A stretch of 64,000 nucleotides of DNA, from the NCBI GenBank assembly GCA_944325315.1, contig CALVAA010000002.1, forward strand, positions 59,016 to 123,015, read 5' to 3'. The notes under the pieces are model-generated. The model was not told the origin of the DNA. It searched no databases and saw only the letters and a program-made list of their open reading frames with translations. Below, piece after piece: positions 1 to 64,000 of the stretch. Position 1 is the stretch's first letter. Every line of letters begins with the position of its first letter. The position numbers and the translations under genes were made by a program. This DNA is from Candidatus Gastranaerophilales bacterium (GTDB taxonomy: Bacteria > Cyanobacteriota > Vampirovibrionia > Gastranaerophilales > Gastranaerophilaceae).

Positions 1-885
1 ATTGCAAATTTAGCTGAACAAATTGCAAAAGAACATAAGCTGGAAGCAAAAGTTTACGATAAAGAACAAATAAAAAGACTCAACATGAATGCATTTTTAG
101 CCGTAGGGCAAGGAAGTGTTAATGAACCGAAATTCATACACTTAACATACACACCCAAAGGCACACCAAGAAAAAAAATAGCACTTGTAGGCAAGGGGGT
201 AACTTTTGATGCAGGCGGAATGAATATAAAACCTGCAGCATCAATGCTTACAATGAAGTCTGATATGTCGGGTGCTGCTTGCATTTTGGGGATAATTCAA
301 GCGATTGCAAAGCTGGAGTCAGATGTAGAATTACACGCAATAAGTGCATTATGCGAAAACATGACATCAGCATCCGCATATAAACAAGGTGATATTTTAA
401 CAGCAATGAACGGCAAAACAATAGAAGTGGATAACACCGATGCCGAAGGAAGAATAACTCTTGCAGATGCACTCAGCTACTGTGACAAACTTAATGTTGA
501 TGAAGTTGTAGATATTGCAACTTTAACAGGGGCTGTTATTGTTTCTTTGGGGCACAATATAACAGGCGTTATGGGAAATAACCAAGAGCAAATTGATAAA
601 TTTATGGAAATTTCGAAATTATCTTGTGAAAATGTATGGCAAATGCCGGTTTTGGATGAATTGAAAGATAATTTAAAATCTGAAATTGCGGACTTTAAAA
701 ATACCGGAGGAAGAAATGCGGGAACATCAACAGCTGCTTGGTTTTTGTCTAACTTTACAAAATCAAAATCATGGATGCATCTGGATATAGCAGGAACAGC
801 ATATCTTGAAAAATCAAATAAAGAAACATTGTCCGGCCCGACAGCTGCTATGACAAGAAGCTTAATAAATTATATACTGTCATAA
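1..885 (+). CDS. pepA: Leucyl aminopeptidase (M17 family), 5' end outside window
   Basis: Cytosolic M17 metallo-aminopeptidase that removes N-terminal residues from peptides using two metal ions. The frame is open from base 1, so the N-terminal regulatory domain is cut off by the window edge; an internal ATG at 85 is not the start. The visible 294 residues form the catalytic domain. The metal-binding stretch KGVTFDAGG is near visible residue 65, and the family signature NTDAEGR is near residue 145. The C-terminus is complete, with the stop at 883-885. The next gene begins 42 bases downstream with its own strong ribosome binding site. Family assignment is secure; the exact substrate is unknown. 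Confidence 0.93.
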   Translation: MANLAEQIAKEHKLEAKVYDKEQIKRLNMNAFLAVGQGSVNEPKFIHLTYTPKGTPRKKIALVGKGVTFDAGGMNIKPAASMLTMKSDMSGAACILGIIQAIAKLESDVELHAISALCENMTSASAYKQGDILTAMNGKTIEVDNTDAEGRITLADALSYCDKLNVDEVVDIATLTGAVIVSLGHNITGVMGNNQEQIDKFMEISKLSCENVWQMPVLDELKDNLKSEIADFKNTGGRNAGTSTAAWFLSNFTKSKSWMHLDIAGTAYLEKSNKETLSGPTAAMTRSLINYILS

Positions 886-915
886 TATAACTATGATACA
901 ATAGAAAAAATTAAG

Positions 916-922
916 AAGGAGG
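916..922 (+). promoter_or_regulatory. Strong Shine-Dalgarno sequence of the 95-aa exported protein gene
   Basis: AAGGAGG lies five bases upstream of the ATG at 928. It is one of the strongest ribosome binding sites in the window and decides the start of this small gene. Confidence 0.8.
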
Positions 923-927
923 CGATT

Positions 928-1215
928 ATGAAAAAAGCAATTTTATTTATGGCTCTGTTTGCAATGATGTTTTTAAATTTACCAACCTTTGCAGAAGGAA
1001 CACACGGTACTGACGGGCAAGTGTCCGGTAGGAGTGTCGGAGCATCTATTTGTTCGCTCTTGATCTGGCCGGGAATTGGTCAAGCGATAAACGGACAATC
1101 AGCTGAAAAAAACATAACCCATGCCGTATTGGGTCTTACAGGCATATTCAGACTATGGTCATTCTATGATGCAATTATAGACAGACAAGGCGGCGTTTGG
1201 CACAATAGAATATAA
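928..1215 (+). CDS. Small exported or membrane protein, unknown function
   Basis: A 95-residue protein not recognised with certainty. It starts with a hydrophobic signal-type segment (residues 3-22, ending TFAEG), followed by a glycine- and serine-rich stretch. A second hydrophobic region (about 40-75) contains LLIWPGIGQAINGQ, which resembles the small TM2-like or YbgF-neighbour membrane proteins only loosely. The start is fixed by a near-perfect AAGGAGG at 916-922, five bases before ATG. It is followed by a symmetrical terminator. No function is proposed. Confidence 0.72.
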   Translation: MKKAILFMALFAMMFLNLPTFAEGTHGTDGQVSGRSVGASICSLLIWPGIGQAINGQSAEKNITHAVLGLTGIFRLWSFYDAIIDRQGGVWHNRI

Positions 1216-1233
1216 AGCAATATAAAAAATAAA

Positions 1234-1266
1234 AAAGCCTCTCAATTTTTATTGAGAGGCTTTGTG
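1234..1266. terminator. Bidirectional rho-independent terminator
   Basis: A 13-bp perfect stem (1234-1246 with 1251-1263, core AGCCTCTCAAT) has a four-T loop. It is flanked by A-runs on the left and Ts on the right, so it can act on both strands. It lies between the convergent 95-aa gene and the HEAT-repeat gene. Confidence 0.85.
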
Positions 1267-1281
1267 CTTATATACAACTTC

Positions 1282-2136
1282 TTAAAAGAAGCTAGGCTTT
1301 TTAACATTTTGCGCACCTTGCATTGCTTCCCAATTGGCAGCCATGATTTTTTTGAATGATTTTAATGCAGTGTCTTCAAGTTCTCCCAATTCTTCAGCAT
1401 TAATAATCAATTCACGCAAAGGCAACAGTGCTCTTTGGTCTCTTAAAACGCCCAGGGCTGCAGCAGCGCCTGCACGTACAAGGTCATTTTCCTTTTCGTT
1501 TTTCATAACATCGATTAAAGCAGGAACGGCTTTTTTATCATTCAGCTTACCTAATGATGTAACAGCATAAATACGAACATTAACCCACTCATCATTAAGC
1601 ATTTTGATAATCTTGTCAACACATTTCGGATTACCGATTTCACCTAATGCACGGGTAGCATCGCAGCGGACATTAACTTTTTGATGATCAAGAGATTCAA
1701 TTAAAGCATCTGTTGCAACATCTCCGATTTCAATCAACGCTTCAGTTGCAGTAATACACACTTGTGGATTTTCGTCATTTAAAGCTTCCACCAAAGGCTC
1801 AACTACAACATCGCCGCCAAGACGACCTAGAGCTCTTGCAGCTCTAACTCTGACATCTACATTTCTGTCAACCCTTAAAGATTCAATTAAAGGCTCGGTT
1901 GCACTTACATCACCCAACTCGCCTAATGCACGGGCTGCATACAAACGTACAGAACCGTTTTTATCATTTTTAAGAACATCGATTAAAGGTTCAACGGCAG
2001 AAAAGTCACCCATTTCGCCTAAAATTCTTGCTGCGTTATATCTGACTTTTTCGGAATTGGAAGTTTTTAAATCTTTTACCAATTCATCAAAAGATTTTTT
2101 TGCAGACTTTTTTCGATTGTTCACACTGATTGTCAT
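1282..2136 (-). CDS. HEAT-repeat (PBS-lyase type) protein
   Basis: A 284-residue alpha-solenoid built almost entirely from HEAT repeats of about 31 residues. Each repeat has the pattern VR..AARALGELGD...VEPLIE, typical of PBS-lyase HEAT repeats. Such solenoids are protein-binding scaffolds; despite the family name, nothing indicates phycobilin chemistry here. The open frame reaches 2154, but GGAGGA at about 2141-2146 sits four bases before the ATG at 2136, so the start is placed there (MTISVNNRKK). The preceding 470 bases hold no gene. The partner is unknown. Confidence 0.85.
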   Translation of the reverse strand: MTISVNNRKKSAKKSFDELVKDLKTSNSEKVRYNAARILGEMGDFSAVEPLIDVLKNDKNGSVRLYAARALGELGDVSATEPLIESLRVDRNVDVRVRAARALGRLGGDVVVEPLVEALNDENPQVCITATEALIEIGDVATDALIESLDHQKVNVRCDATRALGEIGNPKCVDKIIKMLNDEWVNVRIYAVTSLGKLNDKKAVPALIDVMKNEKENDLVRAGAAAALGVLRDQRALLPLRELIINAEELGELEDTALKSFKKIMAANWEAMQGAQNVKKPSFF

Positions 2137-2154
2137 TGATTCCTCCAATAACAT

Positions 2155-2623
2155 TTACACACTATTACCTATATATTAATAAAGAATATTTATACAAATT
2201 AATTGACAATAATTGTTGTTAATTTAAATTTATGTAACGAATATTTATAATTTATCAGAATCATGATTAATAATTTGTTTGCCGCCATTAGCACTGCTTA
2301 GTTATATTATCATTTTTTTTGGTGTTTGTCTTACATTATTTGATTTAGATAGTAATTTTTTACAATTATTTAAATAAATATACCGAACATTAAATTATAT
2401 GCAGAAGCATTTTATTAACATTTCTTAATAAATTTTTTAATTTTAATTTTATTTGTGCATATATAAAACTAATTCGCATGGATTACATTTTGATTTGGAA
2501 AATTATATATAAATTTTAAACATAACACAAATATCCGTACTGTATTTTCATATATTTTTTAAAAAACAGCAACAGTCATTTAACTATTTAAACAGAACTA
2601 TTTAAACACAACCGGAATAGAAA
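2155..2623. other. Long AT-rich intergenic region
   Basis: About 470 bases between the HEAT-repeat gene and tRNA-Leu contain only very short open frames (the longest seen is about 13 codons) and no convincing RNA or repeat. A short direct repeat, AACTATTTAAACA-like, occurs twice around 2582-2606. The region must contain the promoter of the HEAT gene, but no clear -35/-10 pair can be chosen in such AT-rich sequence. Confidence 0.5.
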
Positions 2624-2710
2624 TGCCCTGGGCCAGACTTGAACTGGCACGAAGTTATTAGCCTCATTGGATTTTAAGTCCAACGTGTCTACCGATTCCA
2701 CCACCAGGGC
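2624..2710 (-). tRNA. tRNA-Leu (anticodon UAA)
   Basis: Read on the minus strand, an 87-base class II tRNA. The acceptor stem GCCCTGG (2710-2704) pairs with CCAGGGC, with discriminator A at 2624. The anticodon loop CTTAAAA (2678-2672) gives anticodon UAA. A long variable arm (AATGAGGCTAATAACTTCGT region) and the T-arm GTTCAAGTC follow. The 3' CCA is not encoded, so it must be added by the CCA enzyme, a candidate for which is at 31255-32382. Confidence 0.95.
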
Positions 2711-2723
2711 AAAATAGTGTATT

Positions 2724-2739
2724 TAGCGCCAAAGCGCTA
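2724..2739. terminator. Short GC-rich hairpin between DUF1858 gene and tRNA-Leu
   Basis: TAGCGC and GCGCTA form a six-base stem with a CAAA loop. It has no immediate T-run on either strand, so it may be a weak terminator or an RNA processing signal rather than an efficient terminator. Confidence 0.3.
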
Positions 2740-2762
2740 GTTAATAATACAATAAAAAAAAA

Positions 2763-2975
2763 TTATTGTCCAGAACTTTTTTCTATAATTTCGTTCATGG
2801 CATTTACCATCTCATCAACATCAATCCCATGGACTTTAGCACCTGCTTCAAGGTTTTCAAACCTGGCAGCAGCGCAACCGATGCAGCCCATGCCGTACTT
2901 TGCAAAAACCTCCAGAGTTTCGGGATGATCTTGAACAATATCCATTATACCCATTTCTTTTGTAATTTTTTCCAT
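2763..2975 (-). CDS. DUF1858 CxxC redox-disulfide protein
   Basis: A 70-residue cytosolic protein of the DUF1858 / hybrid-cluster-protein-associated disulfide family. The domain fills the whole chain: an N-terminal MGIMDIVQDHPETLEVFAKYGMGC segment, then CIGC-type cysteines (residues about 31-34), then the helix AAARFENLEAGAKVHGID. Family members are common in anaerobes and are thought to do thiol-disulfide or metal handling next to hybrid cluster proteins. No hybrid cluster gene is visible here, so the partner is unknown. The ribosome binding site is weak (AAGG). Confidence 0.85.
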   Translation of the reverse strand: MEKITKEMGIMDIVQDHPETLEVFAKYGMGCIGCAAARFENLEAGAKVHGIDVDEMVNAMNEIIEKSSGQ

Positions 2976-3116
2976 TTTTTTTGCCTTTTTTGATTTTATT
3001 ATTAATACATTACCATGGATAAAGAAAATAGTACAGCCATTTATTCAATAGGTTTGGTGTCGATAAAAAGAAGCAGTATCAGAAAAAAATACAGCTTCGA
3101 CAGCAGTGTTTATAGT

Positions 3117-3629
3117 TTATTGGTCAGATTCAAAATTTTTCTTGAGGAGTTTTTCAAAATCCGACGGTTTTATATCCTGAATAAAATTTTTGAACTCTAA
3201 TGCTTCCTGTTCGTCTTTTTCCGTATCAACAGAAACTAATCCGACCGCCATAACGCTTTCACTGATAAAGATAGGAACATCTGCCCTAAGAGCTATTGCA
3301 ATAGCATCTGACGGACGGGAATCAATTTCAATTTCTTTATTCAATTTATCGTTGTACATAAAAATTGATGAAAAATATGTTTGGTCATCTACGTCGTTTA
3401 TTTCAACTCTTGTTATTTTAAATTCGGATTTATCTGCAATATCTATAAATAAATCATGGGTCATGGGCCTTGAGGAAGGAATATTTTCAATTTTTCTAAT
3501 TATAGCACTTGCCTCAGCTGAGCCTATCCAAATAGGCAAAGCTTTTCGGTTCTGTTCGTCATTCAGCACAACAATCGGTGAACCTGTTCTTGTGTCAAGC
3601 GCAATGCCCATTACTTTCATTTCTAGCAT
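3117..3629 (-). CDS. DUF151 bifunctional nuclease family protein
   Basis: A 170-residue protein of the DUF151/BFN family. The domain begins at once (KVMGIALDTRTGSPIVVL), continues through LPIWIGSAEA, and has the typical SRPSDAIAIALRADVPIFISE block near residues 100-125. Plant and bacterial members have been reported to have RNase and DNase activity, but the cellular role is unclear. GGAG eight bases before the ATG at 3629 supports the start. It is divergent from the acyl-CoA synthetase gene across 116 bases that must hold both promoters. The acidic C-terminal tail after residue 140 is family-typical. Confidence 0.88.
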   Translation of the reverse strand: MLEMKVMGIALDTRTGSPIVVLNDEQNRKALPIWIGSAEASAIIRKIENIPSSRPMTHDLFIDIADKSEFKITRVEINDVDDQTYFSSIFMYNDKLNKEIEIDSRPSDAIAIALRADVPIFISESVMAVGLVSVDTEKDEQEALEFKNFIQDIKPSDFEKLLKKNFESDQ

Positions 3630-3745
3630 TAGGTTATCTCCTTTAAAAAAAATTATATCACTAATAATTTTATAAATTTACAAATATTTAGACTATTTTT
3701 TAAAAAATAATATATAATATAGTAGATAACTTTTTAGGGGAGACT

Positions 3746-5404
3746 ATGTATAAAAAGATGGAAACAAATATACTATCGTTCATTGAAAAAAGAAGTAAGG
3801 AACTAAATGAGCATATAGCGCTTGGTATACGTTCTAATTTAGGCTGGAGTGAGTTAACGTTTAAGGGCTTAAATATTCTTTCAAGAAAACTTGCAAGTTA
3901 TTTAATTGAAATAGGCATCAACAAAGGCGATAAAATTGCAATATTATCAGAATCTATGCCTGAGCTTGGTGCGACATTGTTTGCAAACATTTTATCAGGT
4001 GCGATTAGCGTACCTTTGGATATTAAACTTACAATTCACGAACTTACGCACATTCTGTCAGATTGCCTCCCCAAAGCGATTATGACATCAAGTGCACATT
4101 TGGATGATGCCGTAAAATTAAAAGAAATTATTCCGTCAATTGAAAATATAATAATAATAGATGGCAAAGGTGCAAACAAAAACTATGTAAACCTACACAC
4201 GCTTTCTGATATGCCTGACAAAAAATGGCGTCACAGATGTCCGGATAAAACGGCATTAATAGTTTATACCTCGGGCACAACGGGAAATCCAAAAGGAGTT
4301 GAAATTACATACAGAAATCTATACTCCCAGGTAAAAGCGGTAGGCAAGTGTTTTAAATTCAATTCGGATGATTCAATGTTATCCATCCTTCCTATGAACC
4401 ATCTTTTTGAAATATCCGTAGGTTTTATGTCATTTTTAAATAAAGGCTCAGCTATATACTATTCGAGTAGTTTAAAACCTAAAGACATTTTTTCAATAAT
4501 TAAGGAGAAAAATATTACTTTTATGGTTGCAGTTCCTGCGTTTTTGAAGTTAATAAAAACAACACTTGAAGGTGAAATAAGGCAATATGGTAAAATTGAA
4601 AAAATGCTTTTTAATTTTAAATACCGTTTAAGTTCAATTATTAAAAATAAAAAATTATCAAAATTTTTATTTAAAAATATTACTAAATGCTTTGGCAAAA
4701 ACTTCAAGGGATTTATGTCCGGAGGAGCGCCATTGGATATAGAAGTTGCTAAATTTTTTGAAAATATAGGCATAAGAATATACGAAGTATATGGTTTATC
4801 TGAAGCAAGCCCTATTGTCACAATGAACACCGACAAACACTTCAAGCTGGGCTCTGTCGGAAGACCCATAAGCAATGTAAAAGTAAGATTAGACAAAGAA
4901 ACAAAAGAATTGCAAATTCTTGGCGATAATATAATGAAAGGATACTATAATAAACCTGAATTAACCAAAGAAGCAATTATGGAAGACGGATGGTTAAGAA
5001 CCGGAGATATAGCAAAAATTGATTCCAATGGATTTATATATATAACAGGCAGAATAAAAAATATGATTGTTTTGTCCGGCGGGAAAAAAGTCTTCCCTGA
5101 AGAAGTTGAAGCGGTATTAATCAAAAGTCCCGTCATAGAAGAGGTGCTTGTTTATTCGGATATAATCAAAACAGGTTCAAAACAAGGCAACGAAGAAATT
5201 GTCGCAAAAATATATCCTACAAAAGAAAATATCGAAAAGTATAATGACATTGAACTTGAAAAAATAGTAAGGCAAGAGGTTAAAAGATTATCTTTGGAAT
5301 TATCTCCATATAAAAGGCCAAATTCAATAGTAATTACAAAAGAACCGCTTCCAAGAACCGGAATTTCGAAGGTATCAAGAAAAAAAGCAGTGCAAAGCGC
5401 ATAA
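3746..5404 (+). CDS. Long-chain acyl-CoA synthetase / AMP-forming ligase
   Basis: A 552-residue adenylate-forming enzyme that activates a carboxylic acid, probably a fatty acid, with ATP and CoA. Motifs in order: the P-loop YTSGTTGNPKG (about 173-183), the A5-type YGLSEASP (about 350), GWLRTGD with DSNGFIYITGR (about 415-435), and the C-terminal catalytic lysine region PRTGISKVSRK. The length fits bacterial FadD-like or FadD15-like ligases. GGGGAG at 3737-3742 supports the ATG. It has its own terminator and is not in an operon with other fatty-acid genes, so substrate chain length is not defined by context. Confidence 0.88.
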   Translation: MYKKMETNILSFIEKRSKELNEHIALGIRSNLGWSELTFKGLNILSRKLASYLIEIGINKGDKIAILSESMPELGATLFANILSGAISVPLDIKLTIHELTHILSDCLPKAIMTSSAHLDDAVKLKEIIPSIENIIIIDGKGANKNYVNLHTLSDMPDKKWRHRCPDKTALIVYTSGTTGNPKGVEITYRNLYSQVKAVGKCFKFNSDDSMLSILPMNHLFEISVGFMSFLNKGSAIYYSSSLKPKDIFSIIKEKNITFMVAVPAFLKLIKTTLEGEIRQYGKIEKMLFNFKYRLSSIIKNKKLSKFLFKNITKCFGKNFKGFMSGGAPLDIEVAKFFENIGIRIYEVYGLSEASPIVTMNTDKHFKLGSVGRPISNVKVRLDKETKELQILGDNIMKGYYNKPELTKEAIMEDGWLRTGDIAKIDSNGFIYITGRIKNMIVLSGGKKVFPEEVEAVLIKSPVIEEVLVYSDIIKTGSKQGNEEIVAKIYPTKENIEKYNDIELEKIVRQEVKRLSLELSPYKRPNSIVITKEPLPRTGISKVSRKKAVQSA

Positions 5405-5432
5405 ATAAAACCGGGTCACCCCGGTTTTATTT
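5403..5432. terminator. Bidirectional terminator after acyl-CoA synthetase and flavodiiron genes
   Basis: A 13-bp perfect stem (5403-5415 with 5420-5432, core AACCGGG) has loop TCAC. A-rich on the left arm and T-rich on the right arm, it serves two convergent genes and overlaps both stop codons. Confidence 0.88.
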
Positions 5433-6639
5433 ATAAATCTAAGTCTTTTTTAATTGCTAAAGCCAGATTTAAAACATCTTTTTCCTGTTCTTTTTTTATT
5501 GAAGATTTAAGCGTAAGCTTATCATCAATAAATTTTACCCCTTTAAGGTTTTTTAGGTAATCTTTAATACCGTTTGCACAGTTACAAGCCCAAGAACCGT
5601 TTTCGATAATTGCAAAGGTTCTGTTCTCAAGATTGTGTTTTGAAATATCTGCCAAAAAATGTTCCATTTTAACAAATATTCCGTTATTATATGTAGTTGA
5701 AGCTATCACAATATGCGAATATTTAAATGCATCAGATAAAATATATGAAGGATGCACCTGTGATACATCATACATTTTCATATTTCTTACACCCAAACCA
5801 GAAAGCTTGTTTGCTAAAATTTCAACAGCATTTTGCGTATTTCCGTAAACACTTGCATAAACCAGCAATACTGAACGAACTTCCGGAATATAATTTGCCC
5901 AGAGAGAATATTTTTCAGTCATTTTAGAAATATTTTCTTTCAAAATAAGGCCATGCAAAGGACAAATTAAATCGATATCGAAGTTTTTAGCTTTATTTAA
6001 AAGAGATTTTACCTGAAGACCGTATTTACCTACAATATTTGAATAATACCTTCTATATTCATTTATTTTAGAATCAAATTCTGTTTCATAATCAAATATG
6101 TTGCCGTCTATAGCGCCAAAAGAACCAAACGCATCAGCCGAAAAAAGAACTTTGTCTTTTTTATCGTAACATACCATAACCTCAGGCCAATGTACCATAG
6201 GTGCCATTATGAAAGTCAATTCATGCGTGCCTGTTTTTAAGTTGTCACCTTCTTTTACAACCAGAAAGTTATCTTCAATGTCAAAATCAAACTCAAAAAA
6301 TTGATAAAGCATTTGTTTTGTTTTTTGATTACACACAATTTTTACATTTTTGTGTTTTTGAATAACATCTTTAATCAAAGCACTATGATCCGGCTCAAGA
6401 TGGTTAACAACCATATAATCAAGATTTCTTGCACCTAAAAGTGCATCCAGATTTTCAAAAAACTGTCCTTGGCAGTTTTTATCCACAGTGTCAAATAAAA
6501 CAGTTTTTTCATCATTTAAAAAATATGCATTATAGCTAACCCCCGAATTTAAAGGGTAAACATTTTCAAAAAGAGAAATTTTTCTGTCATTACACCCGAT
6601 ATAATACAAATCTTTGGTAACATTAACTATATTTTTCAT
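5431..6639 (-). CDS. FprA-type flavodiiron protein (oxygen/NO reductase)
   Basis: A 402-residue A-type flavoprotein that reduces O2 to water (or NO to N2O) in anaerobes. The N-terminal metallo-beta-lactamase-like domain carries the di-iron ligands: HLEPDH near residue 80, a later histidine in MVHWPE, aspartate in SADAFG, and histidine in CPLHG. The C-terminal flavodoxin domain begins near residue 255 with the FMN loop ASVYGNTQNA. The frame extends to a TTG at 6651, but GGAGG five bases before the ATG at 6639 sets the start. No fused rubredoxin or flavin reductase domain is present, so electrons come from separate proteins. It follows sbcC by 35 bases. Confidence 0.93.
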   Translation of the reverse strand: MKNIVNVTKDLYYIGCNDRKISLFENVYPLNSGVSYNAYFLNDEKTVLFDTVDKNCQGQFFENLDALLGARNLDYMVVNHLEPDHSALIKDVIQKHKNVKIVCNQKTKQMLYQFFEFDFDIEDNFLVVKEGDNLKTGTHELTFIMAPMVHWPEVMVCYDKKDKVLFSADAFGSFGAIDGNIFDYETEFDSKINEYRRYYSNIVGKYGLQVKSLLNKAKNFDIDLICPLHGLILKENISKMTEKYSLWANYIPEVRSVLLVYASVYGNTQNAVEILANKLSGLGVRNMKMYDVSQVHPSYILSDAFKYSHIVIASTTYNNGIFVKMEHFLADISKHNLENRTFAIIENGSWACNCANGIKDYLKNLKGVKFIDDKLTLKSSIKKEQEKDVLNLALAIKKDLDL

Positions 6640-6674
6640 TTCATCCTCCAAAACAATTTTAACATAAGAAAAAT

Positions 6675-9230
6675 TTAAAAAGTCATTTTAATATAAGAAC
6701 CGCTTTCGGATTTACATGCAATAATTTTATCCGGAATAAGAGATTTTAAACTCTCAATATGGGAAATTATACCCACGAGTCTGCTTTTTGAAGATAAATT
6801 CATTATAACATCCATTGCAAGCTCCATTGAATCCGCATCCAATGAGCCAAAGCCTTCATCAATAAACATAGCATCAATACTAACCGCATTTGTCTCAGAA
6901 CAAATGCAATCAGATAACCCTAAAGCAAGAGCAAGTGCAGCACAAAAAGATTCACCTCCGGAGAGTGTTTTTGTGCTTCTTGTTTTATAAGTATAAAAAT
7001 CCATTACTTCTAAATCAAGGCCTGTTTTTGAGTTCAATGCTTCTCCTTCCTTTTTTCTAAGAAGTTGATATCTTGAATTAGTCATAATTTTTAACCTTTT
7101 GTTTGCTTCGAAAAGCACCCTGTCCAAATAATATCCTTGAATAAACTGTTCGAAGGCAATCTTTCTTTTTCCTTGTAAAGCTCCGTTTGCACAATCACTA
7201 ATCAGTTTGTATTCTGTATATTTTTTTTCCATATCAAAAAACTCTTTTGACTTTTTTTCAAGTTCAACAATAATGTTCTCATTCATTGTTTTATTTACTT
7301 TTATAACAGAAAGCCGATTTTTCATATCAACAAGTTCATTATTTATTTTTTTCTCTAATTCCGATATTGAATTTTTATCATTTTCATTAACTTCACTATA
7401 GTTTTCAAGCTGTTTTTCGAGAAGTTCTTTTTTGGATAAAAGCTTGTTTATTAAGATGTTTGCTTCATCAAATTCATTTTTGACATTCTCGATTTCCTTT
7501 TTTGTTTTCTTTAGCTCAAATTCCAATTTATTGTGGTTAATTAAAATCAAATCTATGTCGTTAGTAAGTAAAGTGCTTTTTAACGATTCAAGCCGGGCAT
7601 TTTTGTCTTGCATATCCAAAATTAACTTGGAATATTTAGTTTCCAGTTCATTTTTTAAATTTTCTTTTGATAGAATTTCAAAAGAAAAATCCGAACAGCC
7701 TTTTATGCTTTTAACACTATCCTTTGAGATATTATAAAGAGTACTGTTTTTTTCAAATTCTTCTTTTTTGTGAGTAATTTTTTCTTTCAAAACACCGCAA
7801 TCCACAGATAAAGCCGAATATATTTTATTGATATTATCCAGTTTTCTTTTTTTATCATCAAGCAGATTTTTATCTATGCAAATATCAAAATTAAGATTAG
7901 GCTTTGGATGTTCTAAAGAACCGCAAACAGGGCAAGGACGGCCGTCTTTTAAACTTTTGGCAATTACCCCTGCTTGCTCTGATAAATATTGCTCATAGCT
8001 TTTATTAAACTCAACCGATAAAAGATTGAATTCGTTTTTATAATTCAAAAATTCACTCTGCTTATATTCAAGTTCCATTTGCAGCTGTTCTTTTTCATAG
8101 CATAAATTAGAAAGATGAGACAATTTTAAATTACAAATATCGTTTTTAACTTGGTTAATCTCTTCTTTTAGCTTTTCAGCATTATTTTGAATATTTTCAT
8201 AATCTTGTTGCATCTTCACAATTTCAATTGATTTTTGATAATCGTCTTTAGATTTTTGGATTTCTAAAAGCAGATTTTCAACTTTTAAATTTTTTTCCTT
8301 CAGTTTTGAATGCTCATTTTTTATTCTTTCAAAAGTACACTTTCTTTTTTCAATTTCGACTAATAAATCATTCAAATTCGAAATAAGATTAAATTTCTCA
8401 TCAATTGTTTTAAGTAATGTTTTTAGATTATAGGATTCTTTTTCCATTTGTTCTATTTCAAGCTCTGTTTTATTTAATAAAATAGAGCTTGTCTTATCCT
8501 CTTTTTTTAAAAGGTCAAAAAACATATCAAAATCAACAAAATTATTCTCAGCTAGAAACTTTTCTTTTATGGAATTAATTTTTTCATTTCCTGTTTCAAT
8601 TTGAAAAACATACTGCAATAGCGACTTTTTTATGTCTTCAAGAGAATTTTTATACCATAACGACCTTTCTTTAATCTTTGTTTGAAATAAAAGAAAATCA
8701 TTCGTTCTAAAAACTTTTCTGAATATATCAGCACGTTCTTCTATTGACGCATTTAAAAGCTTTAAAAATTCACCTTGAGCTAATAGTGCAATTTGTGAAA
8801 ACTGGGACATATTTAAACCCAAAAGCTCCGTTATATACTTATTTACTTCTCTTGTTTTAATAATTACTCTGTCATCAGGCAAAATTAATTGAGCTTTTTC
8901 GGGCACAACAGTCGTTTTAGAATTTGCTTTTATAATTTTATAGCTTGGAGTCCTTGATACTTTATAAATCTCTCCTCTGAACAAAAAAGATAATTCTACA
9001 TAGCTTTCCGTGTTGTCTTGCGCAAAATGGCTTTTTAAATTAAGATTATTTCTGTTTGAACCGCTCGGAGAATCAAAAAGAGCATAACAGATTGCATCAA
9101 ATATGGTAGTTTTTCCGGAACCCGTATCTCCGGATATAAGAAAAATTTCCGAAGTTAAATTCTCAAAAGGTATTTCAACCCTGTCTTTATAAGGTCCAAA
9201 TGCCTGCATTATCAATTTTATAGGTCGCAT
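6675..9230 (-). CDS. sbcC: Exonuclease SbcC (Rad50-like ATPase subunit)
   Basis: The ATPase subunit of the SbcCD nuclease, which cleaves DNA hairpins and protein-blocked ends. The 851 residues show the Rad50 plan: Walker A SGDTGSGKTT near residue 34, long coiled coils (about 190-420 and 460-690), a zinc hook CPVC near residue 431, the ABC signature LSGGES near 755, and Walker B AMFIDEGFGSLD near 787. It is shorter than E. coli SbcC (about 1050) because of shorter coils. Its ATG overlaps the end of sbcD by 13 bases, indicating translational coupling. AGGA precedes the start. Confidence 0.95.
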   Translation of the reverse strand: MRPIKLIMQAFGPYKDRVEIPFENLTSEIFLISGDTGSGKTTIFDAICYALFDSPSGSNRNNLNLKSHFAQDNTESYVELSFLFRGEIYKVSRTPSYKIIKANSKTTVVPEKAQLILPDDRVIIKTREVNKYITELLGLNMSQFSQIALLAQGEFLKLLNASIEERADIFRKVFRTNDFLLFQTKIKERSLWYKNSLEDIKKSLLQYVFQIETGNEKINSIKEKFLAENNFVDFDMFFDLLKKEDKTSSILLNKTELEIEQMEKESYNLKTLLKTIDEKFNLISNLNDLLVEIEKRKCTFERIKNEHSKLKEKNLKVENLLLEIQKSKDDYQKSIEIVKMQQDYENIQNNAEKLKEEINQVKNDICNLKLSHLSNLCYEKEQLQMELEYKQSEFLNYKNEFNLLSVEFNKSYEQYLSEQAGVIAKSLKDGRPCPVCGSLEHPKPNLNFDICIDKNLLDDKKRKLDNINKIYSALSVDCGVLKEKITHKKEEFEKNSTLYNISKDSVKSIKGCSDFSFEILSKENLKNELETKYSKLILDMQDKNARLESLKSTLLTNDIDLILINHNKLEFELKKTKKEIENVKNEFDEANILINKLLSKKELLEKQLENYSEVNENDKNSISELEKKINNELVDMKNRLSVIKVNKTMNENIIVELEKKSKEFFDMEKKYTEYKLISDCANGALQGKRKIAFEQFIQGYYLDRVLFEANKRLKIMTNSRYQLLRKKEGEALNSKTGLDLEVMDFYTYKTRSTKTLSGGESFCAALALALGLSDCICSETNAVSIDAMFIDEGFGSLDADSMELAMDVIMNLSSKSRLVGIISHIESLKSLIPDKIIACKSESGSYIKMTF

Positions 9231-10363
9231 TTTGAATCCTCTTTTACAAGTTTTACAATCTCTTTAATAATCTTTTCTTTAGATGAATCAGGTTTTATAT
9301 TTGTTTGAATTTCAAAAAAATCCAAAAAATGTTCAAACATTGATTTTTGTTTATCAAAATCCGTTCTAAACTCAAATGAATTTTGCTTATTAAATACATT
9401 TTCAAATTCAATCATAACAATATTGGGATAAATAAAAGAGAGTTTCTTTTTGGCATCCAACACATACTCATCCAACAAAACAAACTTAATATAATCATTT
9501 TTATTTATTTTTGAATAAAACTCCTCACTTAAAAACTCATCTATATACCCTTTATATTCTTTCATTTCAAATAAAGGCAAGATAGGATAAAATTCGGTTT
9601 TAATATTGTTTTTGTCTTCGATATTTATAACATTAAAAACCTTTTTGTGATGAATTTCGCTAAAAGAATACTTTAAAACCGAACCTGAATAGCGAATAGT
9701 ATCACTGGCTACTTTTTGAGCGCAGTGCAGGTGACCGAGCGCACAATAATCAAATTTTTTGAATATTTTATAATCAATCCCGTCTGTTAATCCTACACTT
9801 TTGATTTCATTTTCGTTTAAAATAAGTTTTGAATTTTTTGCAAAAACAAATTGGTGACATAAAAGAATATTAATTTTGTCTTTATTTAGCTTACAGTTTT
9901 TTATAATCAAATTAAAAGCATCGTTTGTGTTTTGAATTTTTTCATTTGGAAAAAATTTTTTAACACTATAAGGAATAATATAAGGCAAAAGAAAAATTTC
10001 AACGTCGCAGTTTAAAGAAAAACTTTCAATTTGACCCGAAAATTCGCTTGCAATGAATATATTTGATTTTTTTAAAAAAGAAGATAAAAAAGACAGTCTC
10101 TCAATGCTGTCGTGGTTACCGGTTACAATATAAATTTTTACGTTAAATTTGGCTAACTCTTGTAAAAACCAAGAGAATAAATTTAAAGCCTCAACCGAAG
10201 GGATTGGTTTATCAAAGATATCGCCCGCAATTAAAACAGATTGGATATTTTGCTTAAAAACCAAGTCTATTGCCTGTTTTAAAACATATTTTTGGCTATC
10301 TGACATTGAAAGCCCGTTAAGTTTTTTACCTATGTGCAAATCTGCCAGATGTAATATTTTCAT
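9218..10363 (-). CDS. sbcD: Exonuclease SbcD (Mre11-like nuclease subunit)
   Basis: Metallophosphoesterase subunit of SbcCD. Starting at the ATG at 10363 gives 381 residues beginning MKILHLADLHIG, the first metal-binding motif, as in all SbcD proteins. The open frame extends 12 codons further upstream, but that extension is not family-like. Further motifs are GDIFDKP, TGNHD and GHLH. The C-terminal part (after about 270) is lineage-variable and contacts SbcC. No good ribosome binding site is visible before the chosen ATG. First gene of an apparent sbcD-sbcC-flavodiiron run on the minus strand. Confidence 0.94.
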   Translation of the reverse strand: MKILHLADLHIGKKLNGLSMSDSQKYVLKQAIDLVFKQNIQSVLIAGDIFDKPIPSVEALNLFSWFLQELAKFNVKIYIVTGNHDSIERLSFLSSFLKKSNIFIASEFSGQIESFSLNCDVEIFLLPYIIPYSVKKFFPNEKIQNTNDAFNLIIKNCKLNKDKINILLCHQFVFAKNSKLILNENEIKSVGLTDGIDYKIFKKFDYCALGHLHCAQKVASDTIRYSGSVLKYSFSEIHHKKVFNVINIEDKNNIKTEFYPILPLFEMKEYKGYIDEFLSEEFYSKINKNDYIKFVLLDEYVLDAKKKLSFIYPNIVMIEFENVFNKQNSFEFRTDFDKQKSMFEHFLDFFEIQTNIKPDSSKEKIIKEIVKLVKEDSKCDL

Positions 10364-10529
10364 ACATTTAATTAAAACATTAAAACAAAACATGCTCAAT
10401 ATTATTATTTTAGTGTAATCTTTACCATATTTATTTTTGTAATACTTTATATAATTTATAGAAATATGATAAAAAATTTGCTATAATAATTATATAAGAT
10501 TTGTGTTGTTAAAAAGAAAAGAGATAGCT

Positions 10530-10955
10530 ATGAGAGTACCGCAAATAGGCAATTTGGGCTTTTTTTGTATGACAAAATACAAAAAAAATGTAAGCAGTCA
10601 AAAAATATTAAAAAATCAAAACGATACACTGAGTTTTTCATCAAATGCCAAATATTTAAAAAAATATTCAACACTTCCGGATGAAATAAAAAATATTTTA
10701 AGCCCAAAAGACGCTATTGATATGTTTAAAGACATGGAATATGTTGCACAGGGAAAAATAAAAAGAGATGATATAGGCAGAGGAACAGACTCAAGGGTAT
10801 ATGACAGTCCTTGGCTTGATGATTATTGTTTTATAATTTTAAGCGGCAAAAATGATAATGATACAAAAGTTGTATATTCAACATACACTTTAGGAGATGC
10901 AGTGTGGAGCGACAAGGATGATTCACACATTCAAATACTTAAAAAAGCAAGTTAA
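10530..10955 (+). CDS. Hypothetical protein
   Basis: A 141-residue protein not recognised. The frame could start at a GTG at 10503, but the ATG at 10530 (MRVPQIGNLG) looks more natural, with AGAGA upstream. The middle is lysine- and asparagine-rich; the C-terminal half (about 75-135) looks like a compact folded domain with WLDDYCFIILSGKND and VYSTYTLGDAVW. No signal peptide or membrane segment is seen. It stands alone between sbcD, which is divergent, and the GT-C-like gene 45 bases downstream. Confidence 0.6.
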   Translation: MRVPQIGNLGFFCMTKYKKNVSSQKILKNQNDTLSFSSNAKYLKKYSTLPDEIKNILSPKDAIDMFKDMEYVAQGKIKRDDIGRGTDSRVYDSPWLDDYCFIILSGKNDNDTKVVYSTYTLGDAVWSDKDDSHIQILKKAS

Positions 10956-11000
10956 ATATTAAGTTTTTGATTTTTGTATGTAATCATATATACTTAAAAT

Positions 11001-12869
11001 ATGAAAGCAAACAAAATGAAAATTATTGCCTATATCATCCTATTTGCTGCTTTTTTGATTATCAGAACAAACTATATTTTTCAGCTAAATTCAATTGTTG
11101 ATATTGATTTTAAAACCCTTGCAATAGCAAGCAGTTCGTTCCCTTTTGAAATAATTAAAAATACGGCGCTTTTAGACTGTTTTAGCCCGATATATTACCT
11201 TCTGATACACTTTTTTCTCTTATTACATAACCACGAAATAATAATTCGTGCACTAAATACGATAATTTGTGCCGCTACTCTTTGGTTTTTTATTCAAACA
11301 GGTAAAGATTTAAAAGGAGAAAAACTTGCTTTGTTCCTGGGGGTTTTTGTTTGCCTAAACAGATTCTTTTTGGTCTATACAAACCTTATAGCTCCCTATT
11401 GCCTAACATTTTTAATAAGCATCGTTTTGATAAAATATCTTCTTAATTTCTTAAAAAAGCCCAACAAAAAAAATCTTAATTTATTAAATATCTTTAACTG
11501 TCTTTTAGTTATTACAGACCCGCTCGGTTTTGTGTATGTTTTATCAGAACTTGGCGTATTATACTTGTATTTTTTAAAAAAAACAAAATTAAAAGAACAG
11601 GTCTTAAAACTTGCTTACAGTGCCTTTTTTTGCTTTTGTTTAATATTTTTACTGTTAATTATACAATACGGAATATGTTCAAAGTTAGTCATTCCAAATA
11701 CATACAATTCTATAGGCTTCAATTTGGAAGGGTTATACCTTACAATAAACGAATATATAAGTCCTTATTTAACTTTCAGTATGCAACCGTCTTCAAAAAG
11801 CACTCTCGGCCTGTTATACAGCTATTTTCTAAATCCGGATATAAAAAATATTAATACTTTAAAAATTGCTCTTACAATTTTTTACAGCTCAATTTTACCT
11901 CTAACTTTAGTTATTTTTATGAGTATTAGAGCATTTTTTAAAGATTACAGACTGAAAATTTTGTCTTCGATTGCACTTTTGAATCTCCTTATAGTACTTT
12001 TTGCCTCAATTCTTGAAATAATCGGGCTTCACCCGATATATCTTATTCAATTCTATATAACCTTTATTATACTTTTAGGATATGGGGTATTTTCAATCAA
12101 AGACAAGTTTTTAAGGTATATCATAGTTTTTAGCCTTATTGCAATCCAGTTCGTTAATCCTAAATTAAATTGTTTTAACATAACCCTTGCAAAAAAAGAG
12201 GCGGTTTTAAATCCGGTTAAAATATTTTTTCAAGAATATAAAATTAAAAAAAACGATTTAATTATAATGCCTTATATGGGAGAATTCGGAAAACTATATT
12301 TTAAAAATTTAAGTTTTTTTAATTTTTCATATTCAATGCTGCAAAAAAAATCTAAAAACAGTATAGTTCAAAACATAATAAGCAAAAAAACAAAAACGGT
12401 AAACAAATATAATATAGATTATCTTTTAAGAGATTATCTGTCCAATAAAGGAATAAATGCCTATATAGCAAAATATTTTGCACAAAACATATACAACAAC
12501 AATGAACCCGACAGAATTATTTTAATAGTAGACAAACTAAATTCAAGACCCGTAAGTCAAAATGCAATTTTAAAATGTTCTTGTTTGAAACACTATTCCC
12601 CAAGCATGAGAAAAATAAACTTTAAATACATTGACCTTGAGCAAAACCAATCAAAATTGCTGTTTGATGCACTTAAGTCTAAAACATTGTACGGCTTTAT
12701 TGAATTGCTAAACGGAAATTTTGTACTTGATAATATTGTTGAATACAAAAAAATTGATAACGAATATTATAAAGTCAAAGAAGGAATTACAGACATATAC
12801 AGCACTATAAGCTCTTTTGAAAGCGACTATGTTTTTATTATTTTTAAAGACAGTCTGTCTATGTTTTAG
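11001..12869 (+). CDS. Multi-pass membrane protein, GT-C glycosyltransferase-like
   Basis: A 622-residue membrane protein. About ten hydrophobic segments occupy residues 8-395, followed by a roughly 220-residue soluble C-terminal domain. The first extracytoplasmic loop has a DID motif (near residue 37) and a later LLDCFSPIYYLL stretch, an arrangement like PMT/ArnT-type GT-C enzymes, which move sugars from lipid carriers. This is inferred from topology and motif placement only; sequence similarity to a named family was not evident. No nearby glycan genes help. Start ATG at 11001 lacks a clear ribosome binding site. Confidence 0.6.
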   Translation: MKANKMKIIAYIILFAAFLIIRTNYIFQLNSIVDIDFKTLAIASSSFPFEIIKNTALLDCFSPIYYLLIHFFLLLHNHEIIIRALNTIICAATLWFFIQTGKDLKGEKLALFLGVFVCLNRFFLVYTNLIAPYCLTFLISIVLIKYLLNFLKKPNKKNLNLLNIFNCLLVITDPLGFVYVLSELGVLYLYFLKKTKLKEQVLKLAYSAFFCFCLIFLLLIIQYGICSKLVIPNTYNSIGFNLEGLYLTINEYISPYLTFSMQPSSKSTLGLLYSYFLNPDIKNINTLKIALTIFYSSILPLTLVIFMSIRAFFKDYRLKILSSIALLNLLIVLFASILEIIGLHPIYLIQFYITFIILLGYGVFSIKDKFLRYIIVFSLIAIQFVNPKLNCFNITLAKKEAVLNPVKIFFQEYKIKKNDLIIMPYMGEFGKLYFKNLSFFNFSYSMLQKKSKNSIVQNIISKKTKTVNKYNIDYLLRDYLSNKGINAYIAKYFAQNIYNNNEPDRIILIVDKLNSRPVSQNAILKCSCLKHYSPSMRKINFKYIDLEQNQSKLLFDALKSKTLYGFIELLNGNFVLDNIVEYKKIDNEYYKVKEGITDIYSTISSFESDYVFIIFKDSLSMF

Positions 12870-12993
12870 TAGATTTGTAAAGTTTTATTAACAAATTAAA
12901 ACAAAAACTTAATAATTCACCCGAAATTGCCGAATAAGAAATTGGAAAGGTTGACAAAACAATAATTTTTATTAAGGGAAAAGTGGTGATAGT

Positions 12994-13500
12994 ATGACTA
13001 TAGGTTCAATCAATATAGCCATGGGAGCTTCTTATGGTGCGTATCAGCAAAAATTAACCCAAGCTACAAAACAAAAGCTTGAGGAATTAAATATACCCTA
13101 TAATTCAAATGTAACAGAAAAAGAAGCTCAAAAACTTATCAAGGCTTATCAAGCCCAAAAAGAAGACAGTACTAAAAAAAACAGTCTGTCGCAAGACAGC
13201 TCATCAAAGGATTCACTGCTTGAAAAGGCTAAAAAATTAGCTGAAAAATTAGGAATACAAACAGAAGAAAATCCGAATTTTAACCAACTTTTGGCTTTAA
13301 TCGAGCAGACACTGGAAATTAGAATAAATTCAAGCAAAGATAACGTTCAAGCGCTAAAAGAACTACAAAATCTTAGTTATGAATTGTCTTCCATACAAGC
13401 TCAAGCAAATGGCTCAAGCGGCTATGATAATACAAACAAAGCGCTTCTTCAAAGTCTGGAGATGTTGAGTCTTTATAATCAAAGTTTAATTAAAAATTAA
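12994..13500 (+). CDS. Hypothetical helical protein without signal peptide
   Basis: A 168-residue, lysine-, glutamate- and serine-rich protein of unknown function. It begins MTIGSINIAMGASYGAYQ, then has a predicted helical module with LEELNIPYNSNVTEKEAQKL (about 28-47), a low-complexity linker (about 55-75), and further helices with AEKLGIQTEENPNFNQLL. The two helix-turn modules look distantly alike. No signal peptide or membrane segment is visible. Its stop overlaps the stop of the convergent beta-barrel gene by four bases. The lack of recognisable homology suggests a lineage-specific gene. Confidence 0.65.
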   Translation: MTIGSINIAMGASYGAYQQKLTQATKQKLEELNIPYNSNVTEKEAQKLIKAYQAQKEDSTKKNSLSQDSSSKDSLLEKAKKLAEKLGIQTEENPNFNQLLALIEQTLEIRINSSKDNVQALKELQNLSYELSSIQAQANGSSGYDNTNKALLQSLEMLSLYNQSLIKN

Positions 13501-14234
13501 AAAAGATAAAAGTTACTCGAAAAATTAATGCTTTGGCTGGATGTACCGTTTTGCTGCCTTGTGTAGCCTGCGTATACACCAAAATCAGCACATTTTGATT
13601 TAAAAGGGGATAAAGTTACACCTATATCATGGTCAGTGGATTTATTTTGAATATTCATTTTATTGTGAAAACTTAAAGACAATTTATCCGTAATATAAAG
13701 CTTTGGAGTAAAATAAAGTTTTCTCGAAGTAGGTATTTGGTCTATATCTCTATAATTAGTTTCAAATCCCGAGGTTAAAGTTAAATATTTGCCCAAAGAA
13801 TACTCAGCACCCGCAAGCACCTTATAGTCATTACTGTTGTATTTATTTCGGTACTTTGATGTATCTTGAATAAAGCTAAAATTTGAGCCAACCGGGATTA
13901 TTGTCTTTGAATCAACTTTTTTAAAAGTTTCACCATACCTTGAAACAGAAGAGTTTTCCTCAATTCTTAATTTAAAAGGTTCATATTCTTGAACAATTTC
14001 TTCTTCATCAGCTTCATCCATGGTAACTTCTCTTGAATCTAATTGTTCTTCATTTTTTTCTTTTTCATCCGATTTGTTTTTCTCTTCTTGTGCACATTCT
14101 ATTAAATAATCAAAGTATGCTTCTGAATAGAGATAATCATTCTCAAATGCTTTTTTTTGCTCATCTGCTCCAAAACAAAAAAAAGCATTAAGAATAAAAA
14201 AAGACATTATTAAATTTAGTTTGATTTTTTTCAT
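13497..14234 (-). CDS. Exported protein, probable outer-membrane beta-barrel
   Basis: A 245-residue protein with an N-terminal signal peptide (residues 1-22, KKIKLNLIMSFFILNAFFCFG). An acidic low-complexity linker follows (about 45-85, EKEKNEEQ and DEADEEE). The C-terminal 150 residues show alternating hydrophobic strands (YKVLAGAEYSLGKYLTLTSGFE, LYFTPKLYITDKLSLSFH) and end in phenylalanine (NFYLF). That is the usual pattern of a small outer-membrane barrel recognised by BamA. The number of strands visible suggests about eight. The specific role is unknown. Confidence 0.7.
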   Translation of the reverse strand: MKKIKLNLIMSFFILNAFFCFGADEQKKAFENDYLYSEAYFDYLIECAQEEKNKSDEKEKNEEQLDSREVTMDEADEEEIVQEYEPFKLRIEENSSVSRYGETFKKVDSKTIIPVGSNFSFIQDTSKYRNKYNSNDYKVLAGAEYSLGKYLTLTSGFETNYRDIDQIPTSRKLYFTPKLYITDKLSLSFHNKMNIQNKSTDHDIGVTLSPFKSKCADFGVYAGYTRQQNGTSSQSINFSSNFYLF

Positions 14235-14309
14235 ACCCGAATAAATATTATAAGATTTATTCTGTTGTTTTTCAAATAAAAAAAATATTTTAATACCGCA
14301 GAAGTATAT

Positions 14310-15332
14310 TTAATCTTTCAGACTTCTGAGTTGCTCAATCTTTTCAAAACAAATCATTGAATCGATAGTTTTTTTAGCTAACTCAATTCCATCCATAATT
14401 GATGGAACTTTTTTTGCAATATACAAGGCTAATGCTGAATTTACCACAACAGCATCATATCTTGAGTCTTTTATTTTGTTTTTAAAAATGTTTAATAAAA
14501 TTTCTTTATTTTCTTCTAAATTTTTGCATGTCAAAATACTGTTTTCGCTGCTGTTAAAGCCTAATAATTCGAGTGATAGGGTATATGTAAAAATTTTGTT
14601 TTTCCACGCTTCCAATACCGTACTTTCTGATTCAAGGGAAACACCAAAAGGAATTTTACCGTCATTTGCAACTATAACTGAATTATTATACCCAACACCA
14701 AGACAAAGATTTGCAACAATTTGAGCAAAATTTTTGTCATCAACTGAAAAAAAACAATTTTTTGCACCATGGGGATTCAAAAAATTAAAAACAAGGGAAA
14801 AAATATCATAAAAGGGCAGTTCTTTTTTTATACAATCACCGTATTTAAAAAATTTATTTTCTTTGGATAAATAAGTGTATAAAAAATTAGTCTTTTCAAA
14901 TTCACTTGTATACTTGTCTGAATTTAATTTAAAATCTATCCCCATCAAAGAAAGTATCTTGAAAGTTTTATCTTCGAAAAAGGGGTCATCAAAACAGTAT
15001 CTTGAAACAACAAGGTCATTTGATGCACAAACTATATCAACAGCAAGATTAATATCCAAATAATCATTATTTAGAGAAGTTTTAATTGTCTTGTTTTCAA
15101 TTATATTATCCGGAATAAAATTATGATTAATTTTTTTTATATATTCTTTTGAAACACAGATAGCAGCAAGGGTTTCATCAATTGTTTCCCCTTTTGATTT
15201 TAACAAACTTACAAAAGAAGATGTATTTACAATACTTGCAAGACCTGATAAAATTTCATCAAAAACTTCTTTTATTTCAACATTGTCCAAATTTTTTAAT
15301 TCAAGAAGTTTGTTTATTGCATCATTTATCAT
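14310..15332 (-). CDS. Divergent TrpD-like (anthranilate phosphoribosyltransferase fold) protein
   Basis: A 340-residue protein whose N-terminus (INKLLELKNLDNVEIKEVFD, then SLLKSKGETIDE) and C-terminus (NPHGAKNCFFSV, YTLSLELLGF, VVVNSALALYIAKKVPS) follow the TrpD/glycosyl-transferase family 3 pattern. The PRPP-binding GTGGD loop and the KHGNRS motif expected after residue 75 are not recognisable: the segment reads NLAVDIVCASNDL and the next block is altered. It may therefore be catalytically inactive or use another substrate. No other trp genes are near. The start is taken at the internal ATG at 15332 because the 40 upstream codons are not family-like. Confidence 0.65.
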   Translation of the reverse strand: MINDAINKLLELKNLDNVEIKEVFDEILSGLASIVNTSSFVSLLKSKGETIDETLAAICVSKEYIKKINHNFIPDNIIENKTIKTSLNNDYLDINLAVDIVCASNDLVVSRYCFDDPFFEDKTFKILSLMGIDFKLNSDKYTSEFEKTNFLYTYLSKENKFFKYGDCIKKELPFYDIFSLVFNFLNPHGAKNCFFSVDDKNFAQIVANLCLGVGYNNSVIVANDGKIPFGVSLESESTVLEAWKNKIFTYTLSLELLGFNSSENSILTCKNLEENKEILLNIFKNKIKDSRYDAVVVNSALALYIAKKVPSIMDGIELAKKTIDSMICFEKIEQLRSLKD

Positions 15333-15453
15333 AGATAAACTATAACATAATATTAAATTTTTTAACAAACAAATTTTTAACACGCTTGCAAAATAAATAT
15401 GTTTATAGTTTGATAGAAATAAGACAGTACATAAGCAAAAGGAATTTAACAAA

Positions 15454-15822
15454 GTGGTTAAAATCAGACTTAAAAGATTAGGTTATAAAAAGAATCCAAG
15501 TTACAGAATTATTGTCATAGATAGCCGTTCAAAAAGAGAAGGAGCTCCTATTGAAGAACTTGGTTATTACAATCCGAAATCAAAAGAAATGAAACTAAAT
15601 GTTGAAAGAGCACGCACAAGAATCGCTCAAGGTGCGCAAGCAACTCAAACAGTTATGTATTTAATCAATAATGCCAATGAAGACGGCAGTTTAAACTATA
15701 AAAAATCAGAAAAAATAAAATTATCTAAAAAAGCACAGGCTAAATTAGAAGCTCAAAAAGCTGCACAAGCTCAAGAAGCGGCCGCCAATGAAGCGGAATC
15801 TTCTGATGCAAGTGAGGCATAA
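15454..15822 (+). CDS. rpsP: 30S ribosomal protein S16
   Basis: Structural protein of the small ribosomal subunit, assembled early on 16S rRNA. The first 80 residues are typical S16 (VKIRLKRLGYKKNPSYRIIV, then PIEELGYYNPK). The total of 122 residues includes a 35-residue alanine- and glutamate-rich tail not present in short S16 proteins. The start is a GTG at 15454, preceded by AAAGGA. It is followed by its own strong terminator. The usual rimM or trmD neighbours are absent. Confidence 0.95.
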   Translation: MVKIRLKRLGYKKNPSYRIIVIDSRSKREGAPIEELGYYNPKSKEMKLNVERARTRIAQGAQATQTVMYLINNANEDGSLNYKKSEKIKLSKKAQAKLEAQKAAQAQEAAANEAESSDASEA

Positions 15823-15840
15823 AAGTTTATTAGAACACTC

Positions 15841-15873
15841 AAAGAGCCTCATTAATATGAGGCTCTTTTTTTA
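15841..15873 (+). terminator. Rho-independent terminator of rpsP
   Basis: A 12-bp stem (15841-15852 with 15857-15868, core AGAGCCTCAT) with loop TAAT is followed by a run of Ts. It ends the rpsP transcript before the aminotransferase gene. Confidence 0.88.
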
Positions 15874-15900
15874 TTAGAAACAGGGTATGAAAGGAAAATT

Positions 15901-17103
15901 ATGAGCGATACAACAACACGACAATTCACAATTGAGCCAGCAGATCGTATTAAAAATATGCCAAAATATATATTTGCTCAATTGGCTGAACTTAAGCAGG
16001 AAGCTATCGAAAAGGGAGTAGATGTAATCGATATTTCAATAGGGAACCCGGACGGTGCTACTCCTGATCCTGTAGTAAGAGTTGCTCTAGAAGCGATACA
16101 AGACCCTAAAAACCACGGCTATCCAAACTTCAGGGGAAAACCGGAATTAAGAAAAGCTATTTCAGATTGGATGAAAAGAAGATATTTTGTAGATATAGAC
16201 CCCGACAATGAAGTACAGACGCTTATCGGTGAAAAAGAAGGTCTTGCAAACATTGCCCTTGCATACTGCAACCCCGGAGATGTAAATATAATTCCTGATC
16301 CTTATTATCCTGTTTTGTGCAGAGGAACTTTAATGGCGGGAGGCGAACCTTTTTTTGTTAATTTAAAAGAAGAAAACCGTTTTTTAATAGACTTATCAGA
16401 AATTCCTGAAGAAATTGCAAAAAAAGCAAAAATGTTTTTTATAAACTATCCGAATAATCCGACAGGAGCTATTGCTCCTAAAAGTTTCCTTGCGGATGTA
16501 GTTAACTTTTGTAGACAATACAATATACTCTTGGTTTCAGATTTAGCATACGGCGAAGTGTGTTTTTCAAATTACAGACCTTATTCAATTTTTAACATAG
16601 AAGGCGCAAAAGACATTGCAATTGAATTCCATTCATTTACAAAAACATTTAATATGGCAGGTTGGAGATGCGGATTTGCAGTAGGCAAAAAGGAATTTAT
16701 TGCTAATTTGTATGCTACAAAATCAAACATAGATTACGGCACTTCAACAATCGTACAAGATGCTTGCATTGCTGCGCTCACAATGCCTGATGAATATGTT
16801 AAAGGGATTATGGACAAATATGACGCAAGGAGAGAAATTGTAGCTAAAGGTTTTAACGACCTTGGTTTTTATGCCCCAAGAAGTGATGCTACAATGTATT
16901 TTTGGATAAAAATCCCTAAAAACTTTAACTCTTCAATGGAATTTTGCAAATATGTGCTCGATAAAACAGGGGTGCTGTTAACTCCCGGAAGCGCTTTTGG
17001 TGCTATGAGCGACGACCACTTTAGAGTTTCTCTTGTGCAGCCGATTTTAAGACTGGAAGAAGTCTTTAAAAGATTTAAAAAGGCAGGAATTAAATATGAA
17101 TAG
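15901..17103 (+). CDS. dapL: LL-diaminopimelate aminotransferase-like class I/II aminotransferase
   Basis: A 400-residue PLP enzyme of fold type I. The Schiff-base lysine is K248 in SFTKTFNMAGWRCGFAVG; NYPNNPTGA and SDLAYGEVCF give the other cofactor contacts. The overall pattern (SIGNPDGATPDPVV, NHGYPNFRGKPELR) matches the LL-diaminopimelate aminotransferase group, which makes lysine and peptidoglycan precursor directly from tetrahydrodipicolinate. Closely related alanine or aspartate transaminases share these motifs, so the substrate is inferred. AAAGGA precedes the ATG. It is monocistronic, between two terminators. Confidence 0.75.
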   Translation: MSDTTTRQFTIEPADRIKNMPKYIFAQLAELKQEAIEKGVDVIDISIGNPDGATPDPVVRVALEAIQDPKNHGYPNFRGKPELRKAISDWMKRRYFVDIDPDNEVQTLIGEKEGLANIALAYCNPGDVNIIPDPYYPVLCRGTLMAGGEPFFVNLKEENRFLIDLSEIPEEIAKKAKMFFINYPNNPTGAIAPKSFLADVVNFCRQYNILLVSDLAYGEVCFSNYRPYSIFNIEGAKDIAIEFHSFTKTFNMAGWRCGFAVGKKEFIANLYATKSNIDYGTSTIVQDACIAALTMPDEYVKGIMDKYDARREIVAKGFNDLGFYAPRSDATMYFWIKIPKNFNSSMEFCKYVLDKTGVLLTPGSAFGAMSDDHFRVSLVQPILRLEEVFKRFKKAGIKYE

Positions 17104-17132
17104 TTGAGAGTCAAAAAGGCTTTCAACTATTC
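17098..17132. terminator. Hairpin between convergent dapL-like and YkgJ genes
   Basis: GAATAGTTGAGAG (17098-17110) pairs with CTTTCAACTATTC (17120-17132) through 13 base pairs including one G-T. The nine-base loop and the overlap with both stop regions suggest a two-way terminator, although the T-runs are weak. Confidence 0.55.
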
Positions 17133-17572
17133 AAGTAGTCTTTAAATTTTTTATTTACATCAAAATAAAATCCGCATCCATCGAGCATTTCGACACCATT
17201 ATATATCAAATCCTGGTTAATATTAGGATAATCTCTGCAAAAAAGAGGTCTGATAAAATATATTGAACACTTATTATTGTTGTTTAGATATTTACAGCGA
17301 AAAACCAGTGCGCCGTTTTGAAAATCTTTTTTGTTTCCAACAATGCCCTGCACGGTAAAGTTTCTGTAATAGGGGTGCTTTTTTTTCATTTTATTAAAGA
17401 TTTTTTTATCTTTAATATAGCCGTCTTTTGTTGAAAAAAGAATATTTTTACAACAATTTCCGCATTTTTTACATTTTCCTTTTAACACATATTTTGAAGA
17501 AAAAAGCTTATTGTGTAAATACAGAGCAAAGTCTTGAATAAAATTTTTAATTTTTTGAAAAATAGTATTCAC
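17123..17572 (-). CDS. YkgJ-family cysteine-cluster (Zn/Fe-binding) protein
   Basis: A 149-residue protein with the YkgJ/UPF0153 cysteine pattern. It has CKKCGNCC near residues 35-42, then CKYL and CSIY, then RPLFCRDYP near residue 110. The conserved cysteines are expected to bind an iron-sulfur cluster or zinc; the biological role of the family is not established. The ATG overlaps the stop of the upstream exported-protein gene by four bases, so the two are translationally coupled within a three-gene operon headed by a TPR protein. Confidence 0.8.
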   Translation of the reverse strand: MNTIFQKIKNFIQDFALYLHNKLFSSKYVLKGKCKKCGNCCKNILFSTKDGYIKDKKIFNKMKKKHPYYRNFTVQGIVGNKKDFQNGALVFRCKYLNNNNKCSIYFIRPLFCRDYPNINQDLIYNGVEMLDGCGFYFDVNKKFKDYLNS

Positions 17573-17988
17573 TCTTCAACCACCCTAAAAGCACCGATTG
17601 CAAGCCATTGATGCAAATTTGTTATATCAAAAATTTGAATATAATACTTTCCGCTTTGAGAAATTATAAAATAATCAGAATAAAAATTTTTATCTTTTAT
17701 TCTTTTTGTAATATTTCTTATTCTTGTAAAGCCTTGAATATGGGCATTGTCGTCTTGTTTTATAATTTGATATTTTATATAGTTGCTTTTAAACCCTTCC
17801 GGATTAAAAATAGAAAAATATATTTTTTCATTCACTTTAAAAACATCAGATTCACGAATAATTTCATTTTCTCTTAGTTCAGAAGGATTATTTAAGCTTA
17901 AAATTAAAACAGGGTTGGTTTTTTTAGCTAAGGCAGGGTTTAAAACAAGAGAAAAAAATATGAGAAATATTAGAAAAAAATTTTTCAT
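17569..17988 (-). CDS. Exported hypothetical protein
   Basis: A 139-residue protein with a signal peptide (residues 1-21, FFLIFLIFFSLVLNPALA). The mature part is probably a single beta-sandwich-like domain: VNEKIYFSIFNPEGFKSNYI, then GFTRIRNITKRIKD, and ending SGKYYIQIFDITNLHQWLAIGAFRV, which resembles a small extracytoplasmic binding module. Not recognised as a named family. It overlaps its neighbours on both sides by four bases, so it is the middle gene of the TPR-exported protein-YkgJ operon. Confidence 0.68.
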   Translation of the reverse strand: MKNFFLIFLIFFSLVLNPALAKKTNPVLILSLNNPSELRENEIIRESDVFKVNEKIYFSIFNPEGFKSNYIKYQIIKQDDNAHIQGFTRIRNITKRIKDKNFYSDYFIISQSGKYYIQIFDITNLHQWLAIGAFRVVEE

Positions 17989-19811
17989 TGTTTTACAAGC
18001 TCATCGTACAATTTTTTTGTTTTATCCTGCAGTTCTGTTTTGAATTTTTCATTATCTGATAACTCAATTGCCTTTTCATAAGCAAATATTGCATCTTTTA
18101 AATTGTTGCTTTCTTCCAGTATAAGACCAAAAAGATAATGGTAATCAGAATTGGAAGCGTTTATTTCAAGGGCTTTTTTAATATTTTCAACAGCCGGGTC
18201 ATTCTTTTTTGTCTGATAATATATTAAAGATTTGTTATAATACAGTTTATCATCACCCGGATCATTTTCTATAGCTTTATCTAAAACTCCAAGTGCAATA
18301 TCGTAGTCTTTAAGTTCATATAAAACTTGTGAATAGCGAATCAAAGCATTTTGGTTAGTATTATCTATCTGTATTGCTTTTTCGTAGTAATCTTTAGCAA
18401 AAGTATACATTTTAAGAGCAAAAGCGCAGTCTGCCAATCCCAAAAAGACTCTGTGGTCATCCGGCCTTTTTTGTGCGAGAGCAAGATAAATTGACTTTGC
18501 CTTTCGATACTCGCCATTGTCAAATAAACCTTTTGCAATCATAAGTTCATTATCAAATGCATCGTCTAAAATATCCGAAACATAAATCTTGTTTTGCTCT
18601 AAAACAGTCTCATCACTTTTCATTAAATAAGAAAAAATATCCTTTGCTTGGTTGTTTTTTCCAATTTGAGAATATATTATTGCGCAATTGTAGAGTGCAA
18701 CAGGGTTTGTTTTATCACTCAAAAGAACTTCATTATAGTATTTAAGCGCATCATTAAATTCAGCGTTGTTTTGATACATTTGAGCAAGCTGAATTTTTAG
18801 ATTAGTGTCGTCATTGAAAATCGAAACAGCACTTTCAAGAACCCCGATTGCGGAGCTATAATCATTTTGCTTTGCATAAAGCACGGCAAGAGCGCTATAC
18901 GGAGCTTTTTGCTTTGGATACTTTTCTATAAATATTTTATACTGTTCAACAGCAGAGTCAGTTTTGTTTTCTAAAGCCAAAACATTTGCATAGTCGTATC
19001 TTACCGAATCAAGGTCGCCATCCAACTCTAAAGCTTTTTTAAATGATAAAATTGCATCGTTATTTTTACCTTGCTTCATTTGACTAATAGCAAGATTTGC
19101 AAAACTCATAGCGTCATTTTTGTTTAAAGTTATTGCGCTTTTAAAAGCAATTTCAGCTTTTTCATAGTCGTTATTTCTTAATAATGCAAGGCCATAATTA
19201 GGATAATCCCTAAAATCACCCGGATTTTGCCTTAAAGCCAAAGCAAAGTATTCAATCGACTTATCATATTTTTTTTCATCCAGGTAAATATTTGCAATCC
19301 CGACTTGAGCTTCAAGATTATTCGGATAACTGCCCAAAAACTCTTCATAGGCACTAATTGCGCCTTTTGAATCCCCAAGAAGACTTTTTGCATTTGCAAT
19401 ATTGATTAAATTGTATTTGTATTCGCCAATCAAAGAGCTCGCTTTTTGATAACAATCAAGCGCATTTTTATAATCATATTGAAGCATGTAAAGATTTGCA
19501 AGACTTATATACAAAAAACCGTCCTGCGGTCTTAATAATATCGCTTTTTTATATGCATCCGATGCTTCTTTATATCTGCCCAGATTTGTATATATTCCGG
19601 CTAATTTGATATTCAAAACTGCATCGTCCGGAGAATACTGGATTGCTTTTAAAATATAATTTAAAGCTTGTAAATAGTTCCCCTCTTGTTCCTGGAGTAT
19701 TGCATTGTTATAGAGTTTATTTGACTGGTCACTCATTTTTGCTAAAGTTTGCGTATCTAACATATTAAATACACAAACAAGTGCAATTGATAGTATAAGC
19801 TTATTTTTCAT
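17985..19811 (-). CDS. Exported TPR-repeat protein
   Basis: A 608-residue periplasmic or envelope-anchored protein. A signal peptide (residues 1-24, ending TQTLA) is followed by at least a dozen 34-residue TPR units, such as YLQALNYILKAIQYSPDDAVLN and NDAILSFKKALELDGDLDSV. TPR arrays bind other proteins. The frame continues to 19892, but the ATG at 19811 directly precedes the signal peptide and is preferred; GGAAGG lies about 14 bases upstream. It is divergent from a second TPR gene across 123 bases. First gene of a three-gene overlapping operon. Confidence 0.82.
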   Translation of the reverse strand: MKNKLILSIALVCVFNMLDTQTLAKMSDQSNKLYNNAILQEQEGNYLQALNYILKAIQYSPDDAVLNIKLAGIYTNLGRYKEASDAYKKAILLRPQDGFLYISLANLYMLQYDYKNALDCYQKASSLIGEYKYNLINIANAKSLLGDSKGAISAYEEFLGSYPNNLEAQVGIANIYLDEKKYDKSIEYFALALRQNPGDFRDYPNYGLALLRNNDYEKAEIAFKSAITLNKNDAMSFANLAISQMKQGKNNDAILSFKKALELDGDLDSVRYDYANVLALENKTDSAVEQYKIFIEKYPKQKAPYSALAVLYAKQNDYSSAIGVLESAVSIFNDDTNLKIQLAQMYQNNAEFNDALKYYNEVLLSDKTNPVALYNCAIIYSQIGKNNQAKDIFSYLMKSDETVLEQNKIYVSDILDDAFDNELMIAKGLFDNGEYRKAKSIYLALAQKRPDDHRVFLGLADCAFALKMYTFAKDYYEKAIQIDNTNQNALIRYSQVLYELKDYDIALGVLDKAIENDPGDDKLYYNKSLIYYQTKKNDPAVENIKKALEINASNSDYHYLFGLILEESNNLKDAIFAYEKAIELSDNEKFKTELQDKTKKLYDELVKQ

Positions 19812-19934
19812 AAAACTATTATTAACCTTCCGAAAATAAAATGCAACTATAAAAATTTTAACAATATACAATTGTTTATTTATTTTACACAAATTTTATA
19901 TTAAAATAAACATAGCGTAAACGAGGTAGAATTT

Positions 19935-22076
19935 TTGGTTTTTTTTAATAAAAAAATAAAGAAAAAAATATTAGCAATTCTGATTGCTTATTTATTTTTA
20001 ATAAATCCGGGTTTTAGCCAAAATACAAAAACGCTTGACGAAATTGACCTTTTAAGGGCTGATTTAACCGTAATTAGCGATAAAAATTCGCCTAACTATA
20101 TTAAAACAAAGCAAAAACTCAATAAATTAATTAAACAAAGTAAAATTGAATATTCTTATGAATACAGACTTGAAGATATCAAAAGACTAATGGCGGAACA
20201 AAAATTCAATAGCGCCGTTTATGAAATTAATTCTTTAATAGAAGAAAATTACAATCTTTCTGTTTGCTATGAATTACTTGCAGATATTAAAATTAAAGCA
20301 AATGCGGATATAAAATCCGCAGCAAACTGCTACAAACTTTCTATTCAAAATAATCCTGATAATATAAGCGCTCTGTATAAATTAGCAAAGCTTTATCTCA
20401 GAGAAAAAAGAAATATTTTAGGAATTGAAACATTAAAAACAACAATTGAAAAAACCGAAAATAAAGAATTACTTGAAAATATTGAAGACATAGTAAAAAA
20501 CAAAATCAGACCCCAAAATCGTTATGAGGCAAACAACTTATATGAAGCTTTAGGTAATATATACTTTAAGCTAAACAGGGAAGATGACTGTTATTATGCG
20601 TTTTTAAAAGCAATACAATTAAATCCGAGTGACATATTTTTAAAATACCATCTGGCTGATCTTTTTTATGAAAACAATCACAATAATGATGCAATAGTAA
20701 TGTACGATTCAATTTTGGCAGATAATCCCACAGACACTCAAATTAGGGTTTCAAAAGCCAAAAGTCTCGGAAAAACAGGCAATCTGTTGAGTGCAAATAA
20801 AGAATATTTAATGGTTTTAAGTAAATATCCGAATTCCAATCAGGCAAAATACGGAATTTTTAAAATCTATGAAAATAAAATGTCTCCGGATAAAATACTT
20901 GAAAAAATATATTCCGAAGATAAAACTTTTCAGGTAAATTCCAAGGAATGCAGAAAATTTGCAAAATTTTTAGCCCAAATGAACGACAACAATGGCTCTA
21001 TGATGTTTAATTCGTATGCAGATAAATTAGACAAAATCGAACTTGAAAAAATTGCAATCCAAAAAACAAAAGAACAACAAATAAAAAAAGAAAAAGAGTT
21101 AAAAGAAAAAAAAGAAATTGCAAAAAAAGAAGATAAAAAAGACATAGCTAAAAATATCGCACAAAAACCAACAAAAAAAGAAAACCCGACACAAAAAGAA
21201 CTCGTAAATGATAATAAAAAAGTAATACAAAAAGATTTGAATCTAAAAAAACAACAAAAAGAATTGCAAGATAAAAAAGCAAAAGAAGAAAAAATTCAAC
21301 AAGAAAAAATCAAGCAAGCAAAAGCTAAGAAAGAAAAAGAAGAACGTGAATATCAAAAAAGGGCAATAAAAGCAGAAAGGCAAAAAGCAATTGCAAAAGA
21401 TCCCAAGAACTATCAAAAATATAAAATACAACTTGATAAATATTTAAAAATGAATCCGAAAGATGTCCAAATTTACACTGCAATTGCAAATACATATAAG
21501 TTAATGGGAGAGCCTACCAGTGCTATTATAAACTATAAAGAAGCGCTAAAAATCGACCCTGTTAATTCAGATTTATACTACAACCTTGGTTTAACATATT
21601 TGGAACTAAATAGTGCGCAAACCGCAAAAGCACACTTAAGCCGCGCAATTAATCTGGATAAAAATAACGAGAAAGCAATAAATCTTTTAAAATTTGTCAA
21701 TCAAAAAATAATAACCCAAACTCTCAATTTAGCCTATGGCGAATATGAAAAGAAAAACTATATTAAAGCGCTTTCTATTTTAGATAAAGGAACAAAAGAA
21801 TACCCTTTAAGTGCCCAAATGTTTTATTACAGAGCTCTTGTATACGATGCTATGAACAGAAACGGAGCACAAATTATTGATTTACAAAAAGCAATTGAAC
21901 TTGACCCGTCTTATTATATGGCATATTATCAATTAGGACGAGCTTATGAAAAAATAGACGATGAAAGAAGTGCCCTTGTTGCTTATGAAAGGTTTTTATC
22001 GATTGAACCGGATGAAAAAGAACTTATAGAAGAAATTCAAAAAAAAGTTATAAGCCTTGGAGATAAATACTATTGA
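19935..22076 (+). CDS. Exported TPR protein with lysine/glutamate coiled coil
   Basis: A 713-residue protein starting at TTG (19935), supported by GAGGT eight bases upstream and by the immediately following signal peptide (LAILIAYLFLINPGFSQ). TPR units fill residues about 70-340. A highly charged KE-rich segment (about 375-490) likely forms a long coiled coil, and more TPR units fill 495-700. A TolA- or YbgF-like scaffold function in the envelope is possible but not shown. It is followed by kdsB 12 bases downstream, suggesting co-transcription with LPS synthesis. Confidence 0.8.
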   Translation: MVFFNKKIKKKILAILIAYLFLINPGFSQNTKTLDEIDLLRADLTVISDKNSPNYIKTKQKLNKLIKQSKIEYSYEYRLEDIKRLMAEQKFNSAVYEINSLIEENYNLSVCYELLADIKIKANADIKSAANCYKLSIQNNPDNISALYKLAKLYLREKRNILGIETLKTTIEKTENKELLENIEDIVKNKIRPQNRYEANNLYEALGNIYFKLNREDDCYYAFLKAIQLNPSDIFLKYHLADLFYENNHNNDAIVMYDSILADNPTDTQIRVSKAKSLGKTGNLLSANKEYLMVLSKYPNSNQAKYGIFKIYENKMSPDKILEKIYSEDKTFQVNSKECRKFAKFLAQMNDNNGSMMFNSYADKLDKIELEKIAIQKTKEQQIKKEKELKEKKEIAKKEDKKDIAKNIAQKPTKKENPTQKELVNDNKKVIQKDLNLKKQQKELQDKKAKEEKIQQEKIKQAKAKKEKEEREYQKRAIKAERQKAIAKDPKNYQKYKIQLDKYLKMNPKDVQIYTAIANTYKLMGEPTSAIINYKEALKIDPVNSDLYYNLGLTYLELNSAQTAKAHLSRAINLDKNNEKAINLLKFVNQKIITQTLNLAYGEYEKKNYIKALSILDKGTKEYPLSAQMFYYRALVYDAMNRNGAQIIDLQKAIELDPSYYMAYYQLGRAYEKIDDERSALVAYERFLSIEPDEKELIEEIQKKVISLGDKYY

Positions 22077-22088
22077 TAGGAATAAAAA

Positions 22089-22820
22089 ATGGAAAGAATA
22101 GCAATTATAATACCTGCAAGATACGCCTCAACAAGACTTCCGGCTAAACCATTGCTTTTGGTAAACAATAAACCGATCATTCAATACGTTGTTGAAGCTG
22201 CCAATGAGTCGAAATATGCAACAGATGTTATTGTAGCCCTTGATGATGACAGAATTAAAGAAGCTGTTGAAAAATTTAAAGGCAATTATGAAATGACAGA
22301 CAAGGACCATAAATGCGGCTCAGACAGAATTGCACAAGTAGTTAAAAGGCATCCTGAATTTAAATATATCTTAAATCTTCAGGGAGATGAACCGCAAATA
22401 ACGCCTGAGGCGATTGATTTAGCCATAGAAACATTAATAAGCAACAAAGATGCGGATATTTCAACTTTATTAAGAAAAATCACTTCAAAAGAACAGATAA
22501 ATAACCCTAATTGCGTAAAGTGTGTTTTTGATAAAAATTATAATGCACTGTATTTTTCAAGATGCGCTATACCATATAAAAGAAATGACGAGGCATCATA
22601 TTATGCACACATTGGAATTTACGCATACAAAAGAGAGTCACTGTTAAAAATGACAGCTTTAAAACAGTGTGATATCGAAAAACAAGAAAGCTTGGAACAG
22701 TTGAGGGCTTTGTATAACGGAATGAAAGTTAAAGTCGCAATAACAGACTTAAACCCTGTAGGAATAGATACTGTTGAAGATTATGAAAAATTTAAAAAAA
22801 TAGTGGAAGAACAAGCTTAA
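22089..22820 (+). CDS. kdsB: 3-deoxy-manno-octulosonate cytidylyltransferase
   Basis: Cytosolic enzyme that makes CMP-Kdo from CTP and Kdo for the inner core of lipopolysaccharide. The 243 residues are standard length. The N-terminal nucleotide loop IIPARYASTRLPAKPL, the HKCGSDRIAQV segment, LNLQGDEP (metal and nucleotide binding) and YAHIGIYAYKR are all present. It shows that the organism makes Kdo-containing LPS. It lies 12 bases after the TPR gene and its stop overlaps the convergent LptD-like gene by four bases. Confidence 0.95.
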   Translation: MERIAIIIPARYASTRLPAKPLLLVNNKPIIQYVVEAANESKYATDVIVALDDDRIKEAVEKFKGNYEMTDKDHKCGSDRIAQVVKRHPEFKYILNLQGDEPQITPEAIDLAIETLISNKDADISTLLRKITSKEQINNPNCVKCVFDKNYNALYFSRCAIPYKRNDEASYYAHIGIYAYKRESLLKMTALKQCDIEKQESLEQLRALYNGMKVKVAITDLNPVGIDTVEDYEKFKKIVEEQA

Positions 22821-24841
22821 ATATTTTCAGGTGTTTCAATTTTTACCCTTTTTACGTTTTTGTAGAAGTCTTGTTTTTCTCTTGCGCCTGAAATGTCTCT
22901 TGTTGTCAATTTATTAAAATCAATTTTTGTTGAATCGCTTCCTATTAAAAACATAAAATCAACATGCGCAACATCCCTTACAAAGTCATAAGAAAGCGCA
23001 ACCTTTAAATCTCTCGGACCAACAATAGCATAAAAACGCGATTCAGTAAGTAAATCTTCCTCAATATTATCTTTTAAAGGAGAAATGTTTGCCCTGTATC
23101 CGATTGCAAACTTGTTGTTAAAGTTGAATTTTTCATCAAGCATAATCGTAGACTTACCGTATCGATACTTATCAAAATAAAACGGGCTATCGCCATGAAT
23201 TCCGCCAAGCATATAACCAATACTTGAACTCCAGCCTTTTAATTTTGTTGAAACATACGGACCGATTCTTGCAACGCCGACTGTTTGACCTGAACCGTAT
23301 AAAGTAGCAGACCCTTGAGCTAAAGCATTAAGTGCAATTTTTAGTTCCTGTTCTTTGTTTTCATAGCTCAAAAGTTCTTTTCTAAGTTCCGCTAAATATC
23401 TGAATCTGGATGTACAGTACGCTTCTTCCTGATTATGTTTTTGATAGTCACTAAATACACCAGCATAAAACCCATGGTTAAAATAAGAATCAATGTCTTT
23501 TACATAAAAGCTTTTCAAATACTGTAATTGTGCAGCATACCCGGAACGCCGAGCTCCCATAAAGCCTTCGGGTAAATATGCATTTCTGCCGTATCTAAGG
23601 TCCAGTCCATGACCCAGTTTGTATCTTCCTCTTACCACAAGGTTTGAGGTGGAAGTCGCCCATCCGGCTTCCAACATGCTGTTTGGTGTTTGGTGTCTTC
23701 CCACTATACCGACACCAATATTGCTGTCACCATAAACCAAAGCAGGCATCAATTTTAAAGTTTGACCTCTGGGAAGCTTATATACCATGCCGTATCCAAT
23801 GTATGTACCAAAACTTCTTAGTGTTCCGCCTTCAGGCATGTTTGTTTCAAATACTTGTTTTTGTTTATCCGAAATTATCTCAATATCTGAATTGTGAACA
23901 ATTTTATGATTATTATAGTATATATTAGACTTCTTTAAAAGCATACTGTTGTGGTCTTTATAGCTTGTTATTACAATTTCTTTAGCATCTATTCTATATG
24001 ACTGCTTCCTTGTTGCACTAACATCAGATGTAGAGGTATAATCCTGTTGCATCATCATTCTTCCGTAATCAAGAGCACCGTTATTTAAACGCATAAAGCC
24101 CTTTGTTTCAAAAGGGTATTCTGTTTGTTTTGCGCTTTTTACCGTACCGTTTAACATTTGGATATCATTAGCAATCAAATAGCCTTCTTGGGCGTTAACG
24201 ATGAAAGAATAAGCTTCAAGAGTAGGATTGTCCATTAGAATATTTTGCTCATTTAAATCAACAAGCATATATTCGCCGCTCATTTCCACTCCGTCCTTGA
24301 TGATTTTTACATTATCATGGAGTTTTATTGTCTGCGAAGGTTTATCAAGTACAGCTTCATCAGCTTTCAATACAACATCTTGTGATTTAGCTATAATTTC
24401 AACATGCCCTTTTGCATAGACATTTCCTTCTTCATCGTCGTATGTAATTTTATCTGCATTAATTTGGAATTTGTTTTTATCGTCTACTTCTTGGCTCTGA
24501 GCTTCACTATAAACTTTATTCGGCTCATCTAAGTCTGTTGTTTGTTCGTTTTCAAGCTCTTTAATATTTTTCTTTTTGTTTTTTCTTTCCTTAAAATCTC
24601 TGACTTTCTTTTCCAGTGTCGAAATTACTGAAGAATCCGGGGAAAACTCAGGAAGGTCAGGGTCATTAAATGTATCAGGCATTTCCGGCACGTTTGCTTC
24701 AATTATTTTTTCGCTTTCATTGCCGACTGTTTTTGCTTTAACAACATCAAACTGTGCAAAACAAGGCTGTATTAAAGATATTGGCATAACAAAAACAGCC
24801 AACAATTGTAATAACACGTTCCTCTTTAAAAAGTTGAGCAC
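22817..24841 (-). CDS. LptD/OstA-like outer-membrane LPS assembly protein
   Basis: A 674-residue exported protein starting at GTG (24841) with AAGGGA upstream and a signal peptide ending CFAQ near residue 29. An acidic charged linker (about 50-120) leads into an OstA/LptA-type beta-jellyroll (about 122-205: INADKITYDDEEGNVYAKGH, then VVLKADEAVL). The remaining 450 residues are strand-rich and barrel-like. Together with adjacent kdsB this points to LPS export. The C-terminus (VKIETPENI) lacks the usual terminal aromatic beta-signal, and the canonical LptD cysteine pattern is not evident, so it may be a distant LptD homologue as in cyanobacteria. Confidence 0.72.
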   Translation of the reverse strand: MLNFLKRNVLLQLLAVFVMPISLIQPCFAQFDVVKAKTVGNESEKIIEANVPEMPDTFNDPDLPEFSPDSSVISTLEKKVRDFKERKNKKKNIKELENEQTTDLDEPNKVYSEAQSQEVDDKNKFQINADKITYDDEEGNVYAKGHVEIIAKSQDVVLKADEAVLDKPSQTIKLHDNVKIIKDGVEMSGEYMLVDLNEQNILMDNPTLEAYSFIVNAQEGYLIANDIQMLNGTVKSAKQTEYPFETKGFMRLNNGALDYGRMMMQQDYTSTSDVSATRKQSYRIDAKEIVITSYKDHNSMLLKKSNIYYNNHKIVHNSDIEIISDKQKQVFETNMPEGGTLRSFGTYIGYGMVYKLPRGQTLKLMPALVYGDSNIGVGIVGRHQTPNSMLEAGWATSTSNLVVRGRYKLGHGLDLRYGRNAYLPEGFMGARRSGYAAQLQYLKSFYVKDIDSYFNHGFYAGVFSDYQKHNQEEAYCTSRFRYLAELRKELLSYENKEQELKIALNALAQGSATLYGSGQTVGVARIGPYVSTKLKGWSSSIGYMLGGIHGDSPFYFDKYRYGKSTIMLDEKFNFNNKFAIGYRANISPLKDNIEEDLLTESRFYAIVGPRDLKVALSYDFVRDVAHVDFMFLIGSDSTKIDFNKLTTRDISGAREKQDFYKNVKRVKIETPENI

Positions 24842-24901
24842 TTTTTTCCCTTAAACAACTGCCTTACACATATTTTAAAACAAGCAAAGAATTTACTCAA
24901 G

Positions 24902-26053
24902 CTATCTGATAAAATTTAAAGGATTTGTCGGATTTCCATTTTGACGAACTTCAAAGTGCAAATGAGGTCCGGTAGAATAACCTGTAGTTCCTACTTTTCC
25001 GATAATAGAACCTTTTGCAATGTTCGTTCCTTGCTTTGCAATAGTAACAGACATGTGAGCATACAGAGTCGTTGTCGGAATACCGTTGATTTTGCCATGA
25101 TCAATAATCACAACCTTACCATAGCCGCTATACCAGCCGACAAAAATAACCCTTCCTGAGTTTGCCGCTCTGATTGGAGTACCGTATGGAGCACCTATAT
25201 CAACACCTGAGTGGAAAATTCGTCTTTTGAAAATAGGGTGCATTCTGCTGCCATACGGAGAAGTAATTCTGCCCGGAACAGGTCTTGTGAAACTACCGGT
25301 TACACTAACACTTACTCCTTCTTTGCCGGATTTTTTAATTTCTTGATTAATCATCTGAGAAATAGCTCTTGACTGTCTTGCCAAATCTTTTTCCGCACGT
25401 TCCCAGGTTGCTCTGTCTGTTTTTAGCTTTTCAATTAGCCTTTCATTCTTAGAAATAGCATCTTGAATATCCACTTGCTGGCGGTTAATATTTGCAATAG
25501 ATAATTCAAGATTTCTTTTTTGCATTTCAATTCTGTTTTTTAAAGCCATGATTTCACGAGCGACAGATTTTGTTTCATCAAGTTTCTTTTTATCATATGC
25601 TATTACGATATTTTCAAAATATAACCTGTCTAAAAAAGCATTTATGTCGCTTGAATTCAAAAGAAACTCAATATAGCTGTTTCTTTTGTGTTTGTATATC
25701 TGTACAATTCTTTTTGAAGTATAGTTCAAATGTTTTTTGTGTTCCGTTAACAAAACTTCTAATTTTTTTTCGAGATTTTGAACTTCGCTTTTAGCATTCG
25801 AATATTCTTTTTTATTTCTCTGAAGGCTATATTGAGTATATTCAAGTTTTTGCTGGTTTTTATAGAGCCTGTTTGTTTCCAATTTTTCAAGTAGTTTTAG
25901 TTTGCGGATTTCTTTTTTTGCACGGCCTCTTTTTTGCTCAATTGTTGTTTTTTGTTCATTCAGCTTTTGCCCAGCATAAACAGAATGCGCACAAAAGCTA
26001 AACGCAATAAGTATAATAAAAACTATTTTTACTCTATAATCAAAAGACTTCAT
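24902..26053 (-). CDS. M23 peptidase with coiled coil (EnvC/NlpD-like)
   Basis: A 383-residue exported protein. Signal peptide residues 1-27 are followed by long coiled coils (about 30-240), then an M23 domain (about 270-380) with HSGVDIGAPYGTPI, VIIDHG, YAHMS and GPHLHFEVR. These hold the zinc ligands of lysostaphin-type endopeptidases (HSGVD and HLH). Members cut peptidoglycan cross-links or activate amidases during division. All metal ligands appear present, so it may be an active enzyme, unlike E. coli EnvC. The ATG at 26053 is preferred to an upstream TTG. A 34-codon membrane peptide gene ends seven bases upstream. Confidence 0.88.
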   Translation of the reverse strand: MKSFDYRVKIVFIILIAFSFCAHSVYAGQKLNEQKTTIEQKRGRAKKEIRKLKLLEKLETNRLYKNQQKLEYTQYSLQRNKKEYSNAKSEVQNLEKKLEVLLTEHKKHLNYTSKRIVQIYKHKRNSYIEFLLNSSDINAFLDRLYFENIVIAYDKKKLDETKSVAREIMALKNRIEMQKRNLELSIANINRQQVDIQDAISKNERLIEKLKTDRATWERAEKDLARQSRAISQMINQEIKKSGKEGVSVSVTGSFTRPVPGRITSPYGSRMHPIFKRRIFHSGVDIGAPYGTPIRAANSGRVIFVGWYSGYGKVVIIDHGKINGIPTTTLYAHMSVTIAKQGTNIAKGSIIGKVGTTGYSTGPHLHFEVRQNGNPTNPLNFIR

Positions 26054-26060
26054 AAACAAC

Positions 26061-26165
26061 TTAGAATAACAGACTTATAAAAGCTCCTATACCAACCATC
26101 CAGGCAACCAAAAATATAGTTAAAAAAATTACTATTATCTTTCTGTTTCTTCTGAAAAATTCCAT
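26061..26165 (-). CDS. 34-residue single-pass membrane peptide
   Basis: A short gene below usual length cut-offs. ATG at 26165 is preceded by AAGGGG at a good distance. The 34 residues are a positively charged N-terminus (MEFFRRNRKI) followed by one hydrophobic helix (IVIFLTIFLVAWMVGIGAFISLLF) of membrane-spanning length with a small-residue GIGAF motif. The stop lies seven bases before the M23 peptidase ATG, so the two are almost certainly co-transcribed. The charge pattern predicts the N-terminus in the cytoplasm. Function unknown; a regulator or partner of the peptidase is possible. Confidence 0.65.
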   Translation of the reverse strand: MEFFRRNRKIIVIFLTIFLVAWMVGIGAFISLLF

Positions 26166-26244
26166 TTTTTCCCCTTAGTTTGCTAAAGTATTTTATAATA
26201 ATATAATAACAAAAAACCAAGCCCGAGAGCAAATTGTTAAAAGA

Positions 26245-28089
26245 TTATTTAAAAACTGCTTTACTTTTTTTACATCCCTCATCTTCCCAATCAATCTTTC
26301 CGTCAAAATTATTATCAATACCATCTGAACATGAATTAATTGAATCTATACCTTCGGATCTTGGAATGAATTTTAAATACTTTTTGTCAATTGAATTCAA
26401 TAAATACAAAAAATAGTCTTTGTATAAAGATGCAATGTCTTTATTTTCAATTAATACTATGTTTTCATCATTTTTATAAAACCCGCTTTTTGAAAAGTTA
26501 CTGCTGCCTAAAAGCAAATATTTTGAATCAACCATGACGGTTTTTTCATGGTTTTTGCCACCCCAGTTTTCAACCATAACAGCAACCCCGCTGTCTCTTA
26601 ATTGTTTTACTCTATTTTTAAAATTATTGGCATAAACCGCATCAACAAGAACAATTACACTAACTCCTCTGTTTTTTGCATTAATTAATTCCGAAATAAA
26701 TTTTCTTTCAGTAAGATAAAACACGGAAACAAACAGTTCTTTTTTGGCATTTTTCAACAAAGGTAAAATTATGGTATCAAAAGGGTTGTCTTGAGGACAA
26801 AAAGCAACGGTAAGTTTTGAATTATTTCTAAGTATGGGCTTAAACAAAAAACTTTCTTTAGTTGTGGAAAATTTACCCTTATACATTAATTCAAACTCTC
26901 TAAGGTAAGCTTTTGCAAAATTTATATCATCAACAATCAAAACCAAATTCGAATTATAACCCCCGCAACCCGTAGATGAGATGTTCATTGAGCCTGTTAA
27001 TACTTTCTTATTGTCAAAAATAAAAAATTTATTGTGCATTAAACTGTTTTTAGAATCTTTTGTCGGATGAAATTCTTCATCAAAATATTTATTGTAGCTG
27101 CTGTCAAATTCACTGCTATTTGAAAAATCGCTTACACACCTTATTTTAATACCTTTTTGTTTTGCTCTTTTAAGGGCATCAAAAATTGTTTTTTGATCGC
27201 CGAAATTATACAAAGCAATATCAATAGAAACTTTACTGGAATCAATTTCATTCACAATTCTTTTGCAAATAGCAGTTTTACAGGAAGCATCCGGTTTAGA
27301 ATATTCCAAAGGATTTATAAAATATAATTCGATAAAATCGAACTTTTTATAAAACGATTTTCTATAAATGCCTTTAGAATGAAAAATATGGTCATCTTTT
27401 TTAAATTTCTCCGGCTCATCTTCTTTAAAACAAAAATTACAAAAATGAACTTTAGAATCATTAAGTTGTTTTTTTGAAACAATCTTTCCGTAAGCTATAT
27501 TTCTTACAAATTCACAGTCAGGTTTATGAATTTTATTGTTTTTTAAGTTTAAAATCAAAAAATCAATTTTAGATAACTCATCTGCATTTTTTCTTGCCTG
27601 CATTAGGCTTTGATACTGAACATATTTAGGATTTTTGCAGTCTTCTTTTATATACGCAAGACCGTTTTTTAAATAAAAGATTATAAGATTAATTCCTTGA
27701 AAATCAATATCACAAAAATAATGCGCAATATTTTTATTTTTGCATTCTTTTATTGATTTTACACTAACAAAATTACCCTCAAGATGGTCTTTTGCCCATT
27801 TTCTTGCTAAAAAACCTGCTTTTAGGTATTGTAGCTGTGATATATTCAATTTTTCCGATTCATTTCGGGAATAATTGGAAAGAATAGGACAAAACGCACT
27901 AATATCCTGTAATTTAAAAAGTTCATTATCCTGAATCAGATTATCGTTGTTAATATCCAAATAAAACTTATCCGCCTCAACAACCTTTAATACCTTAAAA
28001 TCATGCATTCTGCTTTTATTGTTTGTCGCAAATAAAAATAAAAAAAATAAAAGAATCAAAAATATTGAAGCAGAAATTTTTTCTTTCAT
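26245..28089 (-). CDS. Exported phospholipase-D superfamily protein with multiple accessory modules
   Basis: A 614-residue protein with an N-terminal signal or anchor (residues 5-23). Modules in order: a nuclease-like N-terminal domain with a calcium-loop-like stretch DINNDNLIQDNE (about 48-59); a segment KIHKPDCEFVRN with later CNFC (about 185-225), which resembles the Ada-type cysteine module; then two PLD HKD motifs, HNKFFIFD (about 350) and HEKTVMVD (about 513), each followed by GS and N. The C-terminus has DGIDNNFDGKIDWEDEGC, a calcium-binding loop type. Two HKD motifs give one active site that cuts phosphodiesters in lipid or nucleic acid; the substrate is unknown. Confidence 0.8.
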   Translation of the reverse strand: MKEKISASIFLILLFFLFLFATNNKSRMHDFKVLKVVEADKFYLDINNDNLIQDNELFKLQDISAFCPILSNYSRNESEKLNISQLQYLKAGFLARKWAKDHLEGNFVSVKSIKECKNKNIAHYFCDIDFQGINLIIFYLKNGLAYIKEDCKNPKYVQYQSLMQARKNADELSKIDFLILNLKNNKIHKPDCEFVRNIAYGKIVSKKQLNDSKVHFCNFCFKEDEPEKFKKDDHIFHSKGIYRKSFYKKFDFIELYFINPLEYSKPDASCKTAICKRIVNEIDSSKVSIDIALYNFGDQKTIFDALKRAKQKGIKIRCVSDFSNSSEFDSSYNKYFDEEFHPTKDSKNSLMHNKFFIFDNKKVLTGSMNISSTGCGGYNSNLVLIVDDINFAKAYLREFELMYKGKFSTTKESFLFKPILRNNSKLTVAFCPQDNPFDTIILPLLKNAKKELFVSVFYLTERKFISELINAKNRGVSVIVLVDAVYANNFKNRVKQLRDSGVAVMVENWGGKNHEKTVMVDSKYLLLGSSNFSKSGFYKNDENIVLIENKDIASLYKDYFLYLLNSIDKKYLKFIPRSEGIDSINSCSDGIDNNFDGKIDWEDEGCKKSKAVFK

Positions 28090-28151
28090 AGATATTATTA
28101 TCCGACATAAATAAGTAAAAATTATTATGTTAACAAAACTTTACTTTTAGG

Positions 28152-28180
28152 ACTTGTTTAAAAATTTTGTTTAATATAAT
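28152..28180 (+). promoter_or_regulatory. Candidate promoter of rplS
   Basis: ACTTGT (28152-28157) is followed after 17 bases by a consensus TATAAT (28175-28180), about 40 bases before the rplS start. The -10 is excellent but the -35 is poor, so this is tentative. Confidence 0.4.
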
Positions 28181-28219
28181 ATTTTTAGTATTGGACAACT
28201 ATAAAAAAAGGGTAAACAA

Positions 28220-28573
28220 ATGAATCCTATTATTACTGAATTAGAAAAAGAATATACAAATCGCCAAATGCCTGAAATTAACCCCGGAGACACGGTTAAG
28301 GTTTTCGTAAGAATCATTGAAGGTAACAAAGAAAGAACACAAGCTTTCGAAGGAACTGTTATTAAAAAACGTGGAAGTTTAATTAACAAAACAATCACTG
28401 TTAGAAAAATATTCCAAGGAGTTGGTGTTGAACGTGTGTTTGCCATTTATTCACCAAGAATTGAAAAAATTCAGGTATTAAGACGTGGCGATGTAAGACG
28501 TGCAAAATTGTATTACTTAAGAGAACGCTCAGGTAAGGCTACACGTATTAGAGAAAAAATGGAAAAAAGATAA
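28220..28573 (+). CDS. rplS: 50S ribosomal protein L19
   Basis: Large-subunit ribosomal protein at the subunit interface. The 117 residues are standard length, with [20 protein letters not shown], then [10 protein letters not shown], and [17 protein letters not shown], all diagnostic. GGGTAAACAA precedes the ATG. The order rplS-ylqF-rnhB downstream is a widespread bacterial arrangement. Confidence 0.97.
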
Positions 28574-28595
28574 AATTTTTCTAAAACAAAATTAT

Positions 28596-28645
28596 AATGC
28601 CTTGAATTTTATTGTTTAACAAATTAATTCAAGGCATTTATTTAT
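28596..28645 (+). terminator. Hairpin between rplS and ylqF (terminator or attenuator)
   Basis: A perfect 13-bp stem AATGCCTTGAATT (28596-28608) pairs with 28626-28638 around a 17-base loop and is followed by TATTTAT. The large loop and mixed tail suggest partial termination, which would set the ratio of ribosomal protein to GTPase expression. Confidence 0.6.
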
Positions 28646-28671
28646 AAATTAACATTATAAGAAAGTAAAAA

Positions 28672-29523
28672 ATGAAACACATACACTGGTTTCCCGGGCA
28701 TATTGCAAAAGCTCAAAGACAACTAAAAGAAAAACTCAGACTTGTTGATGTAATTATTGAAGTAATTGACTCGAGAATACCATATTCAAGCAAATATAAA
28801 GATATTGAAAAACTTTGCCCCAATAAAAAAAGAATAATATTGATGAACAAATCAGATGTATCAGATTCAAAACTGAATAAAATATGGGCAAATTATATAA
28901 AAGAAAAAACAAACTTTGAGGTGATTATAACGAGCCTTATAAATAAAGAAGACATAAAAATAATTATAGGCAAAATTACAAATCTTGCACAAGATATCAT
29001 GGAAAAAAGAGCACAAAAAGGACTTCTTCCAAGGCCGGTCAGAACAATGGTTGTCGGAATGCCAAATGTTGGAAAATCCAGCACAATAAACAGACTTGTC
29101 AAACGTGCAAAAACAAAGACCGGAGCAAAAGCAGGGGTTACAAGACAACAACAGTGGGTTAGAATCAACGATAAAATAGAACTTTTAGACACTCCAGGGA
29201 TTATCCCTACGGTTCAAGACGATCAGTATCAAGCCTTGAAACTTGCAATGGTAAACTCAATAGGGGAAAATGCATATGATAGCGAACAAACCGCAATTGA
29301 GCTTGTTAAATTGCTTGACAAGAAATATAAAAAAGAACTAAGGAAATACTTTGGATTTAGCGAAATTGAAGATATTGACATTGAAAAAATAGCTTTTAAA
29401 AAAAATTGGCTGACAAAAGCAAATAAAGCGGATATAAAAAGAGCATCGCAGACAATCCTGAAAACCTTCAGGGAAGGAAAAATGGGATATTTCACACTGG
29501 AGAGCCCGAATGAATTTGAATAA
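28672..29523 (+). CDS. ylqF: Ribosome biogenesis GTPase YlqF/RbgA
   Basis: A 283-residue circularly permuted GTPase needed for late assembly of the 50S subunit. The N-terminus HIHWFPGHIAKAQRQL is family-typical. The G4 motif NKSD (about residue 63) precedes the P-loop GMPNVGKSSTINRL (about 127) and G3 DTPGI (about 175), the permuted order G4-G1-G3. The C-terminal RNA-binding extension is present. Downstream rnhB overlaps by 14 bases, indicating translational coupling. It is in the same transcription unit as rplS, fitting its ribosome role. Confidence 0.95.
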   Translation: MKHIHWFPGHIAKAQRQLKEKLRLVDVIIEVIDSRIPYSSKYKDIEKLCPNKKRIILMNKSDVSDSKLNKIWANYIKEKTNFEVIITSLINKEDIKIIIGKITNLAQDIMEKRAQKGLLPRPVRTMVVGMPNVGKSSTINRLVKRAKTKTGAKAGVTRQQQWVRINDKIELLDTPGIIPTVQDDQYQALKLAMVNSIGENAYDSEQTAIELVKLLDKKYKKELRKYFGFSEIEDIDIEKIAFKKNWLTKANKADIKRASQTILKTFREGKMGYFTLESPNEFE

Positions 29524-30169
29524 TGCAATTAATTTGTTTAATTTTGATGAAGCCGAAAAAAAAGGCTTTGACTATATAACAGGTACGGATGAAGCAGGCA
29601 GAGGACCGGCAGCCGGCGGGGTTTGGGCAGCTGCAGTGTGTTTTAAAAAAGATATAGATTATAAATTATTCAAAAAACTCAATGATTCAAAAAAACTAAC
29701 ACCAAAAACCAGACTTGAACTTTTTGAGATAATAAAAAATAATTCCTATTATTCAATCAAAACAATTGATGTAGAAAAAATTGAAGAAATAAATATACTT
29801 CAAGCCTCACTTCTTGCAATGAAAAAAGCCATTTTAGACGTTCAAAATCAAATTAAAAGCAAAAATTTTTTAACACTTGTTGACGGCAATAAATTAATAA
29901 ATGATTTTGACTTTAAACAAAAATGCATAATAAAAGGAGACTCAAAATCGGCTTGTATTGCAGCAGCAAGTATACTTGCAAAAGTTTCAAGAGACAACTA
30001 CATGGAAAAAATTCACGAAGAATTTCCCCAATACAACTGGAAAAAAAATAAAGGGTATCTCAGCTCGTTTCACATAGAAGCAATTAAAAAATTCGGCATA
30101 AATAAATACCACAGAAAATCTTTTTTAAAAAATATAATAAAAAGCCCTTCGGAAAACCGAAAGGCATAA
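29510..30169 (+). CDS. rnhB: Ribonuclease HII
   Basis: Endonuclease that cuts the RNA strand of RNA-DNA hybrids and starts removal of single ribonucleotides from DNA. The 219 residues contain TGTDEAGRGPAAGGVW (catalytic Asp and Glu), LNDSKKLT, and SACIAAASILAKVSRD, followed by NKGYLSSFH. The start codon lies inside the end of ylqF. Length and motifs are complete. Confidence 0.96.
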   Translation: MNLNNAINLFNFDEAEKKGFDYITGTDEAGRGPAAGGVWAAAVCFKKDIDYKLFKKLNDSKKLTPKTRLELFEIIKNNSYYSIKTIDVEKIEEINILQASLLAMKKAILDVQNQIKSKNFLTLVDGNKLINDFDFKQKCIIKGDSKSACIAAASILAKVSRDNYMEKIHEEFPQYNWKKNKGYLSSFHIEAIKKFGINKYHRKSFLKNIIKSPSENRKA

Positions 30170-30196
30170 TTATATAATTCACATCCAACTGCTCAA

Positions 30197-31045
30197 CTAT
30201 ATTAAGCTTAAAGCAATTGATGGAGCTTGATTTGCTTGTGTCAAAAGTGAAGTTGACACTTGTTGAAGTATCTGCTGTTGGGTAAAGTTTGATGCCTCAG
30301 AAGCAATATCAGCATCTGTAATAATAGATTTAGCACTTGATAAATTTTCATACTGAATTTCAAGAGTATCCAATGCTGAATCAAGACGGTTTTGTGCTGA
30401 ACCAATCAATGACTTTCTTGAAGTAATGTTATCAAGACCTTCGTCTAATTTTTCGATTGCATCTGCCATACCGGCTTTATCAAGCCCTGTAAGACTGAAG
30501 TTTTGCAAAGTTGTTAAAGTTGAAAATTTAACACTTTCGAAAATTTCTTTACCTGCAGCAATTGTGTTATCTTCCGTTGAGTTAGCTCCAACCTGGAATG
30601 TAACACCTTCAGCTTGCAAAGTAGCATCTTCAAACAAGCTCAATTGAGAATATTTAGAAGAATCCGAAACACGGTTAATTTCTTCTAAACGTTCACCAAC
30701 TTCATCTTGCATTGCTTGAATTTCTTCTGCGGAATAAGTACCGTTTTTTGCTTGCAGAGTCAAATCACGGATTCTTGATAAGTTTTCTTGTACAACATCC
30801 AAGTTACCTTCAGCTGTAGCAAGCATAGCATTACCGTTTTGTACGTTGTTTTGGGCAATTTTGTTACCGTTTAACTGCACCTGCATACGAGCCGAAATTA
30901 CAGTACCTGCCGCATCGTCTTTAGCTGAATTTACTTTCAAACCTGAAGACATGCGCTCCATGGCTGTAGACAAGCTGCTTGTTGAACTTGACAAAAGACT
31001 TTGGATTTTAATAGAATCCACATTAGTGTTAATAACTACTGACAT
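30197..31045 (-). CDS. fliC: Flagellin
   Basis: The flagellar filament subunit, exported through the flagellar export gate encoded at 40-45 kb. The 282-residue protein consists essentially of the conserved D0/D1 ends: VVINTNVDSIKIQSLL, AMERMSSGLKVNSAKDDAAG, and at the C-terminus IASEASNFTQQQILQQVSTSLLTQANQ. The central variable D2/D3 region is very short. AAAGGAG eight bases before the ATG at 31045 sets the start; 22 more codons are open upstream but are not flagellin-like. It is a single gene, away from other flagellar genes. No convincing sigma-28 or sigma-54 promoter could be picked. Confidence 0.93.
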   Translation of the reverse strand: MSVVINTNVDSIKIQSLLSSSTSSLSTAMERMSSGLKVNSAKDDAAGTVISARMQVQLNGNKIAQNNVQNGNAMLATAEGNLDVVQENLSRIRDLTLQAKNGTYSAEEIQAMQDEVGERLEEINRVSDSSKYSQLSLFEDATLQAEGVTFQVGANSTEDNTIAAGKEIFESVKFSTLTTLQNFSLTGLDKAGMADAIEKLDEGLDNITSRKSLIGSAQNRLDSALDTLEIQYENLSSAKSIITDADIASEASNFTQQQILQQVSTSLLTQANQAPSIALSLI

Positions 31046-31254
31046 AAATGAGCTCCTTTCATAAAGCCTTAGTAATACATCCTTGTGTTTTAAATAGTCA
31101 CAAAAAAACAATGCACCAAAAGCAAGGTTTTATAACAAAAAAAGAAGCCCGTTTACAATTTTAATATTTGAAAACTGTAAAAAGCAATTATATCAACTTT
31201 TTTAAAAAAGCCAATGTTAAAATTTGTAAAATTTTCACCAACAATGATAAGTTA

Positions 31255-32382
31255 TTACATTTTGTGGAAGCAGTTTAAAATGTATTCAATTTCAGTTTTT
31301 TTATCAGTAAACAAAGACGGATTTAGGAATTTTTTTTCAAGTAAATCATCTAAAATTTCACCAATTTTTTTCCCTTCACTATAACCCAATACAATTAAAT
31401 CTCGTCCCGAGACATTAAGTTTGATATCTTTAATTTTTAAATATTCTGCAGCGTTTTTATCTTGTGTTTTATAAAAATAATACGCTAAAAAGTTTAAATC
31501 TGTTTTTGAAAATGCCTTGTAAATATCAATCAAAGATGTAGTTTGAACCAGCTCCGGTTGATTGTTTTTTAAAATATTCATATAAAAACTTGAGTTAATA
31601 AAATTTTTAAACAATTTTTTTGTTTTGTTGTAATTTTTTAAATTAAAATTAATGTCTGCATTATTTAAAATTCGATAATAATTTTTTTTTATAATTTCTA
31701 AAAAAATTTTATCTGCATTTTTATTGTCTAAAACATGTTCAAAAACACTTTGAATTCTCGCAATACTCATATTTGAGTTATCAATATTTTTTAAATAATT
31801 ACTTATTAAATTTTTGTCATTACAAGAAAAATCAAAACCAAAACGATACTTGAAATCAACTCCTCTGATAATCCTGCTCGGATCATCTATATAGCTTTTA
31901 TTATGAAAAACCCTGAGGGTTTTTGTTTTTATATCCGACAAACCGGTTGAAAAATCTATTAGATTATATTTAACTTCATTATCAATAATTTTAATTTCAC
32001 AATAAAGTGAATTAACGGTAAAATCCCTTCTTAAATAATCTTTTTCAATATTAACACCAACTTCATCAACAACCGGTAAACAACCGCTATAAGGGTATTT
32101 TTCTGTTCTTGTTGAAGCAATATCAAACTCTAAATCTTTCCATAAAACCTTAACGGTTGAAAAGTCTTTATGTATTGATTTTATTACAATTTTAGGAGTT
32201 ATATTGTTAATAAAATCAATAGCATCACCTTCAACAATGAAATCAAGGTCTTTTATCGGGATGTTTAAAATACTATCCCTTACAGCCCCTCCAACAAAAA
32301 ACACCCTTATATTTTGTTTTTGGGCGTTTTTTGCAATAAATTTTATAAATTCAAGTGTATTGTATTTAAAATCGAATTTCAA
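31255..32382 (-). CDS. cca: CCA-adding enzyme / poly(A) polymerase family nucleotidyltransferase
   Basis: A 375-residue class II nucleotidyltransferase. The head domain has FFVGGAVRDSIL and DLDFIVEGDA with the catalytic DxD near residues 42-44. The sequence DDPSRIIRGVDFKYRF near 165 and DLIVLGYSEGKKIGEILDDL near the end are typical of tRNA CCA enzymes. Both tRNAs in this window lack an encoded CCA, consistent with that role, though a poly(A) polymerase cannot be excluded. The start is TTG (32382) with AAGGA eight bases upstream. It begins ten bases after accC, at the end of the efp-accB-accC run. Confidence 0.82.
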   Translation of the reverse strand: MKFDFKYNTLEFIKFIAKNAQKQNIRVFFVGGAVRDSILNIPIKDLDFIVEGDAIDFINNITPKIVIKSIHKDFSTVKVLWKDLEFDIASTRTEKYPYSGCLPVVDEVGVNIEKDYLRRDFTVNSLYCEIKIIDNEVKYNLIDFSTGLSDIKTKTLRVFHNKSYIDDPSRIIRGVDFKYRFGFDFSCNDKNLISNYLKNIDNSNMSIARIQSVFEHVLDNKNADKIFLEIIKKNYYRILNNADINFNLKNYNKTKKLFKNFINSSFYMNILKNNQPELVQTTSLIDIYKAFSKTDLNFLAYYFYKTQDKNAAEYLKIKDIKLNVSGRDLIVLGYSEGKKIGEILDDLLEKKFLNPSLFTDKKTEIEYILNCFHKM

Positions 32383-32392
32383 AATATAATCC

Positions 32393-33760
32393 TTATCTTT
32401 TAGTTAAAACCTCAGGATAATTTTGTTCAATAAAACTTGTGTTAAACTCACCTGAAATAAAATTATGGTTGTTTAATATTTTTTTATGAAAACCAATTGT
32501 GGTTTTAATACCGGTTATAACATAATCATTCAAAGCTCTTAGCATTCTCTTTCTGGCTTCTTCCCTGTTTCTGCCCCAGCAGATTACTTTTCCTACCAAA
32601 GAATCGTAATAAGGAGGTATTTGATAGCCCGTATACGCATGGGAATCCACTCTTGTTCCAAATCCGCCGGGGGCTATGTATCCTTCAATTGTTCCTGGGC
32701 ATGGCATAAAACATCTTTCATAATCTTCGGCATTAATCCTGCATTCAATTGCATGCCCTGTAAGATTAATATCCTTTTGGGAATAAGAAAGTTTTTCACC
32801 TTGAGCAATTTTTATCTGTTCTTTTACTATATCCACATTTGATATCATTTCGCTAACACAATGTTCAACCTGAACTCTTGTATTCATTTCCATAAAATAG
32901 AATTTTTTATTCTTGGGGTCAGATTCATCCAAAAGAAATTCAATTGTTCCTGTACCTTCGTAGCTAATAGATTTTGCCGCATTTATGGCAGCTTCTCCCA
33001 TTTTTTTTCTTATATCTTCACTTATGGCAACAGAAGGGGCTTCTTCCAATAACTTTTGATTTCTTCTTTGAACCGAGCAGTCTCTTTCACCCAAATGAAT
33101 AACATTTCCATAACTGTCTGCCAGAATTTGAACTTCTATATGCCTCGGGTTTTCGATAAATTTCTCTACATATACACTGTCATTGGCAAAGGCGCTTGCT
33201 GCTTCGCTTCTGCATAAATTAAAGGCATCATCCAACTCTTCATCTTTTCTTACTATCCTCATGCCTTTTCCGCCGCCACCTGCCGTAGCCTTTATTATAA
33301 TAGGATAACCGACTTTTTTAACAAATTCTCTTATAGAATCAGTATTATCCACGATACCTAAACCGGGAGTTATAGGAACTCCGGAAGCTTCCATTGTTGC
33401 TCTGGCGTTTGCTTTATCGCCCATTTTAAGCATAGCAGATGCACTTGGCCCGATAAACTTTATATGGTGTTCTTCGCAAATATCAACAAAATCAGCCCTT
33501 TCCGATAAAAACCCGTATCCAGGATGAATTGCATCCGCCCCTGCAGTAAGTGCTACAGAAATAAGTGCGGGAATATGGAGATAGCTTTTTGAACTTTGCG
33601 CAGGGCCGATACAGTATGCTTCATCAGCCAATGATACATGTAAACTTTGGCTGTCAGCTTGAGAATACACAGCAACAGTAGCAATACCCAATTCTCTGCA
33701 TGCTCTTATAACACGGACGGCAATCTCGCCTCTATTTGCAATCAATACTTTCTTAAACAT
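32393..33760 (-). CDS. accC: Acetyl-CoA carboxylase, biotin carboxylase subunit
   Basis: Carboxylates the biotin on AccB using ATP and bicarbonate, the first half-reaction of malonyl-CoA synthesis. The 455 residues are standard length. The ATP-grasp features are ANRGEIAVRVIRAC at the start, IIKATAGGGGKGM near 155, and EMNTRVQVEHCVSE near 290. AGGAATTATT precedes the ATG. It sits 34 bases after accB; the carboxyltransferase genes accD and accA are about 5 kb away on the other strand. Confidence 0.97.
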   Translation of the reverse strand: MFKKVLIANRGEIAVRVIRACRELGIATVAVYSQADSQSLHVSLADEAYCIGPAQSSKSYLHIPALISVALTAGADAIHPGYGFLSERADFVDICEEHHIKFIGPSASAMLKMGDKANARATMEASGVPITPGLGIVDNTDSIREFVKKVGYPIIIKATAGGGGKGMRIVRKDEELDDAFNLCRSEAASAFANDSVYVEKFIENPRHIEVQILADSYGNVIHLGERDCSVQRRNQKLLEEAPSVAISEDIRKKMGEAAINAAKSISYEGTGTIEFLLDESDPKNKKFYFMEMNTRVQVEHCVSEMISNVDIVKEQIKIAQGEKLSYSQKDINLTGHAIECRINAEDYERCFMPCPGTIEGYIAPGGFGTRVDSHAYTGYQIPPYYDSLVGKVICWGRNREEARKRMLRALNDYVITGIKTTIGFHKKILNNHNFISGEFNTSFIEQNYPEVLTKR

Positions 33761-33794
33761 AATAATTCCTAAAGCAATACACTAGCTCAAACCT

Positions 33795-34250
33795 TTACTC
33801 AACATACATTAAAACCTGGCCATATTCAACGCTTTGCCCATCTTCAACACATATTTGCACGACTTTGCCTGAAACTTCCGATTCAATTTCGTTCATTAAT
33901 TTCATTGCTTCGACAATACAAACAACCTGACCTGCGCTTACAACATCACCCACTTTTACGAACGGTTTAGCTCCCGGTGCAGGAGCAGCATAAAAAGCAC
34001 CGACCATCGGAGAAGTAATTGCCGTACCTTTGTTTTGGCCTTGAGCAGGTTTATCTTCTTTTGTTTGAACAGAAGTCAAAGGCGAAGGGATTTGACTTAT
34101 CGCAGGTTGAATTGGAGCAACAGGCTGCATGCAAGTTGCTTCTTTTCTTATGGTAATAGCTTCTTCACCGTCTTCAAGCGTAATTTCTGTTAACTGATTA
34201 TCTGAAATTATTTTGGCAATTTTTTCAATATATTCTATATCATATTTCAT
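33795..34250 (-). CDS. accB: Biotin carboxyl carrier protein of acetyl-CoA carboxylase
   Basis: Carries the carboxybiotin between AccC and AccDA. The 151 residues comprise an N-terminal domain (DIEYIEKIAKIISDNQLTEI), a proline-, glutamine- and threonine-rich flexible linker (about 40-75), and the biotinyl domain with EAMKLMNEIES, whose lysine is the biotin attachment site. It lies ten bases after efp, an arrangement common to many bacteria, with AAGGAA before the ATG. Confidence 0.96.
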   Translation of the reverse strand: MKYDIEYIEKIAKIISDNQLTEITLEDGEEAITIRKEATCMQPVAPIQPAISQIPSPLTSVQTKEDKPAQGQNKGTAITSPMVGAFYAAPAPGAKPFVKVGDVVSAGQVVCIVEAMKLMNEIESEVSGKVVQICVEDGQSVEYGQVLMYVE

Positions 34251-34260
34251 ATTTTTTTCC

Positions 34261-34818
34261 TTACACTCTGTCTAAATATTCGTTTGTTCTGGTGTCAATT
34301 CTTAAAACGTCTCCAACTTGAATAAAAAACGGAACATTTACAACAGCACCGCCGTCTAATGTTGCCGGTTTTGTGCCGCCTTGTGCGGTATTTCCTTTTT
34401 CGGCAGGAGGTGTGTCAATTACTTCCAATTCAACAAAATTAGGTAAATCAATTCCGATGATTTTACTGTCATGCATTAAAATTTGAACCGTCATGTTTTC
34501 TTTCAGGTATTTAATGCCATCACCAATTTTATCAGCACTAACAGGAAGCTGTTCGTAACTTTCCAAATCCATCATAACAAGATCAGCACCTTCTTTGTAT
34601 AAATATTGCATTTCACGCCTGTCAAGCATTGCTTTTGCTACTTTTTCACCAGCTCTGAAGGTTTTTTCAACAACCTGTCCCGTTTCAACATTTTTTAATT
34701 TTGTTCTTACAAAAGCAGCGCCTTTGCCCGGTTTCACGTGTAAAAATTCAACAACAGACCAAAGCCCGTTATCAATTTCTAATGTTAATCCTGTTTTTAA
34801 ATCATTTACTGAAATCAT
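34261..34818 (-). CDS. efp: Translation elongation factor P
   Basis: Relieves ribosome stalling at polyproline stretches. The 185 residues have the three-domain EF-P plan. The domain I loop reads HVKPGKGAAFVR, with a lysine at the modified position, so a lysine-type modification enzyme would be expected. The C-terminal RIDTRTNEYLDRV ending is canonical. The ATG is preceded by AGGA. It lies 17 bases after a helical hypothetical gene and 10 bases before accB. Confidence 0.97.
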   Translation of the reverse strand: MISVNDLKTGLTLEIDNGLWSVVEFLHVKPGKGAAFVRTKLKNVETGQVVEKTFRAGEKVAKAMLDRREMQYLYKEGADLVMMDLESYEQLPVSADKIGDGIKYLKENMTVQILMHDSKIIGIDLPNFVELEVIDTPPAEKGNTAQGGTKPATLDGGAVVNVPFFIQVGDVLRIDTRTNEYLDRV

Positions 34819-34835
34819 AAAATATTCCTGTTAAT

Positions 34836-35582
34836 CTAATCTTCAAAGACAATTTTATCATAAACTTGATTTTTTACATAAAAATTTTGGTCATTTTTTA
34901 TAAAGCGCAACATATTGCAAGGGCAATTTTCCATTTTATTTAGAATTTTAGCTGTTTTTTCCCTTATTGTATAATCGCAAAATTTTATTGTGCAATTTAA
35001 AATATCTAATACTTTAGAATTATAATTGTTACTGAAAGAAAAACTTAAAGCCTCAAGAAGCCAATAAAGAGCAAACAGTTTTTTGTTTTTAGCATGGTTT
35101 TTCTTATTAAGAGCATTTACAAAAAAAGTTTCATTGTAATTATGTTGGAACTCTTCTATTGAATTCAACAATTCATTTATTTTAAAAATTATATCTAATT
35201 CCATATTTTCCGCTATGCATTTATTTTTCGCCAAAACAGAACAAATAGCTCTTGATACGTTAGGGTTAATATCGACAATAGCAGATAAAAATTTTTCTTT
35301 TATTTTTTCATCAAAAAAACAAATTCTTTTTTTATTATACAAATCTTCCAATTTCAGTGCGACTGCTTCTCTTAGCGGATTTGAACAATTGGTAAGATGT
35401 TTAATAAGAACATAAAAATCATTGATATTATCTATTGAATCAAGATTTATTACAGAAAAAATCTTTGTAAAATCATCCGTTTTAGAATTTTTTAAATTCT
35501 CAATTGCAATTTTTGAATCAAAATCGGGTTGAAATTGTTCCAATTCTTCTATTGTATACACATTTTTAATAACATTGTCCAT
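34836..35582 (-). CDS. Helical repeat-like hypothetical protein upstream of efp
   Basis: A 248-residue cytosolic protein, predicted almost all alpha-helical. Degenerate HEAT/ARM-like units can be traced, for example NPLREAVALKLEDLYN (about 70-85), NPNVSRAICSVLAKN (about 108-122) and DYTIREKTAKILNKME (about 205-220). No catalytic motif is visible. It is the first gene of the run that continues into efp, accB, accC and cca, so it is probably co-transcribed with them. The function is unknown; a scaffold role is possible. Confidence 0.65.
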   Translation of the reverse strand: MDNVIKNVYTIEELEQFQPDFDSKIAIENLKNSKTDDFTKIFSVINLDSIDNINDFYVLIKHLTNCSNPLREAVALKLEDLYNKKRICFFDEKIKEKFLSAIVDINPNVSRAICSVLAKNKCIAENMELDIIFKINELLNSIEEFQHNYNETFFVNALNKKNHAKNKKLFALYWLLEALSFSFSNNYNSKVLDILNCTIKFCDYTIREKTAKILNKMENCPCNMLRFIKNDQNFYVKNQVYDKIVFED

Positions 35583-35690
35583 ATTTATTATTAAAACATA
35601 ACAAAAAAGACGAGCAAAAAATAAGTTTAAAATTTTATAATTAAATTTGATTTTTTAAAAAAAATTCTTAAATTATTAAAGAGGTACAAA

Positions 35691-35861
35691 ATGGATATAA
35701 TTAAAAGATTGTTTAGTTTTAACGACGATGAAGCAGGCGTAATCGGGCTATGCAAATTTAATGACGACTTTTTTAAATTGTCAAATGCAAGAGAGCAAAT
35801 TAAAAAAAGGATAAAAAAAGACCCTACATTAACCCAAATGCTCAAAAAAAGCACATTTTAA
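35691..35861 (+). CDS. 56-residue hypothetical protein
   Basis: A short gene below usual cut-offs. ATG at 35691 is preceded by AAAGAGGT, a strong ribosome binding site at good spacing. The 56 residues (MDIIKRLFSFNDDEAGVIGL, then CKFNDDFFKLSNAREQIKKR, ending MLKKSTF) form an acidic N-terminal half and a very basic C-terminal helix. No signal peptide is present. The stop overlaps the convergent DUF212 gene by four bases. Not recognised. The intact frame, strong ribosome binding site and tight fit to the neighbour support a real gene. Confidence 0.6.
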   Translation: MDIIKRLFSFNDDEAGVIGLCKFNDDFFKLSNAREQIKKRIKKDPTLTQMLKKSTF

Positions 35862-36334
35862 GATAATATTGAAATTTTGAAGTTATGAACAATAAAAGGA
35901 ATAATTATCCCTAAAACCATGCCGCAAAATACTTCCAAAGGTGTATGCCCCAAAAGTTCTTTTAGAGCGGCATAAGGTTTTACTTCCTGATTTTTTTGAA
36001 CAAACTCATCAACCAGCCTGTTTAAAGTCGCAGCTGTTTTGCCGGCTGCACGCCTTAGACCGGCAGCATCTTGCATGATTACAAGGGAAAACCCCAAAGA
36101 AACAGCAAAAACAATAGAACTAAGTCCTTCAATTAATGCAACCGATGTGGATAATGCAATTACCCCGGCGGTATGTGAACTTGGCATGCCGCCTGTTGTT
36201 GTAAATATTTTAAAATTTATTTTCTTATGTGTATAAAGATAAGTAATAACTTTAATTAATTGCGCAATCGAAGCAGAAATAAGCCCGCAAAAAAGTGCTT
36301 CGTATCCCGTATTATAAAATTCAAACCCGCCCAC
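35858..36334 (-). CDS. DUF212 family membrane protein (PAP2-like, YuiD type)
   Basis: A 158-residue membrane protein of the DUF212/YuiD family, distantly related to acid phosphatases and vanadium haloperoxidases. The signature TTTGGMPSSHTAGVIAL (about 46-62) and DAAGLRRAAGKTA (about 88-100) are present, with GHTPLEV near 128. Four hydrophobic segments are visible. A lipid phosphate phosphatase role, for example on polyprenyl diphosphate, would fit the adjacent ispA gene but is inference. The start is GTG (36334), overlapping the TAG stop of ispA by one base. Confidence 0.85.
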   Translation of the reverse strand: MGGFEFYNTGYEALFCGLISASIAQLIKVITYLYTHKKINFKIFTTTGGMPSSHTAGVIALSTSVALIEGLSSIVFAVSLGFSLVIMQDAAGLRRAAGKTAATLNRLVDEFVQKNQEVKPYAALKELLGHTPLEVFCGMVLGIIIPFIVHNFKISILS

Positions 36335-37221
36335 TAGTTATTTATCCTTGTAATTAACATATCTTCTATTTCATTGAATAAATCAGATTTAATATTCAAC
36401 TCAATCAGTATACCATGGTTTTTTTTAATTAGCTTGTAAAAAATATTTTTTGCCTCATCAATTCCGTAAGCACTTACATAAGTCATTTTATTGTTTAATT
36501 TATCCTTGCCTGCTGTTTTGCCTATTTCGAGCGTAGTTTTTGTGCAGTCTATGATATCGTCGTAAATCTGGAATAAAATTCCAAAATTATTTGCATATTC
36601 TCTGAGTTTTCCGATAATTTCATCTTTAAGCCCGATTGCCTTGGCACTTGAAGTCATAGAATATTCAAACAGACAAGCTGTTTTATATTTGTGAATATAA
36701 TTTAATTTTTCGACATTTGTTCTTTCGCCTTCGGCTGAAATATCCGCTGTTTGGCCTGCAATTAAACCGTTTGCACCGGCACAGACAAGATAGTCTCTTA
36801 CAATATCCAAAACCGTATTTTTTGATATATTATAGCTACATTCATCAATTAAAAGCTGTGCACCAAAAGAAATTAATGCATCCCCGGCCAAAATTGCGAT
36901 TGCTTCACCAAAAACCTTATGATTGGTGGGCTTTCCTCTTCTTAAGTCATCATTATCCATGCCGGGAAGATCATCATGAATCAAGCTGTATGCATGCATA
37001 ATTTCAGCAGACGCCGCAATAGGAAAAACATTTTCAATATCTTTATTAAAAACGCTTGCAACTTCAAGACACATTGCAGCCCTTAGCCTTTTTGCTTTTA
37101 AAAGGGTTGTGTATTTCATTGATTCCCAAATAATTGACGAATATGAAGATTTATTTTCATATTTTAAAAAATATTCCGCAAGTTTTTTTTCTGTTAAATT
37201 CTGATACTGTATAAGTTTCAT
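36334..37221 (-). CDS. ispA: Polyprenyl diphosphate synthase (farnesyl/geranylgeranyl type)
   Basis: Prenyltransferase that condenses isopentenyl diphosphate with an allylic primer. The 295 residues carry the first aspartate-rich motif DDLPGMDNDDLRRG (about 83-96), GDALI, the second motif DDIID, and the lysine of GKTAGKD. Bacterial FPP/GGPP synthases have this length, and the product chain length cannot be fixed by eye. It is coupled to rsgA upstream (one-base overlap at 37221) and to the DUF212 gene downstream (one-base overlap). Confidence 0.93.
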   Translation of the reverse strand: MKLIQYQNLTEKKLAEYFLKYENKSSYSSIIWESMKYTTLLKAKRLRAAMCLEVASVFNKDIENVFPIAASAEIMHAYSLIHDDLPGMDNDDLRRGKPTNHKVFGEAIAILAGDALISFGAQLLIDECSYNISKNTVLDIVRDYLVCAGANGLIAGQTADISAEGERTNVEKLNYIHKYKTACLFEYSMTSSAKAIGLKDEIIGKLREYANNFGILFQIYDDIIDCTKTTLEIGKTAGKDKLNNKMTYVSAYGIDEAKNIFYKLIKKNHGILIELNIKSDLFNEIEDMLITRINN

Positions 37222-38213
37222 TATTCTTCCTTAATTTTTTGTTTTTGAGTATTTCTCGAAACACTTCTTTTTCTTTTTGAAATTTTAACCCTTAAATTGT
37301 TTGAAACGTTTTTAAAAAAAGTTTCGCTTTTTGTTCCTTTTTTTGACAATGATTCTTTGTATTCTTTTGTTTCTTTAAGAAAACAAAGATAGCTTTGATA
37401 ACGGGTATCTTTTATTTTATCAATATTATCATACACCGAACAAATACCGTTAGTGTTTGCATCGTGTAAACAATTTGAATACTTACATCCATCACTGTAC
37501 TTTTTAATATCTTCAAAAAGGCTAATTAATTCATTTGGTTCAATAAAATCGAATTTCAACAAGCTAAAACCCGGTGTGTCAATCACTCTGAATTCGTCGA
37601 ATTCAATAATTTCACAGTGTCTTGTGGTGTGGCATCCTCTTTTTGTCCTGCTTGAGACACTACCCACTTTAAGATTTGCTTTTGGATTAAGAGAATTTAA
37701 AAGCGTTGTTTTTCCGACGCCCGACATTCCCAAAAGCACAATAGTATTGTTTTTAATGTAATCTTTTAAGTCTTTTAAGTCAGTTTTGTTTTTTGCACTA
37801 ATGAAAAATATATCATATCCTAATTTATCATAAATTGCCTTGATTTCTTTTTTTTCCTTATCCGGATTAAATGACAAATCCATTTTATTAAAACATATTG
37901 CTGTTTTTATGTTGTTATATTTTAAATATGTTAAGTATCTGTCCAGTTGGATAAAATCTAAGTCCGGTTCTTTAAAAGAACAAACCACAACAGCCAAATC
38001 AATGTTAGAAATTTTAGGACGCAAAAGCGAATTTTTTCTTTTGCACAACTTTGCAATAAAGTTGTTATCCAAGCTCAGCTCAACAAAGTCCCCTACTTTG
38101 ATTTCCGTTTTTTGTTTTTTTAAAACTTCTCTTAATTTGCAGACAAATTCTTCATGTTTCAAATTCTTAACATAATAAAAATCGGAATGAATTTTGAATA
38201 CTTGTGCCTGCAT
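37221..38213 (-). CDS. rsgA: Ribosome small-subunit GTPase RsgA
   Basis: A circularly permuted GTPase that helps mature the 30S subunit. In 330 residues: an N-terminal OB fold; G4 NKMDL near residue 118; the P-loop GMSGVGKTTLLNSL near 165; G3 DTPGFS near 215; and a C-terminal zinc knuckle (CKYSNCLH, then C) near 245-258. The last 40 residues are unusually basic (KISKRKRSVSR) and may add RNA contact. First gene of the rsgA-ispA-DUF212 run. About 144 bases to accD hold divergent promoters. Confidence 0.94.
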   Translation of the reverse strand: MQAQVFKIHSDFYYVKNLKHEEFVCKLREVLKKQKTEIKVGDFVELSLDNNFIAKLCKRKNSLLRPKISNIDLAVVVCSFKEPDLDFIQLDRYLTYLKYNNIKTAICFNKMDLSFNPDKEKKEIKAIYDKLGYDIFFISAKNKTDLKDLKDYIKNNTIVLLGMSGVGKTTLLNSLNPKANLKVGSVSSRTKRGCHTTRHCEIIEFDEFRVIDTPGFSLLKFDFIEPNELISLFEDIKKYSDGCKYSNCLHDANTNGICSVYDNIDKIKDTRYQSYLCFLKETKEYKESLSKKGTKSETFFKNVSNNLRVKISKRKRSVSRNTQKQKIKEE

Positions 38214-38293
38214 AAAATTATTATGCTTAAAACAAAAAGCTACCTAAATACATTATTGATAAATTTAACATAAGTTAATAATATTTATTTTTT

Positions 38294-38321
38294 TTGACTT
38301 TAAAATAACTTCTTTTATACT
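38294..38321 (+). promoter_or_regulatory. Candidate sigma-70-type promoter of the accD-accA-flagellar run
   Basis: TTGACT (38294-38299) and TATACT (38316-38321) are 16 bases apart, and a second TATAAT lies at 38321-38326. The pair sits 37 bases before accD and is the best promoter-like sequence in the window. Confidence 0.55.
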
Positions 38322-38357
38322 ATAATTACAAATAATACTTGGTGAGGATAATTATTT

Positions 38358-39227
38358 ATGACGCTGACCGATTGGTTTAATAAAAGAAAAATGCAGCAAA
38401 TAGCAGCGAGAGATAATGATGTACATATAGATGATTCGATAGGAAAATTATGGACACTTTGCTACAATTGTTCAAGCCAATTGCCAAAAAAAGACCTTGA
38501 AAACAATTTAATGGTATGTCCCAACTGCGACTATCACTTTAGAATCGGTGCAAGAAAAAGAATAGAGCTTATTGCAGATAACGGCACATTTGAAGAGATG
38601 TATACAAATATTAAACCTTGCGATCCGCTTGAATTTGTTGATACTCAAAGTTATAAATCACGCCAAGAATCTGCAAAAGCAAAATCAGGGCTTGATGAAG
38701 CGGTTATTGTAGGAACATGCCTGATTGACGGTCAAAAAGCAGCAATTGCCGTTATGGATTTTGAATATATGGGTGGTTCTATGGGTTCTGTTGTCGGAGA
38801 AAAGATAACAAGAATTTTGGAATACGCTCTTGAAAATAAACTGCCTTCAATAGTGTTTACCTCATCAGGCGGTGCAAGAATGCAAGAAAGTGCTCTTAGT
38901 TTAATGCAAATGGCAAAAACAAGTTGTATTGTTGCAAAGTTAAATGAAGCAAAACTTTTATATATCACGGTATTGTGTGAGCCGACATTTGGCGGCGTTA
39001 CTGCATCATTTGGGACAATCGGAGATATTATAATAGCAGAAAAAGGCGCAAGGATAGGTTTTGCGGGAAGAAGAGTAATAGAACAAACAATAAGACAAAA
39101 GCTTCCGGCCGACTTTCAAACCGCAGAATATCTGCTTAAATGCGGTCAAATAGATTTTATTGTAGAAAGAAAAGAAATGAAAGAAAAGCTTTCCAAGCTG
39201 CTTTCCATGCACAACAATAAGGAATAA
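38358..39227 (+). CDS. accD: Acetyl-CoA carboxylase carboxyltransferase beta subunit
   Basis: With AccA, moves the carboxyl group from biotin to acetyl-CoA to form malonyl-CoA. The 289 residues include the N-terminal zinc ribbon CYNCSSQ and CPNCDYH (about 35-56), typical of bacterial AccD. The crotonase-like core has FEYMGGSMGSVVGEK, SSGGARMQE and PTFGGVTASFG. GAGGA precedes the ATG. It is followed four bases later by accA, and the pair heads the run that continues into the flagellar export genes. Confidence 0.97.
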   Translation: MTLTDWFNKRKMQQIAARDNDVHIDDSIGKLWTLCYNCSSQLPKKDLENNLMVCPNCDYHFRIGARKRIELIADNGTFEEMYTNIKPCDPLEFVDTQSYKSRQESAKAKSGLDEAVIVGTCLIDGQKAAIAVMDFEYMGGSMGSVVGEKITRILEYALENKLPSIVFTSSGGARMQESALSLMQMAKTSCIVAKLNEAKLLYITVLCEPTFGGVTASFGTIGDIIIAEKGARIGFAGRRVIEQTIRQKLPADFQTAEYLLKCGQIDFIVERKEMKEKLSKLLSMHNNKE

Positions 39228-39231
39228 AACA

Positions 39232-40197
39232 ATGAAAGAAAAACAGGTGCAAATACTGGATTTTGAAAAACCGATATATAAAATTCAAGACAAAATTGAA
39301 GAATTAAAAAAAACAAGCATTGATACCAATATTAACTACAGCGAAGAAATTAAAAAATTGGAAGAACAAACAAAAGTGTATAAGAAAGAATTATATCAAA
39401 ACTTAGAACCATATCAAAAACTGCAAATTGCACGTCACCCTCAAAGACCAAACTTTATGGACTATGTTCATTTCATGTGTGAAGATTTTATAGAATTACA
39501 CGGCGACAGACACGGGCATGATGATAAAGCAATCTGCGGAGGGTTAGCTAAAATCAACAGCAAAAATGTTATGCTGATAGGCACAATGAAAGGTAAATCC
39601 ACAAAAGAAAACCTTGAATACAATTTTGGAATGCCGCAACCTGAAGGCTATAGAAAAGCTTTAAGACTTTTTGAACATGCCGAACGTTTTAATTTGCCAA
39701 TTATCACTCTTATAGATACAATGGGAGCATATCCCGGCATGAAAGCAGAAGAAACCGGACAAGGAGAAGCAATTGCAGTAAATCTCAAAGAAATGGCGAA
39801 GCTTGCAGTACCCATCATTGCAACAGTTACAGGTGAAGGCTGCTCAGGTGGTGCTTTAGGGCTTGCGGTAGCAAATAAAGTAATGATTCTTGAACATGCA
39901 TATTATACGGTAATATCTCCGGAAGGGTGCGCCTCAATTCTTTGGAAAGATGCTTCAATGGCAAAAGTTGCAACGGATGCACTTAAAATAACCGGTGAGG
40001 ACTTATTAAAATACGGAATTGTTGATGAAATTGTAAAAGAGCCGGTTGGAGGTGCCCACTACAGTGCATGTGAAATGGCTAACAATTTAAAAGAAGCTCT
40101 TTTAAAGTCTTTAGACGAGTTTAAAGGTATGACAGGCGAAGAATTACGTAACCAAAGATATGAAAAATTCAGACATTTGGGTGTATTTCTTCAATAA
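39232..40197 (+). CDS. accA: Acetyl-CoA carboxylase carboxyltransferase alpha subunit
   Basis: Partner of AccD in the carboxyltransferase. The 321 residues are standard: an N-terminal coiled coil (IQDKIEELKKTSIDT), HPQRPNFMDYV, LHGDRHGHDDKAICGG, DTMGAYPGMKAEETGQGEAIA and GEGCSGGALGLA. The start is four bases after accD with AAGGA overlapping its end. Only 40 bases separate it from fliP on the same strand and no terminator hairpin is visible there. Confidence 0.97.
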   Translation: MKEKQVQILDFEKPIYKIQDKIEELKKTSIDTNINYSEEIKKLEEQTKVYKKELYQNLEPYQKLQIARHPQRPNFMDYVHFMCEDFIELHGDRHGHDDKAICGGLAKINSKNVMLIGTMKGKSTKENLEYNFGMPQPEGYRKALRLFEHAERFNLPIITLIDTMGAYPGMKAEETGQGEAIAVNLKEMAKLAVPIIATVTGEGCSGGALGLAVANKVMILEHAYYTVISPEGCASILWKDASMAKVATDALKITGEDLLKYGIVDEIVKEPVGGAHYSACEMANNLKEALLKSLDEFKGMTGEELRNQRYEKFRHLGVFLQ

Positions 40198-40237
40198 CTA
40201 ATATTGGTTGAGTTTGTAGTTTTTAAGATGGATAAAT

Positions 40238-40993
40238 ATGACAAAAAAAATTAAAAAAATATTGTTTGTTCTATGCCTTTGTCTGACAGGCAGCATAAAA
40301 TGCTACGGAGCTTTAAGTCTTCCCAATATAAATATCGGAATGCAAAACATAAACACCCCCCAAGAATTCAGTCAAGGCGTCCAAATTTTAATTATGCTTA
40401 CCATTTTAACTCTTGCCCCAAGCATAATTATGATGACAACGGCATTTATAAGAATTGTTATAGTACTTTCTCTGACAAGACAAGCAATAGGAACAACTAC
40501 ACTTCCGCCAAACCAGGTTATAGTAGGCTTAGCTCTGATTTTAACCTTCTTTGTAATGTCGCCTACTTTGTCTAAGATTAATGAAACCGCTTATCAACCA
40601 TATATGAAAAATACTATCACGCAGCAACAGGCGCTCGATAATTCGTTATTACCTATAAGAGATTTTATGTTTAAACAAACAAAAGAATCAGAACTTGCTT
40701 TGTTTGTAAAATTAGCTAAAATTGAAAAACCAAAAACAAAAAAAGATGTTCCGACATACGTTTTAATACCTTCTTTTGTTTTATCCGAATTAAAGACAGC
40801 CTTTAAAATCGGTTTTGTAATATTTTTACCTTTTTTGGTCATTGATTTGGTTGTAGCATCAGTCCTTGTTTCAATGGGTATGATGTTTTTACCGCCTACT
40901 ACGATTGCAATGCCTTTTAAGCTTATAATGTTTGTAATGGTAGACGGGTGGTTTTTAATTACAAAATCCCTAATTGAAGGATTTATAAATTAA
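40238..40993 (+). CDS. fliP: Flagellar export gate protein FliP
   Basis: Core channel subunit of the flagellar type III export gate. The 251 residues have a cleavable signal peptide (residues 1-28) and four membrane segments. Diagnostic motifs are LTILTLAPSIIMMTTAFIRI, GTTTLPPNQVIVGLALILTF and YVLIPSFVLSELKTAFKIGF. It opens the cluster fliP-fliQ-fliR-flhB-flhA in the usual order. The downstream gene starts 12 bases after the stop. Confidence 0.96.
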   Translation: MTKKIKKILFVLCLCLTGSIKCYGALSLPNINIGMQNINTPQEFSQGVQILIMLTILTLAPSIIMMTTAFIRIVIVLSLTRQAIGTTTLPPNQVIVGLALILTFFVMSPTLSKINETAYQPYMKNTITQQQALDNSLLPIRDFMFKQTKESELALFVKLAKIEKPKTKKDVPTYVLIPSFVLSELKTAFKIGFVIFLPFLVIDLVVASVLVSMGMMFLPPTTIAMPFKLIMFVMVDGWFLITKSLIEGFIN

Positions 40994-41005
40994 CGAGGGA
41001 AAAAG

Positions 41006-41275
41006 ATGAATGAAGCTTTATTTTTAACCGTGTTTCAAAAAACAATCATGCTTACTATGCTAATTTCTGCCCCGATACTTTTATCAGCTATTGTTGTAGG
41101 GCTGGCAATAAGTATAGTCCAATCCGTAACACAAATCCAAGAACAAACACTAACCTTTGTTCCGAAAATATTCGCCGCCCTTATAATATTAATTGTAAGT
41201 GCACCGTGGATGATAGATACTTTTACAACAACCACCAAAGAGTTATTTGAATATATAAAAGTTTTTATTTCTTAG
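41006..41275 (+). CDS. fliQ: Flagellar export gate protein FliQ
   Basis: A two-helix membrane subunit of the export gate, forming the helical assembly with FliP and FliR. The 89 residues are standard length, with LISAPILLSAIVVGLAISIV and TQIQEQTLTFVPKI. ATG at 41006 is preceded by GAGGG. It sits seven bases before fliR. Confidence 0.96.
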   Translation: MNEALFLTVFQKTIMLTMLISAPILLSAIVVGLAISIVQSVTQIQEQTLTFVPKIFAALIILIVSAPWMIDTFTTTTKELFEYIKVFIS

Positions 41276-41282
41276 GACAAAA

Positions 41283-42074
41283 ATGGATCAGACTTATAAT
41301 CTTTTAAATTTATTATCAGCAAAAAACATTGTAATATACATGTTGGTGTTTACAAGACTGACAGGTTTGATGCAATCTGCACCGTTTTTTTCAACAATCC
41401 AAGCTCCAATGGCAACAAGACTGTGGTTTAGCGCAGCCGTTGCTTTTATTTTATATCCTATTGTACAAGTTTCAAAAGCTTACATTATGCCATCCGGAAT
41501 GCCGGAGTTTATTATTCTTATTGCGATGGAATTTTTTGTAGGATATTTAATAGGTTTTAGTGCAAATCTTGTTTTGGAAGGTGCAAGAATGTCCGGAAGT
41601 ATAATTTCCATTCAGACAGGTCTTTCAATTTCTGAGGCACTCGACCCTGTGAGCGGAGTTAATTCAAATGAATTATCAAGAATTTACATTTATCTTGCAA
41701 CATTAATTTTTTTAATGACAGGAGCATACCAAATGCTTTTTGTTGCGGTTTTCAACAGCTTTAGCGCAATACCGATGGGAACTTTTATTGTTTTTGATTC
41801 AAATATTATCCATTCTTTAGTACAACTTTTTGCTCAAATTTTTAAAATTGCCTTTGGTATTGCACTTCCGATTTTTTCAGTGCTTTTAATCTGCGATATA
41901 TTACTCGGATTAATGAGTAAAATGATGCCGCAAATGAATATTTATATGGTTGCACTTCCTGTTAAAATTTATATAGGTTTATTTTTAATACTTGCATTTT
42001 TAAGCGCAACAAATGTGTATCTTCAAGGAGTAATAGAAAACTACATAAAAGCAATCAATATGATATTTACATAA
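41283..42074 (+). CDS. fliR: Flagellar export gate protein FliR
   Basis: The single-copy membrane subunit that closes the FliP5Q4R1 gate. The 263 residues have about six hydrophobic segments. Family-typical stretches are FTRLTGLMQSAPFFS, VGYLIGFSANLVLEGARMSG and SEALDPVSGVNSNELS, with DILLGLMSKMMPQMNIYMV near the C-terminus. It is seven bases from flhB, a gene with which it is fused in some clostridia; here they are separate. Confidence 0.95.
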   Translation: MDQTYNLLNLLSAKNIVIYMLVFTRLTGLMQSAPFFSTIQAPMATRLWFSAAVAFILYPIVQVSKAYIMPSGMPEFIILIAMEFFVGYLIGFSANLVLEGARMSGSIISIQTGLSISEALDPVSGVNSNELSRIYIYLATLIFLMTGAYQMLFVAVFNSFSAIPMGTFIVFDSNIIHSLVQLFAQIFKIAFGIALPIFSVLLICDILLGLMSKMMPQMNIYMVALPVKIYIGLFLILAFLSATNVYLQGVIENYIKAINMIFT

Positions 42075-42081
42075 ATAAGAT

Positions 42082-43158
42082 ATGTCAAACGAACAAAATG
42101 AAAAAACCGAAGAAGCCACCCCCAAGCGAAAAGAAAAAGAACGTGACAGGGGTCATATAGCAAAAAGTCAGGATTTTACCTCATCTTTAATGCTGACATT
42201 TAGTCTTGGGGTAATTTTTGTAATGGGAAATTCCATGTTGGAAAAACTTCAAACAATGCTTTCAACAACGCTGTCCTCACTTAATCCAGCTTTGATATCA
42301 GACAATGATTTTATAGGTGTAACTTCGCCGTATTTCAGGTATTATTGCGAAATCACGGCTCTGTTTTTTGCATTTTTATCAATAGGGGCAGTTTTAATTT
42401 TAAGATTACAAACAGGAGCACTTTTTGCAAAAGAAGTACTTAAGCCAAATTTTCAAAAACTGTCGCCTTCCAGTGCCATTAAAGCTTTAATTGAAAAAAT
42501 TAATGTTTTTAAACCGAAGCAAATGGTAGAGCTTATAAAGTCTGTAGTTAAAACAATAATAGTTGCAATGGCAGGGTTTAATGTTATTCTAAAAAGAAAA
42601 AATGAACTTTTTGGCCTTATCGGAGCAGACCCCGCTACGGGTTTTATGGTTATGGGTTCTGTAATCTTTGAACTTTTGGCAACTATTTGTATTCTTTTAA
42701 TAATAATAGGAGTTATAGACAGACAATATCAAAACTGGGAATACAATAAATCCATAAAAATGTCTAAACAAGAAGTAAAAGACGAAATGAAAAATATAGA
42801 AGGAGACCCAAAAATTAAAGGTAAAATCAGGTCTTTCCAAATGAAAATTTTGCAGCAAAAAATGATGTCAAAAGTAAAAGACGCCGATGTTGTTGTGGTT
42901 AATCCCACGCATTACGCTGTTGCTTTAATGTATGACCCTAAAAAAGTACCGGCACCTGTTGTTGTGGCTAAAGGAGTAGATTTTGTTGCTTTTAAAATCA
43001 GAGAAATTGCAAAAAACAACGGAATTCCTATTGTTGAAAATAAACCTTTAGCAAGAAGCTTGTATAAGCTCGTTGAAATTGATTCAATTATTCCGCAAGA
43101 ACTTTATGTTGCCGTTGCGGAAATTTTACAATACGTATACACACAAAAAGGTAAATAG
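42082..43158 (+). CDS. flhB: Flagellar export switch protein FlhB
   Basis: Controls the switch from rod/hook to filament export. The 358 residues begin EKTEEATPKRKEKERDRGHIAKS, typical of FlhB, and have four membrane segments (about 30-220). The soluble C-terminal domain carries the autocleavage motif N274-P-T-H277 followed by YAVALMYDPKK, so self-cleavage between N274 and P275 is expected. Its ATG lies seven bases after fliR without an obvious strong ribosome binding site, so translation is probably coupled. Confidence 0.96.
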   Translation: MSNEQNEKTEEATPKRKEKERDRGHIAKSQDFTSSLMLTFSLGVIFVMGNSMLEKLQTMLSTTLSSLNPALISDNDFIGVTSPYFRYYCEITALFFAFLSIGAVLILRLQTGALFAKEVLKPNFQKLSPSSAIKALIEKINVFKPKQMVELIKSVVKTIIVAMAGFNVILKRKNELFGLIGADPATGFMVMGSVIFELLATICILLIIIGVIDRQYQNWEYNKSIKMSKQEVKDEMKNIEGDPKIKGKIRSFQMKILQQKMMSKVKDADVVVVNPTHYAVALMYDPKKVPAPVVVAKGVDFVAFKIREIAKNNGIPIVENKPLARSLYKLVEIDSIIPQELYVAVAEILQYVYTQKGK

Positions 43159-43194
43159 TTTATAATATTAATTAATAGAGGAAGTTAAATAAGT

Positions 43195-45297
43195 TTGACA
43201 AAATTAAGGGAATTACTGAAAAATAATGATATTGTTTTGGCGATAGGTCTTGTAACCATTGTTTTAATGATGGTTATACCTATTCCTGCACATCTTTTGG
43301 ATTTGCTTTTAACGTTAAATATCTCTCTTTCTGTTTTAATCCTTTTAGTTTGTTTGTATACAAAAGAACCACTCGAATATTCAAGCTTTCCTACTATTCT
43401 TTTAATTGCAACACTGTTTAGATTAGGGTTGAATGTTACTTCAACAAGATTAATTTTGCTTGAAGCTGACGCAGGGAGCGTTATTGAATCATTCGGACAA
43501 TTTGTAATAGGCGGCAACTACGTTGTCGGTGCTGTTATTTTTGTGATTCTTGTTATCATAAACTTTATGGTAATTACAGGCGGCGCAGGTCGTGTTGCCG
43601 AAGTTAGCGCAAGGTTCACATTAGATGCCATGCCGGGTAAACAATTATCTATAGACGCAGATTTAAACTCAGGGTTAATAGATGAAAACGAAGCGAAAAA
43701 AAGAAGAAAAGCGCTCTTAAGAGAAGCTGATTTCTACGGCACTATGGACGGTGCTTCAAAATTTGTAAAAGGAGATGCCACGGCAGGGATAATAATTACC
43801 GTAATTAATATCGTGGGAGGATTAATAATAGGGATTATCCAGCATAAAATGCCTCCAATGACAGCTCTTTCAACTTATACAATTTTAACTGTCGGGGACG
43901 GATTGGTTTCCCAGATTCCTGCGCTTATTATTTCCACTGCAACAGGATTGATAATTTCCCGTGCATCAGGCTCGGATAATTCTCTTGCTGAAGATATAAG
44001 AAACGAAATGTTTCAAAATCCTAAAGTACTTGGTATAATCAGCGGTCTTTTATTGCTTATGGGCGTAGTTCCGGGTATGCCGACAATACCTTTTTTAACA
44101 ATATCGGCTCTTGCAGGTGGATTCAGTTTTAAAAAATATAAAGAAAAAGTTGAAGCAGAACAAAAAGCGCTTATAGAAGAAAAAGAAGCCAAAAAAGCAG
44201 AAAAACTTGGCAAAAAGAAGAAAAAAGCAACAAGAGAAAGCGTTATGGAGCTTTTAACCGTTGAAACGCTTGAAATTGAAATCGGATACAGATTAGTAAG
44301 TCTCTTGGATGTAGAAAAAGGCGGAGATTTATTAGACAGAATTTCGCAGATAAGGAGACAAACTGCACTTGACCTTGGTATAGTTCTTCCTTCGATTCGT
44401 GTTAGAGATAATTTACAGCTCCCCCCAAACACGTATCAAATTAAATTAAAAGGTGTAACCGTAGAAACCGGGGAAGTTTACCCGGATAGAAGTCTTGCAA
44501 TGAATTCAATGGGCGGAGAGGATGATCCTAATGTTATCGGAATAAGTGCAATAGAGCCTGCTTTTCATTTGCCTGCAATTTGGATACTTGAAAAAGATAA
44601 AGAATACGCAGAAACCGTAGGCTATACCGTAGTTTCGGCAAGTGCCGTTATTTCAACACATTTAACAGAAATAATAAAGAAAAATGCAGGAGAAATTTTA
44701 ACAAGAAGTGATGTTCAGCAATTAATTGATAATTTGAAAAAAGAAGTCAATGAAACTTATGTTAATGATTTGATGAAAGAACTTACAACGGCAGATGTTC
44801 AGCAAATTATGCAAAATTTATTAAAAGAAAGAGTTTCAATAAGGGATTTAAAAACAATTCTCGAGACTATGAGTTTACAGTATAAAATCAATAAAAACTA
44901 TAATTATCTGACAGAACAATGCAGACAGGCACTTGCAAGAAATATATGTAAACAGAACCTTTCAGATACAGGTGAACTTTTAGTAATTACTATGACACAG
45001 GAAGTAGAACAAGAAATTGCAAAAGGCATAAATCCGGATGGCGAAAGCCTAACTTTGAATCCTGATTTTGTTAAAAAACTTATGGACAGCTTAAATACCG
45101 AATTTGAAAATGCAATAAAACAAACGGGTAACCAGCCTGTAATACTTTGTTCTTCACCCATAAGGTTGATTTTTAGAAGATTAATAGAAAGAACTTACCC
45201 ACAAATCACAATTATGTCTTATAATGAAGTAACAAACAACGTTAAAGCTAAATCGGTAGGTATAATCAGAACAAGCTCGAAAACAGCGCCCGTGTAG
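43195..45297 (+). CDS. flhA: Flagellar export protein FlhA
   Basis: The proton-driven export component whose large cytoplasmic domain docks chaperone-substrate complexes. The 700 residues have about eight membrane segments (1-330) with FPTILLIATLFRLGLNVTSTR, GGAGRVAEVSARFTLDAMPGKQLSIDADLNSG (FHIPEP region) and GDGLVSQIPALIIS. A lysine-rich linker near 330-350 leads to the C-terminal domain. The start is TTG at 43195, with GAGG about 13 bases upstream; no ATG lies near the expected N-terminus. All conserved regions are intact. Confidence 0.95.
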   Translation: MTKLRELLKNNDIVLAIGLVTIVLMMVIPIPAHLLDLLLTLNISLSVLILLVCLYTKEPLEYSSFPTILLIATLFRLGLNVTSTRLILLEADAGSVIESFGQFVIGGNYVVGAVIFVILVIINFMVITGGAGRVAEVSARFTLDAMPGKQLSIDADLNSGLIDENEAKKRRKALLREADFYGTMDGASKFVKGDATAGIIITVINIVGGLIIGIIQHKMPPMTALSTYTILTVGDGLVSQIPALIISTATGLIISRASGSDNSLAEDIRNEMFQNPKVLGIISGLLLLMGVVPGMPTIPFLTISALAGGFSFKKYKEKVEAEQKALIEEKEAKKAEKLGKKKKKATRESVMELLTVETLEIEIGYRLVSLLDVEKGGDLLDRISQIRRQTALDLGIVLPSIRVRDNLQLPPNTYQIKLKGVTVETGEVYPDRSLAMNSMGGEDDPNVIGISAIEPAFHLPAIWILEKDKEYAETVGYTVVSASAVISTHLTEIIKKNAGEILTRSDVQQLIDNLKKEVNETYVNDLMKELTTADVQQIMQNLLKERVSIRDLKTILETMSLQYKINKNYNYLTEQCRQALARNICKQNLSDTGELLVITMTQEVEQEIAKGINPDGESLTLNPDFVKKLMDSLNTEFENAIKQTGNQPVILCSSPIRLIFRRLIERTYPQITIMSYNEVTNNVKAKSVGIIRTSSKTAPV

Positions 45298-45310
45298 AAA
45301 GCAGGATTAA

Positions 45311-45931
45311 ATGAAAGAATTAATAGAAAGTGCAAAAGATTTTAAAATTATTCCAAACAACTTTAAAAGTTCAGGCTCTTTTGATGTTGTTAATATTGAT
45401 GACGAAACAATTAAAGTACATTTAAATCTTGTTGACGAAAAAGAACTTGAAGACTATACGGAAGGTTCTTTTGTGGAAGTTTTCGGCGTAAATAATGTCG
45501 GTTTGGTATATTTTGAAACAAAAATCATTGATAAAGACGGCTTTAACATCACGCTTGCTCAAACTCAAGACTACAGCATAATTCAAAGACGGGAATACTC
45601 TCGTGTAGGACTTAGTCAGGGAAGTATTGTTTTTAAAGATATGCCTGAAAATTTTGTAGAAAACGTTGAAGATATATCAGCAGGGGGTCTGAAAGTTGTT
45701 GTAAAAGAACCTCTGGAGATAGATAAGCATTACGAAATTGAAATTAAACTTTCAAACAACATGAAGATAAATTGCGCACTGCAGCCTATAAGAATAAAAG
45801 AAACACCACATGACAACATAAAACTATACACGATTTCGGGAAAGTTTATTGATCTTGAAAATGCGGACAGAATTGTGCTGGTACAGTATGCATTTAAGAT
45901 TAAGATGGAAGAACAAAACAGAGAAAATTAA
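45311..45931 (+). CDS. PilZ-domain cyclic-di-GMP receptor (YcgR-like)
   Basis: A 206-residue protein with a YcgR-type N-terminal domain (about 15-90) and a PilZ domain (about 93-200). The binding motif RREYSR gives RxxxR at about residues 95-99, and DISAGG near 122 gives DxSxxG. Both loops needed for cyclic-di-GMP binding are present. YcgR-like proteins slow the flagellar motor when bound. It begins 13 bases after flhA, so co-expression with the export apparatus is very likely. It lies upstream of a predicted cyclic-di-GMP phosphodiesterase. Confidence 0.88.
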   Translation: MKELIESAKDFKIIPNNFKSSGSFDVVNIDDETIKVHLNLVDEKELEDYTEGSFVEVFGVNNVGLVYFETKIIDKDGFNITLAQTQDYSIIQRREYSRVGLSQGSIVFKDMPENFVENVEDISAGGLKVVVKEPLEIDKHYEIEIKLSNNMKINCALQPIRIKETPHDNIKLYTISGKFIDLENADRIVLVQYAFKIKMEEQNREN

Positions 45932-45941
45932 AAGATAAAAT

Positions 45942-46283
45942 ATGGATAACAATACAATATCAGCAAAAGAAGGATTAAAATATTCAAAGTTATTATCGTC
46001 ACTTTTTTGTTCGACTTCGATAATAGCTCTTTCAATACTTTGCCTTTTAAATAACCTTTCAATAGATATCTATACAACGGCAATTTTATTGAAAACCGTT
46101 CTGCCTGCGGCTTTTTGCTTTTGGTTTATTGGTTTTATAATAGGAAAAATACTGGACGGGCTTGATAATAAAATTGTTAAAGAAAAAATTATAGAAGAAA
46201 AAAAAGCATACGAAATACCCAGTATGTTTCAGCAAAATGATGATTCCGGAATGCTGAGCGGAGATGATATGGGGATATTATGA
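45942..46283 (+). CDS. Small two-helix membrane protein in flagellar/c-di-GMP run
   Basis: A 113-residue protein with two hydrophobic segments (about 15-40 and 46-75, joined by a short loop) and an acidic cytoplasmic tail (about 80-113, IIEEKKAYEIPSMFQQNDDS). Not recognised as a named family. It starts ten bases after the PilZ gene and its stop overlaps the ATG of the histidine kinase by four bases, so it is translationally coupled to the kinase. A motor- or kinase-associated role is possible from position only. Confidence 0.72.
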   Translation: MDNNTISAKEGLKYSKLLSSLFCSTSIIALSILCLLNNLSIDIYTTAILLKTVLPAAFCFWFIGFIIGKILDGLDNKIVKEKIIEEKKAYEIPSMFQQNDDSGMLSGDDMGIL

Positions 46284-47881
46284 AAGATATAATGAAACCA
46301 AAATTTAAATCAATAAAACTAAGCATATATTTTACGGTTCTGTTGAGCATTATAATTATCGCAACAACAACTTTGTTTACTGTTTATTCTATATTTAGTA
46401 TTAAAAATTTGGTAAGCGAGTATGAATCAGACGCATACAAACTAAGATATTCACTATCTACAATACTTGTTAACAGCTTAATATTAGATATTAAAAAACA
46501 AAATTTTGAAGCTACCGAAAATTTGATTGATATTCTAAAAAAAGATAATCTTTTATCATACACTTATGTAAAAGACAACTCCACAAACAAAATTATACTT
46601 GGAGAAAGCGAAGTAAATTATGAAAACGCCAAAACAACGGCAGATATCCAGCAGTTATCAAAAACAATCGATAACTATACGGTTTATTTCGGAATCCCCT
46701 CAACAAACAATAATGCTGCATACTACAGCAGCTTTATCGAAATGATAGCAAATATTCTGATTCTTTTTGTAATACTTGGTATTGTAATAAGTATTATAAT
46801 GACAAACATCATAACAGCGCCCCTTGAAAAACTTTCAAAAGCGGCAAAAGAAATAACGGATGGCAATTTCAATGTAAAAATCGAAAAAACAATGTTTTCC
46901 GAGATTAATGACTTGATTTTTTCATACAACGAAATGGGTTTTCAGCTGAATGAATTATATTCATCACTGGAATTAAAAGTACAAGAAAGAACAATTGCTC
47001 TTGAAGAAGCTAATTATAAGCTTCAAGAAACTCAAGCCATGATGGTTCATTCCGAAAAAATGCGCTCACTTGGCGAGCTTGTTGCAGGTATTGCCCATGA
47101 AATAAATAATCCTGTGAATTTTATCCATGGAAATATAATGATTTTGCAAAACTATGCAGATGATCTTTTAAGACTGATTGATTTATACGATGAAAACAAT
47201 GTCAATTTTCCTTCGGATATAAAAGAAAAAATTGAAGCATTTAAAAAAGAAATTGATTTAGACTTTTTAAGAGGAGACATAAAAGACCTAATTAAAAGTT
47301 GCATAGAAGGAACGCAAAGAACTAAAAACATTGTGCTTGATTTAAAAAATTTCTCAAGAATGGAAGAAATGGTTCTAACGCAGTTCGATATACCAAAAGA
47401 AATTGACACAACGCTAAACATTTTAAACAACAAATACAAAAACAGAATAACCGTAATTAAAAACTATTCTATTGACACACCTAAAATTGAGGCTTACGGA
47501 GGTCAATTGAACCAAGTATTTATGAATATATTGGATAACGCTCAAGATGCCATGGGCGAAAGCGGTACTTTAACAATTAACACATACAAAAGCGGTAATA
47601 ATGTTAAAATTGAATTTATAGATACAGGAAAAGGCATACCCAAAGAGAACCTCAACAAAGTTTTTGACCCGTTTTTTACAACAAAACCGGTTGGAAAAGG
47701 TACGGGTCTCGGGATGAGTATTTCATACAGAGTAATAAACGACCACAAAGGTACAATAGAAGTTGAATCTGAAGTAAATAAAGGTACTAAATTTACCATA
47801 ACACTTCCGATTGTGCACGAAGAACAAAAAAACGACGAACTCGGATTATTGGAAGACGGCGGAGCTCAAAATAATGGATAA
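46280..47881 (+). CDS. Membrane sensor histidine kinase
   Basis: A 533-residue kinase with two membrane segments (about 14-36 and 157-180) enclosing an extracytoplasmic sensor of about 120 residues. A HAMP linker (about 180-235), a coiled coil, the dimerisation domain with phospho-acceptor H273 in IAHEINNPVNF, and an HATPase domain follow, with N-box NILDNAQDAM, G1 DTGKGIPKEN, and G2 GKGTGLGMSI. The HEINNP pattern is like kinases of the HAMP-HisKA family. The sensor ligand is unknown. It overlaps the response regulator gene by eight bases and is probably its cognate kinase. Confidence 0.92.
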   Translation: MKDIMKPKFKSIKLSIYFTVLLSIIIIATTTLFTVYSIFSIKNLVSEYESDAYKLRYSLSTILVNSLILDIKKQNFEATENLIDILKKDNLLSYTYVKDNSTNKIILGESEVNYENAKTTADIQQLSKTIDNYTVYFGIPSTNNNAAYYSSFIEMIANILILFVILGIVISIIMTNIITAPLEKLSKAAKEITDGNFNVKIEKTMFSEINDLIFSYNEMGFQLNELYSSLELKVQERTIALEEANYKLQETQAMMVHSEKMRSLGELVAGIAHEINNPVNFIHGNIMILQNYADDLLRLIDLYDENNVNFPSDIKEKIEAFKKEIDLDFLRGDIKDLIKSCIEGTQRTKNIVLDLKNFSRMEEMVLTQFDIPKEIDTTLNILNNKYKNRITVIKNYSIDTPKIEAYGGQLNQVFMNILDNAQDAMGESGTLTINTYKSGNNVKIEFIDTGKGIPKENLNKVFDPFFTTKPVGKGTGLGMSISYRVINDHKGTIEVESEVNKGTKFTITLPIVHEEQKNDELGLLEDGGAQNNG

Positions 47882-48902
47882 AAGATACAAGATTTTAATT
47901 GTTGATGATGAAGAAGATAATCTGGCACTTATGTATCGTACATTGAGAAATAAGTACGACATTACAAAAGCAAACAGTGCAATTGTAGCACTTGAAATAC
48001 TAAAAAAAGAACAATTCGACTGCATATTATCCGACCATAAAATGCCTGTTATGGACGGGGTAGAATTTTTAAAAAGAGTTTATGATATGCAGCCAAAAAC
48101 TATGAGGCTTTTAGTTACAGCTTATTCTGACATTAAGATATTAATTGATGCAATTAATTATGCTAAAATATACAGGTACATAAAAAAACCGTACAGTCCT
48201 GATGAACTTTGCATGATAGTTGAATCAGCCCTTGAGTGTTATCAGCTGAAAATAGACAATGAAAATTTAATAACGGATTTAAAAGATTTATTCTCAGGAA
48301 CAATTAAGGCCATAATTGAAGCACTTGATGCGAAAGATTCATTCACACTCGGCAGAAGCCGAAGAGTTGCATTTTATTCACTAAAAATTGCAAATAAAAT
48401 GGCTCTTTCGCCTGCTGAAATCAGTCAAATTGAGCTTGCGGGCCTGTTACATGATATAGGAATGATAGGCGTTGCAGAAGAAATTCTAAACAAAACTCAA
48501 AAATTAACTGACGAAGAATATGAAAAAATCAAAATGCATGTGCACTATAGCGTTAAAATACTTGAAGACATCAAGCAGCTTTATGAGATAGTTGAAATTA
48601 TAAAATATCACCATGAATACTACAATGGCTGTGGTTATCCTCATGGTCTTAAAGGAGAAGAAATACCTTTAGGTTCGAGAATAATAGCAATTGCCGATGC
48701 GTTTGATGCCATGACATCAAACAGAGCGTACAGAAACAGCCTTAAGCCGGATGAAGCTTTAAATATAATAAAGCAAGGTGCAGGAAAGCAATTTGACCCA
48801 CATCTTGTTGAAATTTTTGAAAGTATACTTCCTGAAGCGCTGGAAGAAATAAAAGAGTTTGAAATAAGACAAAAAGAACTTGAGCAAATAGTAAAACAAT
48901 GA
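47874..48902 (+). CDS. Response regulator with HD-GYP domain (c-di-GMP phosphodiesterase)
   Basis: A 342-residue protein: receiver domain (1-120) with phospho-acceptor D54 in ILSDHKMPVMDG and KKPY near 105, joined to an HD-GYP domain. Motifs are H193-D194 (LLHDIGMIG), H246-H247 (HHEYYNG) and G254-Y255-P256, followed by AIADAFDAMTSNRAYR. HD-GYP proteins hydrolyse cyclic-di-GMP, so this should lower the level sensed by the adjacent PilZ protein. The frame is open upstream to 47811, but GGAG nine bases before the ATG at 47874 fixes the start. Confidence 0.92.
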   Translation: MDKRYKILIVDDEEDNLALMYRTLRNKYDITKANSAIVALEILKKEQFDCILSDHKMPVMDGVEFLKRVYDMQPKTMRLLVTAYSDIKILIDAINYAKIYRYIKKPYSPDELCMIVESALECYQLKIDNENLITDLKDLFSGTIKAIIEALDAKDSFTLGRSRRVAFYSLKIANKMALSPAEISQIELAGLLHDIGMIGVAEEILNKTQKLTDEEYEKIKMHVHYSVKILEDIKQLYEIVEIIKYHHEYYNGCGYPHGLKGEEIPLGSRIIAIADAFDAMTSNRAYRNSLKPDEALNIIKQGAGKQFDPHLVEIFESILPEALEEIKEFEIRQKELEQIVKQ

Positions 48903-49579
48903 GAACAGTAAAAATATATACAGGAGCATATGCATCCGGCAAAAGTGAAAATGCACTTAATGAAGCCATTAAATATGCAAAACAAAAAAAAGATATCACT
49001 CTTGTAGATTTTGACACGGTCGAACCTGCTTATTGTCTGCGCCCGATTGCAGATAAGCTTAAAAGTTATGGAATACATTTAATCAATCAATCGGACTATT
49101 TTGGCTTAGGTGAAGCAGGCAGCTACGTTACAAACGAACAAATAAATTGCCTTAAAACAACAGATAAAGACATTATAATAGATCTAGGATACGGCGTAAC
49201 CGGGCTTGATACGCTCGATATTATAGCTGATATTGCGTCAGAAAAAAATATGGAAATATATCTTGTAGTTAATTGTGCCAAATTTGAAACAAAAGATGCG
49301 CACTCAATAATTGAATATATCGAATTCAACAGCGGACAAAACCAAAAACCCTGGAAAAAAATTACAGGATTAATTTCAAATACACATCTTGGCGACCAGA
49401 CTACCAAGGAAGATATTTTAAAAGGCTATGAAACACTTAAAAAGGCAAGTCAAATAATATCAATACCAATCAAATCAATCAGTGTTGATATAAAATTTAA
49501 AAATGAATTCCCAAGCCTGCAATTCGACTCGATTCCCGTTAATTTTCTTGAAAGACATATGCCTGAAGCACTTTGGTAA
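48899..49579 (+). CDS. P-loop ATPase of the MinD/CobQ-like group
   Basis: A 226-residue cytosolic protein. It begins with the P-loop GAYASGKSE (about 9-17), then VDFDTVEPAYCLRP (about 39-52), a switch-like region IIDLGYGVTGLDTLD (about 92-106), and VVNCAKFETKDA, an arrangement like SIMIBI-class (MinD, CooC, CobQ) ATPases. The loop has a single lysine and no deviant MinD lysine. The start overlaps the HD-GYP gene by four bases. It closes the flagellar run, as FlhG-type ATPases sometimes do, but the sequence is not typical FlhG, so the role is open. Confidence 0.75.
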   Translation: MRTVKIYTGAYASGKSENALNEAIKYAKQKKDITLVDFDTVEPAYCLRPIADKLKSYGIHLINQSDYFGLGEAGSYVTNEQINCLKTTDKDIIIDLGYGVTGLDTLDIIADIASEKNMEIYLVVNCAKFETKDAHSIIEYIEFNSGQNQKPWKKITGLISNTHLGDQTTKEDILKGYETLKKASQIISIPIKSISVDIKFKNEFPSLQFDSIPVNFLERHMPEALW

Positions 49580-49876
49580 TTATTTTATCTTGTTTATCGG
49601 AATCCAGGTTCTTGTAGCAGTACCCGAAGAAAAATGGCTTGAATTTATTACTTTAGCTTCAAAAGATGATTTGTCATCTATTTCATCAATTTCTTGTGCA
49701 TCTTGAAGCTGTTCATCAGTCAGATAGTATGAAGAGTCCGTAAAATTGTATTCGTCACTTACATCGTATGTGTTTTGTGATTTGTCATACGGATAAGGGA
49801 CTTCATTTGCAAATGTTGTTTGTACTGCAATAAACAAAAGAGTTGAGATAAGTACGGATGAAAATATTTTGAACAT
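49580..49876 (-). CDS. Small exported acidic hypothetical protein
   Basis: A 98-residue protein with a signal peptide (residues 1-24, cleavage near TTFANEV). The mature part is short and acidic, rich in Asp, Tyr and Ser (DKSQNTYDVSDEYNFTDSSY, then EQLQDAQEIDEIDD), so it may be intrinsically disordered. AGGAGG close before the ATG gives a strong ribosome binding site. The stop codon touches the convergent ATPase gene with no space for a terminator. Function unknown. Confidence 0.65.
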   Translation of the reverse strand: MFKIFSSVLISTLLFIAVQTTFANEVPYPYDKSQNTYDVSDEYNFTDSSYYLTDEQLQDAQEIDEIDDKSSFEAKVINSSHFSSGTATRTWIPINKIK

Positions 49877-49974
49877 AAAAGACCTCCTAGTAAAAAAATA
49901 CCATTTAATTAAAAAATATCAACAAATTAAATTGCCGACATGTTAACATTCTTTAAAATAGAAAAAAAAGAATA

Positions 49975-50436
49975 TTAACGTGCAATATATTCTATATATT
50001 TTTCAAACGCCTTATACCCGTCTTTAAATTCCGGGCTTCTTCCGGATGAAACCGTAAGTCTTAAAAATTTTAGTTCTTTTATTCTGATTTCAAATAACTC
50101 GTTCGCATAAGCAGCAAGCAGAATATCTCCGCTGTTTGACCATTTTTTCAATTGTTCAATTTGGTGATTTACCTGAGATATGCTCGTAGCTTCCAAAGGT
50201 AAAAAACCATGGCGGGCAAGTGTTGCCCTATCAGCATTCGTAATAGGAATAGAAGCTGCACTGTGACCAAAGATTTTCTTAATTAGCACATAATTTGATG
50301 CAAGCTGTTTGTGTTTAATAGGCACATGTGTCTTACCTAATGCCACAGCCGTATTGATATTTGAATATATATCATTTTTATCTGCAGTTTTTGACATACT
50401 GCCATAAAAGCAACCTGAATTGCTGTTTTTAAACAT
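49975..50436 (-). CDS. Hypothetical protein
   Basis: A 153-residue protein, taken from the ATG at 50436 because GGGAG lies seven bases upstream. A further 19 open codons (to 50493) would add a hydrophobic stretch but have no ribosome binding site. The N-terminus has an unusual SNSGCFYGSMSK; the C-terminal half is helical (QVNHQIEQLKKWSNSGDIL, then EIRIKELKFLRLTVSS). Not recognised; no catalytic motif is visible. It is a single gene, divergent from ndk. Confidence 0.6.
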   Translation of the reverse strand: MFKNSNSGCFYGSMSKTADKNDIYSNINTAVALGKTHVPIKHKQLASNYVLIKKIFGHSAASIPITNADRATLARHGFLPLEATSISQVNHQIEQLKKWSNSGDILLAAYANELFEIRIKELKFLRLTVSSGRSPEFKDGYKAFEKYIEYIAR

Positions 50437-50604
50437 TAAATAACTCCCACTAATATTTGATAAGATTATTATAAACAAAAAAATAAAATTCAAAAACCTT
50501 TTAATAAAAGTTTACCTAAATTAATTTTTTACTTAAAAAGATAAATTTGCGCTTTTTTGTTAATTATGCTCTAATAATGTTTGTATTTTAGTGAGGTAAA
50601 TTAA

Positions 50605-52576
<1,972 letters not shown>

Positions 52577-52657
52577 AAAAAAATTATATACTATCAGATA
52601 AAAAAATGTAAAGAAATATTAATTTCAAAATAAACAAAAAAAACAAAAAATATTGAC

Positions 52658-52688
52658 TTCACACCTTGTTTATTGTGAAATATATAAT
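52658..52688 (+). promoter_or_regulatory. Candidate promoter of rpsL-rpsG
   Basis: TTCACA (52658-52663) and TATATA (52681-52686) are 17 bases apart, overlapping a perfect TATAAT at 52683-52688; a TTGACT begins at 52653 but its spacing is too long. The element lies about 30 bases before the rpsL start. Confidence 0.4.
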
Positions 52689-52715
52689 ACAGTTAACTAT
52701 TATTAAGGGGAAAAT

Positions 52716-53096
52716 ATGCCTACAATTAATCAATTAATTAAAAGAGAAAGACAAAAAATTAAAGATAAAACAAAATCACCGGCTCTAACAAATTGCCCTC
52801 AAAGACGCGGTGTTTGCACAAGAGTTTATACAACAACTCCTAAAAAACCAAACTCCGCAATGAGAAAAGTTGCCCGTGTACGTTTAACAAACGGATTTGA
52901 AGTTACTTCATACATCCCGGGTATCGGACACAATTTGCAAGAGCACTCTGTTGTGCTGATCAGAGGTGGCAGGGTTAAAGACCTTCCCGGTGTAAGATAT
53001 CATATTATACGTGGTACATTAGATACTCAGGGCGTTGCAAACAGGATGCAGTCAAGATCTAAATACGGTACTAAAAAAGCTAAGGCTAAAAAATAA
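52716..53096 (+). CDS. rpsL: 30S ribosomal protein S12
   Basis: Decoding-centre ribosomal protein and target of streptomycin-resistance mutations. The 126 residues contain [31 protein letters not shown] and [26 protein letters not shown], the universal S12 core. At the streptomycin-sensitive position the motif TTTPKKPN shows lysine, the wild-type residue. AAGGGG precedes the ATG. rpsG follows 26 bases later. Confidence 0.97.
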
Positions 53097-53122
53097 TTAA
53101 GAAGAAAGGTTAAGAATAAGTA

Positions 53123-53593
53123 ATGTCTAGAAGATCAAAACCGGCAAAAAGAATTCCAGCACCGGATCCTATATACAACAGTGTTGATATAGCAAAATTT
53201 ATCAACAGATTAATGAAAAAAGGCAAAAAATCAGTAGCTCAAAGAATATTCTACACAACTATGGAACAAGTTCAACAAAAAGCCAAGGCTGAACCTATAG
53301 AAACATTTAAAAAAGCATTAGCAAATGCTACTCCTTTAATTGAAGTTAAGGCCCGCAGAATTGGCGGTTCAACTTATCAAGTGCCAATTGATGTAAAGCC
53401 GGATAGAGGCAGTGCACTTGCTTCTCAATGGATTATTGAAGCAGCAAGAAAAAGAGGCGGAAAATCAATGATTGAAAAATTAACCAATGAAATTTTAGAC
53501 GCTTCAAATTCTACCGGTTCAGCTGTTAAGAAAAAAGAAGATACACACAAAATGGCTGAAGCAAACAAAGCTTTTGTACATTACAGATATTAA
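53123..53593 (+). CDS. rpsG: 30S ribosomal protein S7
   Basis: Assembly-initiating protein of the 30S head. The 156 residues are typical: SRRSKPAKRIPAPDPIYNS at the start, INRLMKKGKKSVAQRIFYT, VKARRIGGSTYQVPIDV and KMAEANKAFVHYRY at the end. It is followed by a strong terminator, so the usual downstream fusA and tuf genes are not co-transcribed here. Confidence 0.97.
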   Translation: MSRRSKPAKRIPAPDPIYNSVDIAKFINRLMKKGKKSVAQRIFYTTMEQVQQKAKAEPIETFKKALANATPLIEVKARRIGGSTYQVPIDVKPDRGSALASQWIIEAARKRGGKSMIEKLTNEILDASNSTGSAVKKKEDTHKMAEANKAFVHYRY

Positions 53594-53618
53594 TAAAAAC
53601 CCAAATTTACAACTAACA

Positions 53619-53650
53619 AAAAACCCGGTTTATAAAAATCGGGTTTTTAT
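53619..53650 (+). terminator. Rho-independent terminator after rpsG
   Basis: AAAAACCCG (53619-53627) pairs with CGGGTTTTT (53640-53648) around a 12-base loop, ending in a T-run. It closes the rpsL-rpsG unit. Confidence 0.8.
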
Positions 53651-53666
53651 ATATAAATTTTAAACA

Positions 53667-54620
53667 ATGAAAAAAAGTAACAAATTTATTGATTTTTTAA
53701 TAACCCAAAAATGCACTTTTAAGTGCGAATACTGCTCGCAAAGTAAAAGGTGGCACAAACACCTTGATAGTGCAAATGATGAAATAATAGAATCTTTTTT
53801 CAGACTGCTCAATACAATTGATAAAGATTTTGAAATAACGCTAAGCGGGGGAGAAGCACTTTTACACCCCCGGTTTTTTGAAATTATTCAAACAACAAAA
53901 GAGAGGGGATTCAAAATTAACCTTATTTCAAATTTTTCTTTTGAACTTGAAAAGTATAAAAAAATAGTCGATATTCTGGATGATTCCCTGCTAAGAATGG
54001 ATATAAGTCTGCATTTGGATGAAATTAAAAATCTTAAAGATACTATAAGTAAAATTGATGAATTTTTAAAACATAAGCATAAAAACACAAAAATAACTCT
54101 TTTAATTCCTGTTTATAAAATAAATGATAAAAAAAGAAAAAAAATCGAATTAATAAAACAATTTGCACTTTTAAAAAATATCCCGGTTGATTTTCAGCAC
54201 ATAAGAATTTTAAACAAAAAAATTAAATATTCTAAAAAAGAGTCCCCTTATATAAAAACGGAAAGCAGCGAATCAACATTTGCAAAACTTTGTTTTGCAG
54301 GAGTAAAAAGTGCCGTAATTTATGAAGACGGCAGCGTTTATCGTTGTTACTCGTCAAGATTTTTAAAGAGTAATTATCTTGGCAATATAAAAGATAAAAA
54401 TTTTAAGCTAAAAACAAAACCTCAAGTTTGTACCATGAAATATTGTAATTGTCCAAAACCAAAACAATACGGACAAATTACAAACAAAAAAGCTCCTTTG
54501 AAAGCTTATATTTATAAAATCGCAAATTTTATTTTTGTGCCTTTTTTAATGATTAAAAAAAGAAAATTAATAAAAGCAAAAATTAAGCAACTTTTATTCG
54601 ACACAAGGAACAAGTCCTAA
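53667..54620 (+). CDS. Radical SAM protein
   Basis: A 317-residue radical SAM enzyme. The cluster motif CTFKCEYCSQ (CxxxCxxC) is at about residues 16-23, and TLSGGEALLHPRFF near 58-70 is the SAM-binding GGE region. A C-terminal cysteine-rich portion (CFAGVKSAVIYEDGSVYRCYS near 212, then CTMKYCNCPKP near 252) resembles a SPASM-like auxiliary cluster region. Such proteins often modify peptides or act as maturases, but no precursor peptide is evident next to it. It stands alone after the rpsL-rpsG terminator and overlaps the convergent remnant by four bases. Confidence 0.82.
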   Translation: MKKSNKFIDFLITQKCTFKCEYCSQSKRWHKHLDSANDEIIESFFRLLNTIDKDFEITLSGGEALLHPRFFEIIQTTKERGFKINLISNFSFELEKYKKIVDILDDSLLRMDISLHLDEIKNLKDTISKIDEFLKHKHKNTKITLLIPVYKINDKKRKKIELIKQFALLKNIPVDFQHIRILNKKIKYSKKESPYIKTESSESTFAKLCFAGVKSAVIYEDGSVYRCYSSRFLKSNYLGNIKDKNFKLKTKPQVCTMKYCNCPKPKQYGQITNKKAPLKAYIYKIANFIFVPFLMIKKRKLIKAKIKQLLFDTRNKS

Positions 54621-54823
54621 TATTTCTTTACTTTTTGTTTTTTAGTATAAGAACTCACATCAATCTTTTGGTGCTCAGTGTTTTTGATTGCTTTTAAAAT
54701 ATCTTCTTTTTCAATCTCGCTTCTGCCGCTTTTTCTTGCCATTTTCGCAGCTTCATTTACTATATCTGTTATTGAGCGATAAGAATATTTTTTTAATACT
54801 GACTGCACAATAAATTTCTCCAT
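54617..54823 (-). CDS. Short ORF resembling an AAA+ lid domain; probable C-terminal fragment
   Basis: A 68-residue open frame whose core (YRSITDIVNEAAKMARKSGR, then EIEKEDILKAIKN) looks like the helical lid subdomain of AAA+ ATPases such as FtsH or Cdc48, but without any ATPase domain. The reading frame upstream is broken (see the overlapping decayed gene), and its apparent ATG lies inside an in-frame coding-like stretch of another frame. It is most likely the 3' part of a pseudogene rather than an independent gene. Confidence 0.45.
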   Translation of the reverse strand: MEKFIVQSVLKKYSYRSITDIVNEAAKMARKSGRSEIEKEDILKAIKNTEHQKIDVSSYTKKQKVKKY

Positions 54824-55171
54824 GCCTTTGATTTATCTGATTTTGCTTCAAGTGCTTCTTTGTAATATTGTCTTATCGAATTATCCGTATAGTTAAATTT
54901 CGGAAAATACATAGAAGCCCGGTAAGCATTTAGATTTTTATATTTAATAAGGCAATCTACAAGTTCATCGTACAGTTCGCCTCTTTTGTTTCTCTTTTCC
55001 GGTTCAATTACACGATCTTCGATAGATAAAGCAAGAATATCTGAATTTATTACATATTGGCTATATCTTTATGCTGTTTTCTTGTATTTAAATAGTTTTG
55101 AAATCTATCGCGGAATTCTTTATTATACCCAAAATTGTAATGATTTTTTTATTATACAAACTTATTTTCAT
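54617..55171 (-). pseudogene. Decayed gene with successive frameshifts
   Basis: A ribosome binding site GAGGAA and ATG (55171) open a frame MKISLYNKKIITILG that ends soon after. A second frame continues with NKEFRDRFQNYLNTRKQHKD (about 55110-55040), then a third with INSDILALSIEDRVIEPEKR, YDELVDCLIKYKNLNAYR and IRQYYKEALEAKSDKSKA down to a stop at 54793. Finally the frame at 54823-54617 carries an AAA+ lid-like end. Joined, they would make about 185 residues. Three frame breaks with coding-like sequence in each indicate decay, or sequencing errors. Confidence 0.55.
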
Positions 55172-55269
55172 TGTTTCCTCGAAAAATATTTATACAAAAC
55201 ATATATAATATTGTTTTTTGCATTTTTGTGATAATATTAATATAAACAATTAAATATTATTAACATTAT

Positions 55270-55343
<74 letters not shown>

Positions 55344-55418
55344 TTTTTTATATTTAAAATGAACACATATTCTTCTTTGTCGTTATAAAAAATGTATGTA
55401 GAAAAAGAAGGATTGTTT

Positions 55419-55889
55419 ATGAAAAAAATTTTAACTTTAGCACTGTGTCTTACAATTGCATCATTCTCTTTTGCATATGCAAATGAGAACCCGCACAAAA
55501 CAGACCAAAAAAGACCAACAAACGAAAGATTTAAAAAAGAAAGACAAAATTTTAACTATCAAAACCGTAACAACAAAAAGCAAATAAAAGAACGCTACAG
55601 TAAAGACAGACAAGAACAAAACTTTAAACAAAACCATAAAAACAGCTACAACAGAGAAAAACAAAGATACAACAAATATCAAAACCATAAAAACAGCTAC
55701 AACAGCGAAAAACAAAGATACAACAAATATCAAAACCATAAAAACAGCTACAGTAAAAACAGACATGACCAAAATTTAAAAAGAAATCCAAAAGGAAAAA
55801 TAACCGGTCAGGATAAATTTAAACATAAAGTAAAAAATAACAAAAAAACAGCCAAAAAAGCAAAACACAATAAAAACAAAAAAAGATAA
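55419..55889 (+). CDS. Exported strongly basic repeat protein
   Basis: A 156-residue protein with a signal peptide (residues 1-21, ending FAYA) from the ATG at 55419, which has AGAAGGA upstream; nine more codons are open further upstream. The mature chain is almost entirely Lys, Asn, Arg, Gln and Tyr. It contains tandem 17-residue units (YNKYQNHKNSYNSEKQR pattern, about 2.3 copies, 51-bp DNA period), and its charge is very positive. A disordered cationic periplasmic or surface protein, perhaps binding polyanions such as LPS or DNA, is inference. It has its own terminator. Confidence 0.68.
   Translation: MKKILTLALCLTIASFSFAYANENPHKTDQKRPTNERFKKERQNFNYQNRNNKKQIKERYSKDRQEQNFKQNHKNSYNREKQRYNKYQNHKNSYNSEKQRYNKYQNHKNSYSKNRHDQNLKRNPKGKITGQDKFKHKVKNNKKTAKKAKHNKNKKR
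55629..55770 (+). repeat. 51-bp tandem repeat in the basic exported protein gene
   Basis: CAAAACCATAAAAACAGCTA recurs at 55629, 55680 and 55731, a period of 51 bases (17 codons). The first two units differ by very few bases; the third is partial. Confidence 0.85.
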
Positions 55890-55922
55890 ATAATAAGGAG
55901 ACAATTGTCTCCTTATTATTTA
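55889..55922. terminator. Bidirectional terminator between the basic protein gene and ilvN
   Basis: A perfect 14-bp stem (55889-55902 with 55907-55920, core AAGGAGAC) has loop AATT and AT-rich flanks, between convergent genes. Confidence 0.85.
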
Positions 55923-55940
55923 AAATCATTCAAATTTAAT

Positions 55941-56474
55941 CTAAAGAACAGCTTTTAAACTTTCTTCTCTTTGTTTTTTAAAATTTGAAAATTGATTTCC
56001 TTTAGTTATAGCAACTTTTCCTGATCTTACAAATTCTTTTATTCCAAAAGGACGGATTAATTCTGCAAAAGTTTGAACTTTTTTTTCATCACCATCAATT
56101 TTAACAGTATAAACCTTTTCATTTACATCCATTATAGTTGCATTAGCTTGAGAAACAATATTTAAAAACTCTGCTCTGTTTTCATCACTCACATAAACCT
56201 TGATAAGCCCTATTTCATACTCAATAGCTTCTCCAATAGAAAGGTTTGCTACTTTGATAACAGGGATGAGTCTGTTTAATTGTTTGCAGATTTGCTCAAT
56301 TACATCCTCGTCTGCAGGCGTCACAATTGTAACCCTGGAATAGATACTGTCTAAAGTAGGTGCAACCGTTAAACTTTCAATATTATAGCCTCTGCCTGAA
56401 AAAAGGTCTACGATTCTTGATAAAACCCCTACTTCATTAGATACCAATACAGAAACAGTATGATTTATAGTCAT
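55941..56474 (-). CDS. ilvN: Acetolactate synthase small (regulatory) subunit
   Basis: Regulatory subunit for the first common step of branched-chain amino acid synthesis. The 177 residues have an N-terminal ACT domain (HTVSVLVSNEVGVLSRIVDLFSGRGYNIES), which gives valine feedback, and a second ACT-like domain. GGGAGGAG seven bases before the ATG at 56474 decides the start; 15 further codons are open upstream but overlap ilvB. It begins one base after the ilvB stop, so the two are coupled. Confidence 0.95.
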   Translation of the reverse strand: MTINHTVSVLVSNEVGVLSRIVDLFSGRGYNIESLTVAPTLDSIYSRVTIVTPADEDVIEQICKQLNRLIPVIKVANLSIGEAIEYEIGLIKVYVSDENRAEFLNIVSQANATIMDVNEKVYTVKIDGDEKKVQTFAELIRPFGIKEFVRSGKVAITKGNQFSNFKKQREESLKAVL

Positions 56475-56475
56475 T

Positions 56476-58185
56476 TTAACACTCCTCCCTTGAAAGCAGC
56501 ACTTTATCAATCGGTTCACCCGCTAAAACCCATGGATAAACCATTTCAAAGTTTTCGCAAACAAAATCAATCATGCTTGGTCCTTCAAATTCAATCGCAC
56601 GTTTAAGTGCAGGAATAATTTCTTCTTCCTTCTCAACCCTGATTCCCAATGCACCATAACTTTCCGCTAATTTTACAAAATCCGGAGATGAAATTTTAGT
56701 CTGTGAATAGTGTTTATTGTATATCTTTTCTTGCCATTGACGGACCATTCCGAGGTAACCGTTGTTGATTATACAATTTATAACCTTAAACTTATAATCT
56801 ACACAGCTCATTAATTCCTGAATATTCATTTGTATTGAGCCGTCTCCTGCAATATTTATAATATATTTGCTCTTTTTTGCAACACACGCACCCATTGCAG
56901 CAGGGAATCCAAAACCCATAGTGCCCAACCCGCCGGATGTTATAAACTTTCTTGGTTGATTAAATTTAAAATTCTGAGCCGTCCACATCTGGTGTTGACC
57001 CACTTCTGTAGTTACTATGGGTTCATCTTTCTTTGTATAATCATAAATTGCATTCAAAACGGTTAATGCGCTCAGTTTTTCCGAGGTTTTTTGAGGTATT
57101 GCAACTTTATTTTTCCATTCAAAAATATCTTTAAACCACTTATCTTTTAGCTCGGTATCAATTTTATGACGGGATTTTGACAATTCATGGAGCATGGTTT
57201 GCAAAATATTTTTAACATCACCTACAATTGGAATTGTTGCTTTAACATTTTTTGAAATAGAACAAGGGTCAATATCAATATGGATTACTTGCGCATCCCT
57301 GGCGAATTTTTTCAGACAGCCTGTTATTCTGTCTGAAAACCTTGTACCTATTGCAAATATAACATCTGCGTTTGACACCGTTAAATTAGCACAATAATTT
57401 CCATGCATACCCATCATTCCAAGACTCGTTTCAAGGTTATCCGGATAAGTGCCTGCTCCCATTAATGTATGTACAACAGGAATATGAAGCTTTACTGCAA
57501 GCTCCTTTAATTCCCTGTGAGCATCCGAAGCCACAACACCGCCGCCTGAAATAATTACCGGTCTTTTTGCTTCAAATAAAACATTTAGCGCTTTTTGAAT
57601 TTGAAGATGATGCCCTTTATAGGTCGGATTATAGCCAACAAGTTCAACATTTTTAGGATAATCAAAGGTATATTTGCCGTTAAACACATCAACCGGAATG
57701 TCAATCACAACAGGGCCTTTTTTACCTGTTGAAGCAATGTAGAAAGCTTCTTTTACAACTCTTGCCAAATCTTTTACATCTTTTACAAGGTAATTGTGTT
57801 TACAGCAAGAACGGGTAATACCAACAATATCAGCCTCTTGAAAAGCATCCCCGCCTATTAATTTTGAATTTACCTGACCGGTTATTAATATCAAAGGAGT
57901 ACCGTCATAATAAGCATTAGCAAGCCCGGTTATTGTATTACAAGCGCCGGGTCCCGAAGTTACTATTGCAACACCGACTTTACCTGAAACTCTTGCATAA
58001 CCTTCTGCTGCGTGAACTGCCGCTTGCTCATGGCGGACAAGATAATGTTTAATATCATTTTGCATATACAAAGCATCATATAAAGGTAGGACGACTCCGC
58101 CGGGGTATCCGAATACTTCTTCAACACCTTCTTTTAATAAAGATTTAAGCAGAATTTCAGCACCACTATACATTACTTTGTTCAT
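56476..58185 (-). CDS. ilvB: Acetolactate synthase large (catalytic) subunit
   Basis: TPP- and FAD-dependent enzyme that joins two pyruvates to acetolactate, or pyruvate with 2-oxobutyrate. The 569 residues show EEVFGYPGGVVLPLYD, YLVRHEQAAVHAAEGYARVSG (catalytic Glu near residue 52), GGGVVASDA in the central domain, and the TPP motif GDGSIQMNIQEL followed by NCIINNGYLG near 455-480. AAAGGCGG precedes the ATG. It forms an ilvB-ilvN operon divergent from ruvA; the other branched-chain genes are not nearby. Confidence 0.96.
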   Translation of the reverse strand: MNKVMYSGAEILLKSLLKEGVEEVFGYPGGVVLPLYDALYMQNDIKHYLVRHEQAAVHAAEGYARVSGKVGVAIVTSGPGACNTITGLANAYYDGTPLILITGQVNSKLIGGDAFQEADIVGITRSCCKHNYLVKDVKDLARVVKEAFYIASTGKKGPVVIDIPVDVFNGKYTFDYPKNVELVGYNPTYKGHHLQIQKALNVLFEAKRPVIISGGGVVASDAHRELKELAVKLHIPVVHTLMGAGTYPDNLETSLGMMGMHGNYCANLTVSNADVIFAIGTRFSDRITGCLKKFARDAQVIHIDIDPCSISKNVKATIPIVGDVKNILQTMLHELSKSRHKIDTELKDKWFKDIFEWKNKVAIPQKTSEKLSALTVLNAIYDYTKKDEPIVTTEVGQHQMWTAQNFKFNQPRKFITSGGLGTMGFGFPAAMGACVAKKSKYIINIAGDGSIQMNIQELMSCVDYKFKVINCIINNGYLGMVRQWQEKIYNKHYSQTKISSPDFVKLAESYGALGIRVEKEEEIIPALKRAIEFEGPSMIDFVCENFEMVYPWVLAGEPIDKVLLSREEC

Positions 58186-58323
58186 ATCCGCCTTTCTAAC
58201 TTAAAAATGTATACTATATAATTATAACAACAAAAAAAATTGTTAAACTAAAATGTAAAATTTTCTCAACATTTTTAAAATAAATTACATTGTTAATTTA
58301 TAATTGATTATGGAGTTAATAAA

Positions 58324-58935
58324 ATGTTTGATTACATAAAAGGTACACTAACCGATAAGAATTATCCTTATTGTACGGTTGAAGCCAATTCAATCGGTTA
58401 TTTACTTTTTGTAAATCAAAGAACCATAGAAACAATAGGACAGATAAATTCAGAAATTAAAGTGTATACAAAATTAATCCACAAAGAAGATTCTATGACC
58501 TTGTGCGGGTTTAAAAATAAGCAAGACAGAATCATATTTGATATTTTGACTGCAGTTTCGGGTGTGGGTTTAAAAGCCGCCTATGCACTTTTGGACGAAT
58601 TTGAAACAAATGAATTAACATGCGCTATAGTAAACGAAGATGCAAAAGCAATTGCAAGAACAAAAGGAATTGGGCTTAAAATGGCACAAAAAATTGTTCT
58701 TGAAATTAAAGATAAACTGTTAAAAACTCAAACTTCGGCAAACTTGATAAAGGCAAAAGCAAACGATTCCAAGATTGATACTGCAACCATTGAACAGGCA
58801 AAAGTTGTTCTGGAATCACTGGGATACAGTCAAAGTGAATATACAAACGCTATAGAAACCGCCTTAAAGGAACTTAAAAAAGACGATGCACAAGAACTGG
58901 TAAAAGAAGCGCTTAAAATATTATCAATTTTTTAA
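58324..58935 (+). CDS. ruvA: Holliday junction branch-migration protein RuvA
   Basis: Binds four-way junctions and recruits RuvB. The 203 residues have an N-terminal OB domain (MFDYIKGTLTDKNYPYCTVE), two helix-hairpin-helix motifs (VSGVGLKAAYALL near 79 and TKGIGLKMAQKIVLEIKDK near 114) and the C-terminal RuvB-binding domain (VLESLGYSQSEYTNAIE). ruvB and ruvC are not adjacent. glgA follows 19 bases later on the same strand. Confidence 0.95.
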   Translation: MFDYIKGTLTDKNYPYCTVEANSIGYLLFVNQRTIETIGQINSEIKVYTKLIHKEDSMTLCGFKNKQDRIIFDILTAVSGVGLKAAYALLDEFETNELTCAIVNEDAKAIARTKGIGLKMAQKIVLEIKDKLLKTQTSANLIKAKANDSKIDTATIEQAKVVLESLGYSQSEYTNAIETALKELKKDDAQELVKEALKILSIF

Positions 58936-58954
58936 AAATACAAGGATAGAATAA

Positions 58955-60406
58955 ATGAAAACAAAAGATAAAAATCAAAAAGAACTAAAAGTATTGTTCG
59001 CCTCGGCTGAAGTTGCGCCTTTTTCAAAAGTAGGAGGTCTGGCTGATGTTGTAGGACAACTCCCTGTGTATCTGGACAAACAAGGGGTTGAATGCGCAGT
59101 TTTTACTCCATTATATGGCTGTGTTGATCAGGAAAAATACAAAATTAAAGAAATCGAAAATTCAGAACTAAAAATTTCAATGGGACACAGTGAGCACATT
59201 TTCAAACTCAAAATGTGTGAAATTCCAAAAACAAACGTTAAAATATTTTTTATAGACAACCCAAAATATTTTTCCTGCTTCAATGTTGTTTATCCGAAGT
59301 GGTGTGATGAAATATATGAAATGCAAAGATATATTTCGTTTTCTCTTGCAACATTAGAATATGCAAAACTTTTAAATTTTAAACCGGACATCATCCACTC
59401 AAACGACTGGCATACTGCAATGATACCTGTATATTTAAAATCCAATTATAAATATGACGAATTTTACAAAGACACAAAATCTGTTTTTACAATACACAAT
59501 CTTGCCTATCAGGGCTCTTGCGATAAATCCGTTATAGATTTTGCAAATATGCGCTGGGATAACGTTTATGTTGACAATTGTATAGAACACTACGGAAAAG
59601 TAAATTGGCTAAAAGGTGCGCTGTATTGTGCAGATAAAATTACAACGGTTTCACCGAGATACGCTCAAGAAATCCTGACATCGGATTTCGGAGAAGGAAT
59701 GGACTATACCCTCAGAGGACAAACCTATAAACTGTGTGGTATATTAAACGGAACAAACTACGACAAAAAAACTTTTAATACAAAAGAAAAACCAAATTTC
59801 AAAGAAGAAATTCAAAAAGCTTTCGGACTTCCGGTTAACCCTAATCGTCCTTTAATAGCTATGATATCAAGATTAGTTTATCAAAAAGGACTTGATCTTG
59901 TTGACTTTTGTAAATTTGATTTAATGAATCAGCCTGCAGATTTTGTATTTCTTGGAACAGGCGAAGACGGTTATCAAAATATGCTGATTTGGGCATCGAA
60001 TAACTCGCCTAATATCAGAGCTTGGATTGATTTTAAGCCTGAATTATCGGAAAAAATATACAAAGCATCGGATATCTTTTTGATGCCAAGTTTGTTTGAG
60101 CCTTGCGGAATATCTCAAATGATAGCAATGAAATACGGCTCTGTTCCTGTTGTAAGGGCAACAGGCGGCCTGGATGATACAGTTATTGCTTATCCCAATA
60201 AAGATGCTACAGGATTTAAATTTTTAGGATACGATGCGCAATCTATGTTAAATGAGATTAAAAATGCAATTTGGACATATTATGACAGAAAAGAGGACTT
60301 TAAAAATATCATTAAAAACTGCATAAACACAAGATTCTCCTGGGAAACTTCAGCTCAAAAATACAAGTTCTTGTACCTTGACGCATTGGGAAGAAAAAAT
60401 TTTTAA
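58955..60406 (+). CDS. glgA: Glycogen synthase (ADP-glucose type)
   Basis: GT5 family retaining glucosyltransferase that extends glycogen from ADP-glucose. The 483 residues start with FASAEVAPFSKVGGLADVVGQLP, the ADP-glucose binding KxGGL loop. HSNDWHTA, GTNYDKKTF, ISRLVYQKGLDLVD and the C-terminal MPSLFEPCGISQMIAMKYGSVPVVRATGGLDDTV (with conserved Glu and the GGL) complete the GT-B fold. It indicates carbohydrate storage. No other glg gene is nearby, and it lies 19 bases after ruvA. Confidence 0.95.
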   Translation: MKTKDKNQKELKVLFASAEVAPFSKVGGLADVVGQLPVYLDKQGVECAVFTPLYGCVDQEKYKIKEIENSELKISMGHSEHIFKLKMCEIPKTNVKIFFIDNPKYFSCFNVVYPKWCDEIYEMQRYISFSLATLEYAKLLNFKPDIIHSNDWHTAMIPVYLKSNYKYDEFYKDTKSVFTIHNLAYQGSCDKSVIDFANMRWDNVYVDNCIEHYGKVNWLKGALYCADKITTVSPRYAQEILTSDFGEGMDYTLRGQTYKLCGILNGTNYDKKTFNTKEKPNFKEEIQKAFGLPVNPNRPLIAMISRLVYQKGLDLVDFCKFDLMNQPADFVFLGTGEDGYQNMLIWASNNSPNIRAWIDFKPELSEKIYKASDIFLMPSLFEPCGISQMIAMKYGSVPVVRATGGLDDTVIAYPNKDATGFKFLGYDAQSMLNEIKNAIWTYYDRKEDFKNIIKNCINTRFSWETSAQKYKFLYLDALGRKNF

Positions 60407-60407
60407 T

Positions 60408-60433
60408 TAAAAAAATCCCTCAAAAAAGAGGGA
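60408..60433 (-). terminator. Terminator-like hairpin after the HTH gene / glgA
   Basis: TCCCTC (60416-60421) pairs with GAGGGA (60428-60433) around a six-A loop. On the minus strand it is followed by a run of Ts (60415-60408), so it would end the minus-strand HTH gene; on the plus strand the tail is poor. Confidence 0.6.
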
Positions 60434-60467
60434 AATCGAATAAGTAGAGAGTTAATAAGTAAAAATT

Positions 60468-60851
60468 TTATTCCAAAAGAAGTTTTTCAGCTTGAGAAAG
60501 ATAAAATTCCATAGCTTTTGAATCATGCTTACTTGCTACGATTTGAGCTATGGAATTTTTTAATTTACAATTTCTCTTCTCAAGCATTTCAATTTTCTCC
60601 TTTGCTTTTAGAATTATTGCCCTGTTTTTCTTAACAATTTCCTTTGAAAAAACCATAATAAACCCGAGACGGTTTTTTACTTTGTATTTGTTAAAAAGCT
60701 GACATATCTTATATGAAACGCCGGACTTTGAACAGTTTAACCTTTTTGCTATTTGCTCGTTTGTAAGACCCAAAAAAATATATTTAATCAACAATACTTT
60801 TTCTTTTAACAGCTCATTATCAATAGTTTTCTGCATTTTTCTTAATTCCAT
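60468..60851 (-). CDS. LuxR-type HTH transcriptional regulator (short)
   Basis: A 127-residue protein with a GerE/LuxR DNA-binding domain near the N-terminus (about 17-65: LIKYIFLGLTNEQIAKRLNCSKSGVSYKI, then NKYKVKNRLGFI). A basic coiled-coil-like helix (KKNRAIILKAKEKIEMLEKR) follows. There is no receiver or ligand domain, so it is a single-domain regulator. The start is the ATG at 60851; a TTG lies one codon upstream. It is divergent from an XRE regulator across about 120 bases, so both may be controlled from there. Confidence 0.82.
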   Translation of the reverse strand: MELRKMQKTIDNELLKEKVLLIKYIFLGLTNEQIAKRLNCSKSGVSYKICQLFNKYKVKNRLGFIMVFSKEIVKKNRAIILKAKEKIEMLEKRNCKLKNSIAQIVASKHDSKAMEFYLSQAEKLLLE

Positions 60852-60970
60852 CAAAAAAAAGTTGTAAAGTTTCGATTTATTGTGTTATAATAACATTGAC
60901 TTATATGTAAATAAGAATACATTAATAATTTACATTTGTCAAGTATTGGTTTATTAATTTTAGGTTAACT

Positions 60971-61267
60971 ATGAAAAACATTGGAAAAAGAGTAAAACAA
61001 ATCAGAGAACTGCTCAAGATTTCACAAGAAACTTTGGCAAACGAATTAGGTATTACAAAACAAGCAATATCCAACATTGAACATTCAAAATGTTATCCGA
61101 ATATTGCCCTCTTGCACAAACTATACACTGATTACGGTGTAAATATAAACTATATCATAACAGGCAGAGGTGATATATATGTTGATAACAACAGTTCAAA
61201 ACAAAGCTTAAAAAAATCTCTGCTTAAAGAAGTTGAGCACTTTCTTGATTCAAGAGGAATAAAATAA
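60971..61267 (+). CDS. XRE-family HTH regulator
   Basis: A 98-residue DNA-binding protein with the Cro/C1-type helix-turn-helix in residues 4-57 (GKRVKQIRELLKISQETLAN, then ITKQAISNIEHSKCYPNI). A short tail ending in a helix follows (LKKSLLKEVEHFLDSRG). It resembles phage-type repressors, but nothing phage-like surrounds it. The stop is 107 bases before the first acidic repeat protein gene on the same strand, so it may regulate that locus. No strong ribosome binding site is visible before the ATG. Confidence 0.85.
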   Translation: MKNIGKRVKQIRELLKISQETLANELGITKQAISNIEHSKCYPNIALLHKLYTDYGVNINYIITGRGDIYVDNNSSKQSLKKSLLKEVEHFLDSRGIK

Positions 61268-61374
61268 TTTTTAAGTTTTGTAAATTTTTTTAAAAGCAAA
61301 ATTAAAAAACCTAAAGAATTTTTCAATAACTCCGTATTCACTAAATAAATGCGAAACTGATAAGGAGTAGAAAA

Positions 61375-63222
61375 ATGTCTGATGGTGTAAATTTTATTGA
61401 CAATTTTAAAAATAAAATATTCAATTTTACCCAAACCCCGATGACAAGTTTAATCGGTAATGATGCTGCGAACGAAAATATTTTCTCTCAAGCATCAGTG
61501 CCCACGCCAACGGCATCACAACCGGTGACTTTTGATGCTTTTGCTTCGGGGCTGGAACAATACAATATCAATCAAAGCGATGCTCAAACCATATATAATA
61601 TTTTAAACATTGATAGCAGTGATGAAATAGACGAGAGCGAATATAATCTTGCACTGAAAATATTCGGAAAAGACACAGATAACGACGGAATAAATGATAC
61701 TCTTAGCGCAATGTCAGTGACGCACAATGCGGTTGATTATGCATCAGGAGCAAATAAAGAAGAAAAACAAAAAGAAATCGATGATGCAATACAAGAATAT
61801 ATCGATAATGCAAAACTCGATTCCGATGCGGTTGAAAATACAGAAGATGAAGATAAAGTAACAGACGGCCTGTATGCAAGGGATGAAAGCGAAGCAGAAA
61901 CAGAAGAAAAACTAAGTTATAATGCAATACCGTTTGATATAAACGAAAAGACCGGAGGGGAAACCGAAGCGCTGGATTTAAGTAAAGTTACACGTCTAAT
62001 TGATACCGGAAACAGCGTTCCTATAGAAACATCGAATCAATCAGAAGATAGCAAACAGACCGAAACAAGCGAAAACAAAATATCAGAAGATGCAACCGGG
62101 AAAACCGAAGAATCCGAAAGCGAAAAAGCTAGCGAAAATCAGGAAGAAAGCAGCGAAACAAACAATGCTTCAACCACGTCTAATGATGGAAGCACAGCTG
62201 ACAGTGAAAAAAGCGATCTTCAATCTGCAATAGAAGCTCTTAGTGCCGGGGTAGCTACAGAAGAACAAAAAGTGCTTTTAGAAGGAATGGGAATAACCGA
62301 AGGAAATATTGAATCATCAATAGAAGAAGCAAATAACACTGCGCAACAAAGCACCGAAGACAAAGAACAAACAGTAACAGAAGGATTGCATCAAGCCGAC
62401 AGCGAAGGAAATTCTGAAACAAACGACAATCAAAACGAACAAGACTTCTTAAATTCAATGATACACGCATATGAAAATGGAGAAATTGGCGAAGAAGAAG
62501 TAGCACAAATGCTTGAAGGGTACGATATTAATCCGGAAGATATTTATACTGCAGCCGGAAATGAAGCTGTATCCAATAGCACACAAAATAATCAAACCGA
62601 AGGAAATGTAACAGAAGGATTGCATCAAGCCGACAGCGAAGGAAATTCTGAAACAAACGACAATCAAAACGAACAAGACTTCTTAAATTCAATGATACAC
62701 GCATATGAAAATGGAGAAATTGGCGAAGAAGAAGTAGCACAAATGCTTGAAGGGTACGATATTAATCCGGAAGATATTTATACTGCAGCCGGAAATGAAG
62801 CTGTATCCAATGGCACACAAAATAATCAAACCGAAGGAAATGTAACAGAAGGATTGCATCAAGCCGACAGCGAAGAAGCTGTAAGCGAAGATGGTACGGA
62901 AGTTAATAACAGCAATCAAGATAATTCAGACACATTCTTAAGCCAAATTGCGGCAAATAATCCTAAAATTCAACAGGATGAAAACGGATACTACTTTGAA
63001 GTTGAAAGCTGGAATTCGGACGGTACAGACAGTTTGGATTGCGTATCAAGAATTTTGAGAAATGTATATGGAATTGAATACACAGGCGAAGGTGAAAGCC
63101 AAAAAGTATATGAAGCTTTGGCTCAAGCAAATCCGGGAGCATTTGAAGCCGGAAATCCGGATATGGTATATCAAGGAGCAAGAGTAAATTTAATAGATAT
63201 ATCAGACATACTTAAAGAATAG
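61375..63222 (+). CDS. Large acidic repeat protein with EF-hand-like N-terminal module and LysM-like C-terminus
   Basis: A 615-residue, very acidic protein with no signal peptide or membrane segment. AAGGAG before the ATG is strong. The N-terminal module (about 45-125) has NINQSDAQTIYNILNIDSSD and a calcium-loop-like DTDNDGINDT. A Glu/Ser/Thr/Asn low-complexity stretch follows (about 150-280), then a helical unit (SDLQSAIEALSAGVATEEQ, about 285-320). Two almost identical 78-residue repeats come next (about 334-489), and a C-terminal domain ends NPDMVYQGARVNLIDI, which resembles the end of a LysM or FimV-type module. The next gene starts 10 bases later and is a paralogue. Function unknown; not recognised as a named family. 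Confidence 0.72.
   Translation: MSDGVNFIDNFKNKIFNFTQTPMTSLIGNDAANENIFSQASVPTPTASQPVTFDAFASGLEQYNINQSDAQTIYNILNIDSSDEIDESEYNLALKIFGKDTDNDGINDTLSAMSVTHNAVDYASGANKEEKQKEIDDAIQEYIDNAKLDSDAVENTEDEDKVTDGLYARDESEAETEEKLSYNAIPFDINEKTGGETEALDLSKVTRLIDTGNSVPIETSNQSEDSKQTETSENKISEDATGKTEESESEKASENQEESSETNNASTTSNDGSTADSEKSDLQSAIEALSAGVATEEQKVLLEGMGITEGNIESSIEEANNTAQQSTEDKEQTVTEGLHQADSEGNSETNDNQNEQDFLNSMIHAYENGEIGEEEVAQMLEGYDINPEDIYTAAGNEAVSNSTQNNQTEGNVTEGLHQADSEGNSETNDNQNEQDFLNSMIHAYENGEIGEEEVAQMLEGYDINPEDIYTAAGNEAVSNGTQNNQTEGNVTEGLHQADSEEAVSEDGTEVNNSNQDNSDTFLSQIAANNPKIQQDENGYYFEVESWNSDGTDSLDCVSRILRNVYGIEYTGEGESQKVYEALAQANPGAFEAGNPDMVYQGARVNLIDISDILKE
62374..62875 (+). repeat. 234-bp tandem duplication (2 full copies plus start of a third)
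   Basis: Copies begin at 62374, 62608 and 62842, a period of exactly 234 bases (78 codons). The first two copies appear identical except around the AGC/GGC codon near 62579/62813 and the junction codons. The third copy breaks off after about 34 bases. It is in frame and encodes TEGLHQADSEGNSETNDNQN, then EQDFLNSMIHAYENGEIGEE and further residues. Confidence 0.9.
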
Positions 63223-63232
63223 AAGGCAAAAA

Positions 63233-64000
63233 ATGACTAGCGGAGCAAATTTTGACAACTTAAAAACACTTTTTCAAACAATCAAAGGCACAGCCGGAGC
63301 GCCCGTACAAAATGCTACGGATAATTTTGCATCAATACAACAAAACCAGATAGAATCAGGCACTGTAAGTCAAAACAGCAGCTCAATTACATTTGATTCG
63401 ATTTTTAGTGAAAATAATTCTGTAACTAAAGAAGAATATGATGAGTATGTCAAAAACAATAAAGTGGGAATATATGATGCTACAAACATTTATGCACTAT
63501 TAAACAGAAACCAAGACGATACACTGGAATACTGGGAATACGAAGCATACAGAAAAGCTTTTAACCAAAGTGAATTATCAATGGATGCCATAAGTACACA
63601 CATTTTACACAATGACGAACAAGAACTTATGGATATATATAATCAAGCATACGAAGAAGCATATAACGAAGCTCATTCTGAAGAAAAATACGATAATACA
63701 GGCTCTCCGGATGATGCAGCTCTACCTAATGAAACTTTGCCTGAAGATACTGAAGGTTTAGACGAACAAAAAGATACTGAAGGTTTAGACGAACAAAATA
63801 GTGAAAACAGCACTACAACAGATACAACAGGCGATATCAACAAAGATGCAACAGAAGAGCAACGTCAATTACAAAAAGATACTGAAGGTTTAGACAAACA
63901 AAAAGATACTGAAGGTTTAGACGAACAAAAAGATACTGAAGGTTCAAGCGAACAAAAAGATACTGAAGGTTTAGACGAACAAAATAGTGAAAACAGCACT
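63233..64000 (+). CDS. Acidic repeat protein, paralogue of the preceding gene, cut by window edge
   Basis: An open frame from ATG 63233 (AGAAGG upstream) runs 256 codons to the window end without a stop. The N-terminus MTSGANFDNLKTLFQT parallels MSDGVNFIDNFKNKIF of the previous gene. A matching module follows: SITFDSIFSENNSV, then YDATNIYALLNRNQDDTLEY against SDAQTIYNILNIDSSDEIDE, so the two are paralogues. From about residue 170 it is acidic nonapeptide repeats (DTEGLDEQK). No signal peptide. The C-terminus is outside the window. Confidence 0.75.
   Translation, partial: MTSGANFDNLKTLFQTIKGTAGAPVQNATDNFASIQQNQIESGTVSQNSSSITFDSIFSENNSVTKEEYDEYVKNNKVGIYDATNIYALLNRNQDDTLEYWEYEAYRKAFNQSELSMDAISTHILHNDEQELMDIYNQAYEEAYNEAHSEEKYDNTGSPDDAALPNETLPEDTEGLDEQKDTEGLDEQNSENSTTTDTTGDINKDATEEQRQLQKDTEGLDKQKDTEGLDEQKDTEGSSEQKDTEGLDEQNSENST
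63746..64000 (+). repeat. 27-bp nonapeptide repeats within a 186-bp higher-order unit
   Basis: GATACTGAAGGTTTAGACGA recurs at 63746, 63773, 63878, 63905, 63932 (variant) and 63959, mostly 27 bases apart. A 42-base segment starting at 63773 is repeated exactly at 63959, 186 bases later, so a longer unit probably starts again at the window edge. Confidence 0.85.

Follow-up and report, generated by a model that had tools for sequence, protein, structure and literature searches.

Surface proteins that vary in length through tandem repeats inside their genes are a known kind of protein, and the gene described here, gene A, comes from Gastranaerophilales, a poorly known and largely uncultured gut lineage. 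Like such surface proteins, to which PMC2639597 and PMC2996958 are devoted, gene A contains in-frame, near-identical tandem units whose number depends on the allele. Other described systems resemble parts of its product. EF-hand proteins (PF13499, PF00036) have in common with it two helix-loop-helix segments with acidic loops, which in its case are tentatively predicted; LysM wall-binding proteins (PF01476), the predicted fold of its C-terminal end and an Asn conserved in the latter half of that end; and RTX-type substrates of type I secretion, an acidic, leaderless and calcium-linked character. With regard to substrates of flagellar-type type III secretion, the relevant feature of the gene A protein is the absence of a Sec leader, as judged from hydropathy. 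Bacterial annexins, as treated in a part of PMC3894181, share annexin repeats with two relatives of gene A (L026 and L027) and with the database protein P0034, whereas gene A itself carries no annexin repeat; the annexin hosts named in that part of the paper belong to other phyla. The parts of the gene A protein are ordinary and the whole is unusual: it is a recently duplicated, allele-variable repeat protein.

Gene A, its repeat units and alleles

The window, i.e., the whole stretch of DNA analyzed, comprises 64,000 nt (G000:C2:59016-123015), and its end is the end of the contig. The features discussed below are listed in Table 1.

Table 1. Positions in the window of gene A, its parts and neighbors, and the flagellar flhA gene
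Feature	Position	Strand	Remarks
Flagellar-class FlhA, the gate meant in the earlier note	43195..45297	+	PF00771, 872 bits
98-aa ORF, putative helix-turn-helix regulator	60971..61267	+	Upstream of gene A; by eye
Gene A, acidic leaderless repeat protein	61375..63222	+	ATG start, 615 aa; exact database match P0001
Putative EF-hand-like helix-loop-helix region, residues 31-124	61465..61746	+	Acidic loops at about residues 76-90 and 97-113
Acidic linker, residues 146-273	61810..62193	+	Predicted disordered; D+E 28%; carries the 47-residue allele indel
Upstream, diverged version of the three-helix unit, residues 274-333	62194..62373	+	Alignment, shuffles, model
Unit 1, 78 codons	62374..62607	+	Tandem Repeats Finder
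Unit 2, 78 codons	62608..62841	+	1 nt away from unit 1
34-nt motif, third occurrence; translates as VTEGLHQADSE	62842..62875	+	34 nt identical at lag 234
LysM-like domain, residues 519-615	62929..63219	+	Predicted fold; contains Cys556
Gene B, tandem paralog of gene A	63233..64000	+	Related N-terminus (local alignment), 27-bp repeats; runs off the contig

The ORF listing gives an intact reading frame for gene A, and the encoded protein is strongly acidic (D+E 22.2%, K+R 4.4%, pI 4.05), with a sole cysteine, Cys556 (63040-63042). Leaders and membrane segments were called throughout from hydropathy averages. The highest 12-residue value within residues 1-40 is 0.36 and the highest 19-residue value over the full length is 0.57, hence neither a signal peptide, which the earlier note had likewise described as lacking, nor a membrane segment is predicted. 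AlphaFold confidence is below pLDDT 50 over residues 146-279. A Pfam search with the whole protein yielded five weak rows, all far below cut-off and indicating no function; the annexin model PF00191 gave no row for the protein and no match in the genome G000. No match was found among phage records (tblastn), none of 71 pattern stretches in the genome contigs was confirmed, and promoter and terminator scans of 60850-63400 gave sites not above those of shuffled sequence.

The repeat array (62374-62875) has a period of 234, 2.1 copies, 99% matches and a score of 997 in Tandem Repeats Finder. Of the 234 nt of the unit, a single one is not shared by the two copies: position 62578 is A, and its counterpart in copy 2 is G, which replaces Ser with Gly. 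The near-identical 234-bp (78-codon) duplication claimed from the letters alone is thus confirmed, and so small a difference indicates that it is recent or has been homogenized, as was also proposed. The 34-nt motif that opens each unit (62374-62407 and 62608-62641) also follows the last one; its translation has a looser relative, VTDGLYARDESE, at residue 162, and gene B contains copies of the DTEGL type. The upstream segment had been described as a diverged copy of the unit, and this holds with modest support: with the shared motif left out, its comparison with the unit gives a score of 48, shuffled sequences giving 28.1 +/- 5.4 (5 of 2000 reach 48), and together with the following motif it shows 41% identity over 66 columns. 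In the full-length model, the overall confidence of which is low, three short helices are found in each of the segments 274-324, 351-396 and 430-473.

A search over about 5.8 billion protein sequences with the gene A protein (records kept at E <=0.001) yielded four alleles: P0001 (615 aa, the gene A protein), P0002 (537 aa), P0003 (568 aa) and P0004 (490 aa). The comparison of repeat number that the earlier note had suggested gave one unit (P0002, P0004) or two (P0001, P0003) among database alleles. Besides, a 47-residue stretch is present in P0001 and P0002 and absent from P0003 and P0004. As all four combinations of unit number and indel occur, either the unit number has changed more than once or the alleles have recombined. 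The two units are unequal within each two-unit allele (Ser/Gly in one, Thr/Ala in the other), which argues against a doubled contig. The opposite artifact would be a collapse of the one-unit alleles in assembly, with two units as the rule and no real length variation. Units of 234 nt with a single difference are longer than usual short reads, no contig representing the P0002 and P0004 clusters is longer than 6.5 kb, and the adjoining gene B does break the assembly. However, both one-unit alleles have substitutions of their own (TEEN vs TEGN at the unit junction of P0002, GKEE vs GEEE inside the unit of P0004), and the one-or-two-unit pattern recurs in a distant relative, L049 (398 aa) and P0035 (356 aa) being identical over 353 residues and one 42-residue unit apart. 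Collapse is, in our opinion, quite unlikely.

Gene B starts 10 bp beyond the gene A stop. Its 27-bp repeats (KDTEGLDEQ) are nested in a longer repeat (window 63744-64000; L022:2-220), and contigs C2 and C9 break off within them. Since C9 opens inside the same kind of repeat, followed by a C-terminal part with the family domain (L022:2-1669), gene B very likely continues there. A protein search for gene B alleles yielded one record, P0036 (470 aa), in which the repeat part is absent. The genomes G023 and G011 each have one family gene (833 and 325 aa, respectively) between helix-turn-helix and panD-like genes (named by eye); the place is therefore kept while length and tail vary. Elsewhere in the window (55629-55752), a 165-aa ORF whose start looks Sec-like contains a tandem repeat with a period of 51 bp (2.4 copies, 98% matches).

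Predicted folds and the gene A family

The module resembling calcium loops and the LysM-like end, both proposed from the letters, are supported as predicted folds, the former tentatively, and fail to reach Pfam cut-offs. The C-terminus has a LysM-like AlphaFold model (mean pLDDT 92) with a predicted strand-helix-helix-strand fold, and LysM structures are among its structural matches. The N-terminus is modeled, with lower confidence, as EF-hand-like helices; in a second look with VIA-align, MICU1/2, calerythrin and calmodulin are its top structural rows. PF01476 gave no row for the whole protein at E <=10 and none for its domain at E <=1, but it matches the domains of 3 of 14 relatives at E <=1 (best 0.0008). 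The Pfam EF-hand models gave no row for the gene A protein; EF-hand_7 is above cut-off in the relative L049 (31.1 vs 30). The best match of the domain profile among sequences of solved structures was SafA, a LysM-bearing spore protein, at only E 0.054. In an alignment of 27 domain sequences a Cys and two Asn residues are invariant (C37, N44 and N67 of the first row), the Cys corresponding to Cys556; located in a DCxSR segment, it occupies the place of the GDT-L-W/S stretch of LysM.

With a profile built from a 14-row domain alignment, 13 of the 28 genus genomes were found to carry the gene A-type domain; in the sample of the taxonomic family, 18 of 146 genomes carry it, representing 7 of 41 genera. 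Members from 31 of 36 distinct places were examined, some of the ORFs being cut by contig or locus ends; the other five comprise three places with no ORF above threshold (L054, L059, L061) and two found later (L068, L069). They were compared with 200 control ORFs of at least 200 aa from the window and 22 loci, not length-matched to the family members. The pI is <=5.1 in 30 of the 31 members (<5.2 in 17 of the 200 controls), and an N-terminal hydrophobic stretch (mean >=1.6) occurs in none of them (59 controls). Tandem repeats are found in 22 of 31 members vs 2 of 200 controls, these not being independent events, as the members are related to each other. The two repeat-bearing controls are non-family ORFs of a single locus (L028:739-3030, 117 bp, 9.8 copies; L028:3120-6695, 105 bp, 2.4 copies). 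The gene A family is a leaderless family without a name in the libraries searched.

Internal hydrophobic stretches (19-residue mean >=1.6) were found in six of the 31 members (L026, L027, L029, L040, L055, L062), and variable tails with Pro/Thr and Gly-Pro-Thr arrays in L045-L048 and L060. The gene A product could be a cytoplasmic calcium-binding or buffering protein that is not exported, its LysM-like domain binding a ligand other than the wall, as in cytoplasmic Kbp. However, variation in repeat length and Pro/Thr or Gly-Pro-Thr tails, both present among the relatives, are unusual for cytoplasmic proteins, and in L055 the hydrophobic stretch precedes the LysM-like part, so that this part would lie on the other side of a membrane. 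We regard a cytoplasmic role as unlikely.

Annexin repeats (PF00191) are above cut-off behind the LysM-like domain in L026 and L027, and P0034 consists mostly of them; annexin repeats behind EF-hand-like or LysM-like parts of bacterial proteins were observed in L026, L027 and L029, and in P0034. A genus-wide search, which did not report G020, the genome of L026, gave annexin matches in 7 of 28 genomes, above cut-off in five: inside the family gene in G017, G019 and G022 and outside it in G005 and G012. A word search of PMC3894181 gave zero occurrences each of "cyanobacteri," "LysM" and "EF-hand." In the open-licence PMC literature nothing was found joining Melainabacteria and LysM, and "Gastranaerophil" was absent among the matches listed for annexin, EF-hand and tandem repeat.

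Candidate export routes

Three kinds of export machinery were considered. First, the gene A product could be an RTX-type substrate of a type I system, carried by an ABC exporter that recognizes a C-terminal signal. Its pI, single Cys, calcium-like loops and lack of a leader agree with this, as an acidic, Cys-poor, leaderless profile with calcium loops fits RTX type I substrates. Unlike these, the gene A protein has no GGxGxD repeats (among the family ORFs, 37 with redundant loci included, one has the motif), and the HlyB model TIGR01846 is above cut-off in only three of the 28 genus genomes (G007, G013, G015) and in none of the 13 that bear the domain; in G000 the best match reaches 306.8 bits, where the cut-off is 725.55. 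HlyB-type export is therefore not supported. Weaker ABC-exporter matches in all 28 genomes leave room for other type I systems; still, a type I route appears very improbable.

Second, the product could belong to a contractile injection system, either as a component or as cargo, the closest LysM-like folds being found in baseplate proteins of such systems. The sheath family (PF04984), however, was detected in one of the 28 genus genomes (G026), and 12 of the 13 domain-bearing genomes gave no match. This candidate was rejected as extremely improbable.

Finally, leaderless export through the flagellar gate encoded in the window had been offered as a speculative idea. The window also encodes flagellin. 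FlhA matches form two score classes, one near 870 bits (flagellar) and one near 720 bits (second gate), the FlhA and FliP classes being assigned by bit score and not by a tree. Of the 28 genus genomes, 23 have the 870-bit class at full length and two (G009 and G026) have fragments of it; G006, G010 and G027 lack it. The 720-bit class is present in all 28 (partial in G009 and G026). One FliP class is likewise found in all 28 genomes and is the sole class in G006, G010 and G027, which have three, no and one flagellin match, respectively; G010, with one FliP and no flagellin match, nevertheless has two family genes. Across the taxonomic family, the 870-bit class is full length in 58 of 146 genomes; the other 88 have a full-length 720-bit match (81 genomes), fragments only (6) or none (1). 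Among the 18 domain-bearing genomes, full-length flagellar-class FlhA is present in 8 and not in 10, and this, together with G010, weakens the idea of export by the window's own gate.

That some flagellar-type exporter is used nevertheless stays a live idea owing to the second gate, whose occurrence in all genus genomes suggests it as the most likely export candidate; being so general, its presence alone cannot prove a link to the gene A family. In G000, a second locus (C5:44403-50996) encodes SLT, FliE, FliF, a 317-aa ORF, FliH and FlhA, and 16 kb from it FliP is encoded with FliO-, FliQ-, FliR- and FliM-like ORFs, recognized by eye (C5:26627-30271). The second flagellar-type set was located at L074, L075 and L167 in G000, on contigs C8 and C5 in G010, and on C3 and C2 in G027. 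One family gene, in G027, is located 1.8 kb downstream of the second-class FlhA; no other such case was seen. For the gene A protein itself, passage through the second gate would be an unlikely route, judged from gene content. The wider proposal, that the second flagellar-type machine of Gastranaerophilales may serve secretion rather than swimming and may export a lineage-specific, leaderless, fast-lengthening EF-hand/LysM/annexin family that includes gene A, is similarly doubtful. Among titles and abstract beginnings of open-licence PMC papers, nothing was found on type III secretion of this kind in Gastranaerophilales.

Two further observations were made. In most of the genus genomes listed there is a third FlhA-family ORF, which is shorter (about 486 aa in most cases) and matches only family positions 321-656, e.g., G000:C21:14198-15238 and G010:C2:149023-150060. 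By eye, several leaderless ORFs share a short FKG/FEG/SFS-like motif, located some 20-45 residues into the protein and possibly a common signal (window 10503-10955; G000:C5:36714-38225 and 41545-42234; L084:14189-14860).

Proposed function and comparison with known systems

Beyond the repeats, the one- and two-unit alleles and the family features, which are observed, the reading that we favor, while placing it a little short of probable, is that the gene A protein is extracellular, attached to the wall, adjustable in length, and leaves the cell without a Sec signal. Recombination or slippage would change the number of units, with the identical 34-nt motifs as the likely substrate, and the three-helix units may act as spacers keeping the two ends of the protein apart. 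Judging from the predicted folds, the LysM-like end would hold peptidoglycan and the EF-hand-like region would respond to calcium. The least certain step is export, for which the candidate is the second flagellar-type gate (FlhA, FliP, FliE, FliF, FliH and partners on contig C5 of G000). The gene A family offers a handle on how Gastranaerophilales export proteins without Sec leaders, and on the partial flagellar gene sets kept by most of them (Soo et al.).

Compared with LysM proteins, the gene A end has neither a Pfam LysM match nor a Sec leader in its protein, wall binding being a prediction; compared with EF-hand proteins, there is no Pfam EF-hand match, and calcium binding is likewise predicted. 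From length-variable surface proteins gene A differs in having neither a Sec leader nor a known anchor, and in its EF-hand-like plus LysM-like architecture. If the protein is extracellular, it would be a surface module that changes its length in steps of 78 residues, as do proteins that face the host or phages in bacteria that are better known.
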